From: Bacteroidota bacterium | Lineage (GTDB): Bacteria > Bacteroidota > Bacteroidia > Flavobacteriales_F > PHOS-HE28 | Direction: 5' to 3' | Length of the DNA: 64,000 bases | Assembly: GCA_018267055.1 (NCBI GenBank) | Contig: JAFDZF010000100.1 | Coordinates: 1-64,000 of the forward strand | Part shown: positions 1-64,000 of the stretch, one piece after another | Layout of the letters: each line of letters starts with the position of its first letter | Position numbering within the stretch: the first letter of the stretch is position 1 | The notes under the pieces: generated by a model | Database searches by the model: none | The model's input: only the letters and a program-made list of their open reading frames with translations | What the model was told of the DNA's origin: nothing | Position numbers and translations under genes: made by a program

Positions 1-945
1 ATCGCCCACATCGCGCTGGGCACCTGCCTGGAGAACGTGGTGCTGAAGGCCCATGCGCTCGGCCTGGAGGTGCGCGTGGGGGCGGCCCCCCTCCCCGCCT
101 TCCCGGCGCTGATGGCCGCCGTCGCCTTCCATCCCGCTCCCGTCCCGGGCGGTGAGCCGCACGTGCACGATGGCCTGGCCGCGATGATCGGCACCCGCTG
201 CACCAACCGCCGGACGACCGCTCCGGTGCCCCTGCCGGCCGAACTGGTGCGGACCCTGCTGACCGTGGGGGCCAGCGACGGACGCAGCCGCGCGCATGTG
301 CTGACGGCCCCCGCCGCACTGGCCGAGATGGCCGCGATCGGCGGGGTGGCGGAGCGGATCCGGGTGATGAACCCCATCGGCCACCGCGAATTCTTCGGCC
401 ACGAGCTGCGCTGGGACCCTGAACAGGTGCAGCGCACGCGCGACGGCCTCGACATCGCGACCCTGGAGGTCTCGCCCTCCGACGCGGCGGGGCTGCGCGT
501 GGCGGCCGATCCCGAAGCCATGGCCCTGGCCTATGCCTGGAACGGGGGCCGCGGCCTGGAGCGGCTGGCGGACCGTTCGATCCGGGCCTCCTCAGGCCTG
601 CTGCTGGTGAGCATCCCCGGCGATGGGCTCACCGACCGCCTGGCCGGCGGCCGCACCGTGGAGCGCCTGTGGATGACCGCGAACGCCCAAGGCTGGGCCG
701 TGCACCCCATCTCGGCGGCCATCTTCCTCACGCACGTGCTGCGCTTCCCGCTGGACGGCCTGCGCGAGCGCGAACGGACCGAACTGACGGCCCTGGGCGA
801 CCGGCTGCGCGCCCTGTGGCCATTGCCGCCCGACCACCATCCGCTGTTCATGGTACGCCTCTCCCAGGCCGGGCCGCCCAGCGCCCGCTCGCTGCGAAGG
901 CCCGTGGCCAGCCTGATCCTGCAGCCCGAACCCCTGGCCCTCTGA
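1..945 (+). CDS. Nitroreductase-like (Acg/Rv1355c-type) protein, 5' end outside window
   Basis: The reading frame is open from base 1, so the gene starts upstream; 314 residues are visible. The first residues (IAHIALGTCLENVV) and the motif GWAVHPISAAIFL near residue 240 resemble the nitroreductase-like half of the Acg and Rv1355c families, which bind FMN. In Rv1355c-type proteins this half follows a ThiF/E1-like adenylating domain, which would lie outside the window if present; I cannot see it. The stop is 48 bases before the next gene, and three more genes follow in the same direction, so an operon is likely. Substrate unknown. The fold family is fairly sure, the subfamily is a guess. Confidence 0.6.
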   Translation: MAHIALGTCLENVVLKAHALGLEVRVGAAPLPAFPALMAAVAFHPAPVPGGEPHVHDGLAAMIGTRCTNRRTTAPVPLPAELVRTLLTVGASDGRSRAHVLTAPAALAEMAAIGGVAERIRVMNPIGHREFFGHELRWDPEQVQRTRDGLDIATLEVSPSDAAGLRVAADPEAMALAYAWNGGRGLERLADRSIRASSGLLLVSIPGDGLTDRLAGGRTVERLWMTANAQGWAVHPISAAIFLTHVLRFPLDGLRERERTELTALGDRLRALWPLPPDHHPLFMVRLSQAGPPSARSLRRPVASLILQPEPLAL

Positions 946-993
946 CCCCACCCTCCTACCCGCCCACACTCTCCGATCCTTCGACCCTCTCCC

Positions 994-1740
994 ATGGACA
1001 AGATCATCCTGAAAGCCTTCCAGGCACCGAAAGAACCGGAGCTCTGCGCCGAGTTCATGCGTGAACACCGCAAGGTGCTCGAGGACTTCGGCATCGCCAA
1101 CGTGCTCACCAACGGTGCCTGGCAGCACGACGAGCATTGCTACGTCATCGTGGCGCTGCACGAAGAGCTGGGCATGGTGGGCGGCATCCGCCTGCAGATC
1201 GACCATGACGGCATCAAGCTGCCCATCGAGGAGGCCGTGAGCAAGCTGGACCCGCGGATCAAGCCCATGCTGGACGAGCTGAAGCAGCACGGCAACGGCG
1301 AGGTGTGCGGCCTGTGGAACGCCAACCGCTATGGCGGCAAGGGCATCCCCGTGCTGCTGAGCCTGGCGGTGACGGCCATCTCCGCCCCGGCCGGCGTGAA
1401 GCGCATGGTGTGCCTGGTGGCCCCCTACACCAAGCGCCATCCGGCCAACAACGGCTTCGTGGTGATGGAATCCGTGGGCGAGAAGGGCGTGTTCGCCTAC
1501 CCGCGGCCGGACTTCAAGGGCATCGTGATGGTGAACCCCGACACGCTGCTGCTGGACAAGGCCCAGCAGGAACAGCGCCACCAGATCTACAGCCTCCGCC
1601 TGCGCCCCGAGCAGACCCGTGTGGAATGCCCCGGGTCCGTGCCGCTGGAAGTGGAGTACCGGATGCAGCTGAACACCGGGCTGGTGGACCTGTACGCCTT
1701 CCAGCAGATCCAGGAGGAACGCCTCCGTTTCTGCGCCTGA
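994..1740 (+). CDS. GNAT-like acyltransferase, possibly autoinducer-synthase type
   Basis: A 248-residue soluble protein without signal peptide. The segment MVGGIRLQ (near residue 61), the later CGLWNANRYGGKGIPVLLS and the strand-helix order after it resemble the GNAT fold of N-acyltransferases such as LuxI/FeeM, where a G-x-R-L strand precedes an acyl-CoA/ACP binding turn. This is a weak resemblance from pattern only; no catalytic residue is certain. It sits between a nitroreductase-like gene and two sensor-kinase genes, a setting that would suit production of a small signal or modified metabolite that is then sensed. It may equally be a metabolic acyltransferase. Function unproven. Confidence 0.45.
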   Translation: MDKIILKAFQAPKEPELCAEFMREHRKVLEDFGIANVLTNGAWQHDEHCYVIVALHEELGMVGGIRLQIDHDGIKLPIEEAVSKLDPRIKPMLDELKQHGNGEVCGLWNANRYGGKGIPVLLSLAVTAISAPAGVKRMVCLVAPYTKRHPANNGFVVMESVGEKGVFAYPRPDFKGIVMVNPDTLLLDKAQQEQRHQIYSLRLRPEQTRVECPGSVPLEVEYRMQLNTGLVDLYAFQQIQEERLRFCA

Positions 1741-1780
1741 CGCGGTAACCGGCGGGGCTTCCCGCCCGTAGAAGCGCGCG

Positions 1781-3925
1781 ATGCAACGGATCGCGCAGCT
1801 CCTCGTCCTGTGGTTCGCGCCCCTCGTCCTCCTGGCCGATGCGCCCGCGGACAGCGGGAGCTTCGTGTACCATGGTGAGGCGGCCACCCCCACCCTGGGG
1901 CGCCACCTGCTGATGCTGGAGGACCCCACGGGCACCATGACCCTCGACGAGGCGGTCCGGGCCACGGGCTTCCGGGCCTCGCCGGTGGACATCCCCTCGC
2001 CCGGCCTCAGCGCCTCGGCCTTCTGGGCCCGCTTCGAGCTGGTGAACGACAGCCCCCTGCCGAGCCTGGTGCTGCGCATCGCCCACGCGGAGATCGACGA
2101 GGTGGACCTCTACATGGTCCAGGACGGCCGGGCGGTGCCCATCGCGCATGCCGGCCTGCTCCGTCCCCTGGACCGCCAGGCGCAGACCACGCCCGAGCTG
2201 GGCTTCGTGCTGCCCGTGGGCGAACGCGCCCATTGCACGGTGTTCCTGCGCGTGCGGAGCAACAAGCAGCTCCGCATCCCCCTGCTGCTGGAAACGCCCA
2301 CGGCCTTCGTGCAGGGGCAGTCCACCCGGAACATGCTCATCGGCGCGTACATCGGCATCATGCTCGTGATGGCGGTGTACAACCTGTTCGTGTTCTTCTC
2401 CATGCGGAACAGGAGCTACCTGATCTACTTCTTCTACATCCTGTTGGTGTGCGCCACGCAGCTGGCCTTCACGGGCGTGGCCTCGTTCCACATCTGGCCG
2501 GGCAACACCTGGCTGTCCTCCCACTCCACCCTGCTGCTCACCGCGCTCACGGCCATCACGGCCAATGAGTTCATGGCGGCCTTCATCCACACGCGCGATT
2601 TCCTGCCGCGCCTGGCGCGGGTGGCCTACCTCTTCTATGTGCTGCTGGGCCTGGGCGTGCTGTTGGACGTGCTCGGCCTCTCGCTGCAGGGCTACCGCAT
2701 GATCCAGGGGGCGGCGGGCGGCTTCGCCTTCTTCCAGCTGTTCGTGGCCTACCGCATCTCGCGGCGGGGCTTCCGCCCGGCGCGCTACTTCCTGGTGGCC
2801 TGGTGCTTCTTCCTCACCGCGGTGATGGTGTTCGTGCTGAAGGACTGGGACCTGCTGCCCTACAACGAGCTCACCCGCTACTCGATGTCGTTCGGCTCGG
2901 TGGTGGAAGTGGTGCTGCTCTCCTTCGGTCTGGCCGACAAGATCAACGTGCTGCGCAAGGAGAAGGAGCGGTCGCAGGCCCAGGCGCTGGTGATGTCGCA
3001 GGAGAACGAGCGCATCATCCGCGACCAGAACGTGATGCTGGAGCAGAAGGTGGTGGAGCGCACCCATGCCCTGCAGGAGAGCAACGACCACCTGAAGCGC
3101 ACGCAATCGCAGCTGGTGAGCGCCGAGAAGATGGCCTCACTGGGCCAGCTCACCGCCGGCATCGCGCACGAGATCAACAACCCGCTGAACTTCATCAGCA
3201 GCAACATCCCGCCGCTGAAGCGCGACCTGCTGGAGCTGAAGGAGGTGCTGGACGCCTACCGCCAGGCCTCGGGCGATGCCACGGGGCTGCAGAGCGCCAT
3301 GGAGCTGGAGCGCCGCATCGGCGTGGACGATACGGTGCGTGAGGTGGAGGACATCCTGGGCTGCATGGAAGAGGGCGCCGCGCGCACCTCGGAGATCGTG
3401 CGCGGCCTGCGCACCTTCAGCCGCCTGGACGAGGACGACCTGAAGCCCGCCGACATCAATGAGGGGCTGCGCAGCACCGTGGTGGTGCTGGGCCCGCAGT
3501 TCCGCGACCTGGTGACGGTGACCTTCGACCTGGCGGACCTGCCCCGCGTGGAATGCTACCCGGGCAAGCTGAACCAGGTGTTCATGAACATGCTGAACAA
3601 CGCCTCGCACGCGGCGAAGGCACGCCACGGCAAGCAGGGCGGCAAAGTGGACATCCTCACCCGCCTGGAGGGCGATGATGCGGTGCGCATCACCATCCGC
3701 GACAACGGCACGGGCATGGACAAGGCCACGCGCACCCGGATCTTCGAGCCCTTCTTCACCACCAAGGACGTGGGCGAAGGCACCGGCCTGGGGCTGTCCA
3801 TCGCCCAAAGCATCATCGAGAAGCACAGCGGCCGCATCGACGTGCACAGCACGCCGGGCGAAGGCACCTCGTTCACCATCACGATCCCCATCACCCAGGC
3901 CGCACAGGCCGCCAAACGGGCATGA
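1781..3925 (+). CDS. 7TMR-DISM sensor histidine kinase
   Basis: A 714-residue inner-membrane sensor kinase. Order: signal peptide (about 1-19), extracytoplasmic 7TMR-DISM ligand-binding domain (about 30-170), seven hydrophobic helices (about 185-390), a coiled coil (about 395-450), a dimerisation/phosphoacceptor domain with the H-box [13 protein letters not shown] (His463), and a HATPase_c domain with N-box [26 protein letters not shown] and [10 protein letters not shown]. All kinase motifs look intact. DISM extracellular domains are thought to bind carbohydrate-like or other small ligands; the ligand here is unknown. Its stop overlaps the start of the next gene (ATGA), so the two are translationally coupled and probably form one phosphorelay. 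Confidence 0.92.
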
Positions 3926-5460
3926 CGACACCCATGGAACCGCAACGCATCAAGGTACTTTACGTGGACGACGAGGAGGGCAACCTGATGGCCTTCCGCG
4001 CCAGTTTCCGGCGCGACTTCGAAATCCACGTGGCCACCGGGGCCGAGGAGGCGCTGGCCTTCCTGGAGAAGGAGAGCGTGCACGTGATCATCAGCGACCA
4101 GCGCATGCCACGGATAACGGGGGCCGAGTTCCTCGCCGTGGTGCGCACGCGCTGGCCGCGGAGCGTGCGGCTGCTGCTCACCGGCTTCTCCGACATCGAG
4201 GCCGTGGTGGACGCGGTGAACCACGGGGGCATCCACGCCTACATCACCAAGCCGTGGGACCCCACGGACCTGAAGCTGCGCATCGAGCAGGCCTATGAGG
4301 TGCACGCCCTCCGCGAGGAGCGCGAGCGCCTCTTCAACCGGTACCGGCAGGTGTTCGACGCCTCGGGCGACCCCATCGTGATCGTGGACGAGGACGGCCG
4401 CCTCCGCGAGGCCAACACCGCCGCCCAGGAGCTGATGGGCATGGACCGTGGTACGCTGCTCACCTCCACGGTGCAGCAGTTCGTGCCGGACATGCAGCGC
4501 CTGTTCCGGCTGATGCGCCCGCAGCGCCATGGGCGCACCTTCACCAACGTGGACCTGAGCCTGGGCACCCCCAACGGGCGCCTGATCGACTGCCTGGTGA
4601 CGGCCACCTACCTGGGACGCTCGCCGGAAGGCAAGGCGCTCTTCCAAGCGATGATCAAGGACATCAGCGACCGCAAGCAGGAGGAGCAGCGGCTCAAGAA
4701 ACTGAACGCCGACCTGGACCGCCGCGTGGCGGTGCGCACCCAGCAGCTCATGGAGGCGCTGGACGACCTGGGGGCCTTCTCCTACTCGGTGGCGCACGAC
4801 CTGCGCTCGCCGCTGAAGAACATCAAGGTGCTCACCGAGCACCTGAGCGGGCTGGCGGCCCTGCGCGGCGATGAGGAGCAGCGCGACCTGACGAGCCGCA
4901 TCCACAAGGGCTCGGCCCGGCTGATCGCGCTGGTGGACGACCTGCTGCGGTTCGCCCGCACGGACACGCACGAGATCCGCCGCGAGCAGGTGGACCTGGC
5001 CGAAGCGGCGGAAGAGTGCGTGCAGGACCTGGTGCTGGACCGCACCGACGTGGAATTCGTGCTGCCGGAACGCGGGGCGGTATCGCTCCAGGCCGATCGC
5101 GCCATGCTGAAGGTGGTGCTGAACAACCTGCTGGCGAACGCGGTGAAGTTCACCCGCAACCAGCCCAAGCCGCGCGTGGAGGTGGGCTTCGGCCACGAGG
5201 GCGACGACATCGTGGTGTGGGTGAAGGACAACGGCATCGGCTTCGACAACCAGAAGAGCGAACAGGTCTTCGGCATGTTCAAGCGCCTGCATCGCGCCGA
5301 GCAGTATGAGGGCACGGGCATCGGCCTGGCCATCGTGCAGCGGATCATGCAGAAGCACGCGGGCACCTGCTGGGCCCAGGGCGAGCCCGGCCAGGGCGCC
5401 ACGCTCTACCTGCGGTTCCCGGGCAAGGCGGACGAACACGCCTTCCGCATGGCGAGCTGA
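3922..5460 (+). CDS. Receiver-PAS-histidine kinase hybrid
   Basis: A cytoplasmic 512-residue protein with an N-terminal receiver domain (acidic pair VDDEE, phospho-acceptor Asp59 in [16 protein letters not shown], and the switch Lys in ITKPWD), a PAS domain (about 140-245, [18 protein letters not shown]), a short coiled coil, a HisKA domain (His292 in [14 protein letters not shown]) and a HATPase_c domain ([17 protein letters not shown]). The N-terminal receiver suggests that it takes phosphate from the DISM kinase encoded just upstream, with which it overlaps by 4 bases, and relays it to a partner outside the window. No DNA-binding domain or output enzyme is present, so the final target is not visible. 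Confidence 0.92.
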
Positions 5461-5525
5461 TGCAACCCTCCCCTTCCCTTTCCCGTAGGAACATCCGTGA
5501 CCAGGATCCTGAACGGTCCACGCAC

Positions 5526-6041
5526 ATGAAGCACTTGCTCTCCCTTCTCTTGCTGGCCCTGCTCAGCATCCCCGCCTCCGCCCAACGGCTGGTGGAGCGG
5601 CGCGACCAGGCCGAAGGCTGGTACGTCCCGGTGAACGGCCGGGTGACCGCCAGCGGCGGCAATACACGCGGGCTCACCCTCTACGTGTACAAGGACAACC
5701 AGCTGATGGCCACCATCAAGCCGAAACGGGGCCGCTTCCAGCTGGAGCTGGACATCAACAATGTCTACTCCTTCCGCGTGACCAAGGACGGCTACCAGGA
5801 GAAGCTGGTGACCGTGGACACCAGCCTGCCCGAAGGGCTGGTGGAATACCCCGCCTACGACTGCTTCATGAACCTGGAGCCGGCGGACAAGTTCACGCAC
5901 TCCGACCCGTTCTACCTGGACTTCCCGAGCGCCATCGTGCGCTGGGACCCGCAGCAGAAAGGGTTCTTCCACAGCATGAACTACCTGGCCGACATCCAGA
6001 CGAAGATGGCGTTGCTGCAAGCGCAGGCCATCCCGGACTAG
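5526..6041 (+). CDS. Small secreted protein with carboxypeptidase-regulatory-like fold
   Basis: I chose the ATG at 5526, which gives a clean signal peptide (MKHLLSLLLLALLSIPASAQ); an in-frame ATG at 5460 would add 22 unlikely residues. The mature protein of about 150 residues begins with a beta-rich segment (VPVNGRVTASGGNTRGLTLYVYKDN and following) that resembles carboxypeptidase-regulatory-like or prealbumin-like domains found in Bacteroidota exported proteins. It has no sorting tail and no transmembrane helix, so it is probably periplasmic. It follows the kinase gene by 65 bases and may belong to the same transcription unit. Function unknown. Confidence 0.7.
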   Translation: MKHLLSLLLLALLSIPASAQRLVERRDQAEGWYVPVNGRVTASGGNTRGLTLYVYKDNQLMATIKPKRGRFQLELDINNVYSFRVTKDGYQEKLVTVDTSLPEGLVEYPAYDCFMNLEPADKFTHSDPFYLDFPSAIVRWDPQQKGFFHSMNYLADIQTKMALLQAQAIPD

Positions 6042-6134
6042 CCGTACCGCATCCCGCCTGGACCAGCAACGCACGACACTGGCCAGGGGCAACAGGCAAG
6101 GCGCTCTCTTCCGTGGGCGCCTTCCTCTTTTCCC

Positions 6135-7220
6135 TCAGTGCTGGTCGTAGTCCACCACCACGTGGGCCGAGCGCGGATGGCTCTGGCAGGTGAGCACGTA
6201 GCCATCGGCCACCTCCTCGTCGGTGAGGGCGTAGTTCATGTCCATCTCCACCTGCCCGGTGGTCACCCGCGCCTTGCAGGTGCAGCACACCGCCCCTTTG
6301 CAGGCGTAAGGCACGTCCAGCCCGGCGTCGGTGGCCGAGTCCAGGATGCTGTCGCCGCGCGGGTCCACCTCGATCTCCGTCTCCCGGCCGTCCAGGATCA
6401 CGGTGACCTTGGCCTTGCCGGCGAACGGCGCGCCGGCGGCGGCGGGCGGGGCCTCCTTCTTCGCCTCGCTGGTCACCGGCGACGAGAAGAGCTCCACGTG
6501 GATGTGCTTCTTGCTGACGCCGCTCTTCTCCAGGGCCTCGCTCACGTTCACCATCATCTGCTCGGGGCCGCAGATGAAGAACTCCTTGTGCAGCGGGTCG
6601 GTCACGAAGGCCTTGAGCAGCTGGGTGGCCTTCTCGTTGGTGATGCGCCCGTTGAAGAGGGCATCGGCATCGGTGCCGCGGCTCAGGATGTGGTACACGC
6701 TGAGGCGGTCGGCATGGTGCACCTTGAGCTCCTCCAGCTTGTTGCGGAAGATGATGCGGTCCACGTCCGAGTTGCCGAAGAAGAGGGTGAAGCGGCTCTT
6801 GGGCTCGGTACGGAGCACCGTGGTGAGGATGCTGAGGATGGGCGTGATGCCGCTGCCCGCCGCGAAGGCGATGTAGTGGTGCTCCTGCCGCGGGTCCAGC
6901 GCCGTGTGGAAGTTGCCCATGGGGGTCATCACCTCCAGCTTGGAGCCGGGCTTCAGCTGGTCCACCAGCTGCGAGGAGGCGCGCCCGTTGGTCACGCGCT
7001 TCACCGCGATGCGGATCTCCTCCTTGTCCAGCGGGCTGCTGCAGATGCTGTACGAGCGGCGCAGCTCCTCCCCGTTCACCTGGAGCTTGAGGGTGAGGTA
7101 TTGTCCGTGGATGAAGGCGAAATCGTCGCGCAGGGCCGGGGGGATGCGGAAGCCGATGGAGATGCTTTCAGGGGTCTCCTGGATGATATCGGCGACCTCG
7201 AGGGTGTGGAAACGGGCCAT
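6135..7220 (-). CDS. paaE: Phenylacetyl-CoA epoxidase reductase subunit PaaE
   Basis: A 361-residue ferredoxin-NADP reductase-type electron carrier that passes electrons from NADPH via FAD and a [2Fe-2S] cluster to the di-iron PaaA subunit during epoxidation of phenylacetyl-CoA. Seen: FAD-binding RSYSICSSP, the NAD(P) domain with AAGSGITPILSI, and a C-terminal plant-type ferredoxin domain with CKGAVCCTC and a distal Cys in VLTCQSHP, which supplies four cluster cysteines. The start at 7220 (MARFHTLEV) matches the family; an ATG at 7241 lies closer to a -7 box at 7254-7261 and is the alternative. The gene is divergent from paaABCD, unlike the single paaABCDE operon of many bacteria. Confidence 0.93.
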   Translation of the reverse strand: MARFHTLEVADIIQETPESISIGFRIPPALRDDFAFIHGQYLTLKLQVNGEELRRSYSICSSPLDKEEIRIAVKRVTNGRASSQLVDQLKPGSKLEVMTPMGNFHTALDPRQEHHYIAFAAGSGITPILSILTTVLRTEPKSRFTLFFGNSDVDRIIFRNKLEELKVHHADRLSVYHILSRGTDADALFNGRITNEKATQLLKAFVTDPLHKEFFICGPEQMMVNVSEALEKSGVSKKHIHVELFSSPVTSEAKKEAPPAAAGAPFAGKAKVTVILDGRETEIEVDPRGDSILDSATDAGLDVPYACKGAVCCTCKARVTTGQVEMDMNYALTDEEVADGYVLTCQSHPRSAHVVVDYDQH

Positions 7221-7253
7221 GCGTTGGGGTGAGGGGGGCATATGCGAGGGCCG

Positions 7254-7261
7254 CAAAAGTA
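7254..7261 (-). promoter_or_regulatory. -7 promoter box of paaE
   Basis: On the minus strand the bases read TACTTTTG, a full match to the Bacteroidota -7 consensus TAnnTTTG. It lies 12 bases before the alternative ATG at 7241 and 33 before the ATG at 7220, so the leader would be very short. No clear -33 element is seen. Confidence 0.5.
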
Positions 7262-7348
7262 ACGGAGGGGGTCGGCTGTTGTCCGTCATCGGCTCCCGAC
7301 CGCCGCGGAGAACGACCGGACGACGACGACCGCCTGCGGCGGACGGTC

Positions 7349-7356
7349 TATCTTAG
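7349..7356 (+). promoter_or_regulatory. -7 promoter box of paaABCD
   Basis: TATCTTAG, one base from TAnnTTTG, ends only 5 bases before the paaA ATG. If it is used, the paaA transcript would be nearly leaderless. It faces the paaE promoter across a roughly 90-base divergent region rich in GACC/GGTC half-sites, where a pathway repressor could bind. Confidence 0.4.
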
Positions 7357-7361
7357 CCGCC

Positions 7362-8300
7362 ATGGACGAGAAGCAGCTAGAGGCCGGGTTCCAGGCCAAG
7401 GTGGACGCCGAGCAGAAGATCGAGCCGAAGGACTGGATGCCCGCCGATTACCGCAAGAACCTGGTGCGGCAGATCAGCCAGCACGCGCACAGCGAGATCG
7501 TGGGGATGCTGCCCGAGGGCAACTGGATCACCCGCGCACCGAACCTGCGGCGCAAGACGGTGCTGCTGGCCAAGGTGCAGGACGAGGCGGGCCACGGCCT
7601 CTACCTCTACAGCGCCGCGGAATCGCTGGGGGCGGCGCGCGCCGACCTGAACGACCAGCTGCTCACCGGCAAGGCCAAGTACAGCAGCATCTTCAACTAC
7701 CCCACCCTCACCTGGGCCGACATCGGCGCGGTGGGCTGGCTGGTGGACGGCGCCGCCATCATGAACCAGGTGATGCTCTGCCGCACCAGCTACGGCCCCT
7801 ATGCCCGCGCCATGGTGCGCATCTGCAAGGAGGAGAGCTTCCACCAGCGCCAGGGCTACGAGATCATGTGCGTGCTGGCCAAGGGCACGCCCGAGCAGCG
7901 CGAGATGGCCCAGGACGCCCTGGACAGGTGGTGGTGGCCCAGCCTGATGATGTTCGGCCCCAGCGACGCCAACAGCCCGCACAGCGCGCAGAGCATGAAG
8001 TGGAAGATCAAGCGGCAAAGCAACGACGAGCTCCGCCAGACCTTCATCGACCGCACCGTGCCCCAGGCGGACTTCCTCGGCCTGCGCATCCCGGACGACA
8101 AGCTGAAGTGGAACGAAGCCACCAAGCACTACGACTGGGGCGAGATCGACTGGACCGAGTTCAACGAGATCCTCAAGGGCAATGGCCCCTGCAACAAGGA
8201 ACGGCTGGAAGCCCGCAACAAGGCGCATGACGAAGGGCGCTGGGTGCGCGAGGCCGCCCTGGCCCATGCCGCCAAGCAGGCGAAGAAGCAAGCGGCGTGA
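7362..8300 (+). CDS. paaA: Phenylacetyl-CoA epoxidase catalytic subunit PaaA
   Basis: A 312-residue ferritin-like di-iron monooxygenase subunit that converts phenylacetyl-CoA to the ring-1,2-epoxide, the committed step of aerobic phenylacetate breakdown. Iron-ligand motifs are visible: the Glu45 region, E75-x-x-H78 (DEAGHGLY) and E157/E158-x-x-H161 (KEESFHQ). The length matches the family. The gene heads the paaABCD run, 59 bases before paaB. The conserved lysines and the segment [10 protein letters not shown] also fit PaaA rather than PaaC. Downstream pathway enzymes (paaG, paaZ, paaJ) are not in the window. Confidence 0.96.
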
Positions 8301-8359
8301 CCAACACGGGCCGCGGCCGGTGAAGGCCCTGCGCCCCCAGTGACCGACGGAAGAACAGC

Positions 8360-8659
8360 ATGAGCAACGAGAAGAACGAGACCGACTTCCCGCTCTGGGA
8401 GGTGTTCATCCAGAGCAAGCGCGGCCTGGACCACAAGCACGTGGGCAGCCTGCACGCCGCCGACGCGCGCATGGCCATCGAGAACGCGCGCGATGTCTAT
8501 ACCCGCCGCGGCGAAGGCAACAGCATCTGGGTGGTGCTGGCCGAGCACCTGCACGCCAGCCGCCCCGAGGACCAGGGCGCCTTCTTCGATCCGGCGGACG
8601 ACAAGGTGTACCGCCACCCCACCTTCTACGTCATGCCCGAAGGGGTGAAGCACATCTGA
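8360..8659 (+). CDS. paaB: Phenylacetyl-CoA epoxidase subunit PaaB
   Basis: A 99-residue small structural subunit of the PaaABCE complex. The opening FPLWEVFIQSKRGLDHKHVGSLHA and the segment ENARDVYTRRGEGNSIWVV are characteristic of PaaB, which bridges PaaAC heterodimers in other bacteria. It ends two bases before the paaC ATG, which implies co-translation. No odd features. Confidence 0.96.
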   Translation: MSNEKNETDFPLWEVFIQSKRGLDHKHVGSLHAADARMAIENARDVYTRRGEGNSIWVVLAEHLHASRPEDQGAFFDPADDKVYRHPTFYVMPEGVKHI

Positions 8660-8660
8660 G

Positions 8661-9419
8661 ATGGAACGGTCCGAAGCCCTTTTCCGCACGGTGCTCCGCC
8701 TGGGCGACAACAGCCTGGTGCTGGGCCACCGCCTGAGCGAGTGGTGCGGCCATGGCCCCCAGCTGGAGGAGGACATCGCCCAGGCCAATATCGCGCTGGA
8801 CCTGCTGGGGCAGGCCCGCAACTACCTCACCTACGCCGGTGAGATCGAAGGCAAGGGCCGCACGGAGGACGACCTGGCCTACCTGCGCACCGAGCGCCAG
8901 TTCCTGAACGTGAAGCTGGCCGAGCTGCCCAAGGGCGACTACGCCCACACCATCGCCCGGAGCTTCCTGTTCGACGCCTTCCACCTGCCGCTGCAACAGG
9001 CGCTGACGAAGAGCCCCGACGAGCGGCTGGCCGGCATCGCGGGCAAGGCGGTGAAGGAGGCCACCTACCACCTGCGCCACAGCAGCGAATGGCTGGTGCG
9101 CTTCGGCGACGGCACCGAAGAGAGCCACCGCCGCGCACAGGCCGCCATCGACGGGCTGTGGATGTACACCGGCGAGCTGTTCGCCCCGGACGAAGCGGAA
9201 CGCACGCTGATCGAGGCGGGCATCCTGCCCGACCTGGCATCCATCAAGGCCGAATGGGACGCCACGGTAGCGCGCGTCCTGGCCGAGGCCACGCTGGTGC
9301 GTCCGGCCGACGGCTGGATGGCCCGCGGCGGCAAGGACGGCCAGCATACCGAGCACCTCGGCTTCCTGCTGGCCGAGCTGCAATACCTCCCCCGCGCCTT
9401 CCCCGGCGCCCAGTGGTGA
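8661..9419 (+). CDS. paaC: Phenylacetyl-CoA epoxidase structural subunit PaaC
   Basis: A 252-residue ferritin-like protein that pairs with PaaA but does not carry the active di-iron site. Recognised by LRLGDNSLVLGHRLSEWCGHGP near the start, LDLLGQARNYL and ATYHLRHSSEWLVRFGDGTEESH. The length is normal. Its stop is followed after two bases by the paaD start. It stabilises PaaA and helps form the substrate pocket in the known complex. Confidence 0.96.
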   Translation: MERSEALFRTVLRLGDNSLVLGHRLSEWCGHGPQLEEDIAQANIALDLLGQARNYLTYAGEIEGKGRTEDDLAYLRTERQFLNVKLAELPKGDYAHTIARSFLFDAFHLPLQQALTKSPDERLAGIAGKAVKEATYHLRHSSEWLVRFGDGTEESHRRAQAAIDGLWMYTGELFAPDEAERTLIEAGILPDLASIKAEWDATVARVLAEATLVRPADGWMARGGKDGQHTEHLGFLLAELQYLPRAFPGAQW

Positions 9420-9421
9420 CC

Positions 9422-9913
9422 ATGTCCGCCCCGCTCACCCCGCAGGACGTGCTCGACCTGCTCGAGCAGGTGAAGGACCCGGAGGTCCCCGTGATCAGCG
9501 TGCGCGAGCTGGGCGTGCTCCGCGACGTGCAACTGACCGCGGACGGCGTGGAGGTGACGATCACCCCCACCTACAGCGGCTGCCCCGCCATGGACGTGAT
9601 GCGCACCGAGATCGAGCGCACGCTGCACGCCGCCGGCATCGACCGCGTGACCGTGAAGCAGGTGCTCTCCCCGCCCTGGACCACGGACTGGATCAGTGCC
9701 AGCGGCCGGGCCAAGCTCGAAGGCTATGGCATCGCGCCCCCGCCGCATTCGGCGGACATCCGCGCCTTGAAGGGGGCCGCGCCCGTGGTGAAATGCCCGC
9801 ATTGCGGCAGCACGCGCACGGAGATGATCAGCGCCTTCGGCTCCACGGCCTGCAAGGCCCTGTACAAGTGCACCGATTGCCTGGAGCCGTTCGACCTGTT
9901 CAAGTGCCTGTGA
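9422..9913 (+). CDS. paaD: PaaD, DUF59/MIP18-type maturation factor of the epoxidase
   Basis: The 163-residue protein starts at the ATG two bases after the paaC stop; a longer in-frame extension into paaC is not real. The N-terminal DUF59 domain carries VKDPEVPVISVRELG and the YSGCPAMDVM motif with a likely metal-binding Cys. A C-terminal zinc-ribbon-like part has CPHCGSTRT and CTDC. PaaD is required for activity of the phenylacetyl-CoA epoxidase in other bacteria, probably for iron or Fe-S centre assembly, and is not itself part of the catalytic complex. It closes the paaABCD run. Confidence 0.95.
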   Translation: MSAPLTPQDVLDLLEQVKDPEVPVISVRELGVLRDVQLTADGVEVTITPTYSGCPAMDVMRTEIERTLHAAGIDRVTVKQVLSPPWTTDWISASGRAKLEGYGIAPPPHSADIRALKGAAPVVKCPHCGSTRTEMISAFGSTACKALYKCTDCLEPFDLFKCL

Positions 9914-9960
9914 CCACGCGCACAATGGACACCGGGCCGGCGCCGTTCGCCACCCGCGAC

Positions 9961-9968
9961 TAGCTTCG
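9961..9968 (+). promoter_or_regulatory. -7 promoter box before the GT2 gene at 9975
   Basis: TAGCTTCG matches TAnnTTTG with one T-to-C change and ends 6 bases before the ATG. It suggests that the glycosyltransferase gene has its own start rather than reading on from paaD. Confidence 0.4.
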
Positions 9969-9974
9969 CGCCGC

Positions 9975-10928
9975 ATGGACATTTCCGTCGTCATCCCCCT
10001 GCTCAATGAGCGGGAATCCCTGCCGGAGCTCGTGGCGCGGATCCACGCGACGATCACCGGGATGGGCCGGACGTACGAGGTGCTGCTGATCGATGACGGC
10101 AGCCGCGACGGCTCGTGGGAGGAGATCCAGCGGCTGCACGCGGCCGATCCCCACGTGAAGGGCATCCGCCTGGGCCGCAACTACGGGAAGAGCCCCGCGC
10201 TCAATGAAGGCTTCCTGGCCGCGCAGGGCGAGGTGGTGATCACCATGGACGCCGACCTGCAGGACGACCCGGCGGAGATCCCCGAGCTGTACGGCATGAT
10301 CACCGCGGACGGCTTCGACCTGGTGAGCGGCTGGAAGAAGAAGCGCTACGACCCGCTGAGCAAGACCCTGCCCACCAAGCTCTTCAACGCCACCACGCGC
10401 TGGGCCAGCGGGGTGCAACTGCACGATTTCAACTGCGGGCTGAAGGCCTACCGCAAGGACGTGGTGAAGGCGATCGAAGTGTACGGGGAGATGCACCGCT
10501 ACATCCCCTTCATCGCCAAGAAGGAAGGCTTCCACAAGATCGGCGAGAAGGTGGTGCAGCACCACGCGCGGAAGTACGGCGTGAGCAAGTTCGGGCTGGA
10601 CCGCTTCATCAATGGCTTCCTGGACCTGCTGACGATCACCTTCGTCTTCCGCTTCGGCAAGAAGCCCATGCACTTCTTCGGGGCCATGGGCACCTTGATG
10701 TTCTTCCTGGGCTTCCTGGCCATCGCCTGGATGCTGGGCGACAAGCTCTACCACGTGATGAGCCACCAGCGCGCCCGCCTGGTGACGGACCAGCCCCTCT
10801 TCTACCTCGCGCTGACGGCGATGATCATCGGCGCGCAGCTGTTCCTGTCGGGCTTCGTGGCCGAACTGGTGGCGCGCAACTCGCCGGAGCGCAACAGCTA
10901 CCGCGTCTCCGAGCGCCTGGGCCTCTAG
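9975..10928 (+). CDS. Family 2 glycosyltransferase, dolichol-phosphate-mannose-synthase/GtrB type
   Basis: A 317-residue membrane-bound GT-A enzyme. The N-terminal domain has VVIPLLNERESLPELV, IDDGSRDGS and the metal-binding DADLQDDP; the C-terminus has two transmembrane helices (about 232-262 and 270-300, GFVAEL at the end). This layout is typical of enzymes that transfer a sugar from a nucleotide donor to undecaprenyl phosphate for later use by GT-C or polytopic transferases. The neighbouring polytopic protein at 10988 may use the product. The sugar cannot be told from sequence. Confidence 0.9.
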   Translation: MDISVVIPLLNERESLPELVARIHATITGMGRTYEVLLIDDGSRDGSWEEIQRLHAADPHVKGIRLGRNYGKSPALNEGFLAAQGEVVITMDADLQDDPAEIPELYGMITADGFDLVSGWKKKRYDPLSKTLPTKLFNATTRWASGVQLHDFNCGLKAYRKDVVKAIEVYGEMHRYIPFIAKKEGFHKIGEKVVQHHARKYGVSKFGLDRFINGFLDLLTITFVFRFGKKPMHFFGAMGTLMFFLGFLAIAWMLGDKLYHVMSHQRARLVTDQPLFYLALTAMIIGAQLFLSGFVAELVARNSPERNSYRVSERLGL

Positions 10929-10987
10929 GTCCATGTGCCCATGTGGGCATGCGCACAGGACCTCCACTTCTTCGCACCTTGCGGGGG

Positions 10988-12397
10988 ATGAACGCGCGCG
11001 GTGTCCACCGGCTCTTCCTGGTGCTGCTCGTCCTCTCCCTGGCGAAGTACGCGTACCTGGCCCGCTTCGCCCACCCCGGCGCGGACGACTTCTGCTATGC
11101 GGCCAAGTCGCGCGATGTGCCGCTGCTGGCATGGAGCGTGGGCGAGTACCACGACTGGAACGGCCGGTACGCCAGCAACCTCCTGATGGCCCGCGGGCCG
11201 CTCACCTGGAGCCTGGACTTCCTGCCCGGTTACCGCCTGGTGGCGATCGGCCTGCTGGTGTTCACCTGGGCGGCGGCCTGGGCGCTGCTGCGCGCGTGCA
11301 CCCGTGACACCTTGACCCCGGGCCGGCAGGCCGCCGTGGCGGCGGTGTTCCTGGGACTGTTCCTGCACCACCTCCCCGACCTCGCCGAAGGGTTCTACTG
11401 GTATACCGGAGCCATCACCTACCAGCTGGGCAACATCCTGCTCCTGCTCTACCTCGCCGGGCATGCCACGCTCGGGGGCCGCTACCGCGAACGGCCCTGG
11501 GCGACCCTGGGCCTTGCGCTGCTGGCGGTCGTCCTCGCCGGCATGGATGAAGTGCACATGCTGCTGCTCGCCGGCGGGCATGCCGTGGCGTTCGGCCTGG
11601 CCTATGCCCGCACCCGCCGGGCGGACCGCTCCCTGCTGCTCTTCCTGGCGCTCGCGGTGGCCTGCGGGATCGTGGTGGCCGCGGCGCCGGGCAATGCCGT
11701 CCGGGGGGCGCTCCATGCGCACACCCACCAGCTGGGCCGCTCCCTGGGCCTTTCGCTGCTGCAGACCGGCCGCTTCGTGCTGATCTGGATGCTTTCCCCC
11801 GTGCTGCTCGTGCTGTCGCTGCTGTACATCCCCTTCCATCGGCAGCTGCGGGACACCCTGCCTTTCCTCCGCCCGGCCCTGCCGCCCTGGGCCATCAGCG
11901 GGCTGTTGGTGCTCCTGGTCTTCGCCTGCGTCTTCCCGGCCTATTGGAGCACCGGCGTGCTGGGCCAGTACCGCACGCTGAACGTGGCCTGCTTCCTCTT
12001 CCTCCTTGGCTGGTGGATCCATCTGTCGGCCTGGTTGGAGCATCCGTGGGGACAGCGGCTGCAGGCCGTCCGCTTCTCCCCGGTCGTGGCCGTGCTGCTG
12101 CTGTCGATCGCCGCCGCGGACCTGGAGCTGAGCCGGAACGGGCTGCGTGCCTGGGCGGACCTCGCGAACGGCCGCGCCCAACGCGCCGACGCGGCCTTGC
12201 GCCTGCGCGAAGCCGACCTGCGGCAGGCCGCAGCTTCGCCACGGACCGTCGTGATCATGGCGCCCCTGGCCGATCCGCCGAAGACCTTGTTCACCCTGGA
12301 GGAGCACGGTCCGGAAAGCCGCTGGATGAGCACGTGCACTGCGCGCTACTTCGGCATGGACGACGACCGGGTGCGTATGGCCCCCCCTGCCCCCTAG
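10988..12397 (+). CDS. Polytopic membrane protein, DUF6056-like putative glycan transferase
   Basis: A 469-residue protein with about ten hydrophobic helices. The start at 10988 places the first helix (FLVLLVLSLAKYAYL) at the N-terminus; an in-frame ATG at 10943 is possible but adds polar residues. Early motif GADDFCYAA followed by YHDWNGRYASNLL, and APGNAVR near residue 240, resemble DUF6056-type proteins, which look like GT-C glycosyltransferases with an acidic pair in the first outer loop. A soluble tail of about 85 residues follows. It lies 59 bases after a GtrB-like gene, which would supply a lipid-linked sugar. Function inferred from context. Confidence 0.65.
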   Translation: MNARGVHRLFLVLLVLSLAKYAYLARFAHPGADDFCYAAKSRDVPLLAWSVGEYHDWNGRYASNLLMARGPLTWSLDFLPGYRLVAIGLLVFTWAAAWALLRACTRDTLTPGRQAAVAAVFLGLFLHHLPDLAEGFYWYTGAITYQLGNILLLLYLAGHATLGGRYRERPWATLGLALLAVVLAGMDEVHMLLLAGGHAVAFGLAYARTRRADRSLLLFLALAVACGIVVAAAPGNAVRGALHAHTHQLGRSLGLSLLQTGRFVLIWMLSPVLLVLSLLYIPFHRQLRDTLPFLRPALPPWAISGLLVLLVFACVFPAYWSTGVLGQYRTLNVACFLFLLGWWIHLSAWLEHPWGQRLQAVRFSPVVAVLLLSIAAADLELSRNGLRAWADLANGRAQRADAALRLREADLRQAAASPRTVVIMAPLADPPKTLFTLEEHGPESRWMSTCTARYFGMDDDRVRMAPPAP

Positions 12398-12398
12398 A

Positions 12399-13514
12399 TC
12401 ACAGCGTGCGCGCGAAGTCCGCCAGGGACGTGGCGAAGCGCTCCCAGGAGAGCTCCTGGCGCAGGGTGGCGATGTTCGCCCGCAACGCCGCCGCATCGTG
12501 GGCTTCGAAGAACGCCCGGACCGCGGCCGCGATGGCCTCCGCCGACACCTCCGGCACCACCAGGCCGGTGCGGCCGTGATGGACCGCCTCCTTCAGTCCG
12601 CCGGTGTCCGTGGCGATGAGGGGCGCCCCGAAGTGGTAGGCGATGGCCGTGATGCCGCTCTGCGTCGCGCTCTTGTAGGGCAGCACCACCGCATCGGCCG
12701 CGCTGAAGAAGGCCGGCACCTCCGCGTCGGCGATGTACCGGGCGTGGACGTGGATATTGGCCTTCAGCGGGCTGGCGTCGATGCGCTGCTGGTAGGGGGC
12801 GAAATCACCGTAGGGCTCACCGGCGATCACCAGGTGGTAGCGCGGATCCAGCGTGGCGAAGGCGTCGAGCAGCAGGTCGAGCCCCTTGTAATCGCGGATG
12901 AGGCCGAAGAAGAGCAGCACACGGGCATCGGCCGGCAGGCCCAGCCGGGCTCGTGCCTCCGCTTGGGGGAGCGCCTGCCCGAAGTGGTCGTAGAGCGGAT
13001 GCGGCAGCAGGTGCACGCGGGCACCGGGGTGCAGCGCGAGGATGTCGGCCCGCACGGCCTCCGTCAGGGCGATGAAGCCGTCGTTGCGCCGGAGGAACCA
13101 GCGGGTGAACGGCCGGTCGAAGAAGCGCGGTTCGTGCGGCACGGCATTGTCCACGATGCTGAGCACCTTCACGCCCCGCTTCCGCAAGCGCCCCGCCACG
13201 GTGCCCAGGGCCGGGGCGAAGAAGGGCATCCAGTAGCGGAGCACCGCCACGTCGGGCCTGGTGGCGGCCATGGCCCGGGCCGTGCGGCCCCAGCTGAAGG
13301 GACCGATGCTGTCGAGCACGCGCCGGGCGCCCACGGGGTCCTTCGCCGCCGGATCGTACTGGGAGGTGCCGGGGAACAGGATCCCGGGGTACTGGCGGGT
13401 GAAGGTGAACGCCTCCACCGCATGGGCCTTCCGCAGCTCCTGCACCAGCGCGCTGCTGAACTGCGCGATGCCCCCCCGGAAGGGCGGAAAGGCCGAAAGG
13501 AAGGCGAAGCGCAT
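12399..13514 (-). CDS. GT-B family 4 glycosyltransferase
   Basis: A 371-residue cytoplasmic glycosyltransferase of the two-Rossmann GT-B fold. The start at 13514 (MRFAFLSAFPPFRGGIAQF) gives the usual glycine-rich donor-side opening; upstream in-frame sequence is not conserved-looking. The C-terminal domain shows FFGLIRDYKGLDLLLDAF, PYKSATQSGITAIAYHFGAPLIATDTGGLKE with the expected acidic residue, and HGRTGLVVP. It likely adds a sugar to an envelope glycan. It runs convergently against the polytopic gene, with one base between their stop codons. Donor and acceptor unknown. Confidence 0.88.
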   Translation of the reverse strand: MRFAFLSAFPPFRGGIAQFSSALVQELRKAHAVEAFTFTRQYPGILFPGTSQYDPAAKDPVGARRVLDSIGPFSWGRTARAMAATRPDVAVLRYWMPFFAPALGTVAGRLRKRGVKVLSIVDNAVPHEPRFFDRPFTRWFLRRNDGFIALTEAVRADILALHPGARVHLLPHPLYDHFGQALPQAEARARLGLPADARVLLFFGLIRDYKGLDLLLDAFATLDPRYHLVIAGEPYGDFAPYQQRIDASPLKANIHVHARYIADAEVPAFFSAADAVVLPYKSATQSGITAIAYHFGAPLIATDTGGLKEAVHHGRTGLVVPEVSAEAIAAAVRAFFEAHDAAALRANIATLRQELSWERFATSLADFARTL

Positions 13515-13617
13515 GGTGCGCGAAGATGCGCAGGCCGCGCCACAACCCGGCCGTTGCGGCACGGTCCATGCGCGGTGCGGCCGGTCCATGCTCCCCGGAG
13601 GCCCGCGGTGGAGGGGC

Positions 13618-13625
13618 TATCTTCG
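13618..13625 (+). promoter_or_regulatory. -7 promoter box before the MORN-type gene
   Basis: TATCTTCG, a one-base variant of TAnnTTTG, sits 27 bases before the ATG at 13653 and likely starts the 13653-18725 run. Confidence 0.45.
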
Positions 13626-13652
13626 CGCCTGCTCGCCACAGGCGAGGCATCG

Positions 13653-14669
13653 ATGAAGACCCGTCTCTCCTTCCTGTTCGCCGCGTCGGCCCTTGCCGGC
13701 GCCTGCTTCGCCCAGCCCTCGCCCCTCAACCAGAAGGATGCGCAGGGCCGGAAGCAGGGCGCATGGCAGAAGACCTGGGCCGACCGCGCCCAGCTGCGCT
13801 ATGAGGGGCGGTTCAAGGACGACAAGCCCGTGGGGCGCTTCACCTACTACTCCACCTCCGGCAAGGTGGAAAGCACGGTGGACCACTACCCCACCGGCAA
13901 TGGTGCGCACGGCCGCCACTTCCACCCCGACGGCAAGCTGATGGCCGAGGGGCGCTACGCCGGCGAAGCCAAGGACAGCACCTGGAACTATTACGACGAG
14001 GACGGCCACCTGCGCAGCACGGAGAACTGGCGCGCCGGCACCCGGAACGGCGAGCAGCTGGCCTACTACCCGGACGGCAAGGTGGCTGAGCGCCTGCACT
14101 TCACCAACGGCACGCAGAGCGGCAAGGCCGAGCAGTTCTTCCCCGACGGCACGCTGAAGTACACGGCCACCTACGTGAAGGGCGCGCCGGAAGGCGACCT
14201 CACCTGGTTCCAGCCCAACGGCAAGCGGGACATCGAGGGGCACATGGTGAACGGCGAGCGCGACGGCGCGTGGGTCTACTACAACCCCGACGGCTCCGTG
14301 CAGGTGCAGGTGCTCTACCGGCAGGGCGTGTTCGTGAAGGACAAGAAAGAGAACGGGGTGTTCAAGGAGTACTACGACGACGAGCAACTGAAGAGCGAGA
14401 CCACCTACAAGAACGGCCGCAAGGAGGGCCGCTTCACGGAGTACCACGACAACGGCCGGTGGGTGAACGTGCCGATCAAGCTGGGTCCCCAGGGCAGCGA
14501 GAAGGCCGAGGTGGAGCGTGAGCTGCAGGGCCAGACGAAGAAGCGCGAAGGGACCTACCGGAACGACGTGCTGGAGGGCGACGTGAAGGAATACGACGAC
14601 AAGGGCAAGCTGCTCTCCACCCTCACCTACACCAATGGGCAGCCCGCCACCGGGGGCGTGAAGCCATGA
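13653..14669 (+). CDS. Secreted YwqK/MORN-type repeat protein
   Basis: The 338-residue protein starts at 13653 with a signal peptide (MKTRLSFLFAASALAGACFA). The rest is a string of about ten beta-hairpin repeats of the MORN/YwqK type: G-x-W or E-G-R-x-x-x-x-x-P-x-G-x, for example EGRFKDDKPVGRFTYYSTSG and GRYAGEAKDSTWNYYDEDG. Such proteins are common in Bacteroidota and are presumed periplasmic or surface scaffolds; no enzymatic role is known. The stop overlaps the mnmA start by 4 bases (ATGA), so it is translated with mnmA although I see no functional link. Confidence 0.85.
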   Translation: MKTRLSFLFAASALAGACFAQPSPLNQKDAQGRKQGAWQKTWADRAQLRYEGRFKDDKPVGRFTYYSTSGKVESTVDHYPTGNGAHGRHFHPDGKLMAEGRYAGEAKDSTWNYYDEDGHLRSTENWRAGTRNGEQLAYYPDGKVAERLHFTNGTQSGKAEQFFPDGTLKYTATYVKGAPEGDLTWFQPNGKRDIEGHMVNGERDGAWVYYNPDGSVQVQVLYRQGVFVKDKKENGVFKEYYDDEQLKSETTYKNGRKEGRFTEYHDNGRWVNVPIKLGPQGSEKAEVERELQGQTKKREGTYRNDVLEGDVKEYDDKGKLLSTLTYTNGQPATGGVKP

Positions 14670-15787
14670 GCAGGCACGGACGCGTACTGGTGGCCATGAG
14701 CGGCGGGGTGGACAGCTCCGTGACCGCGCTGATGCTGCACGACCAGGGCTACGAGGTCATCGGGGTGACGATGAAGACCTGGGACTACGCCGAGAACAGC
14801 GGAGGCAAGCGGATCACGGGCTGCTGCGACCTGGACAGCATCAACGATGCGCGCACGCTGGCGGTGAGCCGGGGCTTCCACCACATGATCCTCGACATCC
14901 GGGAGGAGTTCGGCGCGGCCATCATCGGCAACTTCACCAGCGAGTACATGGCCGGGCGCACGCCCAACCCCTGCGTGCTCTGCAACACCTTCATCAAGTG
15001 GGAGGCGCTGCTGAAGCGGGCCGACATGCTGGACTGCGAGCTGATCGCCACGGGGCATTACGCCAATGTGCGCGAGACGGAAGGCCGGTGGGTGGTGAGC
15101 AAGGGCCGGGACAACGACAAGGACCAGAGCTACGTGCTGTGGGGCCTGGAGCAGAAGAACCTGGCACGCACGCGCTTCCCGGTGGGCGGCTTCAAGAAGA
15201 GCGAGATCCGCGAGATGGCCGCGAAGAGCGGCTTTCCGCAGCTGGCGAAGAAGAGCGAGAGCTACGAGATCTGTTTCATCCCGGACAACGACTACCGGGG
15301 CTTCCTCAAGCGCAAGGACCCCGCGGCCTTCGAAAAGCTGGCGCATGGCCGGCTGGTGGGCACCGACGGCAGCGCCCTGGGCGAGCACGACGGCTACCCC
15401 TTCTTCACCATCGGGCAGCGCAAGGGCCTGGGCATCGCCACGGGCCGGCCGCTGTACGTGACGGAGATCGTGCCGGAGACGAACACCGTGGTGCTGGGCG
15501 ACAAGGAGGACCTGAACAAGCGGACGGTATGGGTGCGCGCGCCGAAGTTCCAGAAGATCGACGCGCTGCACGGCGAGCTGGAGGCGGTGACCAAGGTCCG
15601 TTACAAGGACAAGGGCACACCGGCCACCCTCCGGATGGAGAATGAACGGGTGCGTGTTGATCTGCATGCGCCGGTGGCAGGCATCGCACCGGGACAAAGT
15701 GCCGTCTTTTACGATGGGGATGACGTGATCGGCGGCGGCTTCATCGATCGCGACCCTGCCAACGCATGGACCGCACCCGTATCCTGA
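14666..15787 (+). CDS. mnmA: tRNA-specific 2-thiouridylase MnmA
   Basis: A 373-residue enzyme that thiolates U34 in the anticodon of tRNA Lys, Glu and Gln, using ATP and a sulfur relay. Seen: PP-loop SGGVDSS at residues 12-18, the catalytic Cys in NPCVLCN, the second Cys in SYEICFIPD, DKDQSYVLW for tRNA contact, and a C-terminal beta-barrel with FTIGQRKGLGI and AGIAPGQSAVFY. Everything expected is present. It overlaps the MORN gene at its start and the lipoprotein gene by 22 bases at its end. Confidence 0.96.
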   Translation: MSRHGRVLVAMSGGVDSSVTALMLHDQGYEVIGVTMKTWDYAENSGGKRITGCCDLDSINDARTLAVSRGFHHMILDIREEFGAAIIGNFTSEYMAGRTPNPCVLCNTFIKWEALLKRADMLDCELIATGHYANVRETEGRWVVSKGRDNDKDQSYVLWGLEQKNLARTRFPVGGFKKSEIREMAAKSGFPQLAKKSESYEICFIPDNDYRGFLKRKDPAAFEKLAHGRLVGTDGSALGEHDGYPFFTIGQRKGLGIATGRPLYVTEIVPETNTVVLGDKEDLNKRTVWVRAPKFQKIDALHGELEAVTKVRYKDKGTPATLRMENERVRVDLHAPVAGIAPGQSAVFYDGDDVIGGGFIDRDPANAWTAPVS

Positions 15788-16437
15788 TCATCGCCACCGC
15801 CACCTTCCTGGTGCTGGGCGGCGGCTGCAAGAAGGAGGATCCGCCCCGCATCGACCTGGGCTACGGGTACTTCCCCACCGACACCGGCCGCTGGATCGAG
15901 TACCGGGTGGATTCGGCCTGGCTGGACCAGCCCAACGGCCTGGGCGACACCATCACCTACGCCCTGCGCGAGGCGATCACCGGCGACTTCACCGATCCCG
16001 AAGGGCGTGCGGCGCAATACCTCCGCCGCTCCGTGTTCGATACGGTGACCGACACCTGGAGCGTGAAGGACATCTGGTGGCAGACGCGCACCGCCACGCA
16101 GGCCGAGCGCACCGAGGAGAACGAACGGCGCATCAAGCTGATCTTCCCACCCCGCACCGGCCAGTACTGGAACACCAACGCGACGAACGTCGGGCCGATG
16201 TACGAGCTCACCTACCAGGAAGTGGACGTGCCGTGGAGCATCAACGGGATGAGCTTCGACAGCACCGTGCTGGTGAAGACCACCTACCCCAGCAACCTGA
16301 TCGTGCGGCGCACCTACTACGAACGCTACGCCAAGCACGTGGGCCTGGTGTACCGGCAGGTGGACAGCAGCAACACGCAGATCGCCGGCACCCGCGGCAC
16401 CTTCTACACCCAGACGATCACCGGCTACGGGCGATGA
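15766..16437 (+). CDS. Lipoprotein of unknown function
   Basis: A 223-residue protein with a lipoprotein signal (ATFLVLGGGCKKEDPP, lipid on Cys20). The mature part is beta-rich, with GYFPTDTGRWIEYRVDS at the start, a pattern common in Bacteroidota lipoproteins of unknown role. The ATG lies 22 bases inside the end of mnmA in another frame, and its stop is followed after three bases by the subtilase gene. It probably sits in the outer membrane or faces the periplasm. I do not recognise the family. Confidence 0.75.
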   Translation: MDRTRILIIATATFLVLGGGCKKEDPPRIDLGYGYFPTDTGRWIEYRVDSAWLDQPNGLGDTITYALREAITGDFTDPEGRAAQYLRRSVFDTVTDTWSVKDIWWQTRTATQAERTEENERRIKLIFPPRTGQYWNTNATNVGPMYELTYQEVDVPWSINGMSFDSTVLVKTTYPSNLIVRRTYYERYAKHVGLVYRQVDSSNTQIAGTRGTFYTQTITGYGR

Positions 16438-16440
16438 GCC

Positions 16441-18117
16441 ATGCGCGCGGTGCGCCATAGCGGTCCCGGCGGCGTCCTCGCATCCGTGCTGCTCCTGCTC
16501 TGCGGACCGGTCGTCGCCCAGACCGCCCCGGCCACGTACTGGGTGCAGTTCACGGACAAGGCCCACACGCCGTACAGCCTGGAGGCCCCGGAAGCCTTCC
16601 TCTCCCCGCGCGCGCTGGAGCGTCGCGCCCACGACCAGGTGCCATTCGATTCGCTGGACCTGCCCGTGGACCCGGCCTACATCACGGCCTTGCTCGCTGC
16701 GGGCGACATCGAGCTGCTGAACCGCAGCAAGTGGTTCAACGCCGTCACCATCGGGTCCACCGATACGCTGGCCCTGGACACGTTGCTGGGGCTGCCCTTC
16801 GTGCGCGACGTGAAGATGCTGTGCGACGGGCGTCCGCGTCCTTCCCGGGCCCTGGACAAGCTGGAAGGCCTGGAGAAGGACTATACGGACACCTACGGCT
16901 CCGCCCTGCGGCAGGTGAGCATGATGAACGGCCACCTGCTGCACGCGGTGGGCGGCGCGCGCGGCCAGGGCATGCTGATCGGCATCCTGGACGCCGGCTT
17001 CGATCGGGCCGATGTGCTGCCCGCGTTCGCCGCGGTGCGGGCGCGCCAGGGCATCGTGCTGGCCCGCGACCTGGCCCACCCCGGCGGCAATGTGTTCGGC
17101 GAAAGCGCCCACGGCCGATCGGTGCTCGCCGTGCTGGCGGGCGACCTGGAGGGCCGCCTGCTCGGCACCGCCCCGCTCGCGGACTATGTGCTGGTGCGAA
17201 CGGAGGACGCCAACAGCGAATACCTCGTGGAAGAGGACAACTGGGTGAGCGGCGCGGAGCTGTGCGACAGCCTCGGCTGCGACGTGCTGAGCACATCGCT
17301 CGGCTACACGGTCTTCGACGACAGCACGCAGGACCACACCTATGCCGACCTCGATGGCCTCACCACGCGCATCAGCATCGCGGCGGGCATCGCGGCGCGC
17401 AAGGGGATGCTGCCGGTGAACAGCGCGGGCAACAGCGGCGAGGCCTCCTGGCACTACATCGGTGCCCCGGCGGACGCCTTCGGCATCCTGGTGGTGGGCG
17501 CGGTGGACGACGACCGGCGGTTGGCCGGCTTCAGCTCGCGCGGCCCCACCGCCGATGGCCGCATCAAGCCCGATGTCTGCGCCGTGGGGCGGGGCACCGT
17601 GGGGCTGAACGACAGCGGCCAGGACATCGCGCGCATCAACGGCACCTCGTTCTCCGCTCCCCTGGTGGCGGGCCTCACCGCCTGCCTCTGGCAGCTGCAC
17701 CGCGACCGGTCCAACGCAGCGATCATCGACGCCGTACGCCGCAGCGCCTCGCAGGCCGATCGACCGGACAACGACCTCGGCTATGGCATCCCCGACTTCT
17801 GGCGGGCGCACCTGCTCCTGGGCGGACGCGACCTCACCGGCCTGCGCACGGAGGACGTGCTGGACGTGATGCCCATGCCCTTCGGCGATTTCTTCGACGT
17901 GGAGCTGTTCGCGGGCGGGTCGGCCCGGATGGACCTCGACCTCTACGATGCCCTGGGCCGGTCGATCTGGTCCTCCAGCACGCCGCTGGAGCCGCACACC
18001 TATGCCCGTGTCCGGGTGCAGGACGGCATCCTCAGCCGCCTGCGCGCCGGCGCGTACGTGCTGGACGTGCATGTAGGTGCCTCGCGCCTGACGCGGCGGG
18101 TGGTGAAGGCCGAATAG
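16441..18117 (+). CDS. Subtilisin-like serine protease (S8) with T9SS type A sorting tail
   Basis: A 558-residue secreted protease: signal peptide (about 1-28), a pro-region, and an S8 domain with Asp184 (GILDAGFD), His224 (SAHGRSVL), oxyanion Asn in NSAGNSG and Ser403 (GTSFSAPLVAGL), so the triad is complete. The last 80 residues (PMPFGDFFDVELF, LYDALGR, LRAGAYVLDVHV, TRRVVKAE) match a T9SS type A sorting domain, though the usual PNP is PMP. It is likely exported across the outer membrane and may be anchored or released. Substrate unknown. Its stop shares a base with the GTG start of aat. Confidence 0.92.
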   Translation: MRAVRHSGPGGVLASVLLLLCGPVVAQTAPATYWVQFTDKAHTPYSLEAPEAFLSPRALERRAHDQVPFDSLDLPVDPAYITALLAAGDIELLNRSKWFNAVTIGSTDTLALDTLLGLPFVRDVKMLCDGRPRPSRALDKLEGLEKDYTDTYGSALRQVSMMNGHLLHAVGGARGQGMLIGILDAGFDRADVLPAFAAVRARQGIVLARDLAHPGGNVFGESAHGRSVLAVLAGDLEGRLLGTAPLADYVLVRTEDANSEYLVEEDNWVSGAELCDSLGCDVLSTSLGYTVFDDSTQDHTYADLDGLTTRISIAAGIAARKGMLPVNSAGNSGEASWHYIGAPADAFGILVVGAVDDDRRLAGFSSRGPTADGRIKPDVCAVGRGTVGLNDSGQDIARINGTSFSAPLVAGLTACLWQLHRDRSNAAIIDAVRRSASQADRPDNDLGYGIPDFWRAHLLLGGRDLTGLRTEDVLDVMPMPFGDFFDVELFAGGSARMDLDLYDALGRSIWSSSTPLEPHTYARVRVQDGILSRLRAGAYVLDVHVGASRLTRRVVKAE

Positions 18118-18725
18118 TGACCGCCGTGCCGCGCAACGCTCCGCCCCCGCTCACGCCCGAGCTGCTCCTCGCGGCCTATGCCCGCGGCTACTTCCCCATG
18201 GGCGATGAGGCGGGTACGATCCACTGGCACGACCCCGACCCGCGGGCCATCCTGCCGCTGGAGGTGCTGCACCCGAACGCCCGCTTCCGGCGCGCCTCGC
18301 GCAGCAGCGGCCTCCATTGCACGCTGGACCAGGACTTCGCCGGTGTGATGCGGCAATGCGCCGTCACCCATGGCGACACTTGGATCACCGAAGGAATGAT
18401 CTCGGCCTACACCGCCCTGCACGCTCTCGGCCACGCCCATAGCGCGGAGACCTGGCAGGACGGGCACCTGGTGGGCGGGCTCTACGGAGTACGCATCGGC
18501 GCCGCCTTCTTCGGGGAGAGCATGTTCAGCCGCGTGAGCAACGCCAGCAAGGCGGCCCTGTACCACCTGGCCGCCCACCTGCGCGAGCGCGGCGCGCTGC
18601 TGTTCGACACGCAGTACGCCAATGACCATACGCGTTCCCTGGGCGCGGTGGAGATCCCGAGGGACGTGTTCAAGGCGCGGCTTATCGCGGCGGTGAAGGC
18701 ACCGTTCCGCTTCCACGGCCCTTAG
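18117..18725 (+). CDS. aat: Leucyl/phenylalanyl-tRNA-protein transferase
   Basis: A 202-residue enzyme that adds Leu or Phe from tRNA to N-terminal Lys/Arg of proteins, making them N-degrons for ClpS/ClpAP. Seen: LLLAAYARGYFPMGDE, IHWHDPDPRAILPLE, TWITEGMISAYTALHALG, GLYGVRIGAAFFGESMFS and FDTQY, the conserved core. The best start is a GTG at 18117 whose G is the last base of the upstream TAG stop; a second GTG at 18126 is possible. It ends convergently over the phosphatase gene by 4 bases. Confidence 0.95.
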   Translation: MTAVPRNAPPPLTPELLLAAYARGYFPMGDEAGTIHWHDPDPRAILPLEVLHPNARFRRASRSSGLHCTLDQDFAGVMRQCAVTHGDTWITEGMISAYTALHALGHAHSAETWQDGHLVGGLYGVRIGAAFFGESMFSRVSNASKAALYHLAAHLRERGALLFDTQYANDHTRSLGAVEIPRDVFKARLIAAVKAPFRFHGP

Positions 18726-19396
18726 GACCGGCTGCGCTGCACGTCGAGCGTGGTGGCATTGCGCTCCTGCAGGTAGCGCTGGTACGTATCGGTGTAGGCG
18801 GCCCGGTGGTCGATGACCTCGGCCACCCGGCCCAGCAGGCCGATCACCAGCTCGGTGGCCTCGCGCAGGCCGTTGGCACCGCCGCTGTGGGCGGTGATGA
18901 TGTCCGCATCGCCACGCGCGATGACGTGCTCCGTGAAGAGGGGGCCGCTGCTGCGGCCGATCATCACGCGCAGGCCGCATCGCCGGGCCACGGGCAGGTC
19001 GATGGCGTCATCGAAGAAGAACGCCACCTGCTCCGGCACCAGCTCGTAGGTGCGGAGGAAGTGCTCGAAGGCGTCGGGCTTGTTGATGAAGCCCATGTAG
19101 AGGCCGTGGAACCGCTCGCGCTGCACGAAGCGTTCGGCATGGCCGTTGTGCTGGCCGGTGATCACCGCGGCAGTGGGCAGGGCGCCGTCCTTCAGCCAGA
19201 GGGCGAAGCGCAGCATGTTCACGCCCAGGCTGCCCACTTCGCTGAAGGGGCTGCCGCCTTCGAGGTCCTTCCAGCCGTCGTTGAAGACGCCATCCCAGTC
19301 GAAGAGGACGGCGCGGATGCCGCTCGCGCGGCGCACCAGCTCGTTCTGCGGCCGCAGGAAGCGGGTGCCGAGGGCGGTGAAAGCCTGCAGGTCCAT
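18722..19396 (-). CDS. kdsC: KdsC-like HAD phosphatase
   Basis: A 224-residue HAD-superfamily phosphatase. Motif I is LFDWDGVFNDG with Asp33 (nucleophile) and Asp35; motif II lies in AAVITGQHNGH, and motif III/IV in FFFDDAIDLPVARRCGLRVMI. The cap-less layout and DGVFNDGW resemble 3-deoxy-D-manno-octulosonate 8-phosphate (Kdo-8-P) phosphatase. The protein is longer than typical KdsC (about 170-190) by an N-terminal arm and a C-terminal helix. Position next to kdsA supports a Kdo role in LPS core synthesis. Other sugar-phosphate substrates are possible, so the symbol is tentative. Confidence 0.72.
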   Translation of the reverse strand: MDLQAFTALGTRFLRPQNELVRRASGIRAVLFDWDGVFNDGWKDLEGGSPFSEVGSLGVNMLRFALWLKDGALPTAAVITGQHNGHAERFVQRERFHGLYMGFINKPDAFEHFLRTYELVPEQVAFFFDDAIDLPVARRCGLRVMIGRSSGPLFTEHVIARGDADIITAHSGGANGLREATELVIGLLGRVAEVIDHRAAYTDTYQRYLQERNATTLDVQRSRS

Positions 19397-19411
19397 GTCA
19401 GCGGTCCATGC

Positions 19412-19454
19412 CCAGCGGCCGGCCGGCCGTGATCCACCGACGGCCGGCCGCTGG
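19412..19454. repeat. Perfect 14-bp inverted repeat between the phosphatase and transaldolase genes
   Basis: Left arm CCAGCGGCCGGCCG (19412-19425) and right arm CGGCCGGCCGCTGG (19441-19454) pair perfectly with a 15-base loop. In the minus-strand transcript it lies between the transaldolase stop and the phosphatase start. There is no T run, so it is more likely an RNA-stability or processing hairpin than a classic terminator. Confidence 0.6.
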
Positions 19455-19462
19455 CGGCTTCC

Positions 19463-20485
19463 TCACCCCGCGATGGCCTTCATCAGGTCCTGGATGTCCA
19501 GCATGCCGAGCTGCTTGCCGTTCTCGCTCACGCTGAGGGTATCCACCTTCTTCTCCTTGAAGAGCTTCTGGGCCTCGTCCAGCAAGGCTTCCGGAGCAAC
19601 GACGATCGGCTCCCCATAGGTGAGCGCGCTCAGCTTCTTCGCCAGGAACTTGTTGCCCTCCTTCTCCAGGCCGCGGCGCAGGCCGCCGTCGGTGAAGACG
19701 CCCTTGTTCTTCCCCTTCGCGTCCACCACCATCACCGCGCCGAAGCCGTGCTTGGTCATCTCCACCAGGGCCTCGCTCACGGTGGCGCTGTCCTTCACCA
19801 CGGGGTTGCTGCGCGAGAGCACGTCCTTCACCTTCATGGTGATTAGGCGCGTGTGCTCATAGAACTGCTGCGTGCCGATGGTGGTGAAGTGGTTGTCGGT
19901 GAGCTGTTTCATCAGCTTCCAGGGCACCGTGATGGTGTGCACGCCGAGCTCCACGGCATTGCGCACGTGCTCGATGGTGCGCACGCTGCTGAACATGATC
20001 TTGGTGTCGTAGCCGTAGTAGTTCACGGCGTTCACGCACTGCTGCACGAGGGCGAGGGCATCGTGGCCCTGGTCCTGCAGGCGGCCCACCAGCGGGCATA
20101 CGTAGGTGGCCCCGGCCTGCATGGCCATGTAGGCCTGCTGCAGGGTGTACACCAGGTGCACGTTCACCAGGATGCCCTCGTTGCGCAGCATCCGGCAGGC
20201 GCGCAGGCCTTCCAGGCTCACCGGGATCTTGAAGACGGTGGTCTCCTTCTTCAGGCCCATCTTCAACTGGCGCTTGGCCTCCTTCACCACCTCCTCGGCG
20301 GTCTCGCCCAGGGCTTCCACCTGCAGGATGGGCACCTTCTTGGCGAGGTCGAGGATCATCTTGTCGATGTTCGTGACCCCGCCGCGGTGCATGAAGGTGG
20401 GCGTGGTGGTGAGGCCGGTGAGGAAACCGAGGCGGAAGGCCTCATCGATCTCCTTGATGTCGGCGCTGTCGAGGTAGAGCTCCAT
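19463..20485 (-). CDS. Transaldolase (TalC/FSA-like) fused to a CBS-domain pair
   Basis: A 340-residue two-part protein. Residues 1-215 are a TalC/fructose-6-phosphate-aldolase-type barrel: LYLDSADIKEI opening, TTTPTF, Schiff-base Lys86 in FKIPVSLEGL (same place as Lys85 of E. coli FSA), VYTLQQAYMAMQAGATYV and RLQDQG. Residues about 230-340 are two CBS motifs (SEALVEMTKHGFGAVMVVD, GVFTDGGLRRGLE, VDTLSVSENGKQLGMLDIQDLM), the module that also ends KdsD/KpsF arabinose-5-phosphate isomerases. The gene sits between the KdsC-like gene and kdsA, where kdsD would be expected. It may supply or regulate arabinose 5-phosphate; that is inference, and plain transaldolase activity remains possible. Confidence 0.85.
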   Translation of the reverse strand: MELYLDSADIKEIDEAFRLGFLTGLTTTPTFMHRGGVTNIDKMILDLAKKVPILQVEALGETAEEVVKEAKRQLKMGLKKETTVFKIPVSLEGLRACRMLRNEGILVNVHLVYTLQQAYMAMQAGATYVCPLVGRLQDQGHDALALVQQCVNAVNYYGYDTKIMFSSVRTIEHVRNAVELGVHTITVPWKLMKQLTDNHFTTIGTQQFYEHTRLITMKVKDVLSRSNPVVKDSATVSEALVEMTKHGFGAVMVVDAKGKNKGVFTDGGLRRGLEKEGNKFLAKKLSALTYGEPIVVAPEALLDEAQKLFKEKKVDTLSVSENGKQLGMLDIQDLMKAIAG

Positions 20486-20586
20486 GTGTTCGTGCTGGTT
20501 CTATGGTTCGGTGTCCTGGGCTTCAGGTCGCGGGCCCGAAGATCACCTCAGGCCTGCGCCCCGGGATCCCAGGCGCATGGGATCGT

Positions 20587-21432
20587 TCAGGCGGTGACGT
20601 TCACGTTCCGGTATTTCACCTCAGCGGCGTGCAGGTCCAGCAGGGGCTTCAGGAACTCCTCCAGGTCGTACACGCAGAGCTGGCTGGCGGCATCGCAGAG
20701 CGCGGTGCTCGGGTCGGGGTGGGTCTCGATGAAGACGCCGTCCACCCCGGCGGCCACACCGGCCCGGGCGATGGTGGGCATCACCTCGCGGTTGCCGCCG
20801 CGCGGATCGGCGCTGGGGATGCCGTACTTGCGGATGCTGTGCGTGATGTCGAACACCAGCGGGTAGCCGGTCCTGCGCAGATGGTAGAAGGCGCGCGGGT
20901 CCACCACCAGGTCGTTGTAACCGAAGGTGTAACCGCGCTCGGTGAGGATGATCCGCGAGTTGCCCACGCTCTCGCACTTCTGGGCGGGCTTGATCATGTT
21001 GTCCGGCGCAAGGAACTGGCCGTGCTTCAGGTTGATCACGGCGCCGGTCTTCGCGGCCTCCACCACCAGGGTGGTCTGCATGCAGAGGTAGGCGGGGATC
21101 TGGAGCACGTCCACCACCTCGGCGGCCGGCTTGGCCTGGTCGGGGTAATGGATGTCGGTGAGGATCGGGAAGCCGAAGTCCTTCTTGATGCGCTGGAGCA
21201 CCTTCAGTCCTTCTTCCAGCCCCGGGCCCTGGTAGAAGTCCACGCTGCTCCGGTTGTCCTTGGTGAAGCTGCTCTTGTAGATCACCGGCACCCGCAGGCG
21301 CTGGCTCACTTCCTTGAGCTTCTCAGCCGTGCGCAGCATGATGTCCTCCGTCTCGATCACGCACGGACCGCTGATGAGGAAGAGGGTGTCGGCACCGCAG
21401 GCGATGCCTCCGACATTGACGATCTTGGTCAT
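20587..21432 (-). CDS. kdsA: 3-deoxy-8-phosphooctulonate (Kdo-8-P) synthase
   Basis: A 281-residue aldolase that condenses phosphoenolpyruvate with D-arabinose 5-phosphate to Kdo 8-phosphate for LPS. Seen: FLISGPCVIETED, YKSSFTKDNRSS, LTDIHYPDQ, VVDVLQIPAYLCMQT, VINLKHGQFLAP, RGYTFGYNDLVVDPR and DITHSIRKYG. Cys24 in SGPC stands where metal-independent enzymes such as E. coli KdsA have Asn, so this should be the metal-dependent class. An unusual clear Shine-Dalgarno-like GGAGAA precedes the ATG, and a -7 box lies at 21467-21474. A 101-base gap separates it from the transaldolase-CBS gene downstream. Confidence 0.97.
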   Translation of the reverse strand: MTKIVNVGGIACGADTLFLISGPCVIETEDIMLRTAEKLKEVSQRLRVPVIYKSSFTKDNRSSVDFYQGPGLEEGLKVLQRIKKDFGFPILTDIHYPDQAKPAAEVVDVLQIPAYLCMQTTLVVEAAKTGAVINLKHGQFLAPDNMIKPAQKCESVGNSRIILTERGYTFGYNDLVVDPRAFYHLRRTGYPLVFDITHSIRKYGIPSADPRGGNREVMPTIARAGVAAGVDGVFIETHPDPSTALCDAASQLCVYDLEEFLKPLLDLHAAEVKYRNVNVTA

Positions 21433-21466
21433 GGTTCTCCTTCGCTTGCTTCGGCGAACAATGGCG

Positions 21467-21474
21467 CGAAGTTA
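21467..21474 (-). promoter_or_regulatory. -7 promoter box of kdsA
   Basis: The minus strand reads TAACTTCG, a one-base variant of TAnnTTTG, 34 bases before the kdsA ATG and overlapping the end of the FAH-family gene. It would let the Kdo genes be transcribed independently. Confidence 0.45.
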
Positions 21475-22092
21475 CCCTTTCGCCACGGCCACGTTGAGCA
21501 GGCGCTTGCCGTTCAGGAACCCCTCCAGGAGGTCGCCTTCGGCGATGGGCCCCACCCCGGCGGGCGTTCCGGTGAAGAACAGGTCGCCCGGCTCCAGGGT
21601 GATGTAGCGCGACACATGGGCGATCAGCTCGGCCACGGGGAAGAGCATGTCGCGCGTGGACCCTTTCTGGACGGTGGTGCCGTTGCGCTTCAGCTCCAGG
21701 GTGAACGACTGCAGGTCGGTGGAGGCCGTCATGGGCAGCTCCACCTCGCCCAGCACGGCGGAGCCGTCGAAGGCCTTGGCCTTCTCCCAGGGCAGGCCCT
21801 TGGCCTTCAGCTCGTTCTGGAGGGTACGGGCCGTGAGGTCCAGGCCCAGGGAGAACGAAGCGATGAGCCCCAGGGCCATGCTGGCGGGCACGTCCTTGGC
21901 GTAGCTGTCGATCATCACCACCAGCTCGATCTCGTGGTGGATCTCACCCAGCAGCTCGGGCAGGCGGATGGGCTGGCCGGGATAGAGGCAGGCCGTGGTG
22001 GGCTTCAGGAAGAAGACCGGCTCCTCGGGCACGGCGTTGCCGAGCTCCCGGGCATGGTCCCCGTAGTTGCGGCCGATGCAGATGATCTTCAT
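21472..22092 (-). CDS. Fumarylacetoacetate hydrolase (FAH) family protein
   Basis: A 206-residue protein beginning at 22092 (MKIICIGRNYGDHARELG); sequence further upstream in frame belongs to the overlapping exonuclease gene. Seen: the metal-binding EIHHEIELVVMI motif with the usual E-x-E pattern, FSLGLDLTAR, KAKAFDGSAVLG and LFFTGTPAGVGPI. The family hydrolyses C-C bonds or decarboxylates beta-keto acids (fumarylpyruvate, acylpyruvate, oxaloacetate). The short one-domain length fits the acylpyruvase/oxaloacetate decarboxylase branch. It is coupled by a 4-base overlap to the exonuclease gene upstream. Confidence 0.9.
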   Translation of the reverse strand: MKIICIGRNYGDHARELGNAVPEEPVFFLKPTTACLYPGQPIRLPELLGEIHHEIELVVMIDSYAKDVPASMALGLIASFSLGLDLTARTLQNELKAKGLPWEKAKAFDGSAVLGEVELPMTASTDLQSFTLELKRNGTTVQKGSTRDMLFPVAELIAHVSRYITLEPGDLFFTGTPAGVGPIAEGDLLEGFLNGKRLLNVAVAKG

Positions 22093-22859
22093 GCTTCGAG
22101 GTCGGCGAGGACGTTGCGCATCACGGCCAAGGTACTGCCGGGCAGCTCCGCCTTGGTCATCAGCCACTGCATGTAGCCCGGGTCGTTGCGGCCGATGCTC
22201 TCCAGGGTCCAGCCCTTGTACTTGCCGAAGCCGAGGCATACGTTGCCCTGCTCGTCGAACTGCAGCTTGCCGGCGGCATCGGGGGGACGCTGGCGGTCGC
22301 CGCTCAGCAGGCCAAGCTGGTCCACGTCCTGCGGCAGCTCGCTGTAGCGCGCCAGCTGGGCGATGAGCACGTCGGCGGTGGCCTCCACGTCGGCCAGGGC
22401 ATCGTGCGCGCCGTCGTGCGCGCGGTCCAGGTAGAACTTCACGGCGGCGCTCAGGTCGCGGCGCTCCATCTGGTGGTAGATGCGCTGCACGTCCACCACC
22501 CGCACCTTGCTCGTGTCCCAGGCCGTGCCCACGCGGTGGAGCTCTTCGGCCAGGAAGGGGATGTCGAAGCGGAGCACGTTGAAGCCGGCCAGGTCGCACG
22601 CCTCGAGGTGGCCCAGCAGCTCCTCGGCGATGTCCTGCAGGCGCGGGGCGAAGGCCACGTCGAGATCGGCGATGCCGTGCACGGCGGTGGCCTCCGGGGG
22701 GATGGGCATCTCCGGGTTCACCAGGCTTTGCCAGCTCTCGCGGGAACCGTCGGGCAACAGGCGCACCACGCCGACCTGCACGATGCGGTCGCGGCCGATG
22801 CGGACGCCCGTGGTCTCCAGGTCGAAGAAGGCCAGCGGGCGTTGGAGTCGAAGCAGCAT
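22089..22859 (-). CDS. DnaQ-like 3'-5' exonuclease with C-terminal DUF3820-like domain
   Basis: A 256-residue protein. Residues 1-170 form a DEDDh exonuclease: ExoI FFDLETTGV (D-x-E), ExoII GFNVLRFDIPFL, ExoIII HDALADVEAT with catalytic His and Asp. Residues about 205-250 (LGFGKYKGWTLESIGRNDPGYMQWLM) match the small DUF3820-type motif often fused to such exonucleases in Bacteroidota. It may act in DNA repair or proofreading, since dnaE at 41398 encodes only the polymerase subunit, or in nucleic-acid turnover. The start at 22859 is the only good one; a terminator hairpin lies just upstream. Confidence 0.88.
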   Translation of the reverse strand: MLLRLQRPLAFFDLETTGVRIGRDRIVQVGVVRLLPDGSRESWQSLVNPEMPIPPEATAVHGIADLDVAFAPRLQDIAEELLGHLEACDLAGFNVLRFDIPFLAEELHRVGTAWDTSKVRVVDVQRIYHQMERRDLSAAVKFYLDRAHDGAHDALADVEATADVLIAQLARYSELPQDVDQLGLLSGDRQRPPDAAGKLQFDEQGNVCLGFGKYKGWTLESIGRNDPGYMQWLMTKAELPGSTLAVMRNVLADLEA

Positions 22860-22877
22860 GGCCCGAAGTTGCGCATG

Positions 22878-22904
22878 AAAAAGCCCCCGGCGGACCGGGG
22901 GCTT
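22878..22904 (-). terminator. Intrinsic terminator after the PorE-like gene
   Basis: A perfect 10-bp stem, AAGCCCCCGG (22881-22890) with CCGGGGGCTT (22895-22904) and a 4-base loop, is followed on the minus strand by a T run (22878-22882). It lies 22 bases past the stop at 22926 and separates the gene from the exonuclease operon. Confidence 0.85.
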
Positions 22905-22925
22905 CCCAAGTTCTTCACAGCGTGC

Positions 22926-25217
22926 TCAGCGCACCTTCAGCTTCACGTACTGGAACTTGCCGTACTTCTCGGTGTCCTGGTAGTCGCCGCGGTATTTCGG
23001 CCCTTGCACGAGGTGGTTCACCGCTTCGAGCATCAGGTCGTCGGCGTTCTTGCCCCGGGCGCGCACGGCCTCCACCAGGCGGACACGGGCGTCCTCCATG
23101 CGCTTGTTGCTCAGGTTCTCGTTGGTGCCGAAGCTCTTCGTGGGCACGTGCGAGGCGCTGGCCTCGATCACCACGTTCACCTTGCCGTTCTTGTCCAGCA
23201 GCTCCACCACCGAATCGATGAAGCGCTTCCAGTCGGCTTCGTTCTGGTCGATGTCCTTGCGGTTGTACGCGTAGTACTTCGCGTACTGGTCCGCGTAGGA
23301 GGCATCGGGCATCTGGTGCTTGGCGGCCTTCTCCTTCACCTGGGCATCGGTCAAGGCTTCCTTGCCCGCGACCGCCTTCGCCTCCTTCTCCTTGGCTTGC
23401 TTCTCCTTGGCCTCCTTTTCCTGGGCCTCCTTCGCGGCCTTGGTGCCGCCCTTCACGTCGATGGGCGGAGCCGTCTCGGCGGTCTTGCCGTCCTTCAGCG
23501 GCTCTCCTTTCTCCTTGCTGCCCGGGGGGGCGCCCTTCGGCAGGTCCACGATGCTGGCGGGTCCGCCCAGGGAGACGGGGTTCAGGTACACCTCCTTGTT
23601 GATCTCCTGGTAGGCGCTCTCGCACTCCACGAAGATGTCCTCGGTGTGCACGGTCTTGTCGTTCACCCGGTAGTCCAGGTTGTACTCCTTGCAGGGAGGC
23701 AGGATGGCCACGTACACGCCGTCGCGCTGGCGGGGCTTGTAGGTCTTCACCTCGCCGGTGGACTTGTCGGTGACGTAGAGGATGGTGCTCGGCGGCAGCG
23801 ATTCGCCCGGCGGGGGGATGATGAAGCCCTTGAGCACGGCCAGGCCCTCGGCCTCCATCTCCTCGGGGAAGTCCACGAAGTAGATGTCCTTCTCCCCGTA
23901 CCCGCCGATCTTGTCGGAGCTGAAGTAGCCGCGGCGGCCGTCGGCGGTGGTCACGAAGAAGACGTCGTCGTCCACCGTGTTCAGCGGATAGCCGATGTTC
24001 ACGGGCGGCGTCCAGGAACCGTCGTCCTGCAGCTCGGTGGTGAAGATGTCGAAGCCGCCCATGCTGTTGTGGCCCTTGCTGGCGAAGTAGAGCGTGCGGC
24101 CGTTGGGATGGATGAAGACGCCGTCCTCGTCGTACGGGGTGTTCACCACATTGCCCAGGTTCTGGGCCTTGCTCCATTCGCCGGTGGGCAGCTTCACCAC
24201 GCGGTAGAGGTCGCGCCCCCCCGCCCCGCCCTTGCGGTCGCTGATGAAGTAGAAGGTGTTGCCGTCGGCCGTGAGCGCGCCGTGGGTCTCCCACGACTTC
24301 GTGTTGATGTCCGAGCCCATGAGCACCGGATCGCTCCAGAGCTCGCCCACCAGCTTGCTCTCGTAGAGGTTGCCGTCGCCGCCGTCATCGCGGTAGATGA
24401 GGAGGGTCTGGCCGTCGGCCGCCACGTTCACCGTGGCCATGTGGCCGGTGGGCGTGTTGATGTTGAGCGGCTCCGGCTTCTGCCATACGCCCGTGCGGTC
24501 CTTGTAGCTCACGTAGATGTTCTCGAACGGCAGGCCCGCGATCTGATCGATGACGCCCACGTTGCTGCTGTCGGGACGGATGCGGCGGGTGGTGTAGAAG
24601 AGGGCGTTGCCGTCCACGCTGATCACCGGGCTGAAGTCGGGGTACTCGCTGTTGATCACCGAGCCGACGTTGCTGATCTGGTAGTTCTTCGGCTGGGCCA
24701 CCAGCACGCGCGCGTTCGCGGTCTGCTCCAGGCCATGGGCGGCCTGGGCCTTCAGGTCGTTCTTGTCGTCCACCTCGGCCACGAACTTCTTGTAGTACGT
24801 GTCGGCCTTGTCGAACTCACTGTTGAGGTGGTAGGCCTTGGCCAGCCAGTAGTCCACCTCCACCGGCGCGTTCGTCTCCCTGCTGTCGAAGGGGTCGTAG
24901 CCGGCGGTGTTGAAGGAGCCGTAGTTCCCCGCCCGCTTCTCGGCGGCCTTCTGCAGGTAGGGCAATGCCTTCTGCTTCTGGTTGTACGAGTTCATGTAGG
25001 CGTAGCCGAGCTTCCAGTTCAGGTTGGAGTTCTCGGGCTGCGCCTCCACCAGTCCTTTCCAGATCTCCGCGGCCTGGTTGAAGAACTTCTCCTCCATCAG
25101 CTTGTTGGCCTCCTCGAACTTCCAGGTGGCGCTGGTCTGGCCGCCTTGGGCGGAAGCGAGGAAGGGGACACCGCACAGGAGGAAGTGGAGCAACGCGGCG
25201 TAACAGGTTCTCATCAT
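22926..25217 (-). CDS. PorE-like TPR/PD40/OmpA envelope protein
   Basis: A 763-residue exported protein: signal peptide (1-23), TPR-like helices (about 30-170), a PD40/WD40-like beta-propeller (about 185-455, with repeated SPVISVDGNALFYTT and GRTLYFASKG units), a carboxypeptidase-regulatory-like domain (about 465-550), a Lys/Glu/Ala-rich flexible linker (about 590-640) and an OmpA-like peptidoglycan-binding domain (about 655-763, NVVIEASASHVPTKSFGTNENLSNKRMEDAR). This order equals that of PorE of Porphyromonas, which ties the T9SS to peptidoglycan. Bacteroidota hold several such paralogues, so the exact T9SS role is inferred. The OmpA part lacks the most typical NxxLSxxRA spacing but keeps NLSNKRMEDAR. 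Confidence 0.82.
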   Translation of the reverse strand: MMRTCYAALLHFLLCGVPFLASAQGGQTSATWKFEEANKLMEEKFFNQAAEIWKGLVEAQPENSNLNWKLGYAYMNSYNQKQKALPYLQKAAEKRAGNYGSFNTAGYDPFDSRETNAPVEVDYWLAKAYHLNSEFDKADTYYKKFVAEVDDKNDLKAQAAHGLEQTANARVLVAQPKNYQISNVGSVINSEYPDFSPVISVDGNALFYTTRRIRPDSSNVGVIDQIAGLPFENIYVSYKDRTGVWQKPEPLNINTPTGHMATVNVAADGQTLLIYRDDGGDGNLYESKLVGELWSDPVLMGSDINTKSWETHGALTADGNTFYFISDRKGGAGGRDLYRVVKLPTGEWSKAQNLGNVVNTPYDEDGVFIHPNGRTLYFASKGHNSMGGFDIFTTELQDDGSWTPPVNIGYPLNTVDDDVFFVTTADGRRGYFSSDKIGGYGEKDIYFVDFPEEMEAEGLAVLKGFIIPPPGESLPPSTILYVTDKSTGEVKTYKPRQRDGVYVAILPPCKEYNLDYRVNDKTVHTEDIFVECESAYQEINKEVYLNPVSLGGPASIVDLPKGAPPGSKEKGEPLKDGKTAETAPPIDVKGGTKAAKEAQEKEAKEKQAKEKEAKAVAGKEALTDAQVKEKAAKHQMPDASYADQYAKYYAYNRKDIDQNEADWKRFIDSVVELLDKNGKVNVVIEASASHVPTKSFGTNENLSNKRMEDARVRLVEAVRARGKNADDLMLEAVNHLVQGPKYRGDYQDTEKYGKFQYVKLKVR

Positions 25218-25299
25218 CGCAGGGCGCGTTCGGACCGGTCCGGGGTGGGCCGGCGGTTGGTGGCTAAAAGTAGAATTTTTCCGAAGCGGCCGTCGCCGT

Positions 25300-26721
25300 T
25301 CAGAACTCCTGGTCCACCGACCAGTTCTCGAGGATATCGGCCACGCGGCGCACGAACTTCCCGCCCAGGGCGCCGTCCACCACGCGGTGGTCGTAGCTGT
25401 GGCTGAGGAACATCAAATGGCGGATGGCGATCACGTCACCGGTGGGCGTCTCGAGCACCGCGGGCTTCTTGCGGATGGCGCCCGTGGCCATGATGGCGAC
25501 CTGCGGCTGGTTGATGATGGGCGTGCCCAGCACGTTGCCGAAGGTGCCCACGTTGGTCACCGTGTAGGTGCCGTTGCCGATCTCGTCCGGGCTGAGCTTG
25601 CCTTCGCGGGCGCGCTTGGCCAGGTCGTTCACCGCCTTGGCCAGGCCGGTGAGGTTGAGGCGGTCGGCGTTCTTGATCACCGGCACGATGAGGTTGCCCG
25701 AGGGCAGCGCGGCGGCCATGCCGATGTTGATGTCCTTCTTCTTGATGATCGTGTGGCCGTCCACCTGCACGTTGATCATCGGCATCTCCTTGATGGCCTG
25801 GGCGATGGCCATGATGAAGACGGGCGTGAAGGTGATCTTCTCCCCTTCCCGCTTCTCGAAAGCGGCCTTCACGCGCTCGCGCCAGAGCACGAGGTTGGTC
25901 ACGTCGGCCTCCACGAAGCTGGTCACGTGCGGGCTCACGCTCTTGCTCATCACCATGTGGTCGGCGATGAGCTTGCGCATGCGGTCCATCTCAATCAGCT
26001 CGTCGCCGGGGGCGGGCGCCACCTTGGGGGCCTGCGGCTTCGTCTGGATCTGCACCGCCGGGGCCGGAGCGCCCGGGACGGGTGCCGGTGCGCCGGGGGA
26101 TACGTGCACGGTGGGAACTGGTGCAGGGGCCGAGGGCATCGGGGCTTGCGCACTGCTTCCTGCTCCGGCCGCCGGCGTGCTGGCGGCAACGGGTTGCGTG
26201 CCGCGGTTCGGGAGGTAGTCCAGGATGTCCTTCTTGGTCACCCGGCCGCCCTGGCCGGAACCGGCGATGGACTCCAGCTCGTTCATCGTCACACCTTCGC
26301 TCTGGGCGATGTTGCGCACCAGCGGGCTGTAGAACTTGCCGCTCGGGCCGGTGCGCTCCACGGGACCATCGCTGGCGACGGCCGACGGGCGTGCGGCGGC
26401 CACCGGGGCGGCGTGATGGCCGTTGGTGGCGGGGGCGCTGGCGGCCGGTGCGGGAGCGGGCGCCGGTGCCTTCGCGTCGGCGGCGGTGCCGATGTGGGCG
26501 ATGGGCTGGCCCACCTTCACCACGTCGCCATCGTTCACCAGGCGCTTCAGCAGGATGCCGTCCTGCGGGGCGGGCACCTCGCTGTCCACCTTGTCGGTGG
26601 CGATCTCCACCATGGGCTCATCGGCGGCCACCGCATCGCCTTCGTTCTTCAACCACTTGATGATGGTGGCCTCGGCCACGCTCTCGCCCATCTTGGGCAG
26701 CAGGATCTCGATGTGCGCCAT
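25300..26721 (-). CDS. 2-oxoacid dehydrogenase E2 dihydrolipoamide acyltransferase
   Basis: A 473-residue E2 core subunit. It has one lipoyl domain (Lys44 in EIATDKVDSEV is the lipoylation site), an Ala/Pro linker, a peripheral subunit-binding domain (about 128-165, YSPLVRNIAQSEGV), a second long Pro/Ala linker, and a catalytic domain with the H-R-V-V-D-G active-site motif (SYDHRVVDGALGG). The start at 26721 (MAHIEILLPKMGES) is standard; upstream in-frame codons are Ser-rich. Linker and motif type fit branched-chain 2-oxoacid or 2-oxoglutarate complexes better than pyruvate. The E1 and E3 genes are not adjacent. Confidence 0.9.
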   Translation of the reverse strand: MAHIEILLPKMGESVAEATIIKWLKNEGDAVAADEPMVEIATDKVDSEVPAPQDGILLKRLVNDGDVVKVGQPIAHIGTAADAKAPAPAPAPAASAPATNGHHAAPVAAARPSAVASDGPVERTGPSGKFYSPLVRNIAQSEGVTMNELESIAGSGQGGRVTKKDILDYLPNRGTQPVAASTPAAGAGSSAQAPMPSAPAPVPTVHVSPGAPAPVPGAPAPAVQIQTKPQAPKVAPAPGDELIEMDRMRKLIADHMVMSKSVSPHVTSFVEADVTNLVLWRERVKAAFEKREGEKITFTPVFIMAIAQAIKEMPMINVQVDGHTIIKKKDINIGMAAALPSGNLIVPVIKNADRLNLTGLAKAVNDLAKRAREGKLSPDEIGNGTYTVTNVGTFGNVLGTPIINQPQVAIMATGAIRKKPAVLETPTGDVIAIRHLMFLSHSYDHRVVDGALGGKFVRRVADILENWSVDQEF

Positions 26722-26757
26722 GCTTCGTCCGCTGGAGCTGTTGCTCTTCCGACGGGC

Positions 26758-26765
26758 CAAATGTA
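26758..26765 (-). promoter_or_regulatory. -7 promoter box of the E2 gene
   Basis: The minus strand reads TACATTTG, a perfect TAnnTTTG, 36 bases before the ATG at 26721. Confidence 0.5.
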
Positions 26766-26783
26766 GGCCGAAGCCCTTCGGCC
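26766..26783 (-). terminator. GC-rich hairpin after the GT2 fusion gene
   Basis: GGCCGAAG (26766-26773) and CTTCGGCC (26776-26783) form an 8-bp stem with a 2-base loop directly after the stop at 26785 and directly before the E2 promoter box. No T run follows, so termination is possible but weak. Confidence 0.4.
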
Positions 26784-26784
26784 C

Positions 26785-28701
26785 CTACCCTCCGAGGCGG
26801 CTGAAGTTGCCCAGCACGCGGCGCAGGTCCTCCAGCACGCGGTAATCCTTGGCGTACTCGAGGTTCATCCGTTGCACGACGAGGGGCATGGGCTGCAGGT
26901 GGTCGGAGCGCACGGGGTCGAGCACGCCGGGACGCAGCCTGGGCAGGCGGAGCGAAGGATCGAGGGCCGGGAAGTAGCCGATCCAGCTGCGCTCGCCACG
27001 CAGCACCCGGAAGAGGTTGCGGACGAAGCCGCCGCGGTCGCGCACGAACCAGATGCCGATGGGCAGGGTCACGAGGAAGATGAGCGCGAGGCCGATGTCC
27101 ATCAAGCGCTTTCTCCGGCGGGCACCGGCACTGCTCACGGCATGCTCATCCAGGATCATCAGGTCCTGCAGGCTCTCGATGGTGCTGGGGCCGATGATGA
27201 ACTCGCGCGCGGGTTGGGCGATCTTGAAGGTGGCCCGGGTGTGGCGGAGCTCCTCCATCAGGGCGATGATGCGTCCCCACCGCAGGTCCTTGGCGCAGAA
27301 CACCACCTCGTCGATGCCGTTGCGGCGCACGGTGGTGCGGATGCGCTCCCCCGCCCCGGCCCCTTCGGCCTCGGCGGCGTCCAGCTGCATCTGGCGGCCC
27401 AGGCCGAAGTGCGTCTGCCACAGCAGGGCCAGGGCATGGCGGCTCTCCTCGCGGCTGCCCACCGAGAGCACGCGCTTGCGGTCCAGCGTGCGCAGCCCGA
27501 AGGGCTTGATGCCCACCGCATGCAGCAGCAGGCGCACCCCGACGCCGCCCGCGAGCATGGCCCCGGCCCACAGCAGGGCGACGGACGGGGCCGACCACAG
27601 CGGGCCCAGGTCGAGCAGACCGCCCACGAGCAGCACCGCCCAGGCCAGGAGGGCGCCCTTCACCACCTTCACCAGGCGCAAGGGCAGGTCGTAAGCTCCT
27701 ACCAGACCGAAGCAGCCGAGCATCACCAGGGCGTGCAGGAGCACGTTGGCCCCGCCGCCGGCCGCCGCCATGCCCGGCAACAGCGCCCCGGCCAGCCCGC
27801 GGAGCGCGAAGAGCGACAGGCCGTCGAGCATGAGCGGCAGCGCCCGCCGGAGGAAGCGCACCACGATGGCGCCCGCAGCGCTGAGGTAGATGCTGCCGTT
27901 GATCAGCAGGCTGAAGGAATCGGTGCGCCGCCGCGTGAAGTGCTTCTTGGCGAAGATGGCCATGGCGTTGTAGAACACGAACACGTAGTTCACGCTGCTC
28001 TTCTTCGTGCTCTCGCCCTTGTAGTGGATGATGCGCGCCTCGGGCAGGTACCAGTTCTCATAGCCGCCCAGGGTGATGCGGTAGCTCAGGTCGATGTCCT
28101 CCCCGTACATGAAGAAGCTCTCGTCCAGCAGGCCCACCTTGTCCAGCGTGCGCTTGCGCAGGAACATGCAGGCGCCGGAGAGGATCTCGATGGGCGCGGC
28201 CTCGTTCTCGCGCAGGTGCCCCAGGTGGTAGCGGCCGAACACCTTGCTGCGCGGGAAGAGGCGCGTGAGGCCGATGATCTTGTAGAAGGCCACCGCGGGC
28301 GTGGGCAGGCCGCGCTTGCTCTCGGGCAGGAAGCGGCCCGTGCCGTCGATCATCTTCACGCCCAGGCCGCCGGCCTTCGGGTGCGCGTCCAGGAAGGCGA
28401 TCACCTTGCGGAAGACCTCCTCCTCCACCACCGTGTCGGGGTTCAGCAGCACCACGTACTCCGCCCGGCTCTCGCGGATCGCCTGGTTGTTGGCGCGGCT
28501 GAAGCCCACGTTCTCGGTGTTGGCCATCAGGCGCACCTGGGGGAACTTCTCGCGCACCATCTCCACCGAGCCGTCCGTGCTCAGGTTGTCCACCACGAAC
28601 ACCTCGCCCTCGATGCCGTGCAGGGCCTCGAATACCGTGCGCAGGCACTGTTCCAGGTAGGCCCGGACGTTGTAGTTGACGATGATGACGGAGAGCTTCA
28701 T
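26785..28701 (-). CDS. GT2 glycosyltransferase fused to a degenerate polyprenyl sugar-phosphotransferase-like tail
   Basis: A 638-residue protein. The N-terminal 260 residues are a rhamnosyltransferase-like GT-A domain (MKLSVIIVNYNVRAYLEQCL, VDNLSTDGS, LLNPDTVV, FFMYGEDIDLSYR). Then come about four membrane helices (about 290-410), a Rossmann-like segment (about 420-520), another helix and a tail (about 555-638: RRKRLMDIGLALIFLVTLPIG, GERSWIGYFP, RPGVLDP, NLEYAKDY) that aligns in order with WcaJ-type phosphoglycosyltransferases. The catalytic stretch between helix and GERSW is missing, so the second activity is probably lost. The start at 28701 fits the GT2 domain. Role: envelope polysaccharide synthesis. 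Confidence 0.8.
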   Translation of the reverse strand: MKLSVIIVNYNVRAYLEQCLRTVFEALHGIEGEVFVVDNLSTDGSVEMVREKFPQVRLMANTENVGFSRANNQAIRESRAEYVVLLNPDTVVEEEVFRKVIAFLDAHPKAGGLGVKMIDGTGRFLPESKRGLPTPAVAFYKIIGLTRLFPRSKVFGRYHLGHLRENEAAPIEILSGACMFLRKRTLDKVGLLDESFFMYGEDIDLSYRITLGGYENWYLPEARIIHYKGESTKKSSVNYVFVFYNAMAIFAKKHFTRRRTDSFSLLINGSIYLSAAGAIVVRFLRRALPLMLDGLSLFALRGLAGALLPGMAAAGGGANVLLHALVMLGCFGLVGAYDLPLRLVKVVKGALLAWAVLLVGGLLDLGPLWSAPSVALLWAGAMLAGGVGVRLLLHAVGIKPFGLRTLDRKRVLSVGSREESRHALALLWQTHFGLGRQMQLDAAEAEGAGAGERIRTTVRRNGIDEVVFCAKDLRWGRIIALMEELRHTRATFKIAQPAREFIIGPSTIESLQDLMILDEHAVSSAGARRRKRLMDIGLALIFLVTLPIGIWFVRDRGGFVRNLFRVLRGERSWIGYFPALDPSLRLPRLRPGVLDPVRSDHLQPMPLVVQRMNLEYAKDYRVLEDLRRVLGNFSRLGG

Positions 28702-28732
28702 GCACATCCCGTCCGTCGACCGGCCGCTCGGC

Positions 28733-29350
28733 TCATCTCCGGACGCTTTGTTCATAGGGTTTCCGGTCCGCGATGCTGCGGCCCAGGGTGATCTCGTCCA
28801 CCTGCTCCAGGTCGCCGCCGATGCTGATGCCGCGGGCGATCACGCTCACCTGCACGCCGTGCTCGCCGAGCTTGCGGTGGAGGTAGAAGCTGGTGGTGTC
28901 GCCCTCCAGCGTGGCCCCCAGGGCCAGCACCACCTCGGCGATGCCGCCCTTCGCCACGCGCGCGAACAGCTCGCGGGTGTGCAGGTCCTCCGGGCCGATG
29001 CCGTCCAGGGGGCTGATGATGCCGCCCAGCACGTGGTACAGGCCCTTGAACTGGCGGGTGTTCTCGATGGCGATCACGTCGCGGATGTCCTCCACCACGC
29101 AGATCATCGACCGGTCGCGGCCGGGGTCGGCACAGATGTCGCACACCGGCCGGTCGCTGATGTTGCAGCATTCCTGGCAATAGCGCACCTCCTCGCGCAG
29201 GCGGCGGACGGCCTCGCTGAAGCGCACCACCTCGTGCGGCTCACGGCGCAGCAGGTCCAGCGCCAGGCGCATGGCCGTGCGGCGGCCGATGCCGGGCAGG
29301 GTGGCCAGCTGGTCCACGGCGTTCTCCAGCAGTTGCGAGGAAAGGGCCAT
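28733..29350 (-). CDS. recR: Recombination protein RecR
   Basis: A 205-residue DNA-binding protein of the RecFOR pathway that loads RecA on gapped DNA. Seen: helix-hairpin-helix region (LATLPGIGRRTAMRLAL), a four-Cys zinc finger (CQECCNISDRPVCDIC), a Toprim domain (ICVVEDIRDVIAIE, YHVLGGIISPLDGIGPEDL) and a C-terminal Walker-like region (RGISIGGDLEQVDEITL). The start at 29350 is the family start; further in-frame codons upstream are not. A CATCTTTG box on the minus strand (29355-29362) lies 5 bases upstream. Confidence 0.96.
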   Translation of the reverse strand: MALSSQLLENAVDQLATLPGIGRRTAMRLALDLLRREPHEVVRFSEAVRRLREEVRYCQECCNISDRPVCDICADPGRDRSMICVVEDIRDVIAIENTRQFKGLYHVLGGIISPLDGIGPEDLHTRELFARVAKGGIAEVVLALGATLEGDTTSFYLHRKLGEHGVQVSVIARGISIGGDLEQVDEITLGRSIADRKPYEQSVRR

Positions 29351-29435
29351 GGGGCAAAGATGATCCTTCGACCAGCCGATCCGTCGATCGGCCACCGCCG
29401 ATCGACCAATGGGGGGATCCGTGCAACTTCGCGGC

Positions 29436-30776
29436 ATGCGCAAGATCCTGATCCTGGGTGCCGGCCGGTCGGCCTCGTCGCTCATCCACTACCTCATCAC
29501 GCATGCCGACCGCCAGGAATGGCGCCTCACCGTGGCCGAGCGCGACGTGGAGCACGCCCGCCGGATGGTGCATGGTGCGGCGGAGGTGGCGCGGGCCATC
29601 GAGCTCGATGCCGCACAGGCCGAGGCGCGCGCAGCGGTGATCGCCGAGCACGACCTGGTGATCAGCATGCTGCCGGCCTTCATGCACATGGACGTGCTGA
29701 AGGACTGCCTGCGGCTGAGGAAGCACGTGATCACCCCCAGCTATGTGCCCGATGCGCTGTGGCCGCTCGATGCCGACTTCCGCAACGCGGGGCTCATCGT
29801 GCTGAACGAGATGGGCCTCGACCCCGGGCTCGACCACATGAGCGCCATGCGCATCCTGGACCGCATCCGGCGCGAGGAAGGCCGCCTCGAAGCCTTCGAG
29901 AGCTATTGCGGCGGGCTGGTGGCGCCCGAGAGCGACGACAACCCCTGGGGCTACAAGTTCAGCTGGAACCCGCGCAACGTGGTGCTGGCCGGGCAGGGCG
30001 GCGCCGCCAAGTACATCCAGGACGGCGTCACCAAGTACATCCCCTACCACCGCCTGTTCCAGCGGCCCATCCAGGTGAACGTGCCCGGCATGGGCGGCTT
30101 CGACGGCTATGCCAACCGCGATTCGCTGAAGTACCGCAGCCACTACGGCATCGACGACGTGCCCACGCTGAAGCGCGGCACCCTGCGCAAGGCCGGCTAT
30201 TGCGCGGCCTGGGATTGCTTCGTGCAGCTGGGCTGCACCGACGACACCTTCCGCATGGAGCTGCCCGCGGACGCCACCTGGCGCGATTACATCGATGCCT
30301 TCCTGCCCTACCCCGCCTCCCGCGATACCCGCGTGAACCTGGCCTACTACCTGGGGCTCGACCCGCAGGGCCCGGTGATGGCGAAGCTGGATTGGCTGGG
30401 CCTCTTCAGCACGGAGCGGATCGGCGTGGAAGGCCTGACGCCCGCCGCCACCCTACAGCACCTGCTGGAACAGAAATGGAAGCTCGGCCCCACCGACAAG
30501 GACCTGGTGGTGATGTGGCACCGCTTCCGCTACAGCACCGGGGGTGTGCACCAGGAGATCCACGCATCGCTGGCGGTCATCGGCGACGACCAGGTGCACA
30601 CGGCCATGGCCCGCACCGTGGGCCTGCCCATCGGCATCGGCACCAAGCTGCTGCTCAATGGCAAGATCGACGAACGCGGCGTGCTGCTGCCGCTGAAACC
30701 GGAGATCTACAGCCCCATCCTGAAGGAGCTGGAGAAACTGGGCGTGGTGTTCAAGGAGGACGAGATCGAGGTGTGA
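29436..30776 (+). CDS. Saccharopine dehydrogenase family protein
   Basis: A 446-residue NAD(P)-dependent enzyme. The N-terminal Rossmann fold has ILILGAGRSASSLIHYL and ISMLPAFMHMDVLKDCLRLRKHVITPSY, and the C-terminal catalytic region has LNEMGLDPGLDHMSAMRILDRI, ESYCGGLVAPESDDNPWGYKFSWNPRNVV. These match saccharopine reductase/dehydrogenase (Lys9/LysR-type), used in lysine breakdown or in other amino-acid oxidations. The start at 29436 opens the Rossmann strand. It shares an overlapping TGATG with the next gene. Direction (lysine degradation or other) cannot be set from the neighbours. Confidence 0.9.
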   Translation: MRKILILGAGRSASSLIHYLITHADRQEWRLTVAERDVEHARRMVHGAAEVARAIELDAAQAEARAAVIAEHDLVISMLPAFMHMDVLKDCLRLRKHVITPSYVPDALWPLDADFRNAGLIVLNEMGLDPGLDHMSAMRILDRIRREEGRLEAFESYCGGLVAPESDDNPWGYKFSWNPRNVVLAGQGGAAKYIQDGVTKYIPYHRLFQRPIQVNVPGMGGFDGYANRDSLKYRSHYGIDDVPTLKRGTLRKAGYCAAWDCFVQLGCTDDTFRMELPADATWRDYIDAFLPYPASRDTRVNLAYYLGLDPQGPVMAKLDWLGLFSTERIGVEGLTPAATLQHLLEQKWKLGPTDKDLVVMWHRFRYSTGGVHQEIHASLAVIGDDQVHTAMARTVGLPIGIGTKLLLNGKIDERGVLLPLKPEIYSPILKELEKLGVVFKEDEIEV

Positions 30777-31228
30777 TGCGGATGCTCCTCCGCTCCCTGC
30801 TGGCAGGCCCGCTGGTGCTCGTATCCATCGATGTGCTCGCCCAAAGCGGACATCAGGAGGAGTGGGCCCGGCCTTGCGATACGGCCAGCACGGTCATCGA
30901 GGCCAGGGCCTGCTTCTGTCGGGAATTCGCCTGTGCCGACAGTCTGCTTCGCGCGACCTATGATACCATCGGGGTGTCCCTGCGCGACATGCTCGACCGC
31001 CTCCGCCTGGCGGACAGGCCGGATACGGCCGAGATCGCCTGGACACAGGACTTGTTGGATGCCCTGCAACATTCGCAACAGGCCTGGCTGGCCTCCCGCG
31101 AGGCCGACAGGTCGATCGTCGCCGTGCAATGGCAAGGCGGAAGCGGACGGATCGGGGCGGAATGCTATGACGCAACGGTGGCCACCTATCATCGGCTGCG
31201 TCGCTTGCACGAGCTGCTGGACGAATAG
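30776..31228 (+). CDS. LprI-like (DUF1311) secreted protein
   Basis: A 150-residue protein with signal peptide (MRMLLRSLLAGPLVLVSIDVLA). The mature part has paired cysteines (ACFCREFACAD), then LLRATYDTIGVSL, a long helix and QQAWLASREADRSIV, which is the pattern of LprI/DUF1311 domains; one family member inhibits lysozyme. It starts on the TGATG that ends the dehydrogenase gene, so the two are co-translated. It ends three bases before the convergent trmN6 stop. Lysozyme inhibition here is untested. Confidence 0.7.
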   Translation: MRMLLRSLLAGPLVLVSIDVLAQSGHQEEWARPCDTASTVIEARACFCREFACADSLLRATYDTIGVSLRDMLDRLRLADRPDTAEIAWTQDLLDALQHSQQAWLASREADRSIVAVQWQGGSGRIGAECYDATVATYHRLRRLHELLDE

Positions 31229-31231
31229 CGT

Positions 31232-31942
31232 TCAGAACTTCAGCATCAGGTCGCTGAGCAGCGCGCGGTACTTGGCCGAATAGTCGAACGGCCCACGCTC
31301 TTCCACGACGACCTCTTCCTCGATCGCTTCGGAAGCCCCGCGCCGCAACTCCAGCATCACCCGCTTGGGCGGCTTGCTGGCGAGGTAACGTACCGTGCAC
31401 CGGCGTGAGGTGCGCAATTCGACATGCGCCGCTTCCCGCAACAGGTCCGCTTCGCGGTCCAGGGGAACGATCGCGTTGAAGCGGCCATCCTCTGCCAGCA
31501 GGCGCCCCACAGCGTCCATCAGCTCGGCGAAAGTGAGCTCACCGCTGTGCTTGGCCAGGCCCTTCCGGGCATCCGGCGAATCCATCTCGCCCCCATAGAA
31601 CGGCGGGTTGCAGACGATCACGTCGTACGGCTCGCTGGCCCGCAGGCGGCGCGCGTCCATGCGGTGCACGCGCACGCGGTCGGCCCAGGGACTGGCGGCG
31701 GCGTTCTCCGTGGCCTGCGCAGCGGCATCATCGTCGATCTCCACGGCGTCGACGTGGGCGGTGGCATTGCGCTGCGCAGCGATCAAGGCCAGCAGGCCGG
31801 TGCCCGTACCGATGTCGAGGATGCGCCCTGCCCCGCTCCAATCCGTCCAGGCGCCCAGCAGTACGCCGTCGGTGCCCACTTTCAGCGCGCAACGGTCCTG
31901 CCGGATGGTGAACTGCTTGAACCGGAAGTGATCGTTCGGCAT
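31232..31942 (-). CDS. trmN6: tRNA1(Val) A37 N6-methyltransferase TrmN6
   Basis: A 236-residue SAM-dependent methyltransferase. The ATG at 31942 (MPNDHFRFKQFTIRQDRC) matches the usual start; an in-frame ATG at 31969 adds nine residues. Seen: motif I LDIGTGTGLLALIAAQR, motif IV CNPPFY for adenine N6 chemistry, VDAVEIDDDAA for SAM ribose binding. The YfiC/TrmN6 group modifies A37 of tRNA1(Val). It follows rimM on the minus strand, with a 34-bp perfect palindrome between them. Confidence 0.9.
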   Translation of the reverse strand: MPNDHFRFKQFTIRQDRCALKVGTDGVLLGAWTDWSGAGRILDIGTGTGLLALIAAQRNATAHVDAVEIDDDAAAQATENAAASPWADRVRVHRMDARRLRASEPYDVIVCNPPFYGGEMDSPDARKGLAKHSGELTFAELMDAVGRLLAEDGRFNAIVPLDREADLLREAAHVELRTSRRCTVRYLASKPPKRVMLELRRGASEAIEEEVVVEERGPFDYSAKYRALLSDLMLKF

Positions 31943-31991
31943 GATCAGCACCCGCGGGACCCGCCGCATAGCTTCAAGCCATACGCCTTCA

Positions 31992-32025
31992 GCCGCGGGC
32001 TTGATACCGGTATCAAGCCCGCGGC
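31992..32025. repeat. Perfect 34-bp palindrome between rimM and trmN6
   Basis: Left arm GCCGCGGGCTTGATACC (31992-32008) is followed at once by its exact reverse complement (32009-32025). It would form a cruciform or a tight RNA hairpin. Neighbouring AGCTTC/GAAGCT bases extend the symmetry imperfectly. It has no T run, so it may be an extragenic palindromic repeat rather than a plain terminator. Confidence 0.85.
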
Positions 32026-32053
32026 CCGGAGCTCGAAGCTGGCGGCTTGCAGT

Positions 32054-32584
32054 TCAAGCATTCCGGTAGAGATCGATCAGCCCCTCCGGCGTACGTATGG
32101 TCATCGAGCGTTCCTCCAGGTCCATGCTCACGATCATCTCCTCCACCAGCGGCACCATCACTTCCTGCTCGCCTTGGAGGATCACGAGCACGGGGTTCTT
32201 GTCCGTGCCTTCGATCGCGGTCACCTCGCCGAGGTCGCCATGCGCTTCGTCCTTCACGAGCATGCCGATGAACTCGTCGGGGTCCCAGCTCTCGTCGCTT
32301 GCATCGGCCAGGTGGCCCGGCGGGGCATAGATGTCGCGCCCCACCAGGATGCCCGCGCTCTGCGGATCATGGAACTCGTCGAACTTCACCAGCACGCCCA
32401 CCCGGCCCTGGTCACGCAGGTGGCTGAAGAAGAACGGCACCTTCTGCCCTTCGATGTCCACGAACAGCGCGCCCATGTGCACGATGTCGTCCAGGTCGAT
32501 GCCTTCCAGGTGGACGGTCAGTTCGCCTTGATGCCCCCAGGGCTTGCCCAGGCGGCCGAGGAAATGCAGGCTGTCCGTGTCCAT
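32054..32584 (-). CDS. rimM: 16S rRNA processing protein RimM
   Basis: A 176-residue assembly factor of the 30S head that binds ribosomal protein S19. Seen: FLGRLGKPWGHQGELTVHLE at the N-terminal barrel and DEFIGMLVKDEAHGDLGEVTAIE, VMVPLVEEMI in the PRC-barrel domain, typical of RimM. It normally lies right behind rpsP in an operon; here the 2.3-kb hexosaminidase gene, in the opposite direction, stands between them, so rimM must have its own promoter (TAATTTCA-like bases near 32597-32604 on the minus strand). Confidence 0.95.
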   Translation of the reverse strand: MDTDSLHFLGRLGKPWGHQGELTVHLEGIDLDDIVHMGALFVDIEGQKVPFFFSHLRDQGRVGVLVKFDEFHDPQSAGILVGRDIYAPPGHLADASDESWDPDEFIGMLVKDEAHGDLGEVTAIEGTDKNPVLVILQGEQEVMVPLVEEMIVSMDLEERSMTIRTPEGLIDLYRNA

Positions 32585-32621
32585 GCGGGAGAGCCGGTGA
32601 AATTAGGTGGCGGGGCCCAGC

Positions 32622-32629
32622 TACTTTGC
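32622..32629 (+). promoter_or_regulatory. -7-like box of the hexosaminidase gene
   Basis: TACTTTGC, the TA-C-TTTG variant seen also at 45097 and 58776, ends 4 bases before the ATG at 32634. Confidence 0.4.
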
Positions 32630-32633
32630 ACGC

Positions 32634-34982
32634 ATGTTCCGGTCCCTCTGTTCCCTCGGCCTCCTTTTCGCTGCGCCGCTCCTCGCGCAGACCGTTCCGT
32701 CCATCGTCCCGGCGCCTGTCTCCCTGCGACTGCTCGGAGGCGAGCGCTCCCTGGAATGCCTGGTGCCGGCCGCCGCGGATGAGCTGGCGCGGCCGGTCGT
32801 GGAGCTGTTGCAGCGGGAATGGAAGGACGGCATGCCCATCCCCATGGCCTGCGACAAGCCGGCCCCGATCACCCTGCGCATCGTGCATCCCGACACGGCC
32901 GTCAGTGAAGAGACCTATTGGCTGAACATCACGCCGCAGGGGATCGACCTTTCCGCCACCACGCCGGCCGGGCTCTTCCGCGGCTCCCGCACGCTGGTGC
33001 AGCTGGTGGAGCAAGGGCGCGAGCAGCGGTCCGTGCCCTGCCTTTCCATCGTCGACCATCCCCGCTTCCCCTGGCGGGGCATGCACCTGGACGTGTGCCG
33101 CCACTTCTTCCCCGTGGAGTTCGTGAAGAAGTACATCGACCTGCTCGCACGGTATAAGATGAACAGTTTCCACTGGCACCTCACCGATGACCAGGGCTGG
33201 CGCATCGAGATCAAGAAGTACCCCAAGCTCACCGAAGTGGGCGCATGGCGCAAGGGCAGCCAGGTGGGGCCGTACAGCCGGCGTGAATATGACACCATTC
33301 CATACGGCGGCTTCTACACGCAGGACGAGATCCGCGAAGTGGTGGCCTATGCGGCGCAGCGGCACATCAACGTGGTACCGGAGATCGAGATGCCCGGGCA
33401 CGCGCTGGCAGCGCTAACGGCCCACCCGCATCTGGGCTGCACGGGCGGTCCGTACGAGGTGGAGAAGGGCTGGGGCGTGTTCGACGACGTGTTCTGCGCA
33501 GGCAACGACAGCGTGTTCATCGTACTGGAGGACGTGCTCACCGAAGTGATGGCGCTTTTCCCCAGCAGCTACATCCACATCGGTGGCGACGAATGCCCGA
33601 AGGAACGCTGGAAGACCTGCCCGAAATGCCAGGCGCGCATGAAGGCCGAAAAGCTGAAGGATGAGCACGAATTGCAGTCGTACTTCATCAAGCGCATCGA
33701 ACGGTTCGTGAACGCCAAGGGCCGGAAGATCATCGGCTGGGACGAGATCCTGGAGGGAGGGCTGGCGCCCAACGCCGCCGTGATGAGCTGGCGCGGCACC
33801 GAGGGCGCCATCGCCGCCGCCCGCAGCGGGCATTACGCCGTGATGAGCCCCGGCAGCTATTGCTATTTCGACCATTATCAGGGCGACCCGGCGAACGAGC
33901 CCCTGGCGATCGGCGGCTACACGCCGTTGCAAAAGGTGTACGGTTATGAGCCCGTTCCCAACGAACTGAAGCCCGAGGAAGCGCGCTACATCCTCGGCGC
34001 ACAAGGGAACCTATGGGCGGAGTACATCCTCACCACCGATCAGGTGGAGTACATGGCCGTACCGCGCATGCTCGCCCTGGCTGAAGTGCTGTGGACACCG
34101 AAAGCGAAGCGCGACGAAGCAAGCTTCATCCAGCGATTGGAGAAGGAGTTCCCGAGACTGGATGAGTTGAAGGTGAATGCGAGCAGGAGCTTGTACCAAG
34201 TGCAGATCAAGCCTGAACAGGGACCTCATTCCGGGGAGATCCAGATCACACTAACCGGGACGAGAGAAGGAATGCCGATCAAAGTGACCCTCACAGACAA
34301 TCCCCCAGAGCCTGATGGAAGTTATTGGATGGCGATCGGTAACTCCACGAGTCAATACGATGGACCTTTTACCATAAAGGAGCCATTCATCGTTTCGGCC
34401 TCCCATCTCACCAAAGACATCTTCACGAACGAGAAAGAACCCTTTCCCATTTCATCAAAGAAGTTCAATTTCAACCTCGCCACCGCCCGGCCCATCACCC
34501 TGAGCGAACCGCCGAACGAACGCTACGCCGAAGGCGGCGCCTTCACCCTGGTGGATGGCATCACCGGGCAGGAGAAACGGGTGAATACCGAATGGCTGGG
34601 CTGGCGCAAGAGCGTCACCATCACGGTGGACCTGGATAGCGTGCAGGATATCCATTCCATGGGCGTCGGGGCGCGCAACGAGACCTATAGCTGGATCCAC
34701 CTGCCCAAGCGGATCACGTTCAGCCTGAGCACGGATGGTCGCAGTTTCCAGACCATCGGCACGGCGAGCCCGCCCACCGGCAACGAGACCTGGCGCGATG
34801 AGGGCGGCCAGGAGCAGCTCCGTCCGTTGGTGCCGCAGGGGCGGTACCAGTTGGGGATCGATCGGGGCGGCCGGGGCCGCTTCGTGCGGATCACCGTGGA
34901 GCACCCCGGGGCCATTCCGCAGGGCTATCCCGGTGCCGGAAGCCCCGCCTGGTTGTTCCTGGACGAGATCGAGGTGAGGTGA
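32634..34982 (+). CDS. Beta-N-acetylhexosaminidase, GH20
   Basis: A 782-residue exported glycosidase. Order: signal peptide (about 1-19, ending LLAQ), GH20b N-terminal domain (about 25-150), the GH20 barrel (about 150-500) with FHWHLTDDQGWRIEIKKYP and the catalytic pair Asp319-Glu320 in HIGGDECPKERW, a small Ig-like CHB_HEX-type domain (about 520-620) and a discoidin/F5-8-like carbohydrate-binding domain (about 625-782). It removes terminal GlcNAc/GalNAc from glycans by substrate-assisted catalysis. The region 34130-34477 is strikingly AT-richer than the rest and covers the Ig-like domain. The gene interrupts the usual rpsP-rimM pair. Confidence 0.93.
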   Translation: MFRSLCSLGLLFAAPLLAQTVPSIVPAPVSLRLLGGERSLECLVPAAADELARPVVELLQREWKDGMPIPMACDKPAPITLRIVHPDTAVSEETYWLNITPQGIDLSATTPAGLFRGSRTLVQLVEQGREQRSVPCLSIVDHPRFPWRGMHLDVCRHFFPVEFVKKYIDLLARYKMNSFHWHLTDDQGWRIEIKKYPKLTEVGAWRKGSQVGPYSRREYDTIPYGGFYTQDEIREVVAYAAQRHINVVPEIEMPGHALAALTAHPHLGCTGGPYEVEKGWGVFDDVFCAGNDSVFIVLEDVLTEVMALFPSSYIHIGGDECPKERWKTCPKCQARMKAEKLKDEHELQSYFIKRIERFVNAKGRKIIGWDEILEGGLAPNAAVMSWRGTEGAIAAARSGHYAVMSPGSYCYFDHYQGDPANEPLAIGGYTPLQKVYGYEPVPNELKPEEARYILGAQGNLWAEYILTTDQVEYMAVPRMLALAEVLWTPKAKRDEASFIQRLEKEFPRLDELKVNASRSLYQVQIKPEQGPHSGEIQITLTGTREGMPIKVTLTDNPPEPDGSYWMAIGNSTSQYDGPFTIKEPFIVSASHLTKDIFTNEKEPFPISSKKFNFNLATARPITLSEPPNERYAEGGAFTLVDGITGQEKRVNTEWLGWRKSVTITVDLDSVQDIHSMGVGARNETYSWIHLPKRITFSLSTDGRSFQTIGTASPPTGNETWRDEGGQEQLRPLVPQGRYQLGIDRGGRGRFVRITVEHPGAIPQGYPGAGSPAWLFLDEIEVR

Positions 34983-34990
34983 CCGGAATG

Positions 34991-35020
34991 AAAAAGCCCC
35001 GCGCCGGGGCACAGGGCTTT
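34991..35020 (-). terminator. Intrinsic terminator after rpsP
   Basis: On the minus strand GCCCCGGCGCGGGGC (5-bp core stem) runs into TTTTT (34991-34995); an outer pairing GGGCTTT/AAAGCCC is also possible. It sits 20 bases after the rpsP stop and 8 bases past the convergent hexosaminidase stop, so it may serve both genes. Confidence 0.75.
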
Positions 35021-35039
35021 CCTTTCGTTGCAGGTGGGC

Positions 35040-35576
35040 TTACTCGGCCGCGGGCGCTTCGCCCTCGGCGGCGGGAGCGGCCTCTTCGGCGGCCGGTGCA
35101 GCGGCAGCGGCGCTGGCGGCGGCCAGTTTCGCGCTGAGGGCGGCGGCCTGGTCCTCGGCCTTCTTCGTCTCCGCGGCGATGCGGGCCTTCAGGGCGCTGT
35201 CGGCGGCCTGGCCGAGCTTGGAACGCTTGCCCTCGATCTTCGCGTTCTTCTCGTTCATCCACGCGTCGTAGCGGCGGTCGGCCTCCTCCTGGCTGAAGGC
35301 GCCTTTCTTCACGCCGTTCTGCAGGTGGTTCTTGTACACCACGCCGGTGTAGCTCAGGATCGCCCGGCAGGTGTCCGTGGGCTGGGCGCCTTTCTGGAGC
35401 CAGTCCAGGGCCTTGGCGCGGTCGATCTCGATGAACGCGGGGTTCTGGTTGGGGTCGTAAGCACCGATCCTCTCGATGTACTTACCGTCGCGCGGGGCGC
35501 GCTGATCAGCCACCACCAAGTGGTAGTAGGGCTGGCCTTTCTTGCCTTTCCTCTGAAGGCGGATGCGGGTCGGCAT
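35040..35576 (-). CDS. rpsP: 30S ribosomal protein S16
   Basis: A 178-residue S16. The first 80 residues (MPTRIRLQRKGKKGQPYYHLVVADQRAPRDGKYIERIGAYDPNQ) are standard; the last 60 are an Ala/Glu/Lys-rich extension (about 120-178), as is common in Bacteroidota S16. The start at 35576 is the family start; upstream in-frame sequence is not conserved. A CATCTTTG box (about 35601-35608, minus) may be its -7 element. Its usual partner rimM is displaced by the hexosaminidase gene. Confidence 0.97.
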   Translation of the reverse strand: MPTRIRLQRKGKKGQPYYHLVVADQRAPRDGKYIERIGAYDPNQNPAFIEIDRAKALDWLQKGAQPTDTCRAILSYTGVVYKNHLQNGVKKGAFSQEEADRRYDAWMNEKNAKIEGKRSKLGQAADSALKARIAAETKKAEDQAAALSAKLAAASAAAAAPAAEEAAPAAEGEAPAAE

Positions 35577-35661
35577 GTCGCGTGTTTGTTGAAAATGGGG
35601 CGCAAAGATGCGAAAGATCCCCGGAACTGTCGGCAATTCCTTCCCGGACGGGCCTTCCGGA

Positions 35662-35669
35662 TAGATTCG
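35662..35669 (+). promoter_or_regulatory. -7 promoter box of the DUF4421 gene
   Basis: TAGATTCG, one base from TAnnTTTG, ends 5 bases before the GTG at 35675 and supports that GTG as the start. Confidence 0.4.
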
Positions 35670-35674
35670 CGGCC

Positions 35675-36736
35675 GTGCGCCAGCGCCTCCTCCCCCTCCT
35701 GTTCCTGCTGCCGCTGGGGGCCGTCCACGCGCAACTGGGGGACAAACTAAGGGACCTGCTCGCGAGCGATACCGCGGCCCCGCCCGACCACGACACCACC
35801 TACATCGTCTCCTACCGCGAGCGGCTGGTGGTGAGCGCCGTGACCACCTTCCGCAGCGTGAACGTGGACCTGGAGGGCACCGACCGCACCCTCTCCTACA
35901 CCACCAACAGCGCGTCGCAGTTCGGCTTCGGGCTGGACTACAAGTGGCTCAGCGTGGAGGCCACCTTCCAGATACCGGCCTGGAGCGCCAGCGTGCCGGG
36001 CCTGGGCAGCACCACCTCCCGCGGCTTCGGCCTGGGCATCACGGGGCGGCGGCTCTGGGGGCGGGCCTTCTGGAACCGCACCCAGGGGTTCTACCTGGAC
36101 GAGGCCGCCCGATGGGTACCGGACTGGACGGAACGCACGCCCACACCGGTGCGCGGCGACCTCGTGAACAATACGGTGCTGGCCACGGCCAACTTCGCCC
36201 TGAGCACGAAGCAGCGCTTCAGCCAGAACGCCGCCCTGTTCCAGATGGAGCGGCAGAAGAAGAGCGCCGGCACCTTCGTCGTGGGCGCTTCCGCCTGGCT
36301 CACCGACGTGCGCGGCGACAGCGCCCTGCTGACCGCCGCCCAGACCGACACCTTCGGCCTGGCCGTGCGCTTCTCCTCGGTGCGGCGGGCCGTGGTGGGG
36401 ATGTCCGTGGGCTACACGCACACCTTCGCCTTCTGGCACAAAGGCTTCATCACCCTGGCGGTCCTGCCCGGCCTGGCCTACCAGTACCAGGAGATCCGGG
36501 CCGAGAACGGGGCCACGGTCCAGGGCGGCAGCGGCGCGGGCCTGAGCGAGTTCCGCATAGGCGCGGGCTTCAACGGCGATGCCTGGTACATGGCGATGGT
36601 GCTGGCCTATTACTACAGCACCGGCAAGCTGGACGAGCGCATCGGCCTGGGCACCACCTACGGCTTCGCCCGGTTCGCCCTGGGGCTCCGCTTCGGCGGC
36701 CCGCGCATCAAAGGGCTGGACAAGGTGGGGCTATGA
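35675..36736 (+). CDS. DUF4421 outer-membrane-like protein
   Basis: I take the GTG at 35675 as start because it gives a signal peptide (VRQRLLPLLFLLPLGAVHA) and sits behind a -7 box; an ATG at 35582 would overlap the rpsP promoter region. The 353-residue product is beta-rich with alternating hydrophobic and aromatic residues (GFGLDYKWLSVEATFQIP, FGLGITGRRLWGRAFWN, MAMVLAYYYSTGKL), typical of DUF4421 proteins of Bacteroidota, predicted outer-membrane beta-barrels. Role unknown. Its end overlaps the convergent SnoaL-like gene by 6 bases. Confidence 0.78.
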   Translation: MRQRLLPLLFLLPLGAVHAQLGDKLRDLLASDTAAPPDHDTTYIVSYRERLVVSAVTTFRSVNVDLEGTDRTLSYTTNSASQFGFGLDYKWLSVEATFQIPAWSASVPGLGSTTSRGFGLGITGRRLWGRAFWNRTQGFYLDEAARWVPDWTERTPTPVRGDLVNNTVLATANFALSTKQRFSQNAALFQMERQKKSAGTFVVGASAWLTDVRGDSALLTAAQTDTFGLAVRFSSVRRAVVGMSVGYTHTFAFWHKGFITLAVLPGLAYQYQEIRAENGATVQGGSGAGLSEFRIGAGFNGDAWYMAMVLAYYYSTGKLDERIGLGTTYGFARFALGLRFGGPRIKGLDKVGL

Positions 36737-37186
36737 GCCCTCCAGGGCCCGGCGCAGGGCCGCTGCAGCGGTGCGCTGCACCCGCGTCCGCACCAGGGGC
36801 GTCCAGCCGAGCAGCAGGCCGCTCGTGCCCAGTGCCTGGCGCGACCAGCGCCAGAACGGGAACGTGTCCACCTGGCGAACGATCAGGCCGTCCTGGAAGC
36901 GGAACGCCGACGAGATGACGTTGTGCACCGGCCGCCCCGTGCGGCTGAAGGTGTACCAGGCCTCCCACCGGCAGTGGCCTTCCGCATCCGTCTCATCCAG
37001 CACGGTGAAGGCCGTGCGCAGGTCCGTGCCACTGGTCAGGAGCATCGCCCACATGGCGCGTACGCCCGCCGCATCAAGGTCCGGGAACACCGGGTCGCTG
37101 AAGCGGGCCGCCGGGTGGTAGCAAGCCCCCATGGCCTGCGGATCACGCCGGGCGAAAGCCTCGTGGAAGCGGGTGATGAGGGACAT
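36731..37186 (-). CDS. SnoaL-like (NTF2-fold) protein
   Basis: A 151-residue small soluble protein with the cone-shaped NTF2 fold signature: an opening helix (LITRFHEAFARRDPQAMGACYHPAARFSDPVF), WAMLLTS, and strands HCRWEAWYTFSRTGRPVHNVISSAFRFQDGLIVRQVDTF. Such proteins are small cyclases, isomerases or carriers. It starts at 37186 and is divergent from the FAD monooxygenase across an AT-rich 72-base region that probably holds a MarR operator, so the two may be coregulated and act on the same compound. Confidence 0.85.
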   Translation of the reverse strand: MSLITRFHEAFARRDPQAMGACYHPAARFSDPVFPDLDAAGVRAMWAMLLTSGTDLRTAFTVLDETDAEGHCRWEAWYTFSRTGRPVHNVISSAFRFQDGLIVRQVDTFPFWRWSRQALGTSGLLLGWTPLVRTRVQRTAAAALRRALEGS

Positions 37187-37211
37187 GAGGTGAAGGTAAG
37201 CGGGAGGACCG

Positions 37212-37240
37212 CTGATATATTTCATTTTTTAAGATATTTG
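37212..37240. promoter_or_regulatory. Candidate MarR operator in the SnoaL/monooxygenase divergent promoter
   Basis: An AT-rich imperfect palindrome (ATATTT near 37217-37222 and AGATAT at 37232-37237 around a T tract) ends with AAGATATTTG (37231-37240). The same AAGATATTT, in the same orientation to transcription, precedes the marR gene (minus strand, about 38940-38930). The shared motif suggests a common repressor site over the -7 region. Confidence 0.45.
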
Positions 37241-37258
37241 CATTCCAAACAAAAACCC

Positions 37259-38455
37259 ATGCCTCCACGCAAGGCCCTCGTCATCGGCGCCGGGATCGCC
37301 GGTCCTGCCACGGCCCTCTTCCTGAAGCGCGCCGGCATCGACGCCATCGTCCATGAGGCCGCCCCCGCGCCCGACGACCACCAGGGCCTGTTCCTCAACC
37401 TGGCCACCAACGGGGTGCGCGTGCTGCACGCGCTGGGGCTCGAAGCCGCGCTGACCGCCTGCGGCTCCTCCTGCCGCGGCATGGCGATGCACAACGACGA
37501 GGGCCGCCTGTTGGCCACCATCACGAACGGCGCGGTGGAAGGCCGTGGTCCCGCCAGCCTGGTCATCCTGCGCGGGACGCTCCAGCGCGTCCTGCGCGAA
37601 GCGGCGATGGACGCGGGCATCCCCTTCCGGTTCGGGAAGCGCCTGCTGCGCATCGAGGACGACGGGCACACCGTGACCGCCTGGTTCGAGGACGGCACCA
37701 CGGACCAGGGCGACCTGCTCATCGGCTGCGACGGCCTGCGGTCGCGCACCCGCCGGCTGCTGCTGCCGCAGGCCCCGGACCCGCGCTACACCGGCCTGCT
37801 CAGCCTGGGCGCCCGCACGCACGACGCCAGCATCGCTCCCACGCCCGACCGCATGCACATGTTCTTCGGCAAGCAGGCCTTCTTCGGCTATACGGCCCGG
37901 CCCGACGGCGATATCCTCTGGTTCAGCAATATCGCCCGCGCCGACGAGCCGGCCCGGGGCGAGCTGGATGCCTGGTCGTCGCTGGACCGGCGGGACCTGC
38001 TGCTGGACCAACATGCGAGCGACCCCGACACCGTGCGACGGATCATCGCCTCCACGCGGGGGGCCATCGGGGCCTATCCTATCCACGACCTGCCGCGGCT
38101 GGATGCGTGGCACCGGGGGCTGGGCTGCGTGATCGGCGATGCGGCGCACGCCACCTCGCCCCATGCCGGCCAGGGGGCGGCGATGGCATTGGAGGACGCG
38201 ATGCTGCTCGCCCGCACGCTCCGCGGCGCGGCGCACATCCCGGAAGCGTTCGCACGGTTCGAGGACCTGCGCCGCGAGCGGGTGACGAAGCTCGTGGCCT
38301 TCGCGGCCCGCACCGGGAAGAACAAGCTGCCCACCACCCCGCTCGGCCGCGGCCTTCGCGACCTTTTCCTGCCCATGGCCCTGAAAGTGTTCGCCTCGCC
38401 CTCCGCGATGTCGTGGGTGGACCAGTACCGCATCGACTGGGACGAGGCCGCCTAG
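37259..38455 (+). CDS. FAD-dependent aromatic-type monooxygenase
   Basis: A 398-residue group A flavoprotein monooxygenase. Seen: dinucleotide motif VIGAGIAGPATALFLKRAG (Gly10, Gly12, Gly15), the DG motif LLIGCDGLRSRTRR, and the second FAD motif IGDAAHATSPHAGQGAAMALEDAMLLA. Relatives hydroxylate aromatic acids, urate or antibiotics (TetX group). The gene is flanked by a SnoaL-like gene and a MarR gene with similar promoter elements, which points to an inducible response to an aromatic or antibiotic-like compound. Substrate unknown. The leader is AT-rich, unlike the rest of the window. Confidence 0.9.
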   Translation: MPPRKALVIGAGIAGPATALFLKRAGIDAIVHEAAPAPDDHQGLFLNLATNGVRVLHALGLEAALTACGSSCRGMAMHNDEGRLLATITNGAVEGRGPASLVILRGTLQRVLREAAMDAGIPFRFGKRLLRIEDDGHTVTAWFEDGTTDQGDLLIGCDGLRSRTRRLLLPQAPDPRYTGLLSLGARTHDASIAPTPDRMHMFFGKQAFFGYTARPDGDILWFSNIARADEPARGELDAWSSLDRRDLLLDQHASDPDTVRRIIASTRGAIGAYPIHDLPRLDAWHRGLGCVIGDAAHATSPHAGQGAAMALEDAMLLARTLRGAAHIPEAFARFEDLRRERVTKLVAFAARTGKNKLPTTPLGRGLRDLFLPMALKVFASPSAMSWVDQYRIDWDEAA

Positions 38456-38462
38456 GCTGACC

Positions 38463-38924
38463 TCAGCGCTTCCGCAAAGCGGCGATCTCCGCCGTGATGA
38501 CGCCGCCGGCACGCTGGTGGAAGTCGATCAGCACGCGCAGCTCTTCGGCGGTGAACGTGCCGATCAAGCGCTCCATGGCCTGGGCCATGGGGGCATACAG
38601 CATCGCCACCTTCACCATGGCGGGTCCCGGCCGGATGTAGACCTTGCGGCGGTCCTTCGTGTCGCGTTCCCGCTGCACGTAGCCGCCTTTCTCCAGCTTG
38701 TCCACGATGCCGGTGATGGCGCCCGTGCTGAGCCCGGACAGCTCCGCGAGCTTCCCCGCGGTCAGGTCGGGGTACAGGTTCACCAGGTCCAGGCATTCGC
38801 TGTGGCTGGCCTTCAAGCCCACCCGTTCCGCCACGGCATGCCCCATCAAGGCGCCCTGCGAGCTGCTGAGGCGGATGATCGTGATCAGCGTGCCGACCAG
38901 TTCCTTTTTCGACGGTTGGGCCAC
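38463..38924 (-). CDS. MarR-family transcriptional regulator
   Basis: A 153-residue winged-helix repressor starting at a GTG (38924). Seen: LDLVNLYPDLTAGKLAELSGLSTGAITGIVDKLEKGGYVQRERDTKDRRKVYIRP, the helix-turn-helix and the wing with the DxRxxxxxP signature. It is convergent with the monooxygenase gene (7 bases between stops). A near-perfect palindrome overlies its own promoter, so it is likely autoregulated and to control the neighbouring monooxygenase and SnoaL-like genes in response to a phenolic or drug-like ligand. Confidence 0.92.
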   Translation of the reverse strand: MAQPSKKELVGTLITIIRLSSSQGALMGHAVAERVGLKASHSECLDLVNLYPDLTAGKLAELSGLSTGAITGIVDKLEKGGYVQRERDTKDRRKVYIRPGPAMVKVAMLYAPMAQAMERLIGTFTAEELRVLIDFHQRAGGVITAEIAALRKR

Positions 38925-38935
38925 GGGGTAAATAT

Positions 38936-38956
38936 CTTGATTTTTAAAATATCAAG
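38936..38956. promoter_or_regulatory. Candidate MarR operator upstream of marR
   Basis: A 21-base near-perfect palindrome with half sites CTTGAT (38936-38941) and ATCAAG (38951-38956) around an A/T core lies 12 bases before the GTG start. Length and symmetry suit a MarR dimer. Confidence 0.6.
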
Positions 38957-39063
38957 GGGTTCCAAGAACGGCCCCGGACCGGTCCATCCCGGCCCACCGG
39001 CCGAAGACCGCTTTTCCGCACCTTGCATCCGCTTGTCCCATTCGTTCATCCTATCCCTTTACC

Positions 39064-40617
39064 ATGCGATCCATTTTGCTGATCCCTTCCCTTGCCTGTT
39101 CGTTCGTCCTGCTCGCCCAGGACCCGGTACTGACCCTGAAGCTTACCGACGCCTATCCGCTGGAGATGCCCACGCTCCACCCTTATGCGCTGTATGCCCA
39201 AGCCACCATCGACGCCCCGGAGACCATCTCGTCGGTGGTCTTCCACGTGGACGGTACCGACCTCCCCGCCACCGCGGTGAACGGGGCCTATGAAGCGTGG
39301 TGGACGCCCTCGGGCTATGGAGAGCACGCCGTGAGCGCCACCGTCACCGCCAGCAATGGGAATACCGCCTCAGCGCTGGTGAACGTGACGGTGAGCAGCA
39401 CCATCACCGACCGCACGGTGACCACCTTCGACGGCGCAGTGATCGACTGGACGAGCCTAGGCACGCAGTGGTACACCGGCAGCTACACCCTGCCGCAGTC
39501 CGTGGGAGCATATGACCACATCGTGGCCCACCTGGCCGTGAGCTGCCCCGCTGTGACCGGCGGCTGCGACGATTACGACCGGCTCGCCTATGTACAAGCG
39601 AAAGCCCCCAATGGCGAATGGGTGGAGATCATCCGCTACATCACACCGTTCGGCGTGGCGTGCGACCATTCGATCGACATCAGCGACTTCGCCTCGCTGC
39701 TCCAAGGCAACACGGAGATCCGGATGTACATCGATACCTGGGGCTCGGGCGGTTGGAAGCTGGACCTCGACCTCACGTACGAGGCCGGGACGCCTGCATA
39801 CCTCTACTCCACCGTGCAGGAGGTCTGGCACGGCAACTACAACTTCGGCGACCCGGCCGACCTGCAACCGGTGGACACGGTGACGATCGCCCCGCCGATG
39901 GGCGTGGAAGCCGCCTCGCTGCGCCTGGTGACGACCGGTCATGGCTGGGGGCAGAACAACACCGGGAACGCCGCTGAGTTCTATCATGCCATCCATCACG
40001 TGTTCGTGAACGGCCAATCCTTCACGCAGGACCTGTGGACCGACTGCAGCCCGAACCCGGACGGCTGTTCCCCGCAGAACGGCACCTGGCAGTATGATCG
40101 CGCAGGGTGGTGCCCGGGCAGCGTCTCCCCGCCGTTCGTCTATGACCTGACCCCCTTGCTGGGCGGAGCCCCCTTCGAATGCGCCTACATCTTCCAGACC
40201 AACTACGTGGACCAGTGCCACCCGAACAACCCGAACTGCGTGAGCGGCACCACCTGCCCGGACTGCAATGACGGGTACAACCCCTACTACCCGGTGAGCT
40301 GCTACCTGATCGGCCGCAGCAATGGGCCGCTGAGCATGGGGGTGGCGGCTCCCACGACCGATGACGCGATGCCTTCCCTGCGTCTGGGCCCCAACCCGTG
40401 TGATGGCCGCTTCACCCTGCACCTGGATCGTGATCCGGGTGCCTGCGTGGTCACCGTGCACGATGTGAGCGGCGAGACCTTGCGCACCTGGTACTTCGGC
40501 TCCAAGGACCAACTGGAAACTTATCCGTTCGATGTGCGGAAACTTGCCGTGGGCACCTACTTCGTCAAGGTGCAGGGCCGCACGACCCAGGCCGCCGCGA
40601 AGCTGGTGGTGCGGTGA
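39064..40617 (+). CDS. PNGase F-like glycoamidase with T9SS type A tail
   Basis: A 517-residue secreted protein: signal peptide (about 1-18), an Ig-like module (about 25-120), a PNGase F region (about 125-420) and a T9SS type A sorting tail (about 440-517: LRLGPNPCDGRFTLHL, VHDVSGE, LAVGTYFVKV, KLVVR). PNGase F marks are strong: DDYDRLAYVQ, GEWVEIIRYITPFG, MYIDTWGSGGWKLDLDLTYE, VTTGHGWGQNN, AEFYHAIHHVFVNG and GTWQYDRAGWCPG. PNGase F cleaves the Asn-GlcNAc bond of N-glycoproteins, with Asp and Glu residues in these blocks. A Cys-rich insert (about 375-405) may be structural. True PNGase F activity is likely but not proven. Confidence 0.88.
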   Translation: MRSILLIPSLACSFVLLAQDPVLTLKLTDAYPLEMPTLHPYALYAQATIDAPETISSVVFHVDGTDLPATAVNGAYEAWWTPSGYGEHAVSATVTASNGNTASALVNVTVSSTITDRTVTTFDGAVIDWTSLGTQWYTGSYTLPQSVGAYDHIVAHLAVSCPAVTGGCDDYDRLAYVQAKAPNGEWVEIIRYITPFGVACDHSIDISDFASLLQGNTEIRMYIDTWGSGGWKLDLDLTYEAGTPAYLYSTVQEVWHGNYNFGDPADLQPVDTVTIAPPMGVEAASLRLVTTGHGWGQNNTGNAAEFYHAIHHVFVNGQSFTQDLWTDCSPNPDGCSPQNGTWQYDRAGWCPGSVSPPFVYDLTPLLGGAPFECAYIFQTNYVDQCHPNNPNCVSGTTCPDCNDGYNPYYPVSCYLIGRSNGPLSMGVAAPTTDDAMPSLRLGPNPCDGRFTLHLDRDPGACVVTVHDVSGETLRTWYFGSKDQLETYPFDVRKLAVGTYFVKVQGRTTQAAAKLVVR

Positions 40618-40635
40618 GCCACCACCCATGGCCTG

Positions 40636-40666
40636 AAGGGGGTATCACAAATTGTGATACCCCCTT
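40636..40666. repeat. Palindrome copy 1 flanking the ORF6N gene
   Basis: Perfect 15-base arms AAGGGGGTATCACAA (40636-40650) and TTGTGATACCCCCTT (40652-40666) around one central A. It lies 2 bases beyond the ORF6N stop and 18 bases past the PNGase-like gene stop, and is followed by TTTCTT-like bases in the plus direction, so it may also end plus-strand transcription. Confidence 0.9.
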
Positions 40667-40668
40667 TC

Positions 40669-41205
40669 TTATTCCTGGCGGAACCCGATGCGCTTGCGCG
40701 GCAAGGGCGGCGGGTCGAGCAGTTCATGGAGCAGCGCATACACTTCCTTGAACTGCTTGTCATAGCGGCCCTCCATCTCCTTCAGCTTCGATACGATGGC
40801 CGAGTAGTTCTTCGCCAAGCGTCGGAGTGCGATGAACGTGCGCATGATGGCCACGTTCATCGCGATGGCCCGTTTGCTGTTCAATACACTGCTGAGCATG
40901 GCCACACCACCCTCGGTGAAGGCATAGGGCTTCGCCCCTCCCAGGTGGCTCACGGACGGGACCGCTCCCTGGGCCACCACGTGTTCGACCTCATCCTTCT
41001 TCAGGGTGAACATGAAATCGGCCGGGAAGCGGGACTTGTTCCGTCGCACGGCCTGCTTCAAGGCCCGCGTCTCCACCCCGTACAGCTCGGCGAGGTGGAT
41101 GTCGAGCAGCACGCGCTCACCGCGCAGGACCAGCATGCGGCGAACGATGCGCTCGTCCACCACCGGCTCCATCGCCTTCACGGGACTGCTTCGTGCTTTT
41201 GCCAT
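40669..41205 (-). CDS. ORF6N-domain DNA-binding protein
   Basis: A 178-residue protein starting at 41205 (MAKARSSPVKAMEPV). Residues 15-100 are a clear ORF6N domain (VLRGERVLLDIHLAELYGVETRALKQAVRRNKSRFPADFMFTLKKDE, then PYAFTEGGVAMLSSVLNSKRAIAMNVAIMRTFIALR), the KilA-N-related DNA-binding module of phage antirepressors and of many bacterial chromosomal single genes. A coiled C-terminus follows. The gene is bracketed by two copies of a long palindrome, one just past the stop, the other about 61 bases before the start. These could be binding sites for the protein, or the ends of a small element. Its role is unknown. Confidence 0.9.
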   Translation of the reverse strand: MAKARSSPVKAMEPVVDERIVRRMLVLRGERVLLDIHLAELYGVETRALKQAVRRNKSRFPADFMFTLKKDEVEHVVAQGAVPSVSHLGGAKPYAFTEGGVAMLSSVLNSKRAIAMNVAIMRTFIALRRLAKNYSAIVSKLKEMEGRYDKQFKEVYALLHELLDPPPLPRKRIGFRQE

Positions 41206-41228
41206 CTTCCCTGACACGGCCGACCCAA

Positions 41229-41236
41229 CCAAGATA
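41229..41236 (-). promoter_or_regulatory. -7-like box of the ORF6N gene
   Basis: The minus strand reads TATCTTGG, a variant of TAnnTTTG, 23 bases before the ATG at 41205. The upstream palindrome (41266-41292) lies about 30 bases further upstream, near the expected edge of RNA polymerase contact. Confidence 0.35.
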
Positions 41237-41265
41237 GCCGTCCGGCGCGATGTCCAGCGGGTGCG

Positions 41266-41292
41266 GGGGGTATCACAAATTGTGACACCCCC
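41266..41292. repeat. Palindrome copy 2 flanking the ORF6N gene
   Basis: Left arm GGGGGTATCACAA (41266-41278), central A, right arm TTGTGACACCCCC (41280-41292): 26 of 27 bases equal copy 1 (40638-40664), the single change leaving a G-T pair in RNA. It lies upstream of the ORF6N gene and 105 bases upstream of dnaE. Confidence 0.9.
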
Positions 41293-41376
41293 TTCGCTGA
41301 CGGCCGCCCGACGGATCCACCGATCGATCGTTCGATCTGTGGAAAAGTGCCGGCCTTGCTCCCGATGCCCCCTCGG

Positions 41377-41384
41377 TACCTTCG
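41377..41384 (+). promoter_or_regulatory. -7 promoter box of dnaE
   Basis: TACCTTCG, one base from TAnnTTTG, 13 bases before the ATG at 41398. Confidence 0.45.
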
Positions 41385-41397
41385 TTGCCCTCCTGCA

Positions 41398-44300
41398 ATG
41401 AAGTTCTCGCACCTCCACGTCCATACCCAGTTCTCGCTCCTGGACGGCGCCGCCGCCATTCCTGCCCTGTACAAGAAAGCCGTGGCCGATGGGCAGCCGG
41501 CGATCGCCATCACCGACCATGGCAACATGTTCGGCGTGTTCAAGTTCGTGGCGGAGGCAGGCAAGCACAACAAGCCCGGCGAAGCCCCGAAGATCAAGCC
41601 CATCGTGGGCTGCGAGTTCTACGTGGTGACCGACCGCCACAAGAAGAGCTTCACGCGCGAGGAGCGCGACCAGCGCTTCCACCAGCTGATGCTGGCGAAG
41701 GACCCCACGGGCTACCGCAACCTGAGCAAGCTGTGCAGCCTGGGCTACATGGAGGGCTTCTACAGCAAGTACCCGCGCATCGACAAGGAGCTCATCCTGC
41801 AGCATCACGAAGGCCTGATCGCCACCACCTGCTGCCTGGGTGCCAGCGTGCCGCGGACCATCCTGCGCAAGGGCGAGGCCGAGGGCGAGAAGGAGTTCAA
41901 GTGGTGGCTCGACCTCTTCGGTGAGGACTATTACATCGAACTGCAACGGCACGGCATCCCCGAGCAGGACAAGGTGAACGCCGTGCTGGTGAAGTGGGCC
42001 CGCCAGTACAACGTGCCCATCATCGCCAGCAACGACAGCCACTATACCGACCGCGAGGACAGCAACGCGCACGACATCCTGCTGTGCATCAATACCGGCG
42101 AGAAGCAGAGCACGCCCAGCGCGAAGGAGTTCGACGACGAGGAAGGCAAGCCGAAAGGCACGCGCTTCGCGTTCTTCAACGACGAGTTCTTCTTCAAGAC
42201 GCAGGCCCAGATGGCGGAGACCTTCAAGGACCTACCCGAAGCCCTGGACAACACGAACCTGATCGTGGACAAAGTGGAGGCCTTGAAGCTGAAGAAGGAC
42301 ATCCTCCTGCCCAACTACCAGCTGCCCGAGGGCTTCGTCGACCAGGACGCGTACCTGCAGCACCTCACCTACCAGGGCGCCGTCCGCCGCTACCTGAACG
42401 ACGGCGTGTCCGGCATCGATTCGCTCGACCCGAAGATCAAGGAGCGGCTCGACTTCGAGCTGTTCGTGATCCGCACGATGGGCTTCGCCGGCTACTTCCT
42501 CATCGTGCAGGACTTCATCAACCACGGGCGCGACATCGGCGTGCTCATCGGTCCGGGCCGCGGCAGCGCGGCGGGCAGCGCGGTGGCCTATTGCATCGGC
42601 ATCACCAACATCGACCCGATCAAGTACGACCTGCTCTTCGAGCGGTTCCTCAACCCGGACCGCAAGAGCATGCCCGATATCGACACGGACTTCGACGACG
42701 AGGGCCGCCAGAAGGTGATCGACTACGTGGTGGACAAGTACGGCAAGAACCAGGTGGCCCAGATCATCACCTACGGCAGCATGGCCGCCAAGAGCAGCAT
42801 CCGCGACGTGAGCCGCGTGATGGACCTGCCGCTGAACGAGGCCGACCGCCTGGCGAAGCTGATCCCCGAGCGGCCGGGCATCGAGCTGGAGCGCGTGCTG
42901 CGCGCCCCGCTGGACGGCGATGGCAGCCTGAAGACGAAGGAGAACCTGAACAGCGACGAGATCGCCAACGTGAAGCAGTTGCGCGATGTGCTGGAAAGCG
43001 GCGAGCTCACCGCCGACGTGCTGCGCGAGGCCGAGAAGCTCGAGGGCTCGGTGCGCGGCACCGGCGTGCACGCCGCGGGCATCATCATCGCGCCGAAGGA
43101 CCTCACCGAGATCCTCCCCGTCTGCACCAGCAAGGAATCCACCCTGCTGCTGACCCAGTACGACGGCAAGGTGGTGGAGGACGCGGGCGTGATCAAGATG
43201 GACTTCCTGGGGCTGAAGACGCTCACGATCATCCGCGACGCGCTGCGGATGATCGACGCGAACCACGGGATCCGGATCGACATCGACGGCATCCCGCTCG
43301 ACGACCCGCGGACCTATGCCCTGTACCAGCGCGCGGAGACCAACGGCACGTTCCAGTTCGAAAGCGCGGGCATGCAGAAGTACCTGCGTGAGCTCAAGCC
43401 CGACCAGTTCGCGGACCTGATCGCCATGAACGCGCTCTACCGCCCGGGCCCGCTGGAATACATCCCCAACTTCATCAAGCGCAAGCACGGACTGGAGAAG
43501 ATCGTGTACGACCTCCCCGAGATGGAGGAGTACCTGCACGAGACGTACGGCATCACCGTGTACCAGGAGCAGGTGATGCTGCTCAGCCAGAAGCTCGCCG
43601 GCTTCACCAAGGGCGACGCGGACGTGCTGCGCAAGGCGATGGGCAAGAAGGACCGCGCCACGCTGGACAAGATGAAGGGCAAGTTCCTGGAAGGCACCGC
43701 CGCCCGGGGACTGGACCCGAAAGTGTGCGACAAGGTGTGGACGGACTGGGAGGCCTTCGCCCAGTACGCCTTCAACAAATCGCACAGCACCTGCTATGCC
43801 TTCGTGGCCTACCAGACGGCCTGGCTGAAGGCGAACTATGCGCCGGAATACATGGCGGCGGTGCTCACGCACTCGCAGGGCAGCATCGACAAGATCACCT
43901 TCTTCATGGAGGAATGCCGGCGCATGGGCATCCCGGTGCTGGGGCCGGACGTGAACGAGAGCGGGCTGCAGTTCACCGTGAACAAGCAGGGACAGATCCG
44001 CTTCGGCCTCGGCGCCGTGAAGGGCGTGGGCGAGGCCGCGGTGGACGCCATCGTGCAGGAGCGCACCAGCGAGCGCGGGCCGTACGCCAGCATCTACGAC
44101 CTGATGCGGCGGGTGAACCTGCGCGCGGCCAACCGCAAGGCCCTGGAAAGCCTGGCCTATGCCGGGGCCTTCGACGGCTTCGGGCGGACGCACCGCGCCC
44201 ACTTCTTCCACAGCGCCGGCGAAGGCAAGCCCACCTTCCTGGAAACGCTCACCCGCTATGGCCAGCAGCACCAGGACGGCGCGGACAGCTCACAAGTGAG

Positions 44301-45021
44301 CATGTTCGGCGAGGCCGAAGAGGGCGCCGCCATCCCCGAGCCACCGCTGCCCGCCATCGAGGCATGGAGCGCGCTCGAGCAGCTGCACTACGAGAAGGAG
44401 GTGATCGGCTTCTACCTCAGCGGCCATCCGCTGGACGACCACCGGCTGGAGATCAAGCACCTGTGCAACGCCCAGCTGCCGCAGCTCACGGACCTGAAGA
44501 GCGTGGCGGGGCGCGAGCTCACCTTCGCCGGCATCGTCACCAAGGCCGAGCACCGCATCGCGAAGAGCGGCAAACCCTTCGGCAGCTTCAGCCTCGAGGA
44601 CCACAACGGCAGCCACGACTTCATGCTCTTCAGCGAGGACTACATGAAGTTCAAGCTCTACCTGCAGACCGGCACGCTGCTGCTGCTGAAGGGCCGCGCG
44701 ATGGAGCGCACCTGGGGCCGCGACGAGGGCCAGCTCGAGTTCAAGATCGCCAACATCGACCTGCTGGGCGATGCCCGCGAGAAGTACATCACCAAGCTGA
44801 GCCTGCGCCTGGACGCGGAGCGCGTGAGCGACGACCTCGGCCGCGAGCTGGCCGAGCTCCTGCGGGCGAACCCGGGCAAATGCAAAGTGACCGTGGCCGT
44901 CTATAGTGCGGCGGAGAACCTCTCCGTGGAAGCGGCCAGCAAGGGGCTCGGCATCAGCGTGACCGAAGCGCTCACCCAACGGCTGGACGCGATGGCCGAC
45001 GTGGTGTGGACCCTGGGCTGA
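41398..45021 (+). CDS. dnaE: DNA polymerase III alpha subunit
   Basis: The 1207-residue catalytic subunit of the replicative polymerase. Order: PHP domain (MKFSHLHVHTQFSLLDGAAAI at the start, IAITDHGNMFG), polymerase core (about 285-830) with GPGRGSAAGSAVAYCIGI and the catalytic DxD Asp427/Asp429 in MPDIDTDFDDEG, the helix-hairpin-helix and an OB-fold (about 1010-1100, LTFAGIVTKAEHRIAKSGKPFGSFSLED). The start at 41398 gives the standard PHP opening; a start 51 bases upstream is not supported. It lies just behind the ORF6N element and has its own -7 box. Confidence 0.98.
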   Translation: MKFSHLHVHTQFSLLDGAAAIPALYKKAVADGQPAIAITDHGNMFGVFKFVAEAGKHNKPGEAPKIKPIVGCEFYVVTDRHKKSFTREERDQRFHQLMLAKDPTGYRNLSKLCSLGYMEGFYSKYPRIDKELILQHHEGLIATTCCLGASVPRTILRKGEAEGEKEFKWWLDLFGEDYYIELQRHGIPEQDKVNAVLVKWARQYNVPIIASNDSHYTDREDSNAHDILLCINTGEKQSTPSAKEFDDEEGKPKGTRFAFFNDEFFFKTQAQMAETFKDLPEALDNTNLIVDKVEALKLKKDILLPNYQLPEGFVDQDAYLQHLTYQGAVRRYLNDGVSGIDSLDPKIKERLDFELFVIRTMGFAGYFLIVQDFINHGRDIGVLIGPGRGSAAGSAVAYCIGITNIDPIKYDLLFERFLNPDRKSMPDIDTDFDDEGRQKVIDYVVDKYGKNQVAQIITYGSMAAKSSIRDVSRVMDLPLNEADRLAKLIPERPGIELERVLRAPLDGDGSLKTKENLNSDEIANVKQLRDVLESGELTADVLREAEKLEGSVRGTGVHAAGIIIAPKDLTEILPVCTSKESTLLLTQYDGKVVEDAGVIKMDFLGLKTLTIIRDALRMIDANHGIRIDIDGIPLDDPRTYALYQRAETNGTFQFESAGMQKYLRELKPDQFADLIAMNALYRPGPLEYIPNFIKRKHGLEKIVYDLPEMEEYLHETYGITVYQEQVMLLSQKLAGFTKGDADVLRKAMGKKDRATLDKMKGKFLEGTAARGLDPKVCDKVWTDWEAFAQYAFNKSHSTCYAFVAYQTAWLKANYAPEYMAAVLTHSQGSIDKITFFMEECRRMGIPVLGPDVNESGLQFTVNKQGQIRFGLGAVKGVGEAAVDAIVQERTSERGPYASIYDLMRRVNLRAANRKALESLAYAGAFDGFGRTHRAHFFHSAGEGKPTFLETLTRYGQQHQDGADSSQVSMFGEAEEGAAIPEPPLPAIEAWSALEQLHYEKEVIGFYLSGHPLDDHRLEIKHLCNAQLPQLTDLKSVAGRELTFAGIVTKAEHRIAKSGKPFGSFSLEDHNGSHDFMLFSEDYMKFKLYLQTGTLLLLKGRAMERTWGRDEGQLEFKIANIDLLGDAREKYITKLSLRLDAERVSDDLGRELAELLRANPGKCKVTVAVYSAAENLSVEAASKGLGISVTEALTQRLDAMADVVWTLG

Positions 45022-45054
45022 CGCCCGGCCTCTCCTTCCCGCTCGTTCCCGCGT

Positions 45055-45078
45055 GGCTGTAGTCGACCGACTACAGCC
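45055..45078. repeat. Perfect palindrome between dnaE and the adhesin gene
   Basis: Arms GGCTGTAGTCG (45055-45065) and CGACTACAGCC (45068-45078) with a 2-base centre. It lies 34 bases past the dnaE stop and 19 bases before the next promoter box. It lacks a T run; termination or an extragenic repeat are both possible. Confidence 0.8.
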
Positions 45079-45096
45079 GCCGCCCGCCATCCAGGC

Positions 45097-45104
45097 TACT
45101 TTGC
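45097..45104 (+). promoter_or_regulatory. -7-like box of the SprB/PKD adhesin gene
   Basis: TACTTTGC, the TA-C-TTTG variant, 10 bases before the ATG at 45115. Confidence 0.4.
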
Positions 45105-45114
45105 ATGCGTCAGC

Positions 45115-47118
45115 ATGCCTTCCCGCCCGCGCTTCCTCCTGGCGGCCACCCTGCCGATCGTGGCCCTCTCCCTGCGCGCGCAGAGCTGCAACCTGTTGTG
45201 CAACTCCGATTTCGAGGAAGGTTCCCTGCTGAGCTTCTACCCGCAGTTCGTGAACGCGGGCCTATTCCCCTGCTGGTCGACCACAGCCTCGGACAACGTG
45301 ATCGAAGTGTGGAGCCAGCCGAACTATGAAAGCTCCTACGCCTACTCCGGGGTCCATTTCATCGAGCTGAACGCCAACGAGGCGGCAGGCCTGTTCCAGG
45401 ACTTCACGGCCACGCCCGGCGCCACGGTGACCATCTCGGTGGCCCACCGCGCACGCTGGCAGGGCCAGGACGTGATGGGCGTCGACATCGGCCACGACGG
45501 CACCTACACCACCATCGCCACCGTGGCGGACGACAGCGTAGGCTGGGGCTACCACACCTTCACCCACGTGCTGGAAAGCGGCGGAAGCAACACGTTCACC
45601 CTCCGCTTCACGGCCATTTCCACCGGCTCGGGCATCGTCACCGTGGGCAACTATATCGATGACGTCAGCATCCAGGTGGACGGCACCCTGCCCCAGCTCG
45701 CCCTCTCCAGCACCGCCACCTGCGCGGGAACGGCAGCGGGAACGGCCACGGCGGCCATCGTGGATGGCACCGCCCCCTTCGCCTACGCATGGTCGCCGGC
45801 GGGTGGCGCGGACGCCATCGCACAGGACCTGACGACCGGCACCTATTCCTGCGTCATCACCGATGCCAACGGCTGCAAGGATTCCGCGACCGTGGTGGTG
45901 GACGAATGGCCCTTGCCGGTGCTGGCCCTCACCAGCACCGCGGTCTCCTGCCACGACTCCCTGGACGGCACTGCCACCGCCAGCGTGACGGACGGCACGG
46001 TCCCTTATGCCTATGCCTGGTCGCCGGCCGGAGGAACGACGGCCGCCCCCACCGGCCTCCCGGCCGGCACCTACACCTGCGACGTGACGGATGCCCACGG
46101 CTGTGAAGCCACCGGCAGCATCACCGTGGGCTCACCGTCCGCCGTATCCGTGCTCGCCAGCGATGCCGTGATCTGCCTCGGGGAAGCCACCACGCTGACG
46201 GCCGTCGCCACGGGCGGCACACCGGGCTATGTGCTCACCTGGGCGCCGGAAGGCCCGGACGTGGCGCCGGACACCACCACCACCTACACCGTGCTCGCCA
46301 CCGATGCCCATGGCTGCCTCTCGGCGCCCGGCTCGGCCACCATCACCGTGCCCATCATCCCCCCGTTCTCCCTCGCCGCCGACGACACCAGCGGTTGCGT
46401 CCCGCTCTGCATCAGCTTCAGCACCGGCCCGGCGACCGGCTTCTCGTTCGATTGGGACTTCGGCGACGGCACCACGGGGAGCGGGGCCACGGCCGCCCAT
46501 TGCTTCGACCAGGGCGGCACGTACGACGTGGCGCTCACGCTGACCGAAGCACATGGCTGCTCGAACACCGTGCAGGTGGACGACATGATCGATGCCTGGT
46601 CCTTGCCCATCGCCCATGCCCGTGCATCGGCCTACCTGGTCACGCTGGATGAGCCCGTGGTCACCTTCACCGACGAAAGCATCGGAGCGGAGCAATGGGC
46701 CTGGGACTTCGCCCACGGACAAGGGACCTCCAGCGATCCCTCGCCGACCTACCGCTTCGCGGCCGCGGGATGCGTCCCGGTGGTCCTCACCGTCACCAGC
46801 GTGCATGGATGCACGGATGCGGACTCGCTGGAGATCTGCGTGAAGGACATCTCCGACGCCTACGTGCCCAACAGCTTCACGCCCGACGGGGACGGCATCA
46901 ACGACGTGTTCTCCGTGATCAACGCCAACCCGGTGGCCGACGGATACCGCTTCACCATCTTCGACCGTTGGGGACAGCCGCTGTTCGACACCACGACGCC
47001 GGACAAGGGCTGGGACGGGAACGGCGTCCCCGCCGGGGTCTACATCTGGAAGCTCCGGTACCGCGACCTCGACGGGTTCGGCTCCGAGGCGGTGGGCAGC
47101 GTCGTGCTGCTGCGCTGA
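45115..47118 (+). CDS. Secreted SprB/PKD-repeat adhesin with T9SS type B tail
   Basis: A 667-residue surface protein: signal peptide (about 1-23), a jelly-roll N-terminal domain (about 25-195; CNLLCNSDFEEG, HFIELNANEAAGLFQDF), two SprB-like repeats (about 200-345, each with PFAYAWSPAGG or PYAYAWSPAGG and a GCK/GCE end), a further Ig-like unit, two PKD domains (FDWDFGDGTTG, WAWDFAHGQGTSSDPSPTYRF) and a type B sorting domain from residue 583 (YVPNSFTPDGDGINDVFSV, FDRWGQPLFD, GVYIWKLRYRD). It is likely exported by the T9SS and attached to the surface. A role in adhesion or gliding is inferred from the repeats. Confidence 0.9.
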   Translation: MPSRPRFLLAATLPIVALSLRAQSCNLLCNSDFEEGSLLSFYPQFVNAGLFPCWSTTASDNVIEVWSQPNYESSYAYSGVHFIELNANEAAGLFQDFTATPGATVTISVAHRARWQGQDVMGVDIGHDGTYTTIATVADDSVGWGYHTFTHVLESGGSNTFTLRFTAISTGSGIVTVGNYIDDVSIQVDGTLPQLALSSTATCAGTAAGTATAAIVDGTAPFAYAWSPAGGADAIAQDLTTGTYSCVITDANGCKDSATVVVDEWPLPVLALTSTAVSCHDSLDGTATASVTDGTVPYAYAWSPAGGTTAAPTGLPAGTYTCDVTDAHGCEATGSITVGSPSAVSVLASDAVICLGEATTLTAVATGGTPGYVLTWAPEGPDVAPDTTTTYTVLATDAHGCLSAPGSATITVPIIPPFSLAADDTSGCVPLCISFSTGPATGFSFDWDFGDGTTGSGATAAHCFDQGGTYDVALTLTEAHGCSNTVQVDDMIDAWSLPIAHARASAYLVTLDEPVVTFTDESIGAEQWAWDFAHGQGTSSDPSPTYRFAAAGCVPVVLTVTSVHGCTDADSLEICVKDISDAYVPNSFTPDGDGINDVFSVINANPVADGYRFTIFDRWGQPLFDTTTPDKGWDGNGVPAGVYIWKLRYRDLDGFGSEAVGSVVLLR

Positions 47119-47341
47119 GCGACCAAGGACCGCCCGGCACACGCAGGCCACAATCCATTGATCCTCAGCGGTCTTTTCGGCACCGAACAGGCCGTTCCGT
47201 CGGTACATCGTCCACATGGCTGACCAAGTGTCAGTGGAAAACGTTCTGGCAAGGCGATCGCTCAACGGGGCGTGCGTCGGAACTTTGTGACGCTCCCAAA
47301 GCGTTTAACCTCCACAAAGCGCGACCGCGCGATCAACAGAC

Positions 47342-47662
47342 ATGGCACTCGAACTGACCGACAGCAACTTCGAAGAACTCGCCCTGAAGAGCGACAAACC
47401 GGTGATGGTGGACTTCTGGGCGGAATGGTGCGGCCCCTGCCGCATGGTGGGTCCCGTGGTGGAAGAGCTGGCGAAGGAGTATGACGGGAAGGCCGTGGTC
47501 GGCAAGGTGAACGTGGACAACAACCCGCAGGTGGCCATGAAATACGGCATCCGCAGCATCCCCACCATCCTGTTCCTGAAGAACGGGGAAGTGGTGGACC
47601 GCAGCGTGGGCGCCGTGCCCAAGGCCCAGCTGGCCAACAAACTGCAAGGGCAGCTCGCCTGA
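47342..47662 (+). CDS. trxA: Thioredoxin
   Basis: A 106-residue cytoplasmic thioredoxin with the redox motif WCGPC (Cys30, Cys33), the preceding VMVDFWAEW strand and the cis-Pro in RSIPTILFLKNGE. It reduces protein disulfides and serves ribonucleotide reductase and peroxiredoxins, fed by thioredoxin reductase. The 223-base region before it has no named feature. A strong terminator follows. Confidence 0.97.
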   Translation: MALELTDSNFEELALKSDKPVMVDFWAEWCGPCRMVGPVVEELAKEYDGKAVVGKVNVDNNPQVAMKYGIRSIPTILFLKNGEVVDRSVGAVPKAQLANKLQGQLA

Positions 47663-47683
47663 CCCTTCCCCATCGATCGGACG

Positions 47684-47716
47684 AACGGACCCCGGACCTT
47701 CCGGGGTCCGTTGTTT
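47684..47716 (+). terminator. Terminator after trxA
   Basis: A perfect 13-bp stem, AACGGACCCCGGA (47684-47696) with TCCGGGGTCCGTT (47700-47712), 3-base loop, then GTTT. It lies 21 bases after the trxA stop. Confidence 0.85.
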
Positions 47717-47747
47717 CCTGCCCCTCCAAAAGCCCGACCTTCGTTCC

Positions 47748-48677
47748 ATGCCGATCGAGAACCGCGAGATACAGGCCATCAGCCAGCTGGAGTTCAAGGC
47801 CCGGCAGGTGGTGGAAGGCTTCCTGGCCGGCCTGCACAAGAGCCCGTTCCATGGCTTCAGCGTGGAGTTCGCCGAGCACCGGGCCTACAACCCCGGCGAG
47901 AGCACCCGCCACATCGATTGGAAGCTCTTCGCCCGCACGGACAAGGTGTTCGTGAAGCGGTACGAGGAAGAGACCAACCTGCGCTGCCAGCTGGTGGTGG
48001 ATGCCAGCAGCAGCATGTACTACCCGCACATCGACGCCCATGATCCCCGGGCGCTGAACAAGATCCGCTTCGCCGTGTACGCCGCGGCCGCCCTCACGCA
48101 GCTGATGCGCAAGCAGCGCGATGCCGTGGGCCTGACGGTCTTCACCGACAAGGTGGACGTGGCCGAGCAGGCGCGCAGCAGCGCCGTGCACCTGAAGCAC
48201 GTGATGACGCACCTGGAGGCCTTGCTGGCCGCGGACGCGCCCGCCCAGGGCCGCCGCACCTCCGTGGTGGAGGCGCTCCACGACATCGCCCACCGCGCCC
48301 CCCGCCGCTCGCTGGTGGTGATCCTCAGCGACATGATGGACAACAGCGACAGCGGGTCCGAAGTGTTCGATGCGCTGCAGCACCTGCGTTACAACAAGCA
48401 CGACATCATCCTCTTCCACGTCACCGACCGGAAGAAGGAGCTGGAGCTGGCCATCGAGGACCGCCCCTACACGTTCGTGGACAAGGAGACGGGCGAGCAG
48501 GTGAAGGCCCACGCCGCCGAGGTCCGCGAAGCCTACCGCACCGCCGTGGCCGAGCGCTGGCACCAGCTGAAGCTGAAATGCGGCCAGTACCGCATCGACC
48601 TGGTGGAGGCCGACATCAACGCCGGCTTCGCCCCCGTGCTGCTCGAGTTCCTGCTGAAGCGGTCGCGGCTGTATTGA
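47748..48677 (+). CDS. DUF58 / von Willebrand-like protein
   Basis: A 309-residue cytosolic DUF58 protein. Seen: GLHKSPFHGFSVEFAEHRAYNPGESTRHIDWKLFARTDKVFVKRYEEE, then a vWA-like domain with the metal-site start VVDASSSMYY and VVILSDMMD. DUF58 proteins usually act with a MoxR-type AAA ATPase as chaperone-like pairs, and in Bacteroidota lie with batA/batB genes; here no MoxR gene is nearby. A degenerate box (GACCTTCG, about 47735) precedes the ATG. Function unknown. Confidence 0.92.
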   Translation: MPIENREIQAISQLEFKARQVVEGFLAGLHKSPFHGFSVEFAEHRAYNPGESTRHIDWKLFARTDKVFVKRYEEETNLRCQLVVDASSSMYYPHIDAHDPRALNKIRFAVYAAAALTQLMRKQRDAVGLTVFTDKVDVAEQARSSAVHLKHVMTHLEALLAADAPAQGRRTSVVEALHDIAHRAPRRSLVVILSDMMDNSDSGSEVFDALQHLRYNKHDIILFHVTDRKKELELAIEDRPYTFVDKETGEQVKAHAAEVREAYRTAVAERWHQLKLKCGQYRIDLVEADINAGFAPVLLEFLLKRSRLY

Positions 48678-48700
48678 TCGCCGCAGAAAAAAGACCCTTC

Positions 48701-48730
48701 TTGCACATTCGGATCACGCTCCTACATTTG
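48701..48730 (+). promoter_or_regulatory. Promoter of tRNA-Asp
   Basis: TTG at 48701-48703 and TACATTTG at 48723-48730 with a 19-base spacer: a textbook Bacteroidota promoter (-33 TTG, -7 TAnnTTTG). Transcription should start near 48737, about 35 bases before the tRNA. Confidence 0.75.
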
Positions 48731-48771
48731 CACCCGCTCTGACGGGGAGCTTGCTTCCCGAAGGGGTGAAC

Positions 48772-48845
48772 GGACCGGTAGTTCAGCTGGTTAGAATGCC
48801 GCCCTGTCACGGCGGAGGTCGCGGGTTCGAGTCCCGTCCGGTCCG
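48772..48845 (+). tRNA. tRNA-Asp (GTC)
   Basis: A 74-base cloverleaf: acceptor GGACCGG (48772-48778) pairs with CCGGTCC (48838-48844), discriminator G. The anticodon loop CTGTCAC carries GTC. T-loop GTTCGAGTC is standard. CCA is not encoded. A hairpin terminator follows directly. Confidence 0.97.
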
Positions 48846-48846
48846 C

Positions 48847-48873
48847 AAAAAGCCCGCACCACGCGGGCTTTTT
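48847..48873 (+). terminator. Terminator after tRNA-Asp
   Basis: GCCCGC (48852-48857) and GCGGGC (48863-48868) with flanking A and T runs (AAAAA before, TTTTT after) form a classic intrinsic terminator just past the tRNA. Confidence 0.9.
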
Positions 48874-48933
48874 CTTTGGGTATCATCCCCAGGCCGGGCC
48901 GACGGGCCCTGGCAGCGCGCCGCCAAGCCGTGA

Positions 48934-49566
48934 TCAGCCGGCAGCCGGTGTGGAACGGGCATCGGCCTCCGCCATGCGCCGCTCCAGGTGGGCCTTCACC
49001 CGCTCATGCCATTCGGAGCGGAGGATGCTGAGCACGATGCTGTCCCGCCGCCCGCCTTGCGCGGTGACGCTGTTGCTGCGCAGGATGCCTTCCACGGTGC
49101 AGCCAATGGCTTTCATGGCCGCAATGCTGCGGGCGTTCCGTGCGTCGGCCCGGAACTCGACGCGCTCCATGCCCAGGTCCTCGAACGCGCAGCGCAGCAG
49201 CAGGTACTTGCAGTGGCTGTTGAGCCCGGTGCCCTGGAAGCGGCGGCCGTACCACGTATAGCCCAGCTGCAGCGTGCGGTCGTCCCGCCGGATGTCGTAG
49301 AAGCGGGTGCTGCCTGCATAGGCCTGCGCACGCCGGTCGAACACGAGGAAGGGGTACTCCCTCCCCTCCGCCCGCCCGCGCAGGGCCAGCTCGATGTAGC
49401 GCCCCAGGCCTTCCGCACCGGCGGCGTTCAGGAGCGAATAGGTCCAGAGCTCCGGCTCGTCCAGGCTGAACGGGAGCAGGTGGATGTGGTCGCCCGCTTC
49501 CAAGGGGCGGAGCAGGACGCGCCCATCCTCCAGCACGAGGTCGGTGGCGGGATCGAGGACGGACAT
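48934..49566 (-). CDS. GNAT N-acetyltransferase, RimJ/RimL type
   Basis: A 210-residue acetyltransferase of the GNAT_3 kind. Seen: LLRPLEAGDHIHLLPF at the start, YAGSTRFYDIRRDDRTLQLGYTWYGRRFQGTGLNSHCKYLLLRCAFEDLGMERVEFRADARNARSIAAMKAIGCTVEG, where the Q/R-x-x-G-x-G acetyl-CoA loop (RRFQGTGLNS) and the RIMJ-like NARSIAAMKAIG are evident. Substrates of this group range from ribosomal protein N-termini to small amines. It stands alone on the minus strand between the tRNA and DUF3224. Confidence 0.9.
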   Translation of the reverse strand: MSVLDPATDLVLEDGRVLLRPLEAGDHIHLLPFSLDEPELWTYSLLNAAGAEGLGRYIELALRGRAEGREYPFLVFDRRAQAYAGSTRFYDIRRDDRTLQLGYTWYGRRFQGTGLNSHCKYLLLRCAFEDLGMERVEFRADARNARSIAAMKAIGCTVEGILRSNSVTAQGGRRDSIVLSILRSEWHERVKAHLERRMAEADARSTPAAG

Positions 49567-49625
49567 GGCCGCAACCTAGCCGATCCCGGCCACCGCGCAT
49601 CCCGCTCGGGTCCCGGCCAACGGGC

Positions 49626-49633
49626 TATTTTCG
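49626..49633 (+). promoter_or_regulatory. -7 promoter box of the DUF3224 gene
   Basis: TATTTTCG, one base from TAnnTTTG, 19 bases before the ATG at 49653. Confidence 0.45.
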
Positions 49634-49652
49634 TCCTTCCCTGCCGCCGACC

Positions 49653-50051
49653 ATGAGCACTTCCGCGAAAGGCACCTTCGAGATCACGAGCACGCCGCAT
49701 CCCCCGGATGCGATGCCCCCGGGCCTGGACGCCATGCGCGTCACCTTCCACAAGACCTTCGCCGGCGACCTCCAGGGCACCAGCGTGGTGGAGATGCTGG
49801 GCATGATGGACCGCGATCTCGGCTCCGGCGCCTACGTGGCGCTGGAGCGCTTCACCGGCACGGTGGGCGGCCGCGCGGGCAGCTTCAGCCTGCAGCACAG
49901 CAGCGCCATGAAGCGCGGACGGCCGGAGCAGCGCATCACCGTGGTGCCCGATTCCGGCACCAGCGACCTCCAGGGCCTCAGCGGCTCCATGACGATCGAC
50001 ATCGTGGAGAAGCAGCACCACTACGCCTTCGAGCACACGTTCGAGGCGTGA
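49653..50051 (+). CDS. DUF3224 protein
   Basis: A 132-residue soluble protein, all-beta, with FHKTFAGDLQGTSVVEMLGMMDRDLGSGAYVALERFTGTVGGRAGSFSLQHSSAM and VVPDSGTSDLQGLSGSMTIDI, the hallmark of DUF3224 (an allene-oxide-cyclase-like barrel). Function unknown. Its stop is 7 bases from the convergent DUF1801 gene. Confidence 0.88.
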   Translation: MSTSAKGTFEITSTPHPPDAMPPGLDAMRVTFHKTFAGDLQGTSVVEMLGMMDRDLGSGAYVALERFTGTVGGRAGSFSLQHSSAMKRGRPEQRITVVPDSGTSDLQGLSGSMTIDIVEKQHHYAFEHTFEA

Positions 50052-50058
50052 TCCCAAC

Positions 50059-50441
50059 TCAGCGGCGGTGCCGGCCGGGGATGCGCACCTCGCCGCTGGC
50101 ATAGAGCGTGATGGCCTGGTCGAGGATGCCGCGGATGGTGGCCTCGGGGATGCGCCCGGAGGGATCCACCAGCAGGATTTTCATGCGCGCCCGCTCCTCT
50201 TGGATGAGGTCGGGATGGAAGAGGCGCCGGCCTTCCACCATGCCGATATAGGGCTGCCCGCTGTCCTTGCGCGTCCACAGGTAGCAGAACATCTTCCCGC
50301 GGTAGCAGAAGAACGGCATCCGGTACTTCCAGGCCTCGGTGACGTGGGGATCATGCGCCAGTACCAGCTCGCGCAAGGCCAGCAGGCATGCCCGGGCCGG
50401 TTCCGCATGGCCTCCGTACCAGCGTTCGAGGTCCGCGGCGC

Positions 50442-50445
<4 letters not shown>
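50059..50445 (-). CDS. DUF1801 (YdhG-like) protein
   Basis: A 128-residue protein of the DUF1801 fold: LLALRELVLAHDPHVTEAWKYRMPFFCYRGKMFCYLW and the later YIGMVEGRRLFHPDL, ending in a basic tail. The family resembles frataxin-like/YdhG folds, function unknown. It overlaps the recQ stop by 4 bases (ATGA), so it is coupled to recQ. Confidence 0.85.
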
Positions 50446-52274
<1,829 letters not shown>

Positions 52275-52428
52275 GGCGATCGGGCGCGGACAAGGTAGGC
52301 GCCCTCCGGATGGCGCGCTTCGGCGGCCCTTCCCGTTCGGGACGCTGTTTTTCCCTGCTCGTCAACACCGGCTGGCACCGCGCATGCCTGCCGGCGCAGC
52401 TTCGCGGCCGTTCCATATCCCATCGATC

Positions 52429-53817
52429 ATGGCCTTGTACCGGATCCTTCTCCGTCCGCTCCTGGTGGTGCTGTCCACCGGCCTGCTGCCGAACGCCCAG
52501 GCCCAGCTGGCCCTGGACAACACGCTGACGCCGCAGCAGCTCGTGCAGGACATGCTGGTAGGCAATGGCGTCACCGTGAGCAACGTGACGTTCAACGGCG
52601 ATGCCGGCAACCTCACCCATGTGCAGATCGCGGGCTTCAACGCGACGGCCACCACCCTGGGCCTCACCGAAGGCGTGTTCCTGTGCACCGGTGACGTGTC
52701 GATCGCGATGGGCCCCAACAACGAGGAAGGCGCTTCCAGCTCGATCGGCACCCTGCTCACCGATGCCGACCTGGAGGTCATCTCCGGGGCCACGATGATG
52801 GATGCGGCCATCCTGGAGTTCGACCTCGTGCCCACGGGCGACAGCATCCGCTTCCGGTACGTGTTCGCTTCGGAGGAATACCTGGAGTACGTGAACGAAG
52901 GCTACAACGACGCCTTCGGCTTCTTCCTGAGCGGGCCCGGCATCAGCGGTCCCTTCAGCAATGGCGCCATCAACATCGCGCTGGTGCCGGGCACCGCGGA
53001 CGTGGTGAGCGTGAACTCGATCAATGACATCACCAACAGCGCCTATTACGTGGACAATGGGGACGGCATCGAGGCGCCATACAACAGCTCGTCCACGTAC
53101 GTGCAGTTCGACGGCTTCACCCGCACGCTGGTGGCGGAGGCACAGGTGCAATGCGGGCAGACCTACCACATCAAGCTGGCCATCGCGGACGTGCAGGACG
53201 ACCTGTACGACAGCGGCATCTTCCTCGTGCGCAACAGCCTTTCGGCCACCACGGGCGCGGGCCTCAGCATCAGCACGCCCACGGGCGATGGCATGCTGAT
53301 GGAAGGTTGCGGGGAGGCCACCGTCACCGTTTCGCGGATCGGCACTGCCGGCGCCTTGGAGGTGCCGATCGCCCTGGGCGGGGCCGCCTCCGCCGCGGAC
53401 CACAGCGGCATTCCCGCCTCGGTGACCATCCCCGACGGACAGTCGAGCATGCAGTTCACGTTCACCGCCGGCGCCGACGGCCTGACCGAGGCCGACGAGG
53501 ACCTGGTGCTGAGCGCCCTCATCCCCGGGGCCTGCTCCGGCACGGAAGCCACCGCCACCGTGACGCTCATCGATCATCCCCCCTTGGTGCTCACCATCGC
53601 CGATCCGCAGGTGGACTGCACCGCCGGGACGGCCGTACTGAGCGCCACGGCGAGCGGGGGCAGCGGAACGCTGCTCTACACCTGGAGCAACGGGGCCCGT
53701 GATCGAGGTGCCGCCCGGTCCGGCGAGCTACGCCATCACCGTTTCGGACGCCTGTGGGGACGCCGTGACGGCCGCGGTGGACATCGGGCCGGCGATCGGC
53801 GTGGAACTGGGGCCTGA
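52429..53817 (+). CDS. Choice-of-anchor-L adhesin, N-terminal part (frameshifted)
   Basis: Starting at 52429 (MALYRILLRPLLVVLSTGLLPNAQAQ), a signal peptide is followed by a choice-of-anchor-L domain (about 26-290; VSNVTFNG, FASEEYLEYV, GFFLSGPGISG, YYVDNGDG, QCGQTYHIKLAI), then a Calx-beta-like unit and an Ig-like unit. At residue 422 the frame leaves the homologous path (after TYTWSNG-like YTWSNGA) and reads out to a late stop at 53817. The natural continuation is the +1 frame, at 53699-54484, which carries the T9SS type B tail. One extra G in the GGGG at 53692-53695 explains it. As read, the product could not be sorted by the T9SS. Confidence 0.85.
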   Translation: MALYRILLRPLLVVLSTGLLPNAQAQLALDNTLTPQQLVQDMLVGNGVTVSNVTFNGDAGNLTHVQIAGFNATATTLGLTEGVFLCTGDVSIAMGPNNEEGASSSIGTLLTDADLEVISGATMMDAAILEFDLVPTGDSIRFRYVFASEEYLEYVNEGYNDAFGFFLSGPGISGPFSNGAINIALVPGTADVVSVNSINDITNSAYYVDNGDGIEAPYNSSSTYVQFDGFTRTLVAEAQVQCGQTYHIKLAIADVQDDLYDSGIFLVRNSLSATTGAGLSISTPTGDGMLMEGCGEATVTVSRIGTAGALEVPIALGGAASAADHSGIPASVTIPDGQSSMQFTFTAGADGLTEADEDLVLSALIPGACSGTEATATVTLIDHPPLVLTIADPQVDCTAGTAVLSATASGGSGTLLYTWSNGARDRGAARSGELRHHRFGRLWGRRDGRGGHRAGDRRGTGA

Positions 53818-54484
53818 TACCATGCTCTGCGAAGGCGCCTCCACGGTGCTGGCAGTGGACCTTGCCGGCGCCACATGCGCATGGAACACCGGCAGCACGG
53901 CCGAGGCGATCACGGTGGACGATCCCGGCCTTTACACCGTGGTGGTGCACCTGGGCGGGTGCATGGCGACGGACAGCGTGCGCGTGGATGTGCTCCCGTC
54001 GCCGCGCCCCCTGCATGCGCCCCTGCTCTGCGAAGGCGGCAGCGTGACGGTGGCCTGGCCATCGGACACCGTATCGGTGACCTGGTGGGACGGCTTGACC
54101 GGTCCCACCCGCCGCTTCGACACGCCGGGCACCTATGCCTACCGCCTCTCCTATGGTGCTTCCTGCACGGCCACGGAGACGCTGACCATCGCACCCGGTG
54201 GAAGCGGCGTGGCCTTCGTGCCCAATGCCTTCACGCCGGACGGGGACGGGCACAACGACGTGTTCGCGGTGCTGGGCACGCTGGACGAGGACACGCAGCT
54301 GCTCATCTACGACCGCTGGGGCGAGCTCCTGATGGCCTCCACCTCCGCCACGCCCGCATGGGACGGCAACTACCACGGGGCCCCTGTATCGCCCGGCGTA
54401 TATGTGTACCACCTCTCCTACAGCGCACCCTGCGGCGGCGGCGCACGGGCACGAATGGCCGGATCGGTCAGCCTGATCCGATAG
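53699..54484 (+). CDS. Choice-of-anchor-L adhesin, C-terminal part with T9SS type B tail
   Basis: This 261-residue frame continues the previous gene after a one-base shift: its first residues (PVIEVPPGPASYAITVSDACGD, beginning upstream of the GTG at 53699) complete the Ig-like unit. Then comes a Cys-containing module (about 65-160) and a type B sorting domain (FVPNAFTPDGDGHNDVFAV, YDRWGELLM, GVYVYHLSYSAP, SVSLIR). It has no signal peptide or start of its own and is best read as the 3' half of a single gene at 52429-54484, comparable to the intact copy at 54503. Confidence 0.85.
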   Translation: MIEVPPGPASYAITVSDACGDAVTAAVDIGPAIGVELGPDTMLCEGASTVLAVDLAGATCAWNTGSTAEAITVDDPGLYTVVVHLGGCMATDSVRVDVLPSPRPLHAPLLCEGGSVTVAWPSDTVSVTWWDGLTGPTRRFDTPGTYAYRLSYGASCTATETLTIAPGGSGVAFVPNAFTPDGDGHNDVFAVLGTLDEDTQLLIYDRWGELLMASTSATPAWDGNYHGAPVSPGVYVYHLSYSAPCGGGARARMAGSVSLIR

Positions 54485-54502
54485 GACCCGCACCCTACCA
54501 CC

Positions 54503-56137
54503 ATGCAACGCCTTCTCCGCTTTTCCTTCCTGCTGACCTTCCTGCTCACCGTCCTGGCCGGCCGCGCCCAATTGGTGCTCGACGGTTCCCGCACCCCACA
54601 GGAGCTGGTGCAGGACGTGCTCGTGGGTCCGGGCATCACCGTGAGCAATGTCACGTTCAACGGTGCGACCGGGAACACGCCCAACGTGCAGATCGGGGCC
54701 TTCGACGCCACGGCTTGCGTGCTCGGTGTGGACAGCGGCCTTCTGCTGTGCACGGGCGACATCGCCGTGGCCTATGGGCCCAACGACTGGGGATCCGCCG
54801 CCCTGGCCATCATGGAACCCTACTTCTTCAATGATCCCGACCTGGACGACATCGCCGACGACCTCATGTTCGACCCGGCCCTGTTGGAGTTCGACCTGGT
54901 GCCGCTGGGCGACACCCTCCGTTTCGAATACGTGTTCGCCTCGGAGGAATACCTGGAATGGGTGGGCTCGGCATACAACGACGTCTTCGGTTTCTTCCTC
55001 AGCGGGCCGGGCATCAGCGGACCGTTCACCGGCGGCGCCATCAACCTGGCCCTCGTGCCGGGGACCAATGACCCGGTGAGCGTGAACACCATCAACGACC
55101 TGGAGAACACCGCCTACTACGTGGACAATGGCGACGGGGACCAGGCCCCGTACAATGCCTCGACGCACTACATCCAGTTCGATGGCTATACCCGCACGCT
55201 GGTGGCGAAAGCGGCGGTGCAATGCGGGCAGACCTACCACATCAAGCTGGCGATCTGCGATGTGGGCGACCCGGACTACGACAGCGGCATCTTCATCCGC
55301 CAGGGCACCCTCAGCGCCACGGGCGGAAGCGGCATCACCATCGCGACGACCAGCGGTGGGCCCGACGTGGTGGAAGGGTGCGACAGCGCCGTGGTCACCG
55401 TGACCCGTGCCGTCAGCACAGGTGGCCTGACCATGCCGATCACTGTATCCGGCAGCGCCACCGTGGGCGCGGACGTTTCGGGCATCCCGCCCAGCGTGAC
55501 CTTCGCCGACGGACAGGCCACCGTGTCGTTCCCCATCGCCTTCCTGCACGATGGGAGCACCGAGGCCCCGGAGCTCCTCGAACTGAGCGTGGAGACCCTC
55601 TCCGGTCCCTGCCAGGGCATCTCCACCGCGCGGGTGACGATCACCGACGCGCCTGCGCTCACTGTCACCGCGGAGGACGTGCAGGGCCAGTGCGACGACA
55701 CCGACGTGGTGCTGCAGGCCGAAGCCATCGGCGGCACCGGCGAGCTGGCGTACGTATGGAGCACGGGTACCCTCCTGCCTTCCACCAGCGCGCCGGACCG
55801 GCCGGGAACGTACACCATCACGGTCACCGATGCCTGCGGGGTCACCGCCAGCGCCACCGTGCTGGTCATGGCCCCTTGCGCCATCACGGTGCCGAACGTG
55901 TTCAGCCCGAACGGCGACGGGGCCAACGACGTGTTCGAGATCCCCGGGATCGAGTTCGTGGAGAACCGCGTGCGCATCTTCAACCGCTGGGGCATGCCCG
56001 TGTTCGAGGCGGCCAATTACCGCAACACCTGGGCCGCCGCCGACGTGCCCGATGGCACCTACTTCTATGAGGTGATGGCGACGGGGCTTGTGGAGCCGCT
56101 CACGGGCCACCTCACCATCCTGGGCGGCCGGCGCTGA
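54503..56137 (+). CDS. Choice-of-anchor-L adhesin with T9SS type B tail, intact paralogue
   Basis: A 544-residue secreted protein: signal peptide (MQRLLRFSFLLTFLLTVLAGRAQ), choice-of-anchor-L domain (about 25-285; VSNVTFNG, FASEEYLEWV, GFFLSGPGISGPF, YYVDNGDGD, QCGQTYHIKLAI), a Calx-beta-like unit (about 290-385), an Ig-like unit and a type B sorting domain from about residue 463 (TVPNVFSPNGDGANDVFEI, FNRWGMPVFE, GTYFYEVMATG). It follows the frameshifted copy by 18 bases and shares long stretches with it, so the two are a tandem duplication and probably one operon. It is likely a cell-surface protein exported by the T9SS; ligand unknown. Confidence 0.9.
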   Translation: MQRLLRFSFLLTFLLTVLAGRAQLVLDGSRTPQELVQDVLVGPGITVSNVTFNGATGNTPNVQIGAFDATACVLGVDSGLLLCTGDIAVAYGPNDWGSAALAIMEPYFFNDPDLDDIADDLMFDPALLEFDLVPLGDTLRFEYVFASEEYLEWVGSAYNDVFGFFLSGPGISGPFTGGAINLALVPGTNDPVSVNTINDLENTAYYVDNGDGDQAPYNASTHYIQFDGYTRTLVAKAAVQCGQTYHIKLAICDVGDPDYDSGIFIRQGTLSATGGSGITIATTSGGPDVVEGCDSAVVTVTRAVSTGGLTMPITVSGSATVGADVSGIPPSVTFADGQATVSFPIAFLHDGSTEAPELLELSVETLSGPCQGISTARVTITDAPALTVTAEDVQGQCDDTDVVLQAEAIGGTGELAYVWSTGTLLPSTSAPDRPGTYTITVTDACGVTASATVLVMAPCAITVPNVFSPNGDGANDVFEIPGIEFVENRVRIFNRWGMPVFEAANYRNTWAAADVPDGTYFYEVMATGLVEPLTGHLTILGGRR

Positions 56138-56179
56138 GCGCGGCGTTCGGGCGGGCGGGAAAGTCTTGGTCGGATAAAT

Positions 56180-56197
56180 TTTCAGTACTATTTGAAA
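56180..56197. promoter_or_regulatory. TTTCA-N8-TGAAA operator candidate before the GbsR-like gene
   Basis: An 18-base inverted repeat, TTTCA (56180-56184) and TGAAA (56193-56197), overlaps the -33 TTTG (56191-56194) of the regulator's own promoter. The same half sites with the same spacing recur at 56767-56784. Confidence 0.6.
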
Positions 56198-56223
56198 CTT
56201 TCATTCTTACAGCCATACCTTTG
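56191..56223 (+). promoter_or_regulatory. Promoter of the GbsR-like gene
   Basis: TTTG at 56191-56194 and a perfect -7 TACCTTTG at 56216-56223, spacer 21. The ATG follows 19 bases later at 56243. Confidence 0.65.
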
Positions 56224-56242
56224 GGCCATCGACGACCGCACC

Positions 56243-56743
56243 ATGGACCTGAAGGAAGCCCGCGAACAGTTCATCCAGGCCTGGGGCGCCTTCGGCAGCG
56301 CGTGGGGGATCAACCGCAGCATGGCCCAGGTGCATGCCCTGCTCCTGATCGCGCCGGAGCCGCTGAGCACGGAGGACGTGATGGAGGAGCTGAACATCAG
56401 CCGCGGCAATGCGAACATGAACCTGCGAGCGCTCATCGACTGGAACCTGGTGCAGAAGGTGCTGAAGAGCGGCGAGCGCCGCGAGTTCTTCAGCGCCGAG
56501 AAGGACGTGTGGAAGGTGGCCACCAGCATCACCAAGGAGCGCAAGAAGCGCGAGCTGGAGCCGCTGGTGAAGCTGCTCGACACCTTCGAGGAGATCCCCG
56601 GCGCATCGCCGGAAGCGAAGGCCTTCCGCAAGATGACCCACGACCTGCACGACCTGACCACCCGCCTGGACACGCTGCTGGAGAAGAGCGTGCGCCGCGA
56701 CGTGCAATGGTTCGTGAAGGCCGCCACCACCCTGCTGCGATGA
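56243..56743 (+). CDS. GbsR/MarR-type transcriptional regulator
   Basis: A 166-residue winged-helix regulator. Start at 56243 (MDLKEAREQFIQAWGAFGSAWGINRSMAQVHALLLIAPEPLSTEDVMEELNISRGNANMNLRALIDWNLVQKV), the pattern of GbsR-like proteins, followed by the wing and a C-terminal coiled dimer helix. The strand of candidate operators before this gene and before the next gene suggests that it represses itself and the methyltransferase/TIGR01777 genes. The signal is unknown. Confidence 0.9.
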   Translation: MDLKEAREQFIQAWGAFGSAWGINRSMAQVHALLLIAPEPLSTEDVMEELNISRGNANMNLRALIDWNLVQKVLKSGERREFFSAEKDVWKVATSITKERKKRELEPLVKLLDTFEEIPGASPEAKAFRKMTHDLHDLTTRLDTLLEKSVRRDVQWFVKAATTLLR

Positions 56744-56766
56744 CCTCCTTTTTTTTGCCCGTTATA

Positions 56767-56784
56767 TTTCAATATTTCCTGAAA
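56767..56784. promoter_or_regulatory. TTTCA-N8-TGAAA operator candidate before the methyltransferase gene
   Basis: TTTCA (56767-56771) and TGAAA (56780-56784), same spacing as at 56180-56197. It overlaps a TATATTTC -7-like box (56763-56770) in an AT-rich 58-base intergenic stretch. Confidence 0.6.
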
Positions 56785-56801
56785 CTTCAAACTAAAACAC
56801 A

Positions 56802-57701
56802 ATGAACACCACCGGCACCCTTCCCACCGCCACGGTCGTCCCCGTCCGCCCCGCCGGGCCGGACCCGCGGGTGACGGCCCACTTCCACGCCAGTGCCAGG
56901 CTCTACCGGCGCTGGAGCCCCGACGGGCACCTCCACTTCGGCTATTGGCGCTGGCCCCTGTCGCCCTTCGGCCGCCGCGCCATGCTGGAAGAGCTGGTGC
57001 ACCAGGTGGTGGCCCCCTTGCAGGTGCGGGCGGGCCATCACCTGGCCGATCTCGGCTGCGGGTACGGTTCCGCGGCCCGGCTGGTGGCCCGGCGGTACGG
57101 CGCGCACGTGGACGCCTTCACCGTGGTGCGCGAGCAGGTGCATGAAGGGATGGTGGCCGGCCTGGTGGACGGCACCTACGACCGGGTGCGGATGCACCTC
57201 CGCGACTTCCGCGACACCGGCCTGCCGGATGCGGGCATGGACGGCGTGTACGCCCTGGAGAGCCTTTGTTACGGCACAGGGCATGGGAAGGACGATGTGC
57301 TGGCCGAGGCCGCGCGCATCCTGAAGCCCGGCGGCCGCCTCGCCCTGGTGGACGGCTTCCTGCTGCACGAGCCGCGCGGCTGGCGGAAAGGGTTGGTGGA
57401 CACCGTGGCCCGAGGCTGGGCCCTCCCCTGCTTCCCGAAGCTGCGGTCCTTCACCAAGGCCCTCGAGCGCCAGGGGTTCACCGACGTGCGGGTGCGCGAC
57501 CTCAGCTGGCGCATGGGCCCCTGCGCTTTGCACGGCCTGCCGCTGCTGGCCCTCACCGCCCTGCGCCAGGCGTTCAGCAGGGAGCGGATGGACCCGTTGG
57601 AGCGGGCCCACCTGCGGAGCTGCGGCCTGGGCATCCTCCTGGGCATGCAGCATGATCTCTTCCGCTACGGCCTCGTCACCGCCACCCGAACGAACAAGTG
57701 A
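56802..57701 (+). CDS. SAM-dependent methyltransferase, tocopherol/cyclopropane-synthase-like
   Basis: A 299-residue class I methyltransferase. Motif I LADLGCGYGSAARLVARRYG, then DAFTVVREQ, motif post-I MDGVYALESLCYGTGHGKDDVLAEAARILKPGGRLALVDGF. The order and the HFGYWRW-type segment before motif I resemble gamma-tocopherol methyltransferases and cyclopropane fatty acid synthases, which act on lipids or isoprenoids. It is likely controlled by the GbsR-like regulator encoded just upstream and is followed by a TIGR01777 gene. Substrate not known. Confidence 0.85.
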   Translation: MNTTGTLPTATVVPVRPAGPDPRVTAHFHASARLYRRWSPDGHLHFGYWRWPLSPFGRRAMLEELVHQVVAPLQVRAGHHLADLGCGYGSAARLVARRYGAHVDAFTVVREQVHEGMVAGLVDGTYDRVRMHLRDFRDTGLPDAGMDGVYALESLCYGTGHGKDDVLAEAARILKPGGRLALVDGFLLHEPRGWRKGLVDTVARGWALPCFPKLRSFTKALERQGFTDVRVRDLSWRMGPCALHGLPLLALTALRQAFSRERMDPLERAHLRSCGLGILLGMQHDLFRYGLVTATRTNK

Positions 57702-57786
57702 TGGACCTCGATCTGTTCAGCTGCGCCTTGCCACCGGCCCCGGTGATCACCGCTCTCCACGGGCTCCCCCAATACTCCCTATCCCC

Positions 57787-58746
57787 ATGCGACCGATGAA
57801 GATCGTTCTTGCAGGAGGCACCGGCACCATCGGCCGGATCCTCCAGGCCCACTTGGCCGCCTGCGGGCAGGAGGTGGTGGTGCTCACCCGCGATCCTGCC
57901 GCGCAGCGGAACGCGGGCGTCCGCTTCGTCCACTGGAACGGGCGCACGCCCGGACCCTGGTGCCGTGAGCTGGAAGGTGCGGCCGCGGTGGTCGGCCTCG
58001 CCGGACGCTCGGTGGATTGCCGCTACACCGCGAAGAACAGGGCCGCCATCCGTTCCAGCCGGGTGAACACCACGCACGCCCTGGGCCGGGCCATCGCCGC
58101 ATGCACGGTGCCACCGCCGCTGTGGATCAACCTGAGCACGGCGACCATCTACCGGCACGCCGAGGACCGCGCGATGAACGAGCATACCGGCGAGATCGGC
58201 AGCGGCTTCAGCGTGTCCGTGGCCCAAGCCTGGGAGGAAGCGCTCTTCGCGCACCGGATCCCTGGTGTGCGACAGGTGGCGGTCCGTTGCGCCATGGTGC
58301 TCAGCCGGTACGGCGGGGCCTTTCCCCGTTTCGCACAGCTCGTGCGCTGCGGCCTGGGCGGATGCCACGGCAGCGGACGCCAATATGTGAGCTGGGTGCA
58401 CGAGGCGGATGTCGCCCGCTTCTTCCACTGGCTGCTGGACACACCTCGCGCCGAGGGCATCATCAACCTGGCGGCGCCCCACCCTGTGCCGGAGCAGGTG
58501 CTGCTGAAGGCCCTGCGCGACCGCATACGGCCGCTCATCACCTTGCCCACGCCCGCCTGGCTGCTCGCCATCGGCGCGTTCCTGCTGCGCACCGAGACCG
58601 AACTGGTGCTGAAGAGCCGGCGCGTGGTGCCCACGCGCGCCCTCGAGCTGGGGTTCCGGTTCGAGCACCCGATGATCGAAGGGGCCCTGGACGCGCTCTT
58701 CGCCAAGGAGGGTGCACCGACCGGACACCTCCCCGAATTCCCGTGA
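57787..58746 (+). CDS. TIGR01777-family SDR-like epimerase
   Basis: A 319-residue protein with the Rossmann motif IVLAGGTGTIGRIL (Gly11, Gly13, Gly16), NLSTATIYRHAEDRAMNE, and a C-terminal DUF1731-like part (GIINLAAPHPVPEQVLLKALRDRI, TRALELGFRFEHP). TIGR01777/SulA-like SDR proteins are widespread in Bacteroidota; the substrate is unknown. The start is the ATG at 57787, or the ATG at 57796. It lies 85 bases after the methyltransferase stop and probably belongs to the same regulon. Confidence 0.88.
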   Translation: MRPMKIVLAGGTGTIGRILQAHLAACGQEVVVLTRDPAAQRNAGVRFVHWNGRTPGPWCRELEGAAAVVGLAGRSVDCRYTAKNRAAIRSSRVNTTHALGRAIAACTVPPPLWINLSTATIYRHAEDRAMNEHTGEIGSGFSVSVAQAWEEALFAHRIPGVRQVAVRCAMVLSRYGGAFPRFAQLVRCGLGGCHGSGRQYVSWVHEADVARFFHWLLDTPRAEGIINLAAPHPVPEQVLLKALRDRIRPLITLPTPAWLLAIGAFLLRTETELVLKSRRVVPTRALELGFRFEHPMIEGALDALFAKEGAPTGHLPEFP

Positions 58747-58775
58747 TGGGGCCGGCAGGCGGTCCCGGACGCGTC

Positions 58776-58783
58776 TACTTTGG
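58776..58783 (+). promoter_or_regulatory. -7-like box of the lipoprotein gene at 58792
   Basis: TACTTTGG (TA-C-TTTG), 8 bases before the ATG. Confidence 0.4.
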
Positions 58784-58791
58784 AGCAGCCC

Positions 58792-59982
58792 ATGCGCCCC
58801 GTCCACTTCCTCCTGCTCTGCGCGGTCCTGAGCGCATGCAGCGGCCCAAGCAGCCCTGCCGATCCCCCAAGCAGCACGGGCTCGGACAGCACCGGCACGC
58901 GGACCTCCGGCCGCACGTTCCAGGAAGGCAAGGATTACGTGGTGCTCCAGCGCGTGCGCGTGATCGACCCGGCCGGCTTCGGGCAGCCGGTGGAGGCCAT
59001 CAGCTTCCTGCTGCCGCGCGGCTGGACCCTGGAAGGCGGCGTGACCTGGCGCGTAGGGCATCCCTGCATGAACGAGGCGGTGTCCATGCGGTACACGGCC
59101 CGCTCACCCGACGGCGCCTTCCGCATGGACGGCTTCCCCGTGCGCAGCTGGCAATGGAACGACGACCCGATGATGCTGCAGAGCATGCAGGCGAACGCGC
59201 AGGGCTACGGCCGCACCTGCGACATCCTGCCACCCTATGACGCCGCGCAGTTCGTGCAGCAGCTCTTCCTGCCGGAGCTGGGCGGCCCCCAGGTGGTGGA
59301 CATCGCACGCGCGGAAGAGCTGGGCCGGGCGATGGAGGAACAGGCGCAGCGCAACAACGCCGCCGTGCAAGCGGCCGGTGCGGGTGCGGTGACGTTCCGG
59401 CCCAGCGCAGTGAAGGCCCACCTGCGGTTCCCGGACGGCAGCGCGGGCACCCTGCTCTGCGGCGTGGACCAGACCGTGCTCCAGATGCAGAACTTCCTCA
59501 CCGGGGGCACGACGGGGAGCTACCAATGCCAGAGCAACTTCCGGCTGGTGATGCGCTACCCGCCCGACCGGGCCGAAGAGGCCGAGCGCATCATGGCCAC
59601 GGCCATCGGCAGCGCACGCGTGAACCCCGCCTGGCAGCAGGCGGTACAGCGGGTCTTCACCAACGTGGGCCGGGTGCAGCAACAGGAAGAGGCCAAGCGC
59701 GCGGCCATGTGGCGGGAGACGAGCGCGGAGATCGGCGCTTCGCAACAGCGCTCGTGGGAGGCCCGGCAGGAAAGCCAGGACCGCATCAATACCGCCTGGG
59801 GCCAAGCCATCCGCGGGGTGGACGAGTGGAGGGACGCCAGCGGCGGCCGCATCGAGCTGAGCGCCGGCTACAACGAGGCCTGGAGCCGGCCCGACGGCAC
59901 CTACCTCCTCAGCAACGACCCGCTCTTCGATCCCCGCACGGCCCTGAAAGAGGATTGGCGGCCCCTGGAGAAGGGGCATTGA
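58792..59982 (+). CDS. Lipoprotein of unknown function
   Basis: A 396-residue lipoprotein (MRPVHFLLLCAVLSACSG, lipid on Cys16), Ser/Pro/Thr-rich just after. The middle (VQRVRVIDPAGFGQPVEAISFLLPRGWTLEGGVTWRV, GQTVLQMQN-like LLCGVDQTVLQMQNF) looks beta-rich; the C-terminus (about 285-360) is a long helix, then a segment SRPDGTYLLSNDPLFDP. The start at 58792 beats the ATG at 58780 because it opens the signal and follows a promoter box. I do not recognise the family. Confidence 0.8.
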   Translation: MRPVHFLLLCAVLSACSGPSSPADPPSSTGSDSTGTRTSGRTFQEGKDYVVLQRVRVIDPAGFGQPVEAISFLLPRGWTLEGGVTWRVGHPCMNEAVSMRYTARSPDGAFRMDGFPVRSWQWNDDPMMLQSMQANAQGYGRTCDILPPYDAAQFVQQLFLPELGGPQVVDIARAEELGRAMEEQAQRNNAAVQAAGAGAVTFRPSAVKAHLRFPDGSAGTLLCGVDQTVLQMQNFLTGGTTGSYQCQSNFRLVMRYPPDRAEEAERIMATAIGSARVNPAWQQAVQRVFTNVGRVQQQEEAKRAAMWRETSAEIGASQQRSWEARQESQDRINTAWGQAIRGVDEWRDASGGRIELSAGYNEAWSRPDGTYLLSNDPLFDPRTALKEDWRPLEKGH

Positions 59983-60049
59983 GCACCCCGGGATAGGGGT
60001 ATCGGCCCTGTCGGCTGTCCTCACCGTACGGACCTACCCGACGGACCCC

Positions 60050-60688
60050 ATGGCCATCTCCCCTATTTTGTACCGGCGTCCCATCGCCCCGCTCCCCGCT
60101 TTGCTGCTGTTCGCCTGGCCGCTCGCAGGCCTGCTCCTGTTCTCGACCGCCACCGCCCAGACGCGGCAGGCCCGGTTCAGCATCCTCAAGGGCGGGGAGG
60201 AAGTGGGCAGCATCCACGTGCTGTGCGCCACCGCCGGCCCGCGCACCGTGTATGCGGCGACCTCCTACTCCGAACTGGACGTGGTGTGGAAGCAGGTGGT
60301 GCGCACCTCCATGGGGGCCGAGTACCTGGACGGATCGCTCACCGCATGCCATTCCGCATTGCGGGTGAACGATGCCCTCCGCGACTCCAGCAACATGGTC
60401 ACGCGGGAAGGCCGGTCCACCTGCTACGTGCACCCGCGCCCGCCCTTCGCCTATGCCGGCGGCTCGCAATGGACCACCGCTCGGATGTACTTCGAGGAGC
60501 CCGTGGGCCAGCCGACCGTCTTCGTGGAGAGCGTGATGCAGGACTGCCCCCTGCGCCGGACCGGCGCCGGCACCTATACGCTCACGTTCCCGAACAAGAG
60601 CGAGAACCACTACGTGTATGCGAACGGCGTGCTGCAGGAAGTGCGGGTGGACCGCACGCTGATCGACCTGGTGTTCCGCCGGACCTGA
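60050..60688 (+). CDS. DUF6134-like exported protein
   Basis: A 212-residue protein with a signal peptide (about 1-36, ending FSTATAQ). The mature part (RFSILKGGEEVGSIHVLCATAGPRTVYAATSYSELDVVWK, YFEEPVGQPTVFVE, LTFPNKSENHYVYANGVLQEVRVDRTLIDLVF) matches DUF6134, a periplasmic beta-rich family of Bacteroidota, function unknown. It ends 7 bases before the convergent GT39-like gene. Confidence 0.78.
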   Translation: MAISPILYRRPIAPLPALLLFAWPLAGLLLFSTATAQTRQARFSILKGGEEVGSIHVLCATAGPRTVYAATSYSELDVVWKQVVRTSMGAEYLDGSLTACHSALRVNDALRDSSNMVTREGRSTCYVHPRPPFAYAGGSQWTTARMYFEEPVGQPTVFVESVMQDCPLRRTGAGTYTLTFPNKSENHYVYANGVLQEVRVDRTLIDLVFRRT

Positions 60689-60695
60689 ACCGCCA

Positions 60696-62687
60696 TCAGG
60701 GCATCGGGGGCGTACCCGCCGGCGCCCCGATGAGCACGCCGTCGCGGAACTCGCCTTCGCGCAGCACCTGGCCGTCCTTGATGTAGCGGCCGTGGCCGTT
60801 GAGCTTCCCGTTGGTCCACTCGCCCACCACCAGCACGCCGTCGGTGCGGCGCAGGGTGCCCTGCCCCATGATGGTGTCGTTGCGCCAGGTGCCGGTGAAC
60901 TCGCTGCCGTCGCGCCCGAGCAGGCGTCCTTCGCCGTTCTTCAGCCCGTCCTTCCAGGGGCCGTGGTAGCCGAAGCGGGGATCGAACGAGAAGAGGTAGG
61001 TGATCTGCTTGGCATTGCTCCGCGAGGGCACCGAATGCAGCAGCTTGAACTTCGAGGGGTCGCGCTGCAGCAGCGGGCCGAGGTAGCGGCGCACATCAGC
61101 GAAGCCCAGTTGGTCGATCACCACGTACGACACCCGGCGCCGCTCCAGGTCGGCCGCCATCTCCCCGGGGTCGGCGGTCTTGGCGAAACCGGTGACGTAG
61201 CGCCCGGAGAAGAGGTAGAACAGGGAGGGCTTGCGGCAGCACACCACGGTGGAGGTATCACGCGGCGTATGCTCGGACGCCCATTTGGCGATGCGGATGT
61301 ACTCCTCGAACCGCTCCGGATAGGCGTTCATCCGGTCGGCCGCCAGCGACCGCACACATGGAGCATAGACCCGCTTCGCACGCGGGTCCACCCGCACGAT
61401 GCGCTCCTTGCTCAGCTCGTTCAGCTTCTTCTGGTCGTAATCGCGTCCCTCGAGCAGTACGTGGCTGTTGCTGAACGACAGCAGGATGAACACCACGGGC
61501 ACCACCGGCACCCAGACCAGGGGCTTCAGCAGGCCGAAGCGGCGGACGCACCAGGCGCTCCCGGCATAAAGGCCGAGCAAAGCCAGGAACATCAGCAGGG
61601 GGATCAGCGGAAGGATGAACCGCGGCCCCACCCATACCTGCGGCCAGAGCAGCAGCATGGCCATGTTGAGCGCCAGCAGCAGCAGCACCAGCCAGCGGTA
61701 GCGACCGGTGGCCCAGGCCCCCGCGCATACGGCCACCACGATCGCCGCGGCCAGGGGCCATTCCTTCGTTCGCTGGATCTTGAAGGCGCTGGCCTTGCCC
61801 GTCCAGGGCATCAGGGCGCCGGGCACCTCGCGGAAGAAATACCGCTGCGCATTGGACAGCACGCGGTGCGTCCAATCCGGCAGCTGCATGGTGCCCTTCT
61901 CGGGGCGGTACGGGTTCACGCTGAGCAGCTGCCGCACGTACGAGCTGCCGCCCAATGCACGCGAGCGGAGCTGCCAGGGCACCTGCGACAGCAGCACCAC
62001 GCCCACGAACAGGAAGGCGAGCTTGATGCGCTTCGTCAAGAGCAGGTGCGCGCCCAGGGCCCCCACCACGGCGAGGCCCGCGGTGCGGATGTAGAGCATG
62101 AGGATGCTGGAGGCGATGAGCAGGACGACCCACGCGATGCGCCTCCTGCCCGGCCCGGCGTCCAGCACGCCGCCGTAGGCGAACAGCGTCACCGCCATGC
62201 ACAGGAGGAACGGCACCTCGCTCATCATGATGGTGGAATAGCCCAGCAGGTGCGCGTTCATCATGCACACCAGCACGGTCGCGGCCGCCAGCTCCCGGCT
62301 ACCGCTCCACCGCTTGAACACCACGAACAGCAGCATCAGTGCGGCCCATAGGAACAGGCCGTTCATCCAGGTGAGCGTGGTGATCTCCGTGATCCCCACC
62401 TTCATCATCGCCGCCATGAGGAACGGGTAGCCCGGCGGGAAGTGGTTGTGGGGCGGCGCGCTGATGTTGCTCACATCGGAGAAGCCCTGGCCTGTGGCGA
62501 GGGACTTCGCCAGCACGAAGTAGTCGGCGTTGTCGCCGCCCAGCGACACGTGCTCGTCCTTGATCCGCTGGAACAGGGAGATGAACACGAGGGTCAACAC
62601 CCCCATGTAGAGGTAAGTGGGCCAGCGGCGCTGGGCGTAGGGAACACGGGCGGCCTTGCCCTTCTTGGAAGCGATGGGATCAGCCAC
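60696..62687 (-). CDS. GT39/ArnT-like membrane glycosyltransferase with C-terminal MORN repeats
   Basis: A 663-residue polytopic protein. The first 420 residues hold about ten membrane helices with an acidic loop-1 motif (GGDNADYFVLAKSLATGQG) and PPHNHFPPGYPFL, the layout of GT-C enzymes that use lipid-linked sugars. Residues about 430-575 form a soluble domain (ERIVRVDPRAKRVYAPC, EYIRIAKWASEHTP). The last 80 residues are MORN-type repeats (GYHGPWKDGLKNGEGRLLG, EFTGTWRNDTIMGQGTLRR, VVGEWTNGKLNGHGRYI). The N-terminal part after the start at 62687 is basic and cytosolic. The fusion is unusual. Substrate unknown. Confidence 0.82.
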   Translation of the reverse strand: MADPIASKKGKAARVPYAQRRWPTYLYMGVLTLVFISLFQRIKDEHVSLGGDNADYFVLAKSLATGQGFSDVSNISAPPHNHFPPGYPFLMAAMMKVGITEITTLTWMNGLFLWAALMLLFVVFKRWSGSRELAAATVLVCMMNAHLLGYSTIMMSEVPFLLCMAVTLFAYGGVLDAGPGRRRIAWVVLLIASSILMLYIRTAGLAVVGALGAHLLLTKRIKLAFLFVGVVLLSQVPWQLRSRALGGSSYVRQLLSVNPYRPEKGTMQLPDWTHRVLSNAQRYFFREVPGALMPWTGKASAFKIQRTKEWPLAAAIVVAVCAGAWATGRYRWLVLLLLALNMAMLLLWPQVWVGPRFILPLIPLLMFLALLGLYAGSAWCVRRFGLLKPLVWVPVVPVVFILLSFSNSHVLLEGRDYDQKKLNELSKERIVRVDPRAKRVYAPCVRSLAADRMNAYPERFEEYIRIAKWASEHTPRDTSTVVCCRKPSLFYLFSGRYVTGFAKTADPGEMAADLERRRVSYVVIDQLGFADVRRYLGPLLQRDPSKFKLLHSVPSRSNAKQITYLFSFDPRFGYHGPWKDGLKNGEGRLLGRDGSEFTGTWRNDTIMGQGTLRRTDGVLVVGEWTNGKLNGHGRYIKDGQVLREGEFRDGVLIGAPAGTPPMP

Positions 62688-62756
62688 GGGCGGTCAGGGA
62701 TTCCTGGTGGGGAAAGGATCGGTGCACGTCGACGTTCTGCAGGGCGACAAAGTAAG

Positions 62757-62764
62757 AGCGGGCG
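62757..62764 (-). promoter_or_regulatory. -7-like box of the GT39-MORN gene
   Basis: The minus strand reads TACTTTGT (TA-C-TTTG), 69 bases before the ATG at 62687. Confidence 0.4.
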
Positions 62765-62836
62765 ATGGAGGACATCGCCCCCGGACGCGGGCAAAGGCCA
62801 CGACGCTGCCTGGCGCTCGGAAGCTTGCGCGAAGGA

Positions 62837-62844
62837 TACCTTCG
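62837..62844 (+). promoter_or_regulatory. -7 promoter box of the SIMPL-like gene
   Basis: TACCTTCG, one base from TAnnTTTG, ends 4 bases before the ATG at 62849. Confidence 0.4.
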
Positions 62845-62848
62845 GCCC

Positions 62849-63568
62849 ATGCGCTTCCCCACCCGTTCCGCCGCCCTGCTGGCCCTGGCCCTGCCCGGCC
62901 TGCTCGCCGCCCAAACGCTCACCGAGAGCTACATCGAGCTCACCGTGACCGACACCCTGCCGATTGCGACCAAGAACATCGTGTACGAGGTGACCCCGAC
63001 CGACGAGGCCGCGGCCGAGGTGGTGTACGACGACAACACGGACTACGACAAGGTGCAGCGTGAAGCGGCCGAGCGCGGGCGGAAGCTGAAGGAGCGGCTG
63101 GAGAAGGACCTGAAGGCGCAGGGCTATACGCTGACCGACGCGGCCCCGACGTACGGCGACCCGTACACGATCAGCGCCTACGAAGGCGAGGGAGAAGGGG
63201 TCGCCCCCGCGGTGCGTGTGAGCGTGCGGACCGAAGCCGAACTGAAGAAGCTGGTGGCCTGGCTGCGCGGGCGCGGCAAGCTGGAGGGGCACGTCGCGGA
63301 ATGGAACTACGACAATGCCACGGACCCCGGCTCCGCCTTGATCGCCGCGCTCTTCAAGCAGGCCCAGAAACGCGCCGACCAACTGGCGACCCTGGGCGGA
63401 CGCAAGCTGGGCAAGCTGCTGCTGGTGCGCGACCCGCAGCAGAAGGAGCTCACCTTCCAGGATTTCATCCGCATGATGGACGAGCGCGACCGGGGGAACG
63501 GCGACCTGGACCGGATGGTCCGCGCGCGTATGCGCAGCATGACCTTCCGCTTCGCCTTCGCCGACTGA
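62849..63568 (+). CDS. SIMPL/DUF541-like exported protein
   Basis: A 239-residue protein starting at 62849 with a signal peptide (MRFPTRSAALLALALPGLLAAQ). The body alternates strands and helices; the stretch LIAALFKQAQKRADQLATLGGRKLGKLLLVRDP near residue 165 is the typical SIMPL (DUF541) helix where A-x-x-x-A-x-x-L-A recurs. An acidic segment (about 100-130, EGEGEGVAP) is unusual. Such proteins sit in the periplasm; function unclear. Its stop overlaps the next start by one base (TGATG). Confidence 0.7.
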   Translation: MRFPTRSAALLALALPGLLAAQTLTESYIELTVTDTLPIATKNIVYEVTPTDEAAAEVVYDDNTDYDKVQREAAERGRKLKERLEKDLKAQGYTLTDAAPTYGDPYTISAYEGEGEGVAPAVRVSVRTEAELKKLVAWLRGRGKLEGHVAEWNYDNATDPGSALIAALFKQAQKRADQLATLGGRKLGKLLLVRDPQQKELTFQDFIRMMDERDRGNGDLDRMVRARMRSMTFRFAFAD

Positions 63569-64000
63569 TGCCCGACCTCGACGCGCACTACTGGGCCGAC
63601 CGCTACCGCACGGGCGACGCGCCCTGGGACATCGGCCATGCGAGCGCGCCGCTGCAGGCCTACTTCGACCAGCTCGACCGCAAGGACCTGCGCATCCTGA
63701 TCCCCGGCGGCGGGCGGGCATACGAGGCCGAGCACCTGCACCGCAACGGCTTCACCCACGTGTTCGTGATCGATCTCACGGACGCGCCGTTCCAGGACCT
63801 GCTGCGCCGCTGCCCGGACTTCCCGCGCGACCATCTTCTCGTGGGCGACTTCTTCGCGCACGACGCGTCGTACGACCGCATCGTCGAGCAGACCTTCCTC
63901 TCCGCCCTCGACCCCGGGCTGCGGCCACGGTACGTGCGGAAGATGCACGCGCTGCTCCGGCCCGGCGGACGCCTGGTGGGTGTGCTGTTCAATGATCCGC
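63568..64000 (+). CDS. TPMT-family methyltransferase, 3' end outside window
   Basis: The ATG at 63568 overlaps the previous stop. The visible 144 residues (HYWADRYRTGDAPWDIGHASAPLQAYFD, LIPGGGRAYEAEHLHRNGFTHVFVIDLTDAPF, LLVGDFFAHDASYDRIVEQTFLSALDPGLRPRYVRKMHALLRPGGRLVGVLF) match thiopurine S-methyltransferase-like (TPMT) enzymes: W at the substrate pocket, GGG motif I, and the EQTF acid after motif II. These methylate thiols or arsenite-like compounds. The window ends before the last 50-60 residues expected for the family. Confidence 0.9.
   Translation, partial: MPDLDAHYWADRYRTGDAPWDIGHASAPLQAYFDQLDRKDLRILIPGGGRAYEAEHLHRNGFTHVFVIDLTDAPFQDLLRRCPDFPRDHLLVGDFFAHDASYDRIVEQTFLSALDPGLRPRYVRKMHALLRPGGRLVGVLFNDP

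Follow-up and report, generated by a model that had tools for sequence, protein, structure and literature searches.

We suggest that a transaldolase-CBS fusion encoded in the Kdo locus of a Bacteroidota genome is a non-orthologous replacement for the arabinose-5-phosphate isomerase KdsD, supplying D-arabinose 5-phosphate (A5P) by whichever chemistry its barrel uses. On the strength of comparative sequence analysis, we put the probability of this reading at about 0.83. The gene lies at 19463..20485 on the minus strand of the stretch of 64,000 nucleotides that was analysed (the window), and its product of 340 residues would deliver A5P to KdsA for the synthesis of Kdo and, in relatives, of 8-amino-Kdo. 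Judged by gene content, the fusion stands in place of KdsD in roughly one in four Kdo-making Bacteroidia genomes. The step matters because A5P formation commits carbon to Kdo, a sugar of the lipopolysaccharide inner core in Gram-negative bacteria. E. coli does not survive the loss of its two A5P isomerase genes, kdsD and gutQ (PMC10448790).

The N-terminal part of the protein is a TAL barrel (residues 1-210; 19856..20485, minus strand), identified from an AlphaFold2 model, PDB matches to transaldolases and 12 invariant residues. Pfam places TAL_FSA over residues 3-202 (129 bits) and two CBS domains within residues 219-337. Lys86 (codon 20228..20230, minus strand) is aligned with the Schiff-base lysine, K85 in FSA and K86 in T. 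acidophilum. By sequence, the barrel is closest among solved structures to three transaldolases, 3r8r, 1vpx and 1wx0. The AlphaFold2 model is confident (pLDDT 91.8), but less so in how the two domains sit relative to each other (pTM 0.74). A Foldseek search with this model returned transaldolases (TM about 0.9 to target), with 1vpx, 3s0c and 3r8r as the top PDB entries. Against TIGR00875, the fructose-6-phosphate aldolase (FSA/TalC) model, the fusion scores 164 bits, which is below the curated cut-off of 245.95. No SIS domain was matched in the fusion by Pfam or NCBIfam, residues 1-210 being TAL_FSA. Since full-length homologues, 54-93% identical to the window protein, are found across Bacteroidota, the fusion is not a chance product. 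The TalC/FSA-type barrel with Lys86 and two CBS motifs claimed in a preliminary description of this DNA is thus upheld by the Pfam domains and the alignment, although the invariant active-site changes in the barrel, described below, had escaped it.

The CBS pair (residues 213-337; 19475..19849, minus strand) is, by its profile and structure matches, of the KdsD/KpsF type. It scores 62.7 bits against TIGR00393, at model positions 153-267, whereas the best CBS family in NCBIfam outside KdsD reaches 39. In the PDB it matches best, with 64 bits (next 42), the CBS pair 4o9k, which comes from an arabinose 5-phosphate isomerase. These two best matches agree with the earlier claim that the protein uses the CBS module of KdsD. 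The 4o9k structure was reportedly solved with CMP-Kdo. The pair in the fusion may respond to a signal from the pathway, with CMP-Kdo or CMP-8-amino-Kdo as the probable ligand, and the transaldolase barrel would have taken over this regulatory module from the enzyme that it displaced.

The host genome, which is 99.5% complete, appears to need such an enzyme. It has KdsA, KdsB, KdsC and WaaA, and since the remainder of the Kdo pathway is present, the cell needs A5P. However, KpsF/KdsD and SIS profile searches found no SIS-CBS KdsD in the window or in the host genome, which confirms the absence from the window noted in the preliminary description and extends it to the whole genome. The KpsF/KdsD profile gave only sub-cut-off, CBS-type matches, namely the fusion, IMP dehydrogenase and a nucleotidyltransferase. 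A hidden KdsD or SIS-only arabinose-5-phosphate isomerase was considered and rejected, because every SIS protein found by profile search was identified on reading its sequence as GlmS (two domains), a bifunctional PGI/PMI-like protein, MurQ or GmhA. The host also encodes TalC as a second, separate protein whose transaldolase residues are normal, and thus the fusion is not its housekeeping transaldolase.

The two enzymes were also surveyed across the class. In a sample of 396 Bacteroidia genomes, each at least 90% complete, the fusion is present in 81, KdsD in 243 and KdsA in 311. Among the 311 KdsA-positive genomes, KdsD occurs alone in 232, the fusion alone in 74, both in two and neither in three; in the 74, the fusion would be the sole source of A5P, as KdsD would be in the 232. 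Fisher's test for this exclusion gives p = 3e-65, a value that is not corrected for phylogeny, type-1 KdsA (defined below), fusion and phosphatase being largely co-inherited. Three weak KdsD calls (G251, G288 and G340; E about 1e-21 to 1e-22) were set aside, by E-value alone, as the fusion's own CBS pair; counting them as KdsD would raise the number of KdsA-positive genomes with both from two to four. Among the three genomes with neither, one (G260) has a fusion truncated by the end of its contig, with the phosphatase next to it, and the other two (G447, G537) are fragmented MAGs from a genus whose other members have KdsD. In at least seven families (f3, f9, f11, f48, f53, f74 and f86), some members have only the fusion and others only KdsD, which indicates that the exchange occurred repeatedly. 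Fusion-only strains include the culturable Chryseolinea serpens. In a phylum-wide sample of 248 genomes, all four with the fusion are without KdsD. Thus, the near-perfect mutual exclusion among KdsA-positive genomes gives strong comparative support to the replacement of KdsD that had been inferred earlier. One member of the window's genus (G408) has none of kdsA, fusion and KdsD. Fusion-type genes in KdsA-negative genomes are confined to a single family, f46 (L130-L134; G288, G317, G342, G387 and G366), and these homologues are 36-42% identical. They are full-length with the CBS pair intact, the Schiff-base lysine and other active-site residues are lost, and they lie beside other conserved genes as apparent pseudo-enzymes.

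The gene neighbourhood also points to Kdo synthesis. In the window, kdsA (20587..21432, minus strand; TIGR01362, 335 bits, cut-off 314) lies upstream of the fusion and a KdsC-like HAD phosphatase (18722..19396, minus strand), its conserved partner, lies downstream, with gaps of 101 and 66 bp and all on one strand. The same order is found in 22/22 loci of the window's genus with enough flanking sequence and in 27/43 loci of more distant Bacteroidota, 12 of which also have kdnA and kdnB; about one third of the distant fusion loci do not adjoin kdsA. The position between phosphatase and kdsA given in the preliminary description is therefore borne out by coordinates and profile matches, and the linkage to kdsA, whose absence from relatives would have spoken against its proposal, is retained. 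In one locus (L073), kdnA, kdnB, kdsA, fusion, phosphatase and kdsB form a single run. Because of such runs with kdnA, kdnB and kdsB, the fusion is, on gene-order evidence, a member of Kdo and 8-amino-Kdo operons, and by their gene content these operons are otherwise complete for CMP-Kdo8N. Three public MAGs that carry this Bacteroidota locus (L011, L062 and L077) go under the names Chryseobacterium gleum, Chitinophaga pinensis and Candidatus Saccharibacteria in their titles, which may be misassigned.

The operon phosphatase is a divergent member of its family. It scores 60 bits against the KdsC profile, below the cut-off of 208, and has no Pfam match at all, but its predicted fold is that of KdsC/YrbI and its HAD residues D33, D35, K106, D129, D130 and D133 are invariant. 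The host has two KdsC-like phosphatases, this divergent one in the operon and a typical KdsC on another contig (C93; L125). Thus, the KdsC-like neighbour of the preliminary description is present, with the refinement that it is a second copy and that the more typical KdsC is elsewhere. Strong homologues of the operon phosphatase occur in 31/32 sampled fusion genomes and in 1/43 KdsD-only genomes, the single exception being G461. Since the phosphatase occurs without the fusion in G461 and G408 and has a KdsC fold, it is probably the operon's Kdo8P phosphatase. For the same reasons, we rejected it as a supplier of glycolaldehyde in a two-step route. In G408 (L147), the phosphatase is kept though kdsA and the fusion are gone, and either Kdo loss or a second role of the phosphatase is possible.

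KdsA itself falls into two types. The fusion-associated (type-1) KdsA, defined by a signature set consisting of the window gene (20587-21432) and the kdsA genes of L009-L088 and L145, has invariant D61, Y117, M120 and H139 near the sugar/PEP site (E. coli numbering), where the KdsD-associated enzyme has A, F, R and K. Residues K60, N62, R63, S64, K138, R168, H202, E239 and D250 are kept. The substrate of type-1 KdsA might be a variant of A5P; however, the genome G461, where this enzyme is paired with KdsD, counts against it. The operon of G461 reads kdnA-kdnB-kdsA-phosphatase-kdsB, with no fusion between kdsA and phosphatase; its KdnA and KdnB match the solved 5k8b (8-amino-3,8-dideoxy-manno-octulosonate transaminase) and 5k8c (Kdo 8-oxidase) at E about 1e-127. 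Its single KdsA is nested within the fusion-associated clade (nodes 0.88-0.97), and its KdsD is encoded elsewhere, beside recQ, the usual site of kdsD. That type-1 KdsA is served by KdsD in G461 and by the fusion in other lineages is an argument that KdsD and the fusion supply one and the same sugar, A5P, and by this comparison the two look interchangeable. Another genome, G498 (L135, L153 and L154), has both systems complete: type-1 kdsA, fusion and phosphatase in a row on the one hand, and on the other a KdsD gene next to recQ together with a type-2 kdsA as second copy.

The active site was compared with E. coli FSA (identical in sequence to 1l6w) and TalC enzymes, using T. acidophilum numbering and an alignment of 42 diverse fusion homologues, the others being 54-93% identical to the window protein. 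Twelve residues are invariant: D6, T26, T28, E57, K86, N108, H110, C130, L132, R135, S167 and R169. Among these, Asp6, Thr26, Lys86, Asn108, Arg135, Ser167 and Arg169 are retained from TalC/FSA in the kdsA-linked clade, and Glu57 is of the transaldolase type; the characteristic TalC features, i.e., the Schiff-base lysine, Asp6, Glu at 57/60 and the Arg/Ser/Arg phosphate site, are thus all present. The residues for the dihydroxyacetone donor in TalC (Asn28, Thr110, Ser130, Phe132) are absent, with Thr, His, Cys and Leu in 42/42 sequences; relative to both references, the replacements in all kdsA-linked copies are N28T, T110H, Ser/Ala130 to Cys and Phe/Tyr132 to Leu. The FSA residues Gln59 and Tyr131 are absent as well, with Glu57 and Leu132 there. 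In FSA, Asn28 and Ala129 stabilize the dihydroxyacetone donor, and the triad Gln59, Thr109 and Tyr131 keeps the catalytic water in place (PMC13259622); in TalB, the site for the acceptor phosphate consists of two Arg and one Ser (PMC3962226). Since the donor residues are replaced and the phosphate residues retained, the donor half of the site has been rebuilt and the glyceraldehyde-phosphate half kept. As the donor side is altered in every kdsA-linked copy, the fusion is therefore predicted to be no ordinary transaldolase or FSA. A5P is fructose 6-phosphate without the C1 hydroxymethyl group, and the configuration of the remaining chain matches; it therefore suits a site with a rebuilt donor half and a kept phosphate half.

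This pattern of residues would accommodate either a glycolaldehyde plus glyceraldehyde 3-phosphate (GAP) aldol reaction or the conversion of a pentose 5-phosphate. A5P may sit in the barrel with Lys86 at its C1 end and Arg135/Ser167/Arg169 around its phosphate, in the position that C2-C6-P of fructose 6-phosphate takes in transaldolase, minus the C1 hydroxymethyl group. We consider one-step conversion of ribulose 5-phosphate or ribose 5-phosphate to A5P the likeliest chemistry, at about even odds, and favor it since the operon is otherwise complete and has no source of glycolaldehyde. Glu57 and His110 could then act as an acid/base pair, with Lys86 as an imine-forming or electrostatic catalyst. 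A little short of even is our confidence in the full proposal that the barrel has become a pentose-5-phosphate isomerase/2-epimerase (Ru5P or R5P to A5P), which kept the CBS pair of the displaced enzyme and constitutes a second, unrelated isomerase family widespread in Bacteroidota. Ranked after pentose-phosphate conversion, and tentative by comparison, is an A5P aldolase that, like FSA, joins glycolaldehyde, as an enamine on Lys86, to GAP; such an enzyme would still replace KdsD, and its chemistry is the one put forward in the preliminary description. Free glycolaldehyde is not a main metabolite, and no gene producing it was seen in the otherwise complete Kdo8N operons. Moreover, the water triad of FSA, Gln59-Thr109-Tyr131, has become Glu57-His110-Leu132. 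On the other hand, an aldolase is consistent with the retention of Asp6, Glu57, Lys86 and the phosphate residues together with the changed dihydroxyacetone-binding positions (roles: PMC13259622), and the preferred donor and acceptor of E. coli FSA are glycolaldehyde and GAP, which it converts to A5P in vitro (PMC6298115, PMC9947464).

Readings in which the fusion makes no A5P are improbable to various degrees. The least improbable is that it makes a different aldose phosphate, which type-1 KdsA would condense with PEP to another 3-deoxy-ulosonate, so that no Kdo is made and no KdsD is needed. The signature near the substrate site and the presence in G498 of the two systems with a different KdsA type for each fit this idea, but type-1 KdsA scores above the Kdo8P-synthase cut-off with the nine residues listed above kept, is encoded together with the Kdo-acting enzymes KdnA, KdnB and KdsB, and in G461 is served by KdsD alone. 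Slightly less credible still is an ordinary transaldolase or fructose-6-phosphate aldolase that entered the operon by chance, with the CBS pair regulating pentose-phosphate flow. Though the family fold and Schiff-base lysine would allow this, such an enzyme would leave the fusion-only genomes without a source of A5P, and both the shortfall against the FSA/TalC model (164 bits, cut-off 246) and the replacement of N28, T110, S130 and F132 in all kdsA-linked copies of the 42-sequence alignment count against it. A housekeeping transaldolase, in particular, is ruled out by these replaced donor residues and the normal TalC elsewhere in the genome. Hardly credible is a regulatory pseudo-enzyme, i.e., an inactive barrel with a CMP-Kdo-sensing CBS pair, A5P then coming from an unrecognised enzyme. 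The f46 relatives, which lack the lysine and keep the CBS pair, offer a precedent; however, only genomes without kdsA show the loss of the lysine, and the catalytic and phosphate residues are all invariant in the kdsA-linked clade.

The proposed KdsD replacement can be set against several known systems. It resembles KdsD/KpsF/GutQ (TIGR00393) in CBS type, place in Kdo synthesis, phyletic complementarity and presumed product, but is without SIS and has a transaldolase barrel with a Schiff-base lysine as catalytic domain. With the TalC transaldolases (3r8r, 1vpx, 3s0c) it shares the fold, Lys86, Asp6, Glu57, Asn108, Arg135, Ser167 and Arg169, and differs by Asn28Thr, Thr110His, Ser130Cys, Phe132Leu and the C-terminal CBS pair. 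E. coli FsaA/FsaB (1l6w) are similar in their class I aldolase fold and in the synthesis of A5P by FSA in vitro; the fusion differs in the lack of Gln59 and Tyr131, the change of Thr109 to His, the CBS pair and the Kdo operon context. Homologues of Shewanella kdnA/kdnB (5k8b, 5k8c) flank kdsA-fusion in several Bacteroidota, and no description of the fusion as a member of kdnA/kdnB operons was found in the open PMC literature. The same literature gave no relevant description of a transaldolase-CBS fusion or of a KdsD replacement, though subscription journals may hold one.

If the reading is correct, a second, unrelated solution for making A5P is in use in several families of Bacteroidota, which would close a gap in the pathway of many genomes and correct the assignment of a gene that is probably annotated as a transaldolase. 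It would also be a case in which a regulatory domain has been retained while the catalytic domain was swapped. Finally, a physiological A5P-forming role of transaldolase/FSA-type enzymes would become directly testable.
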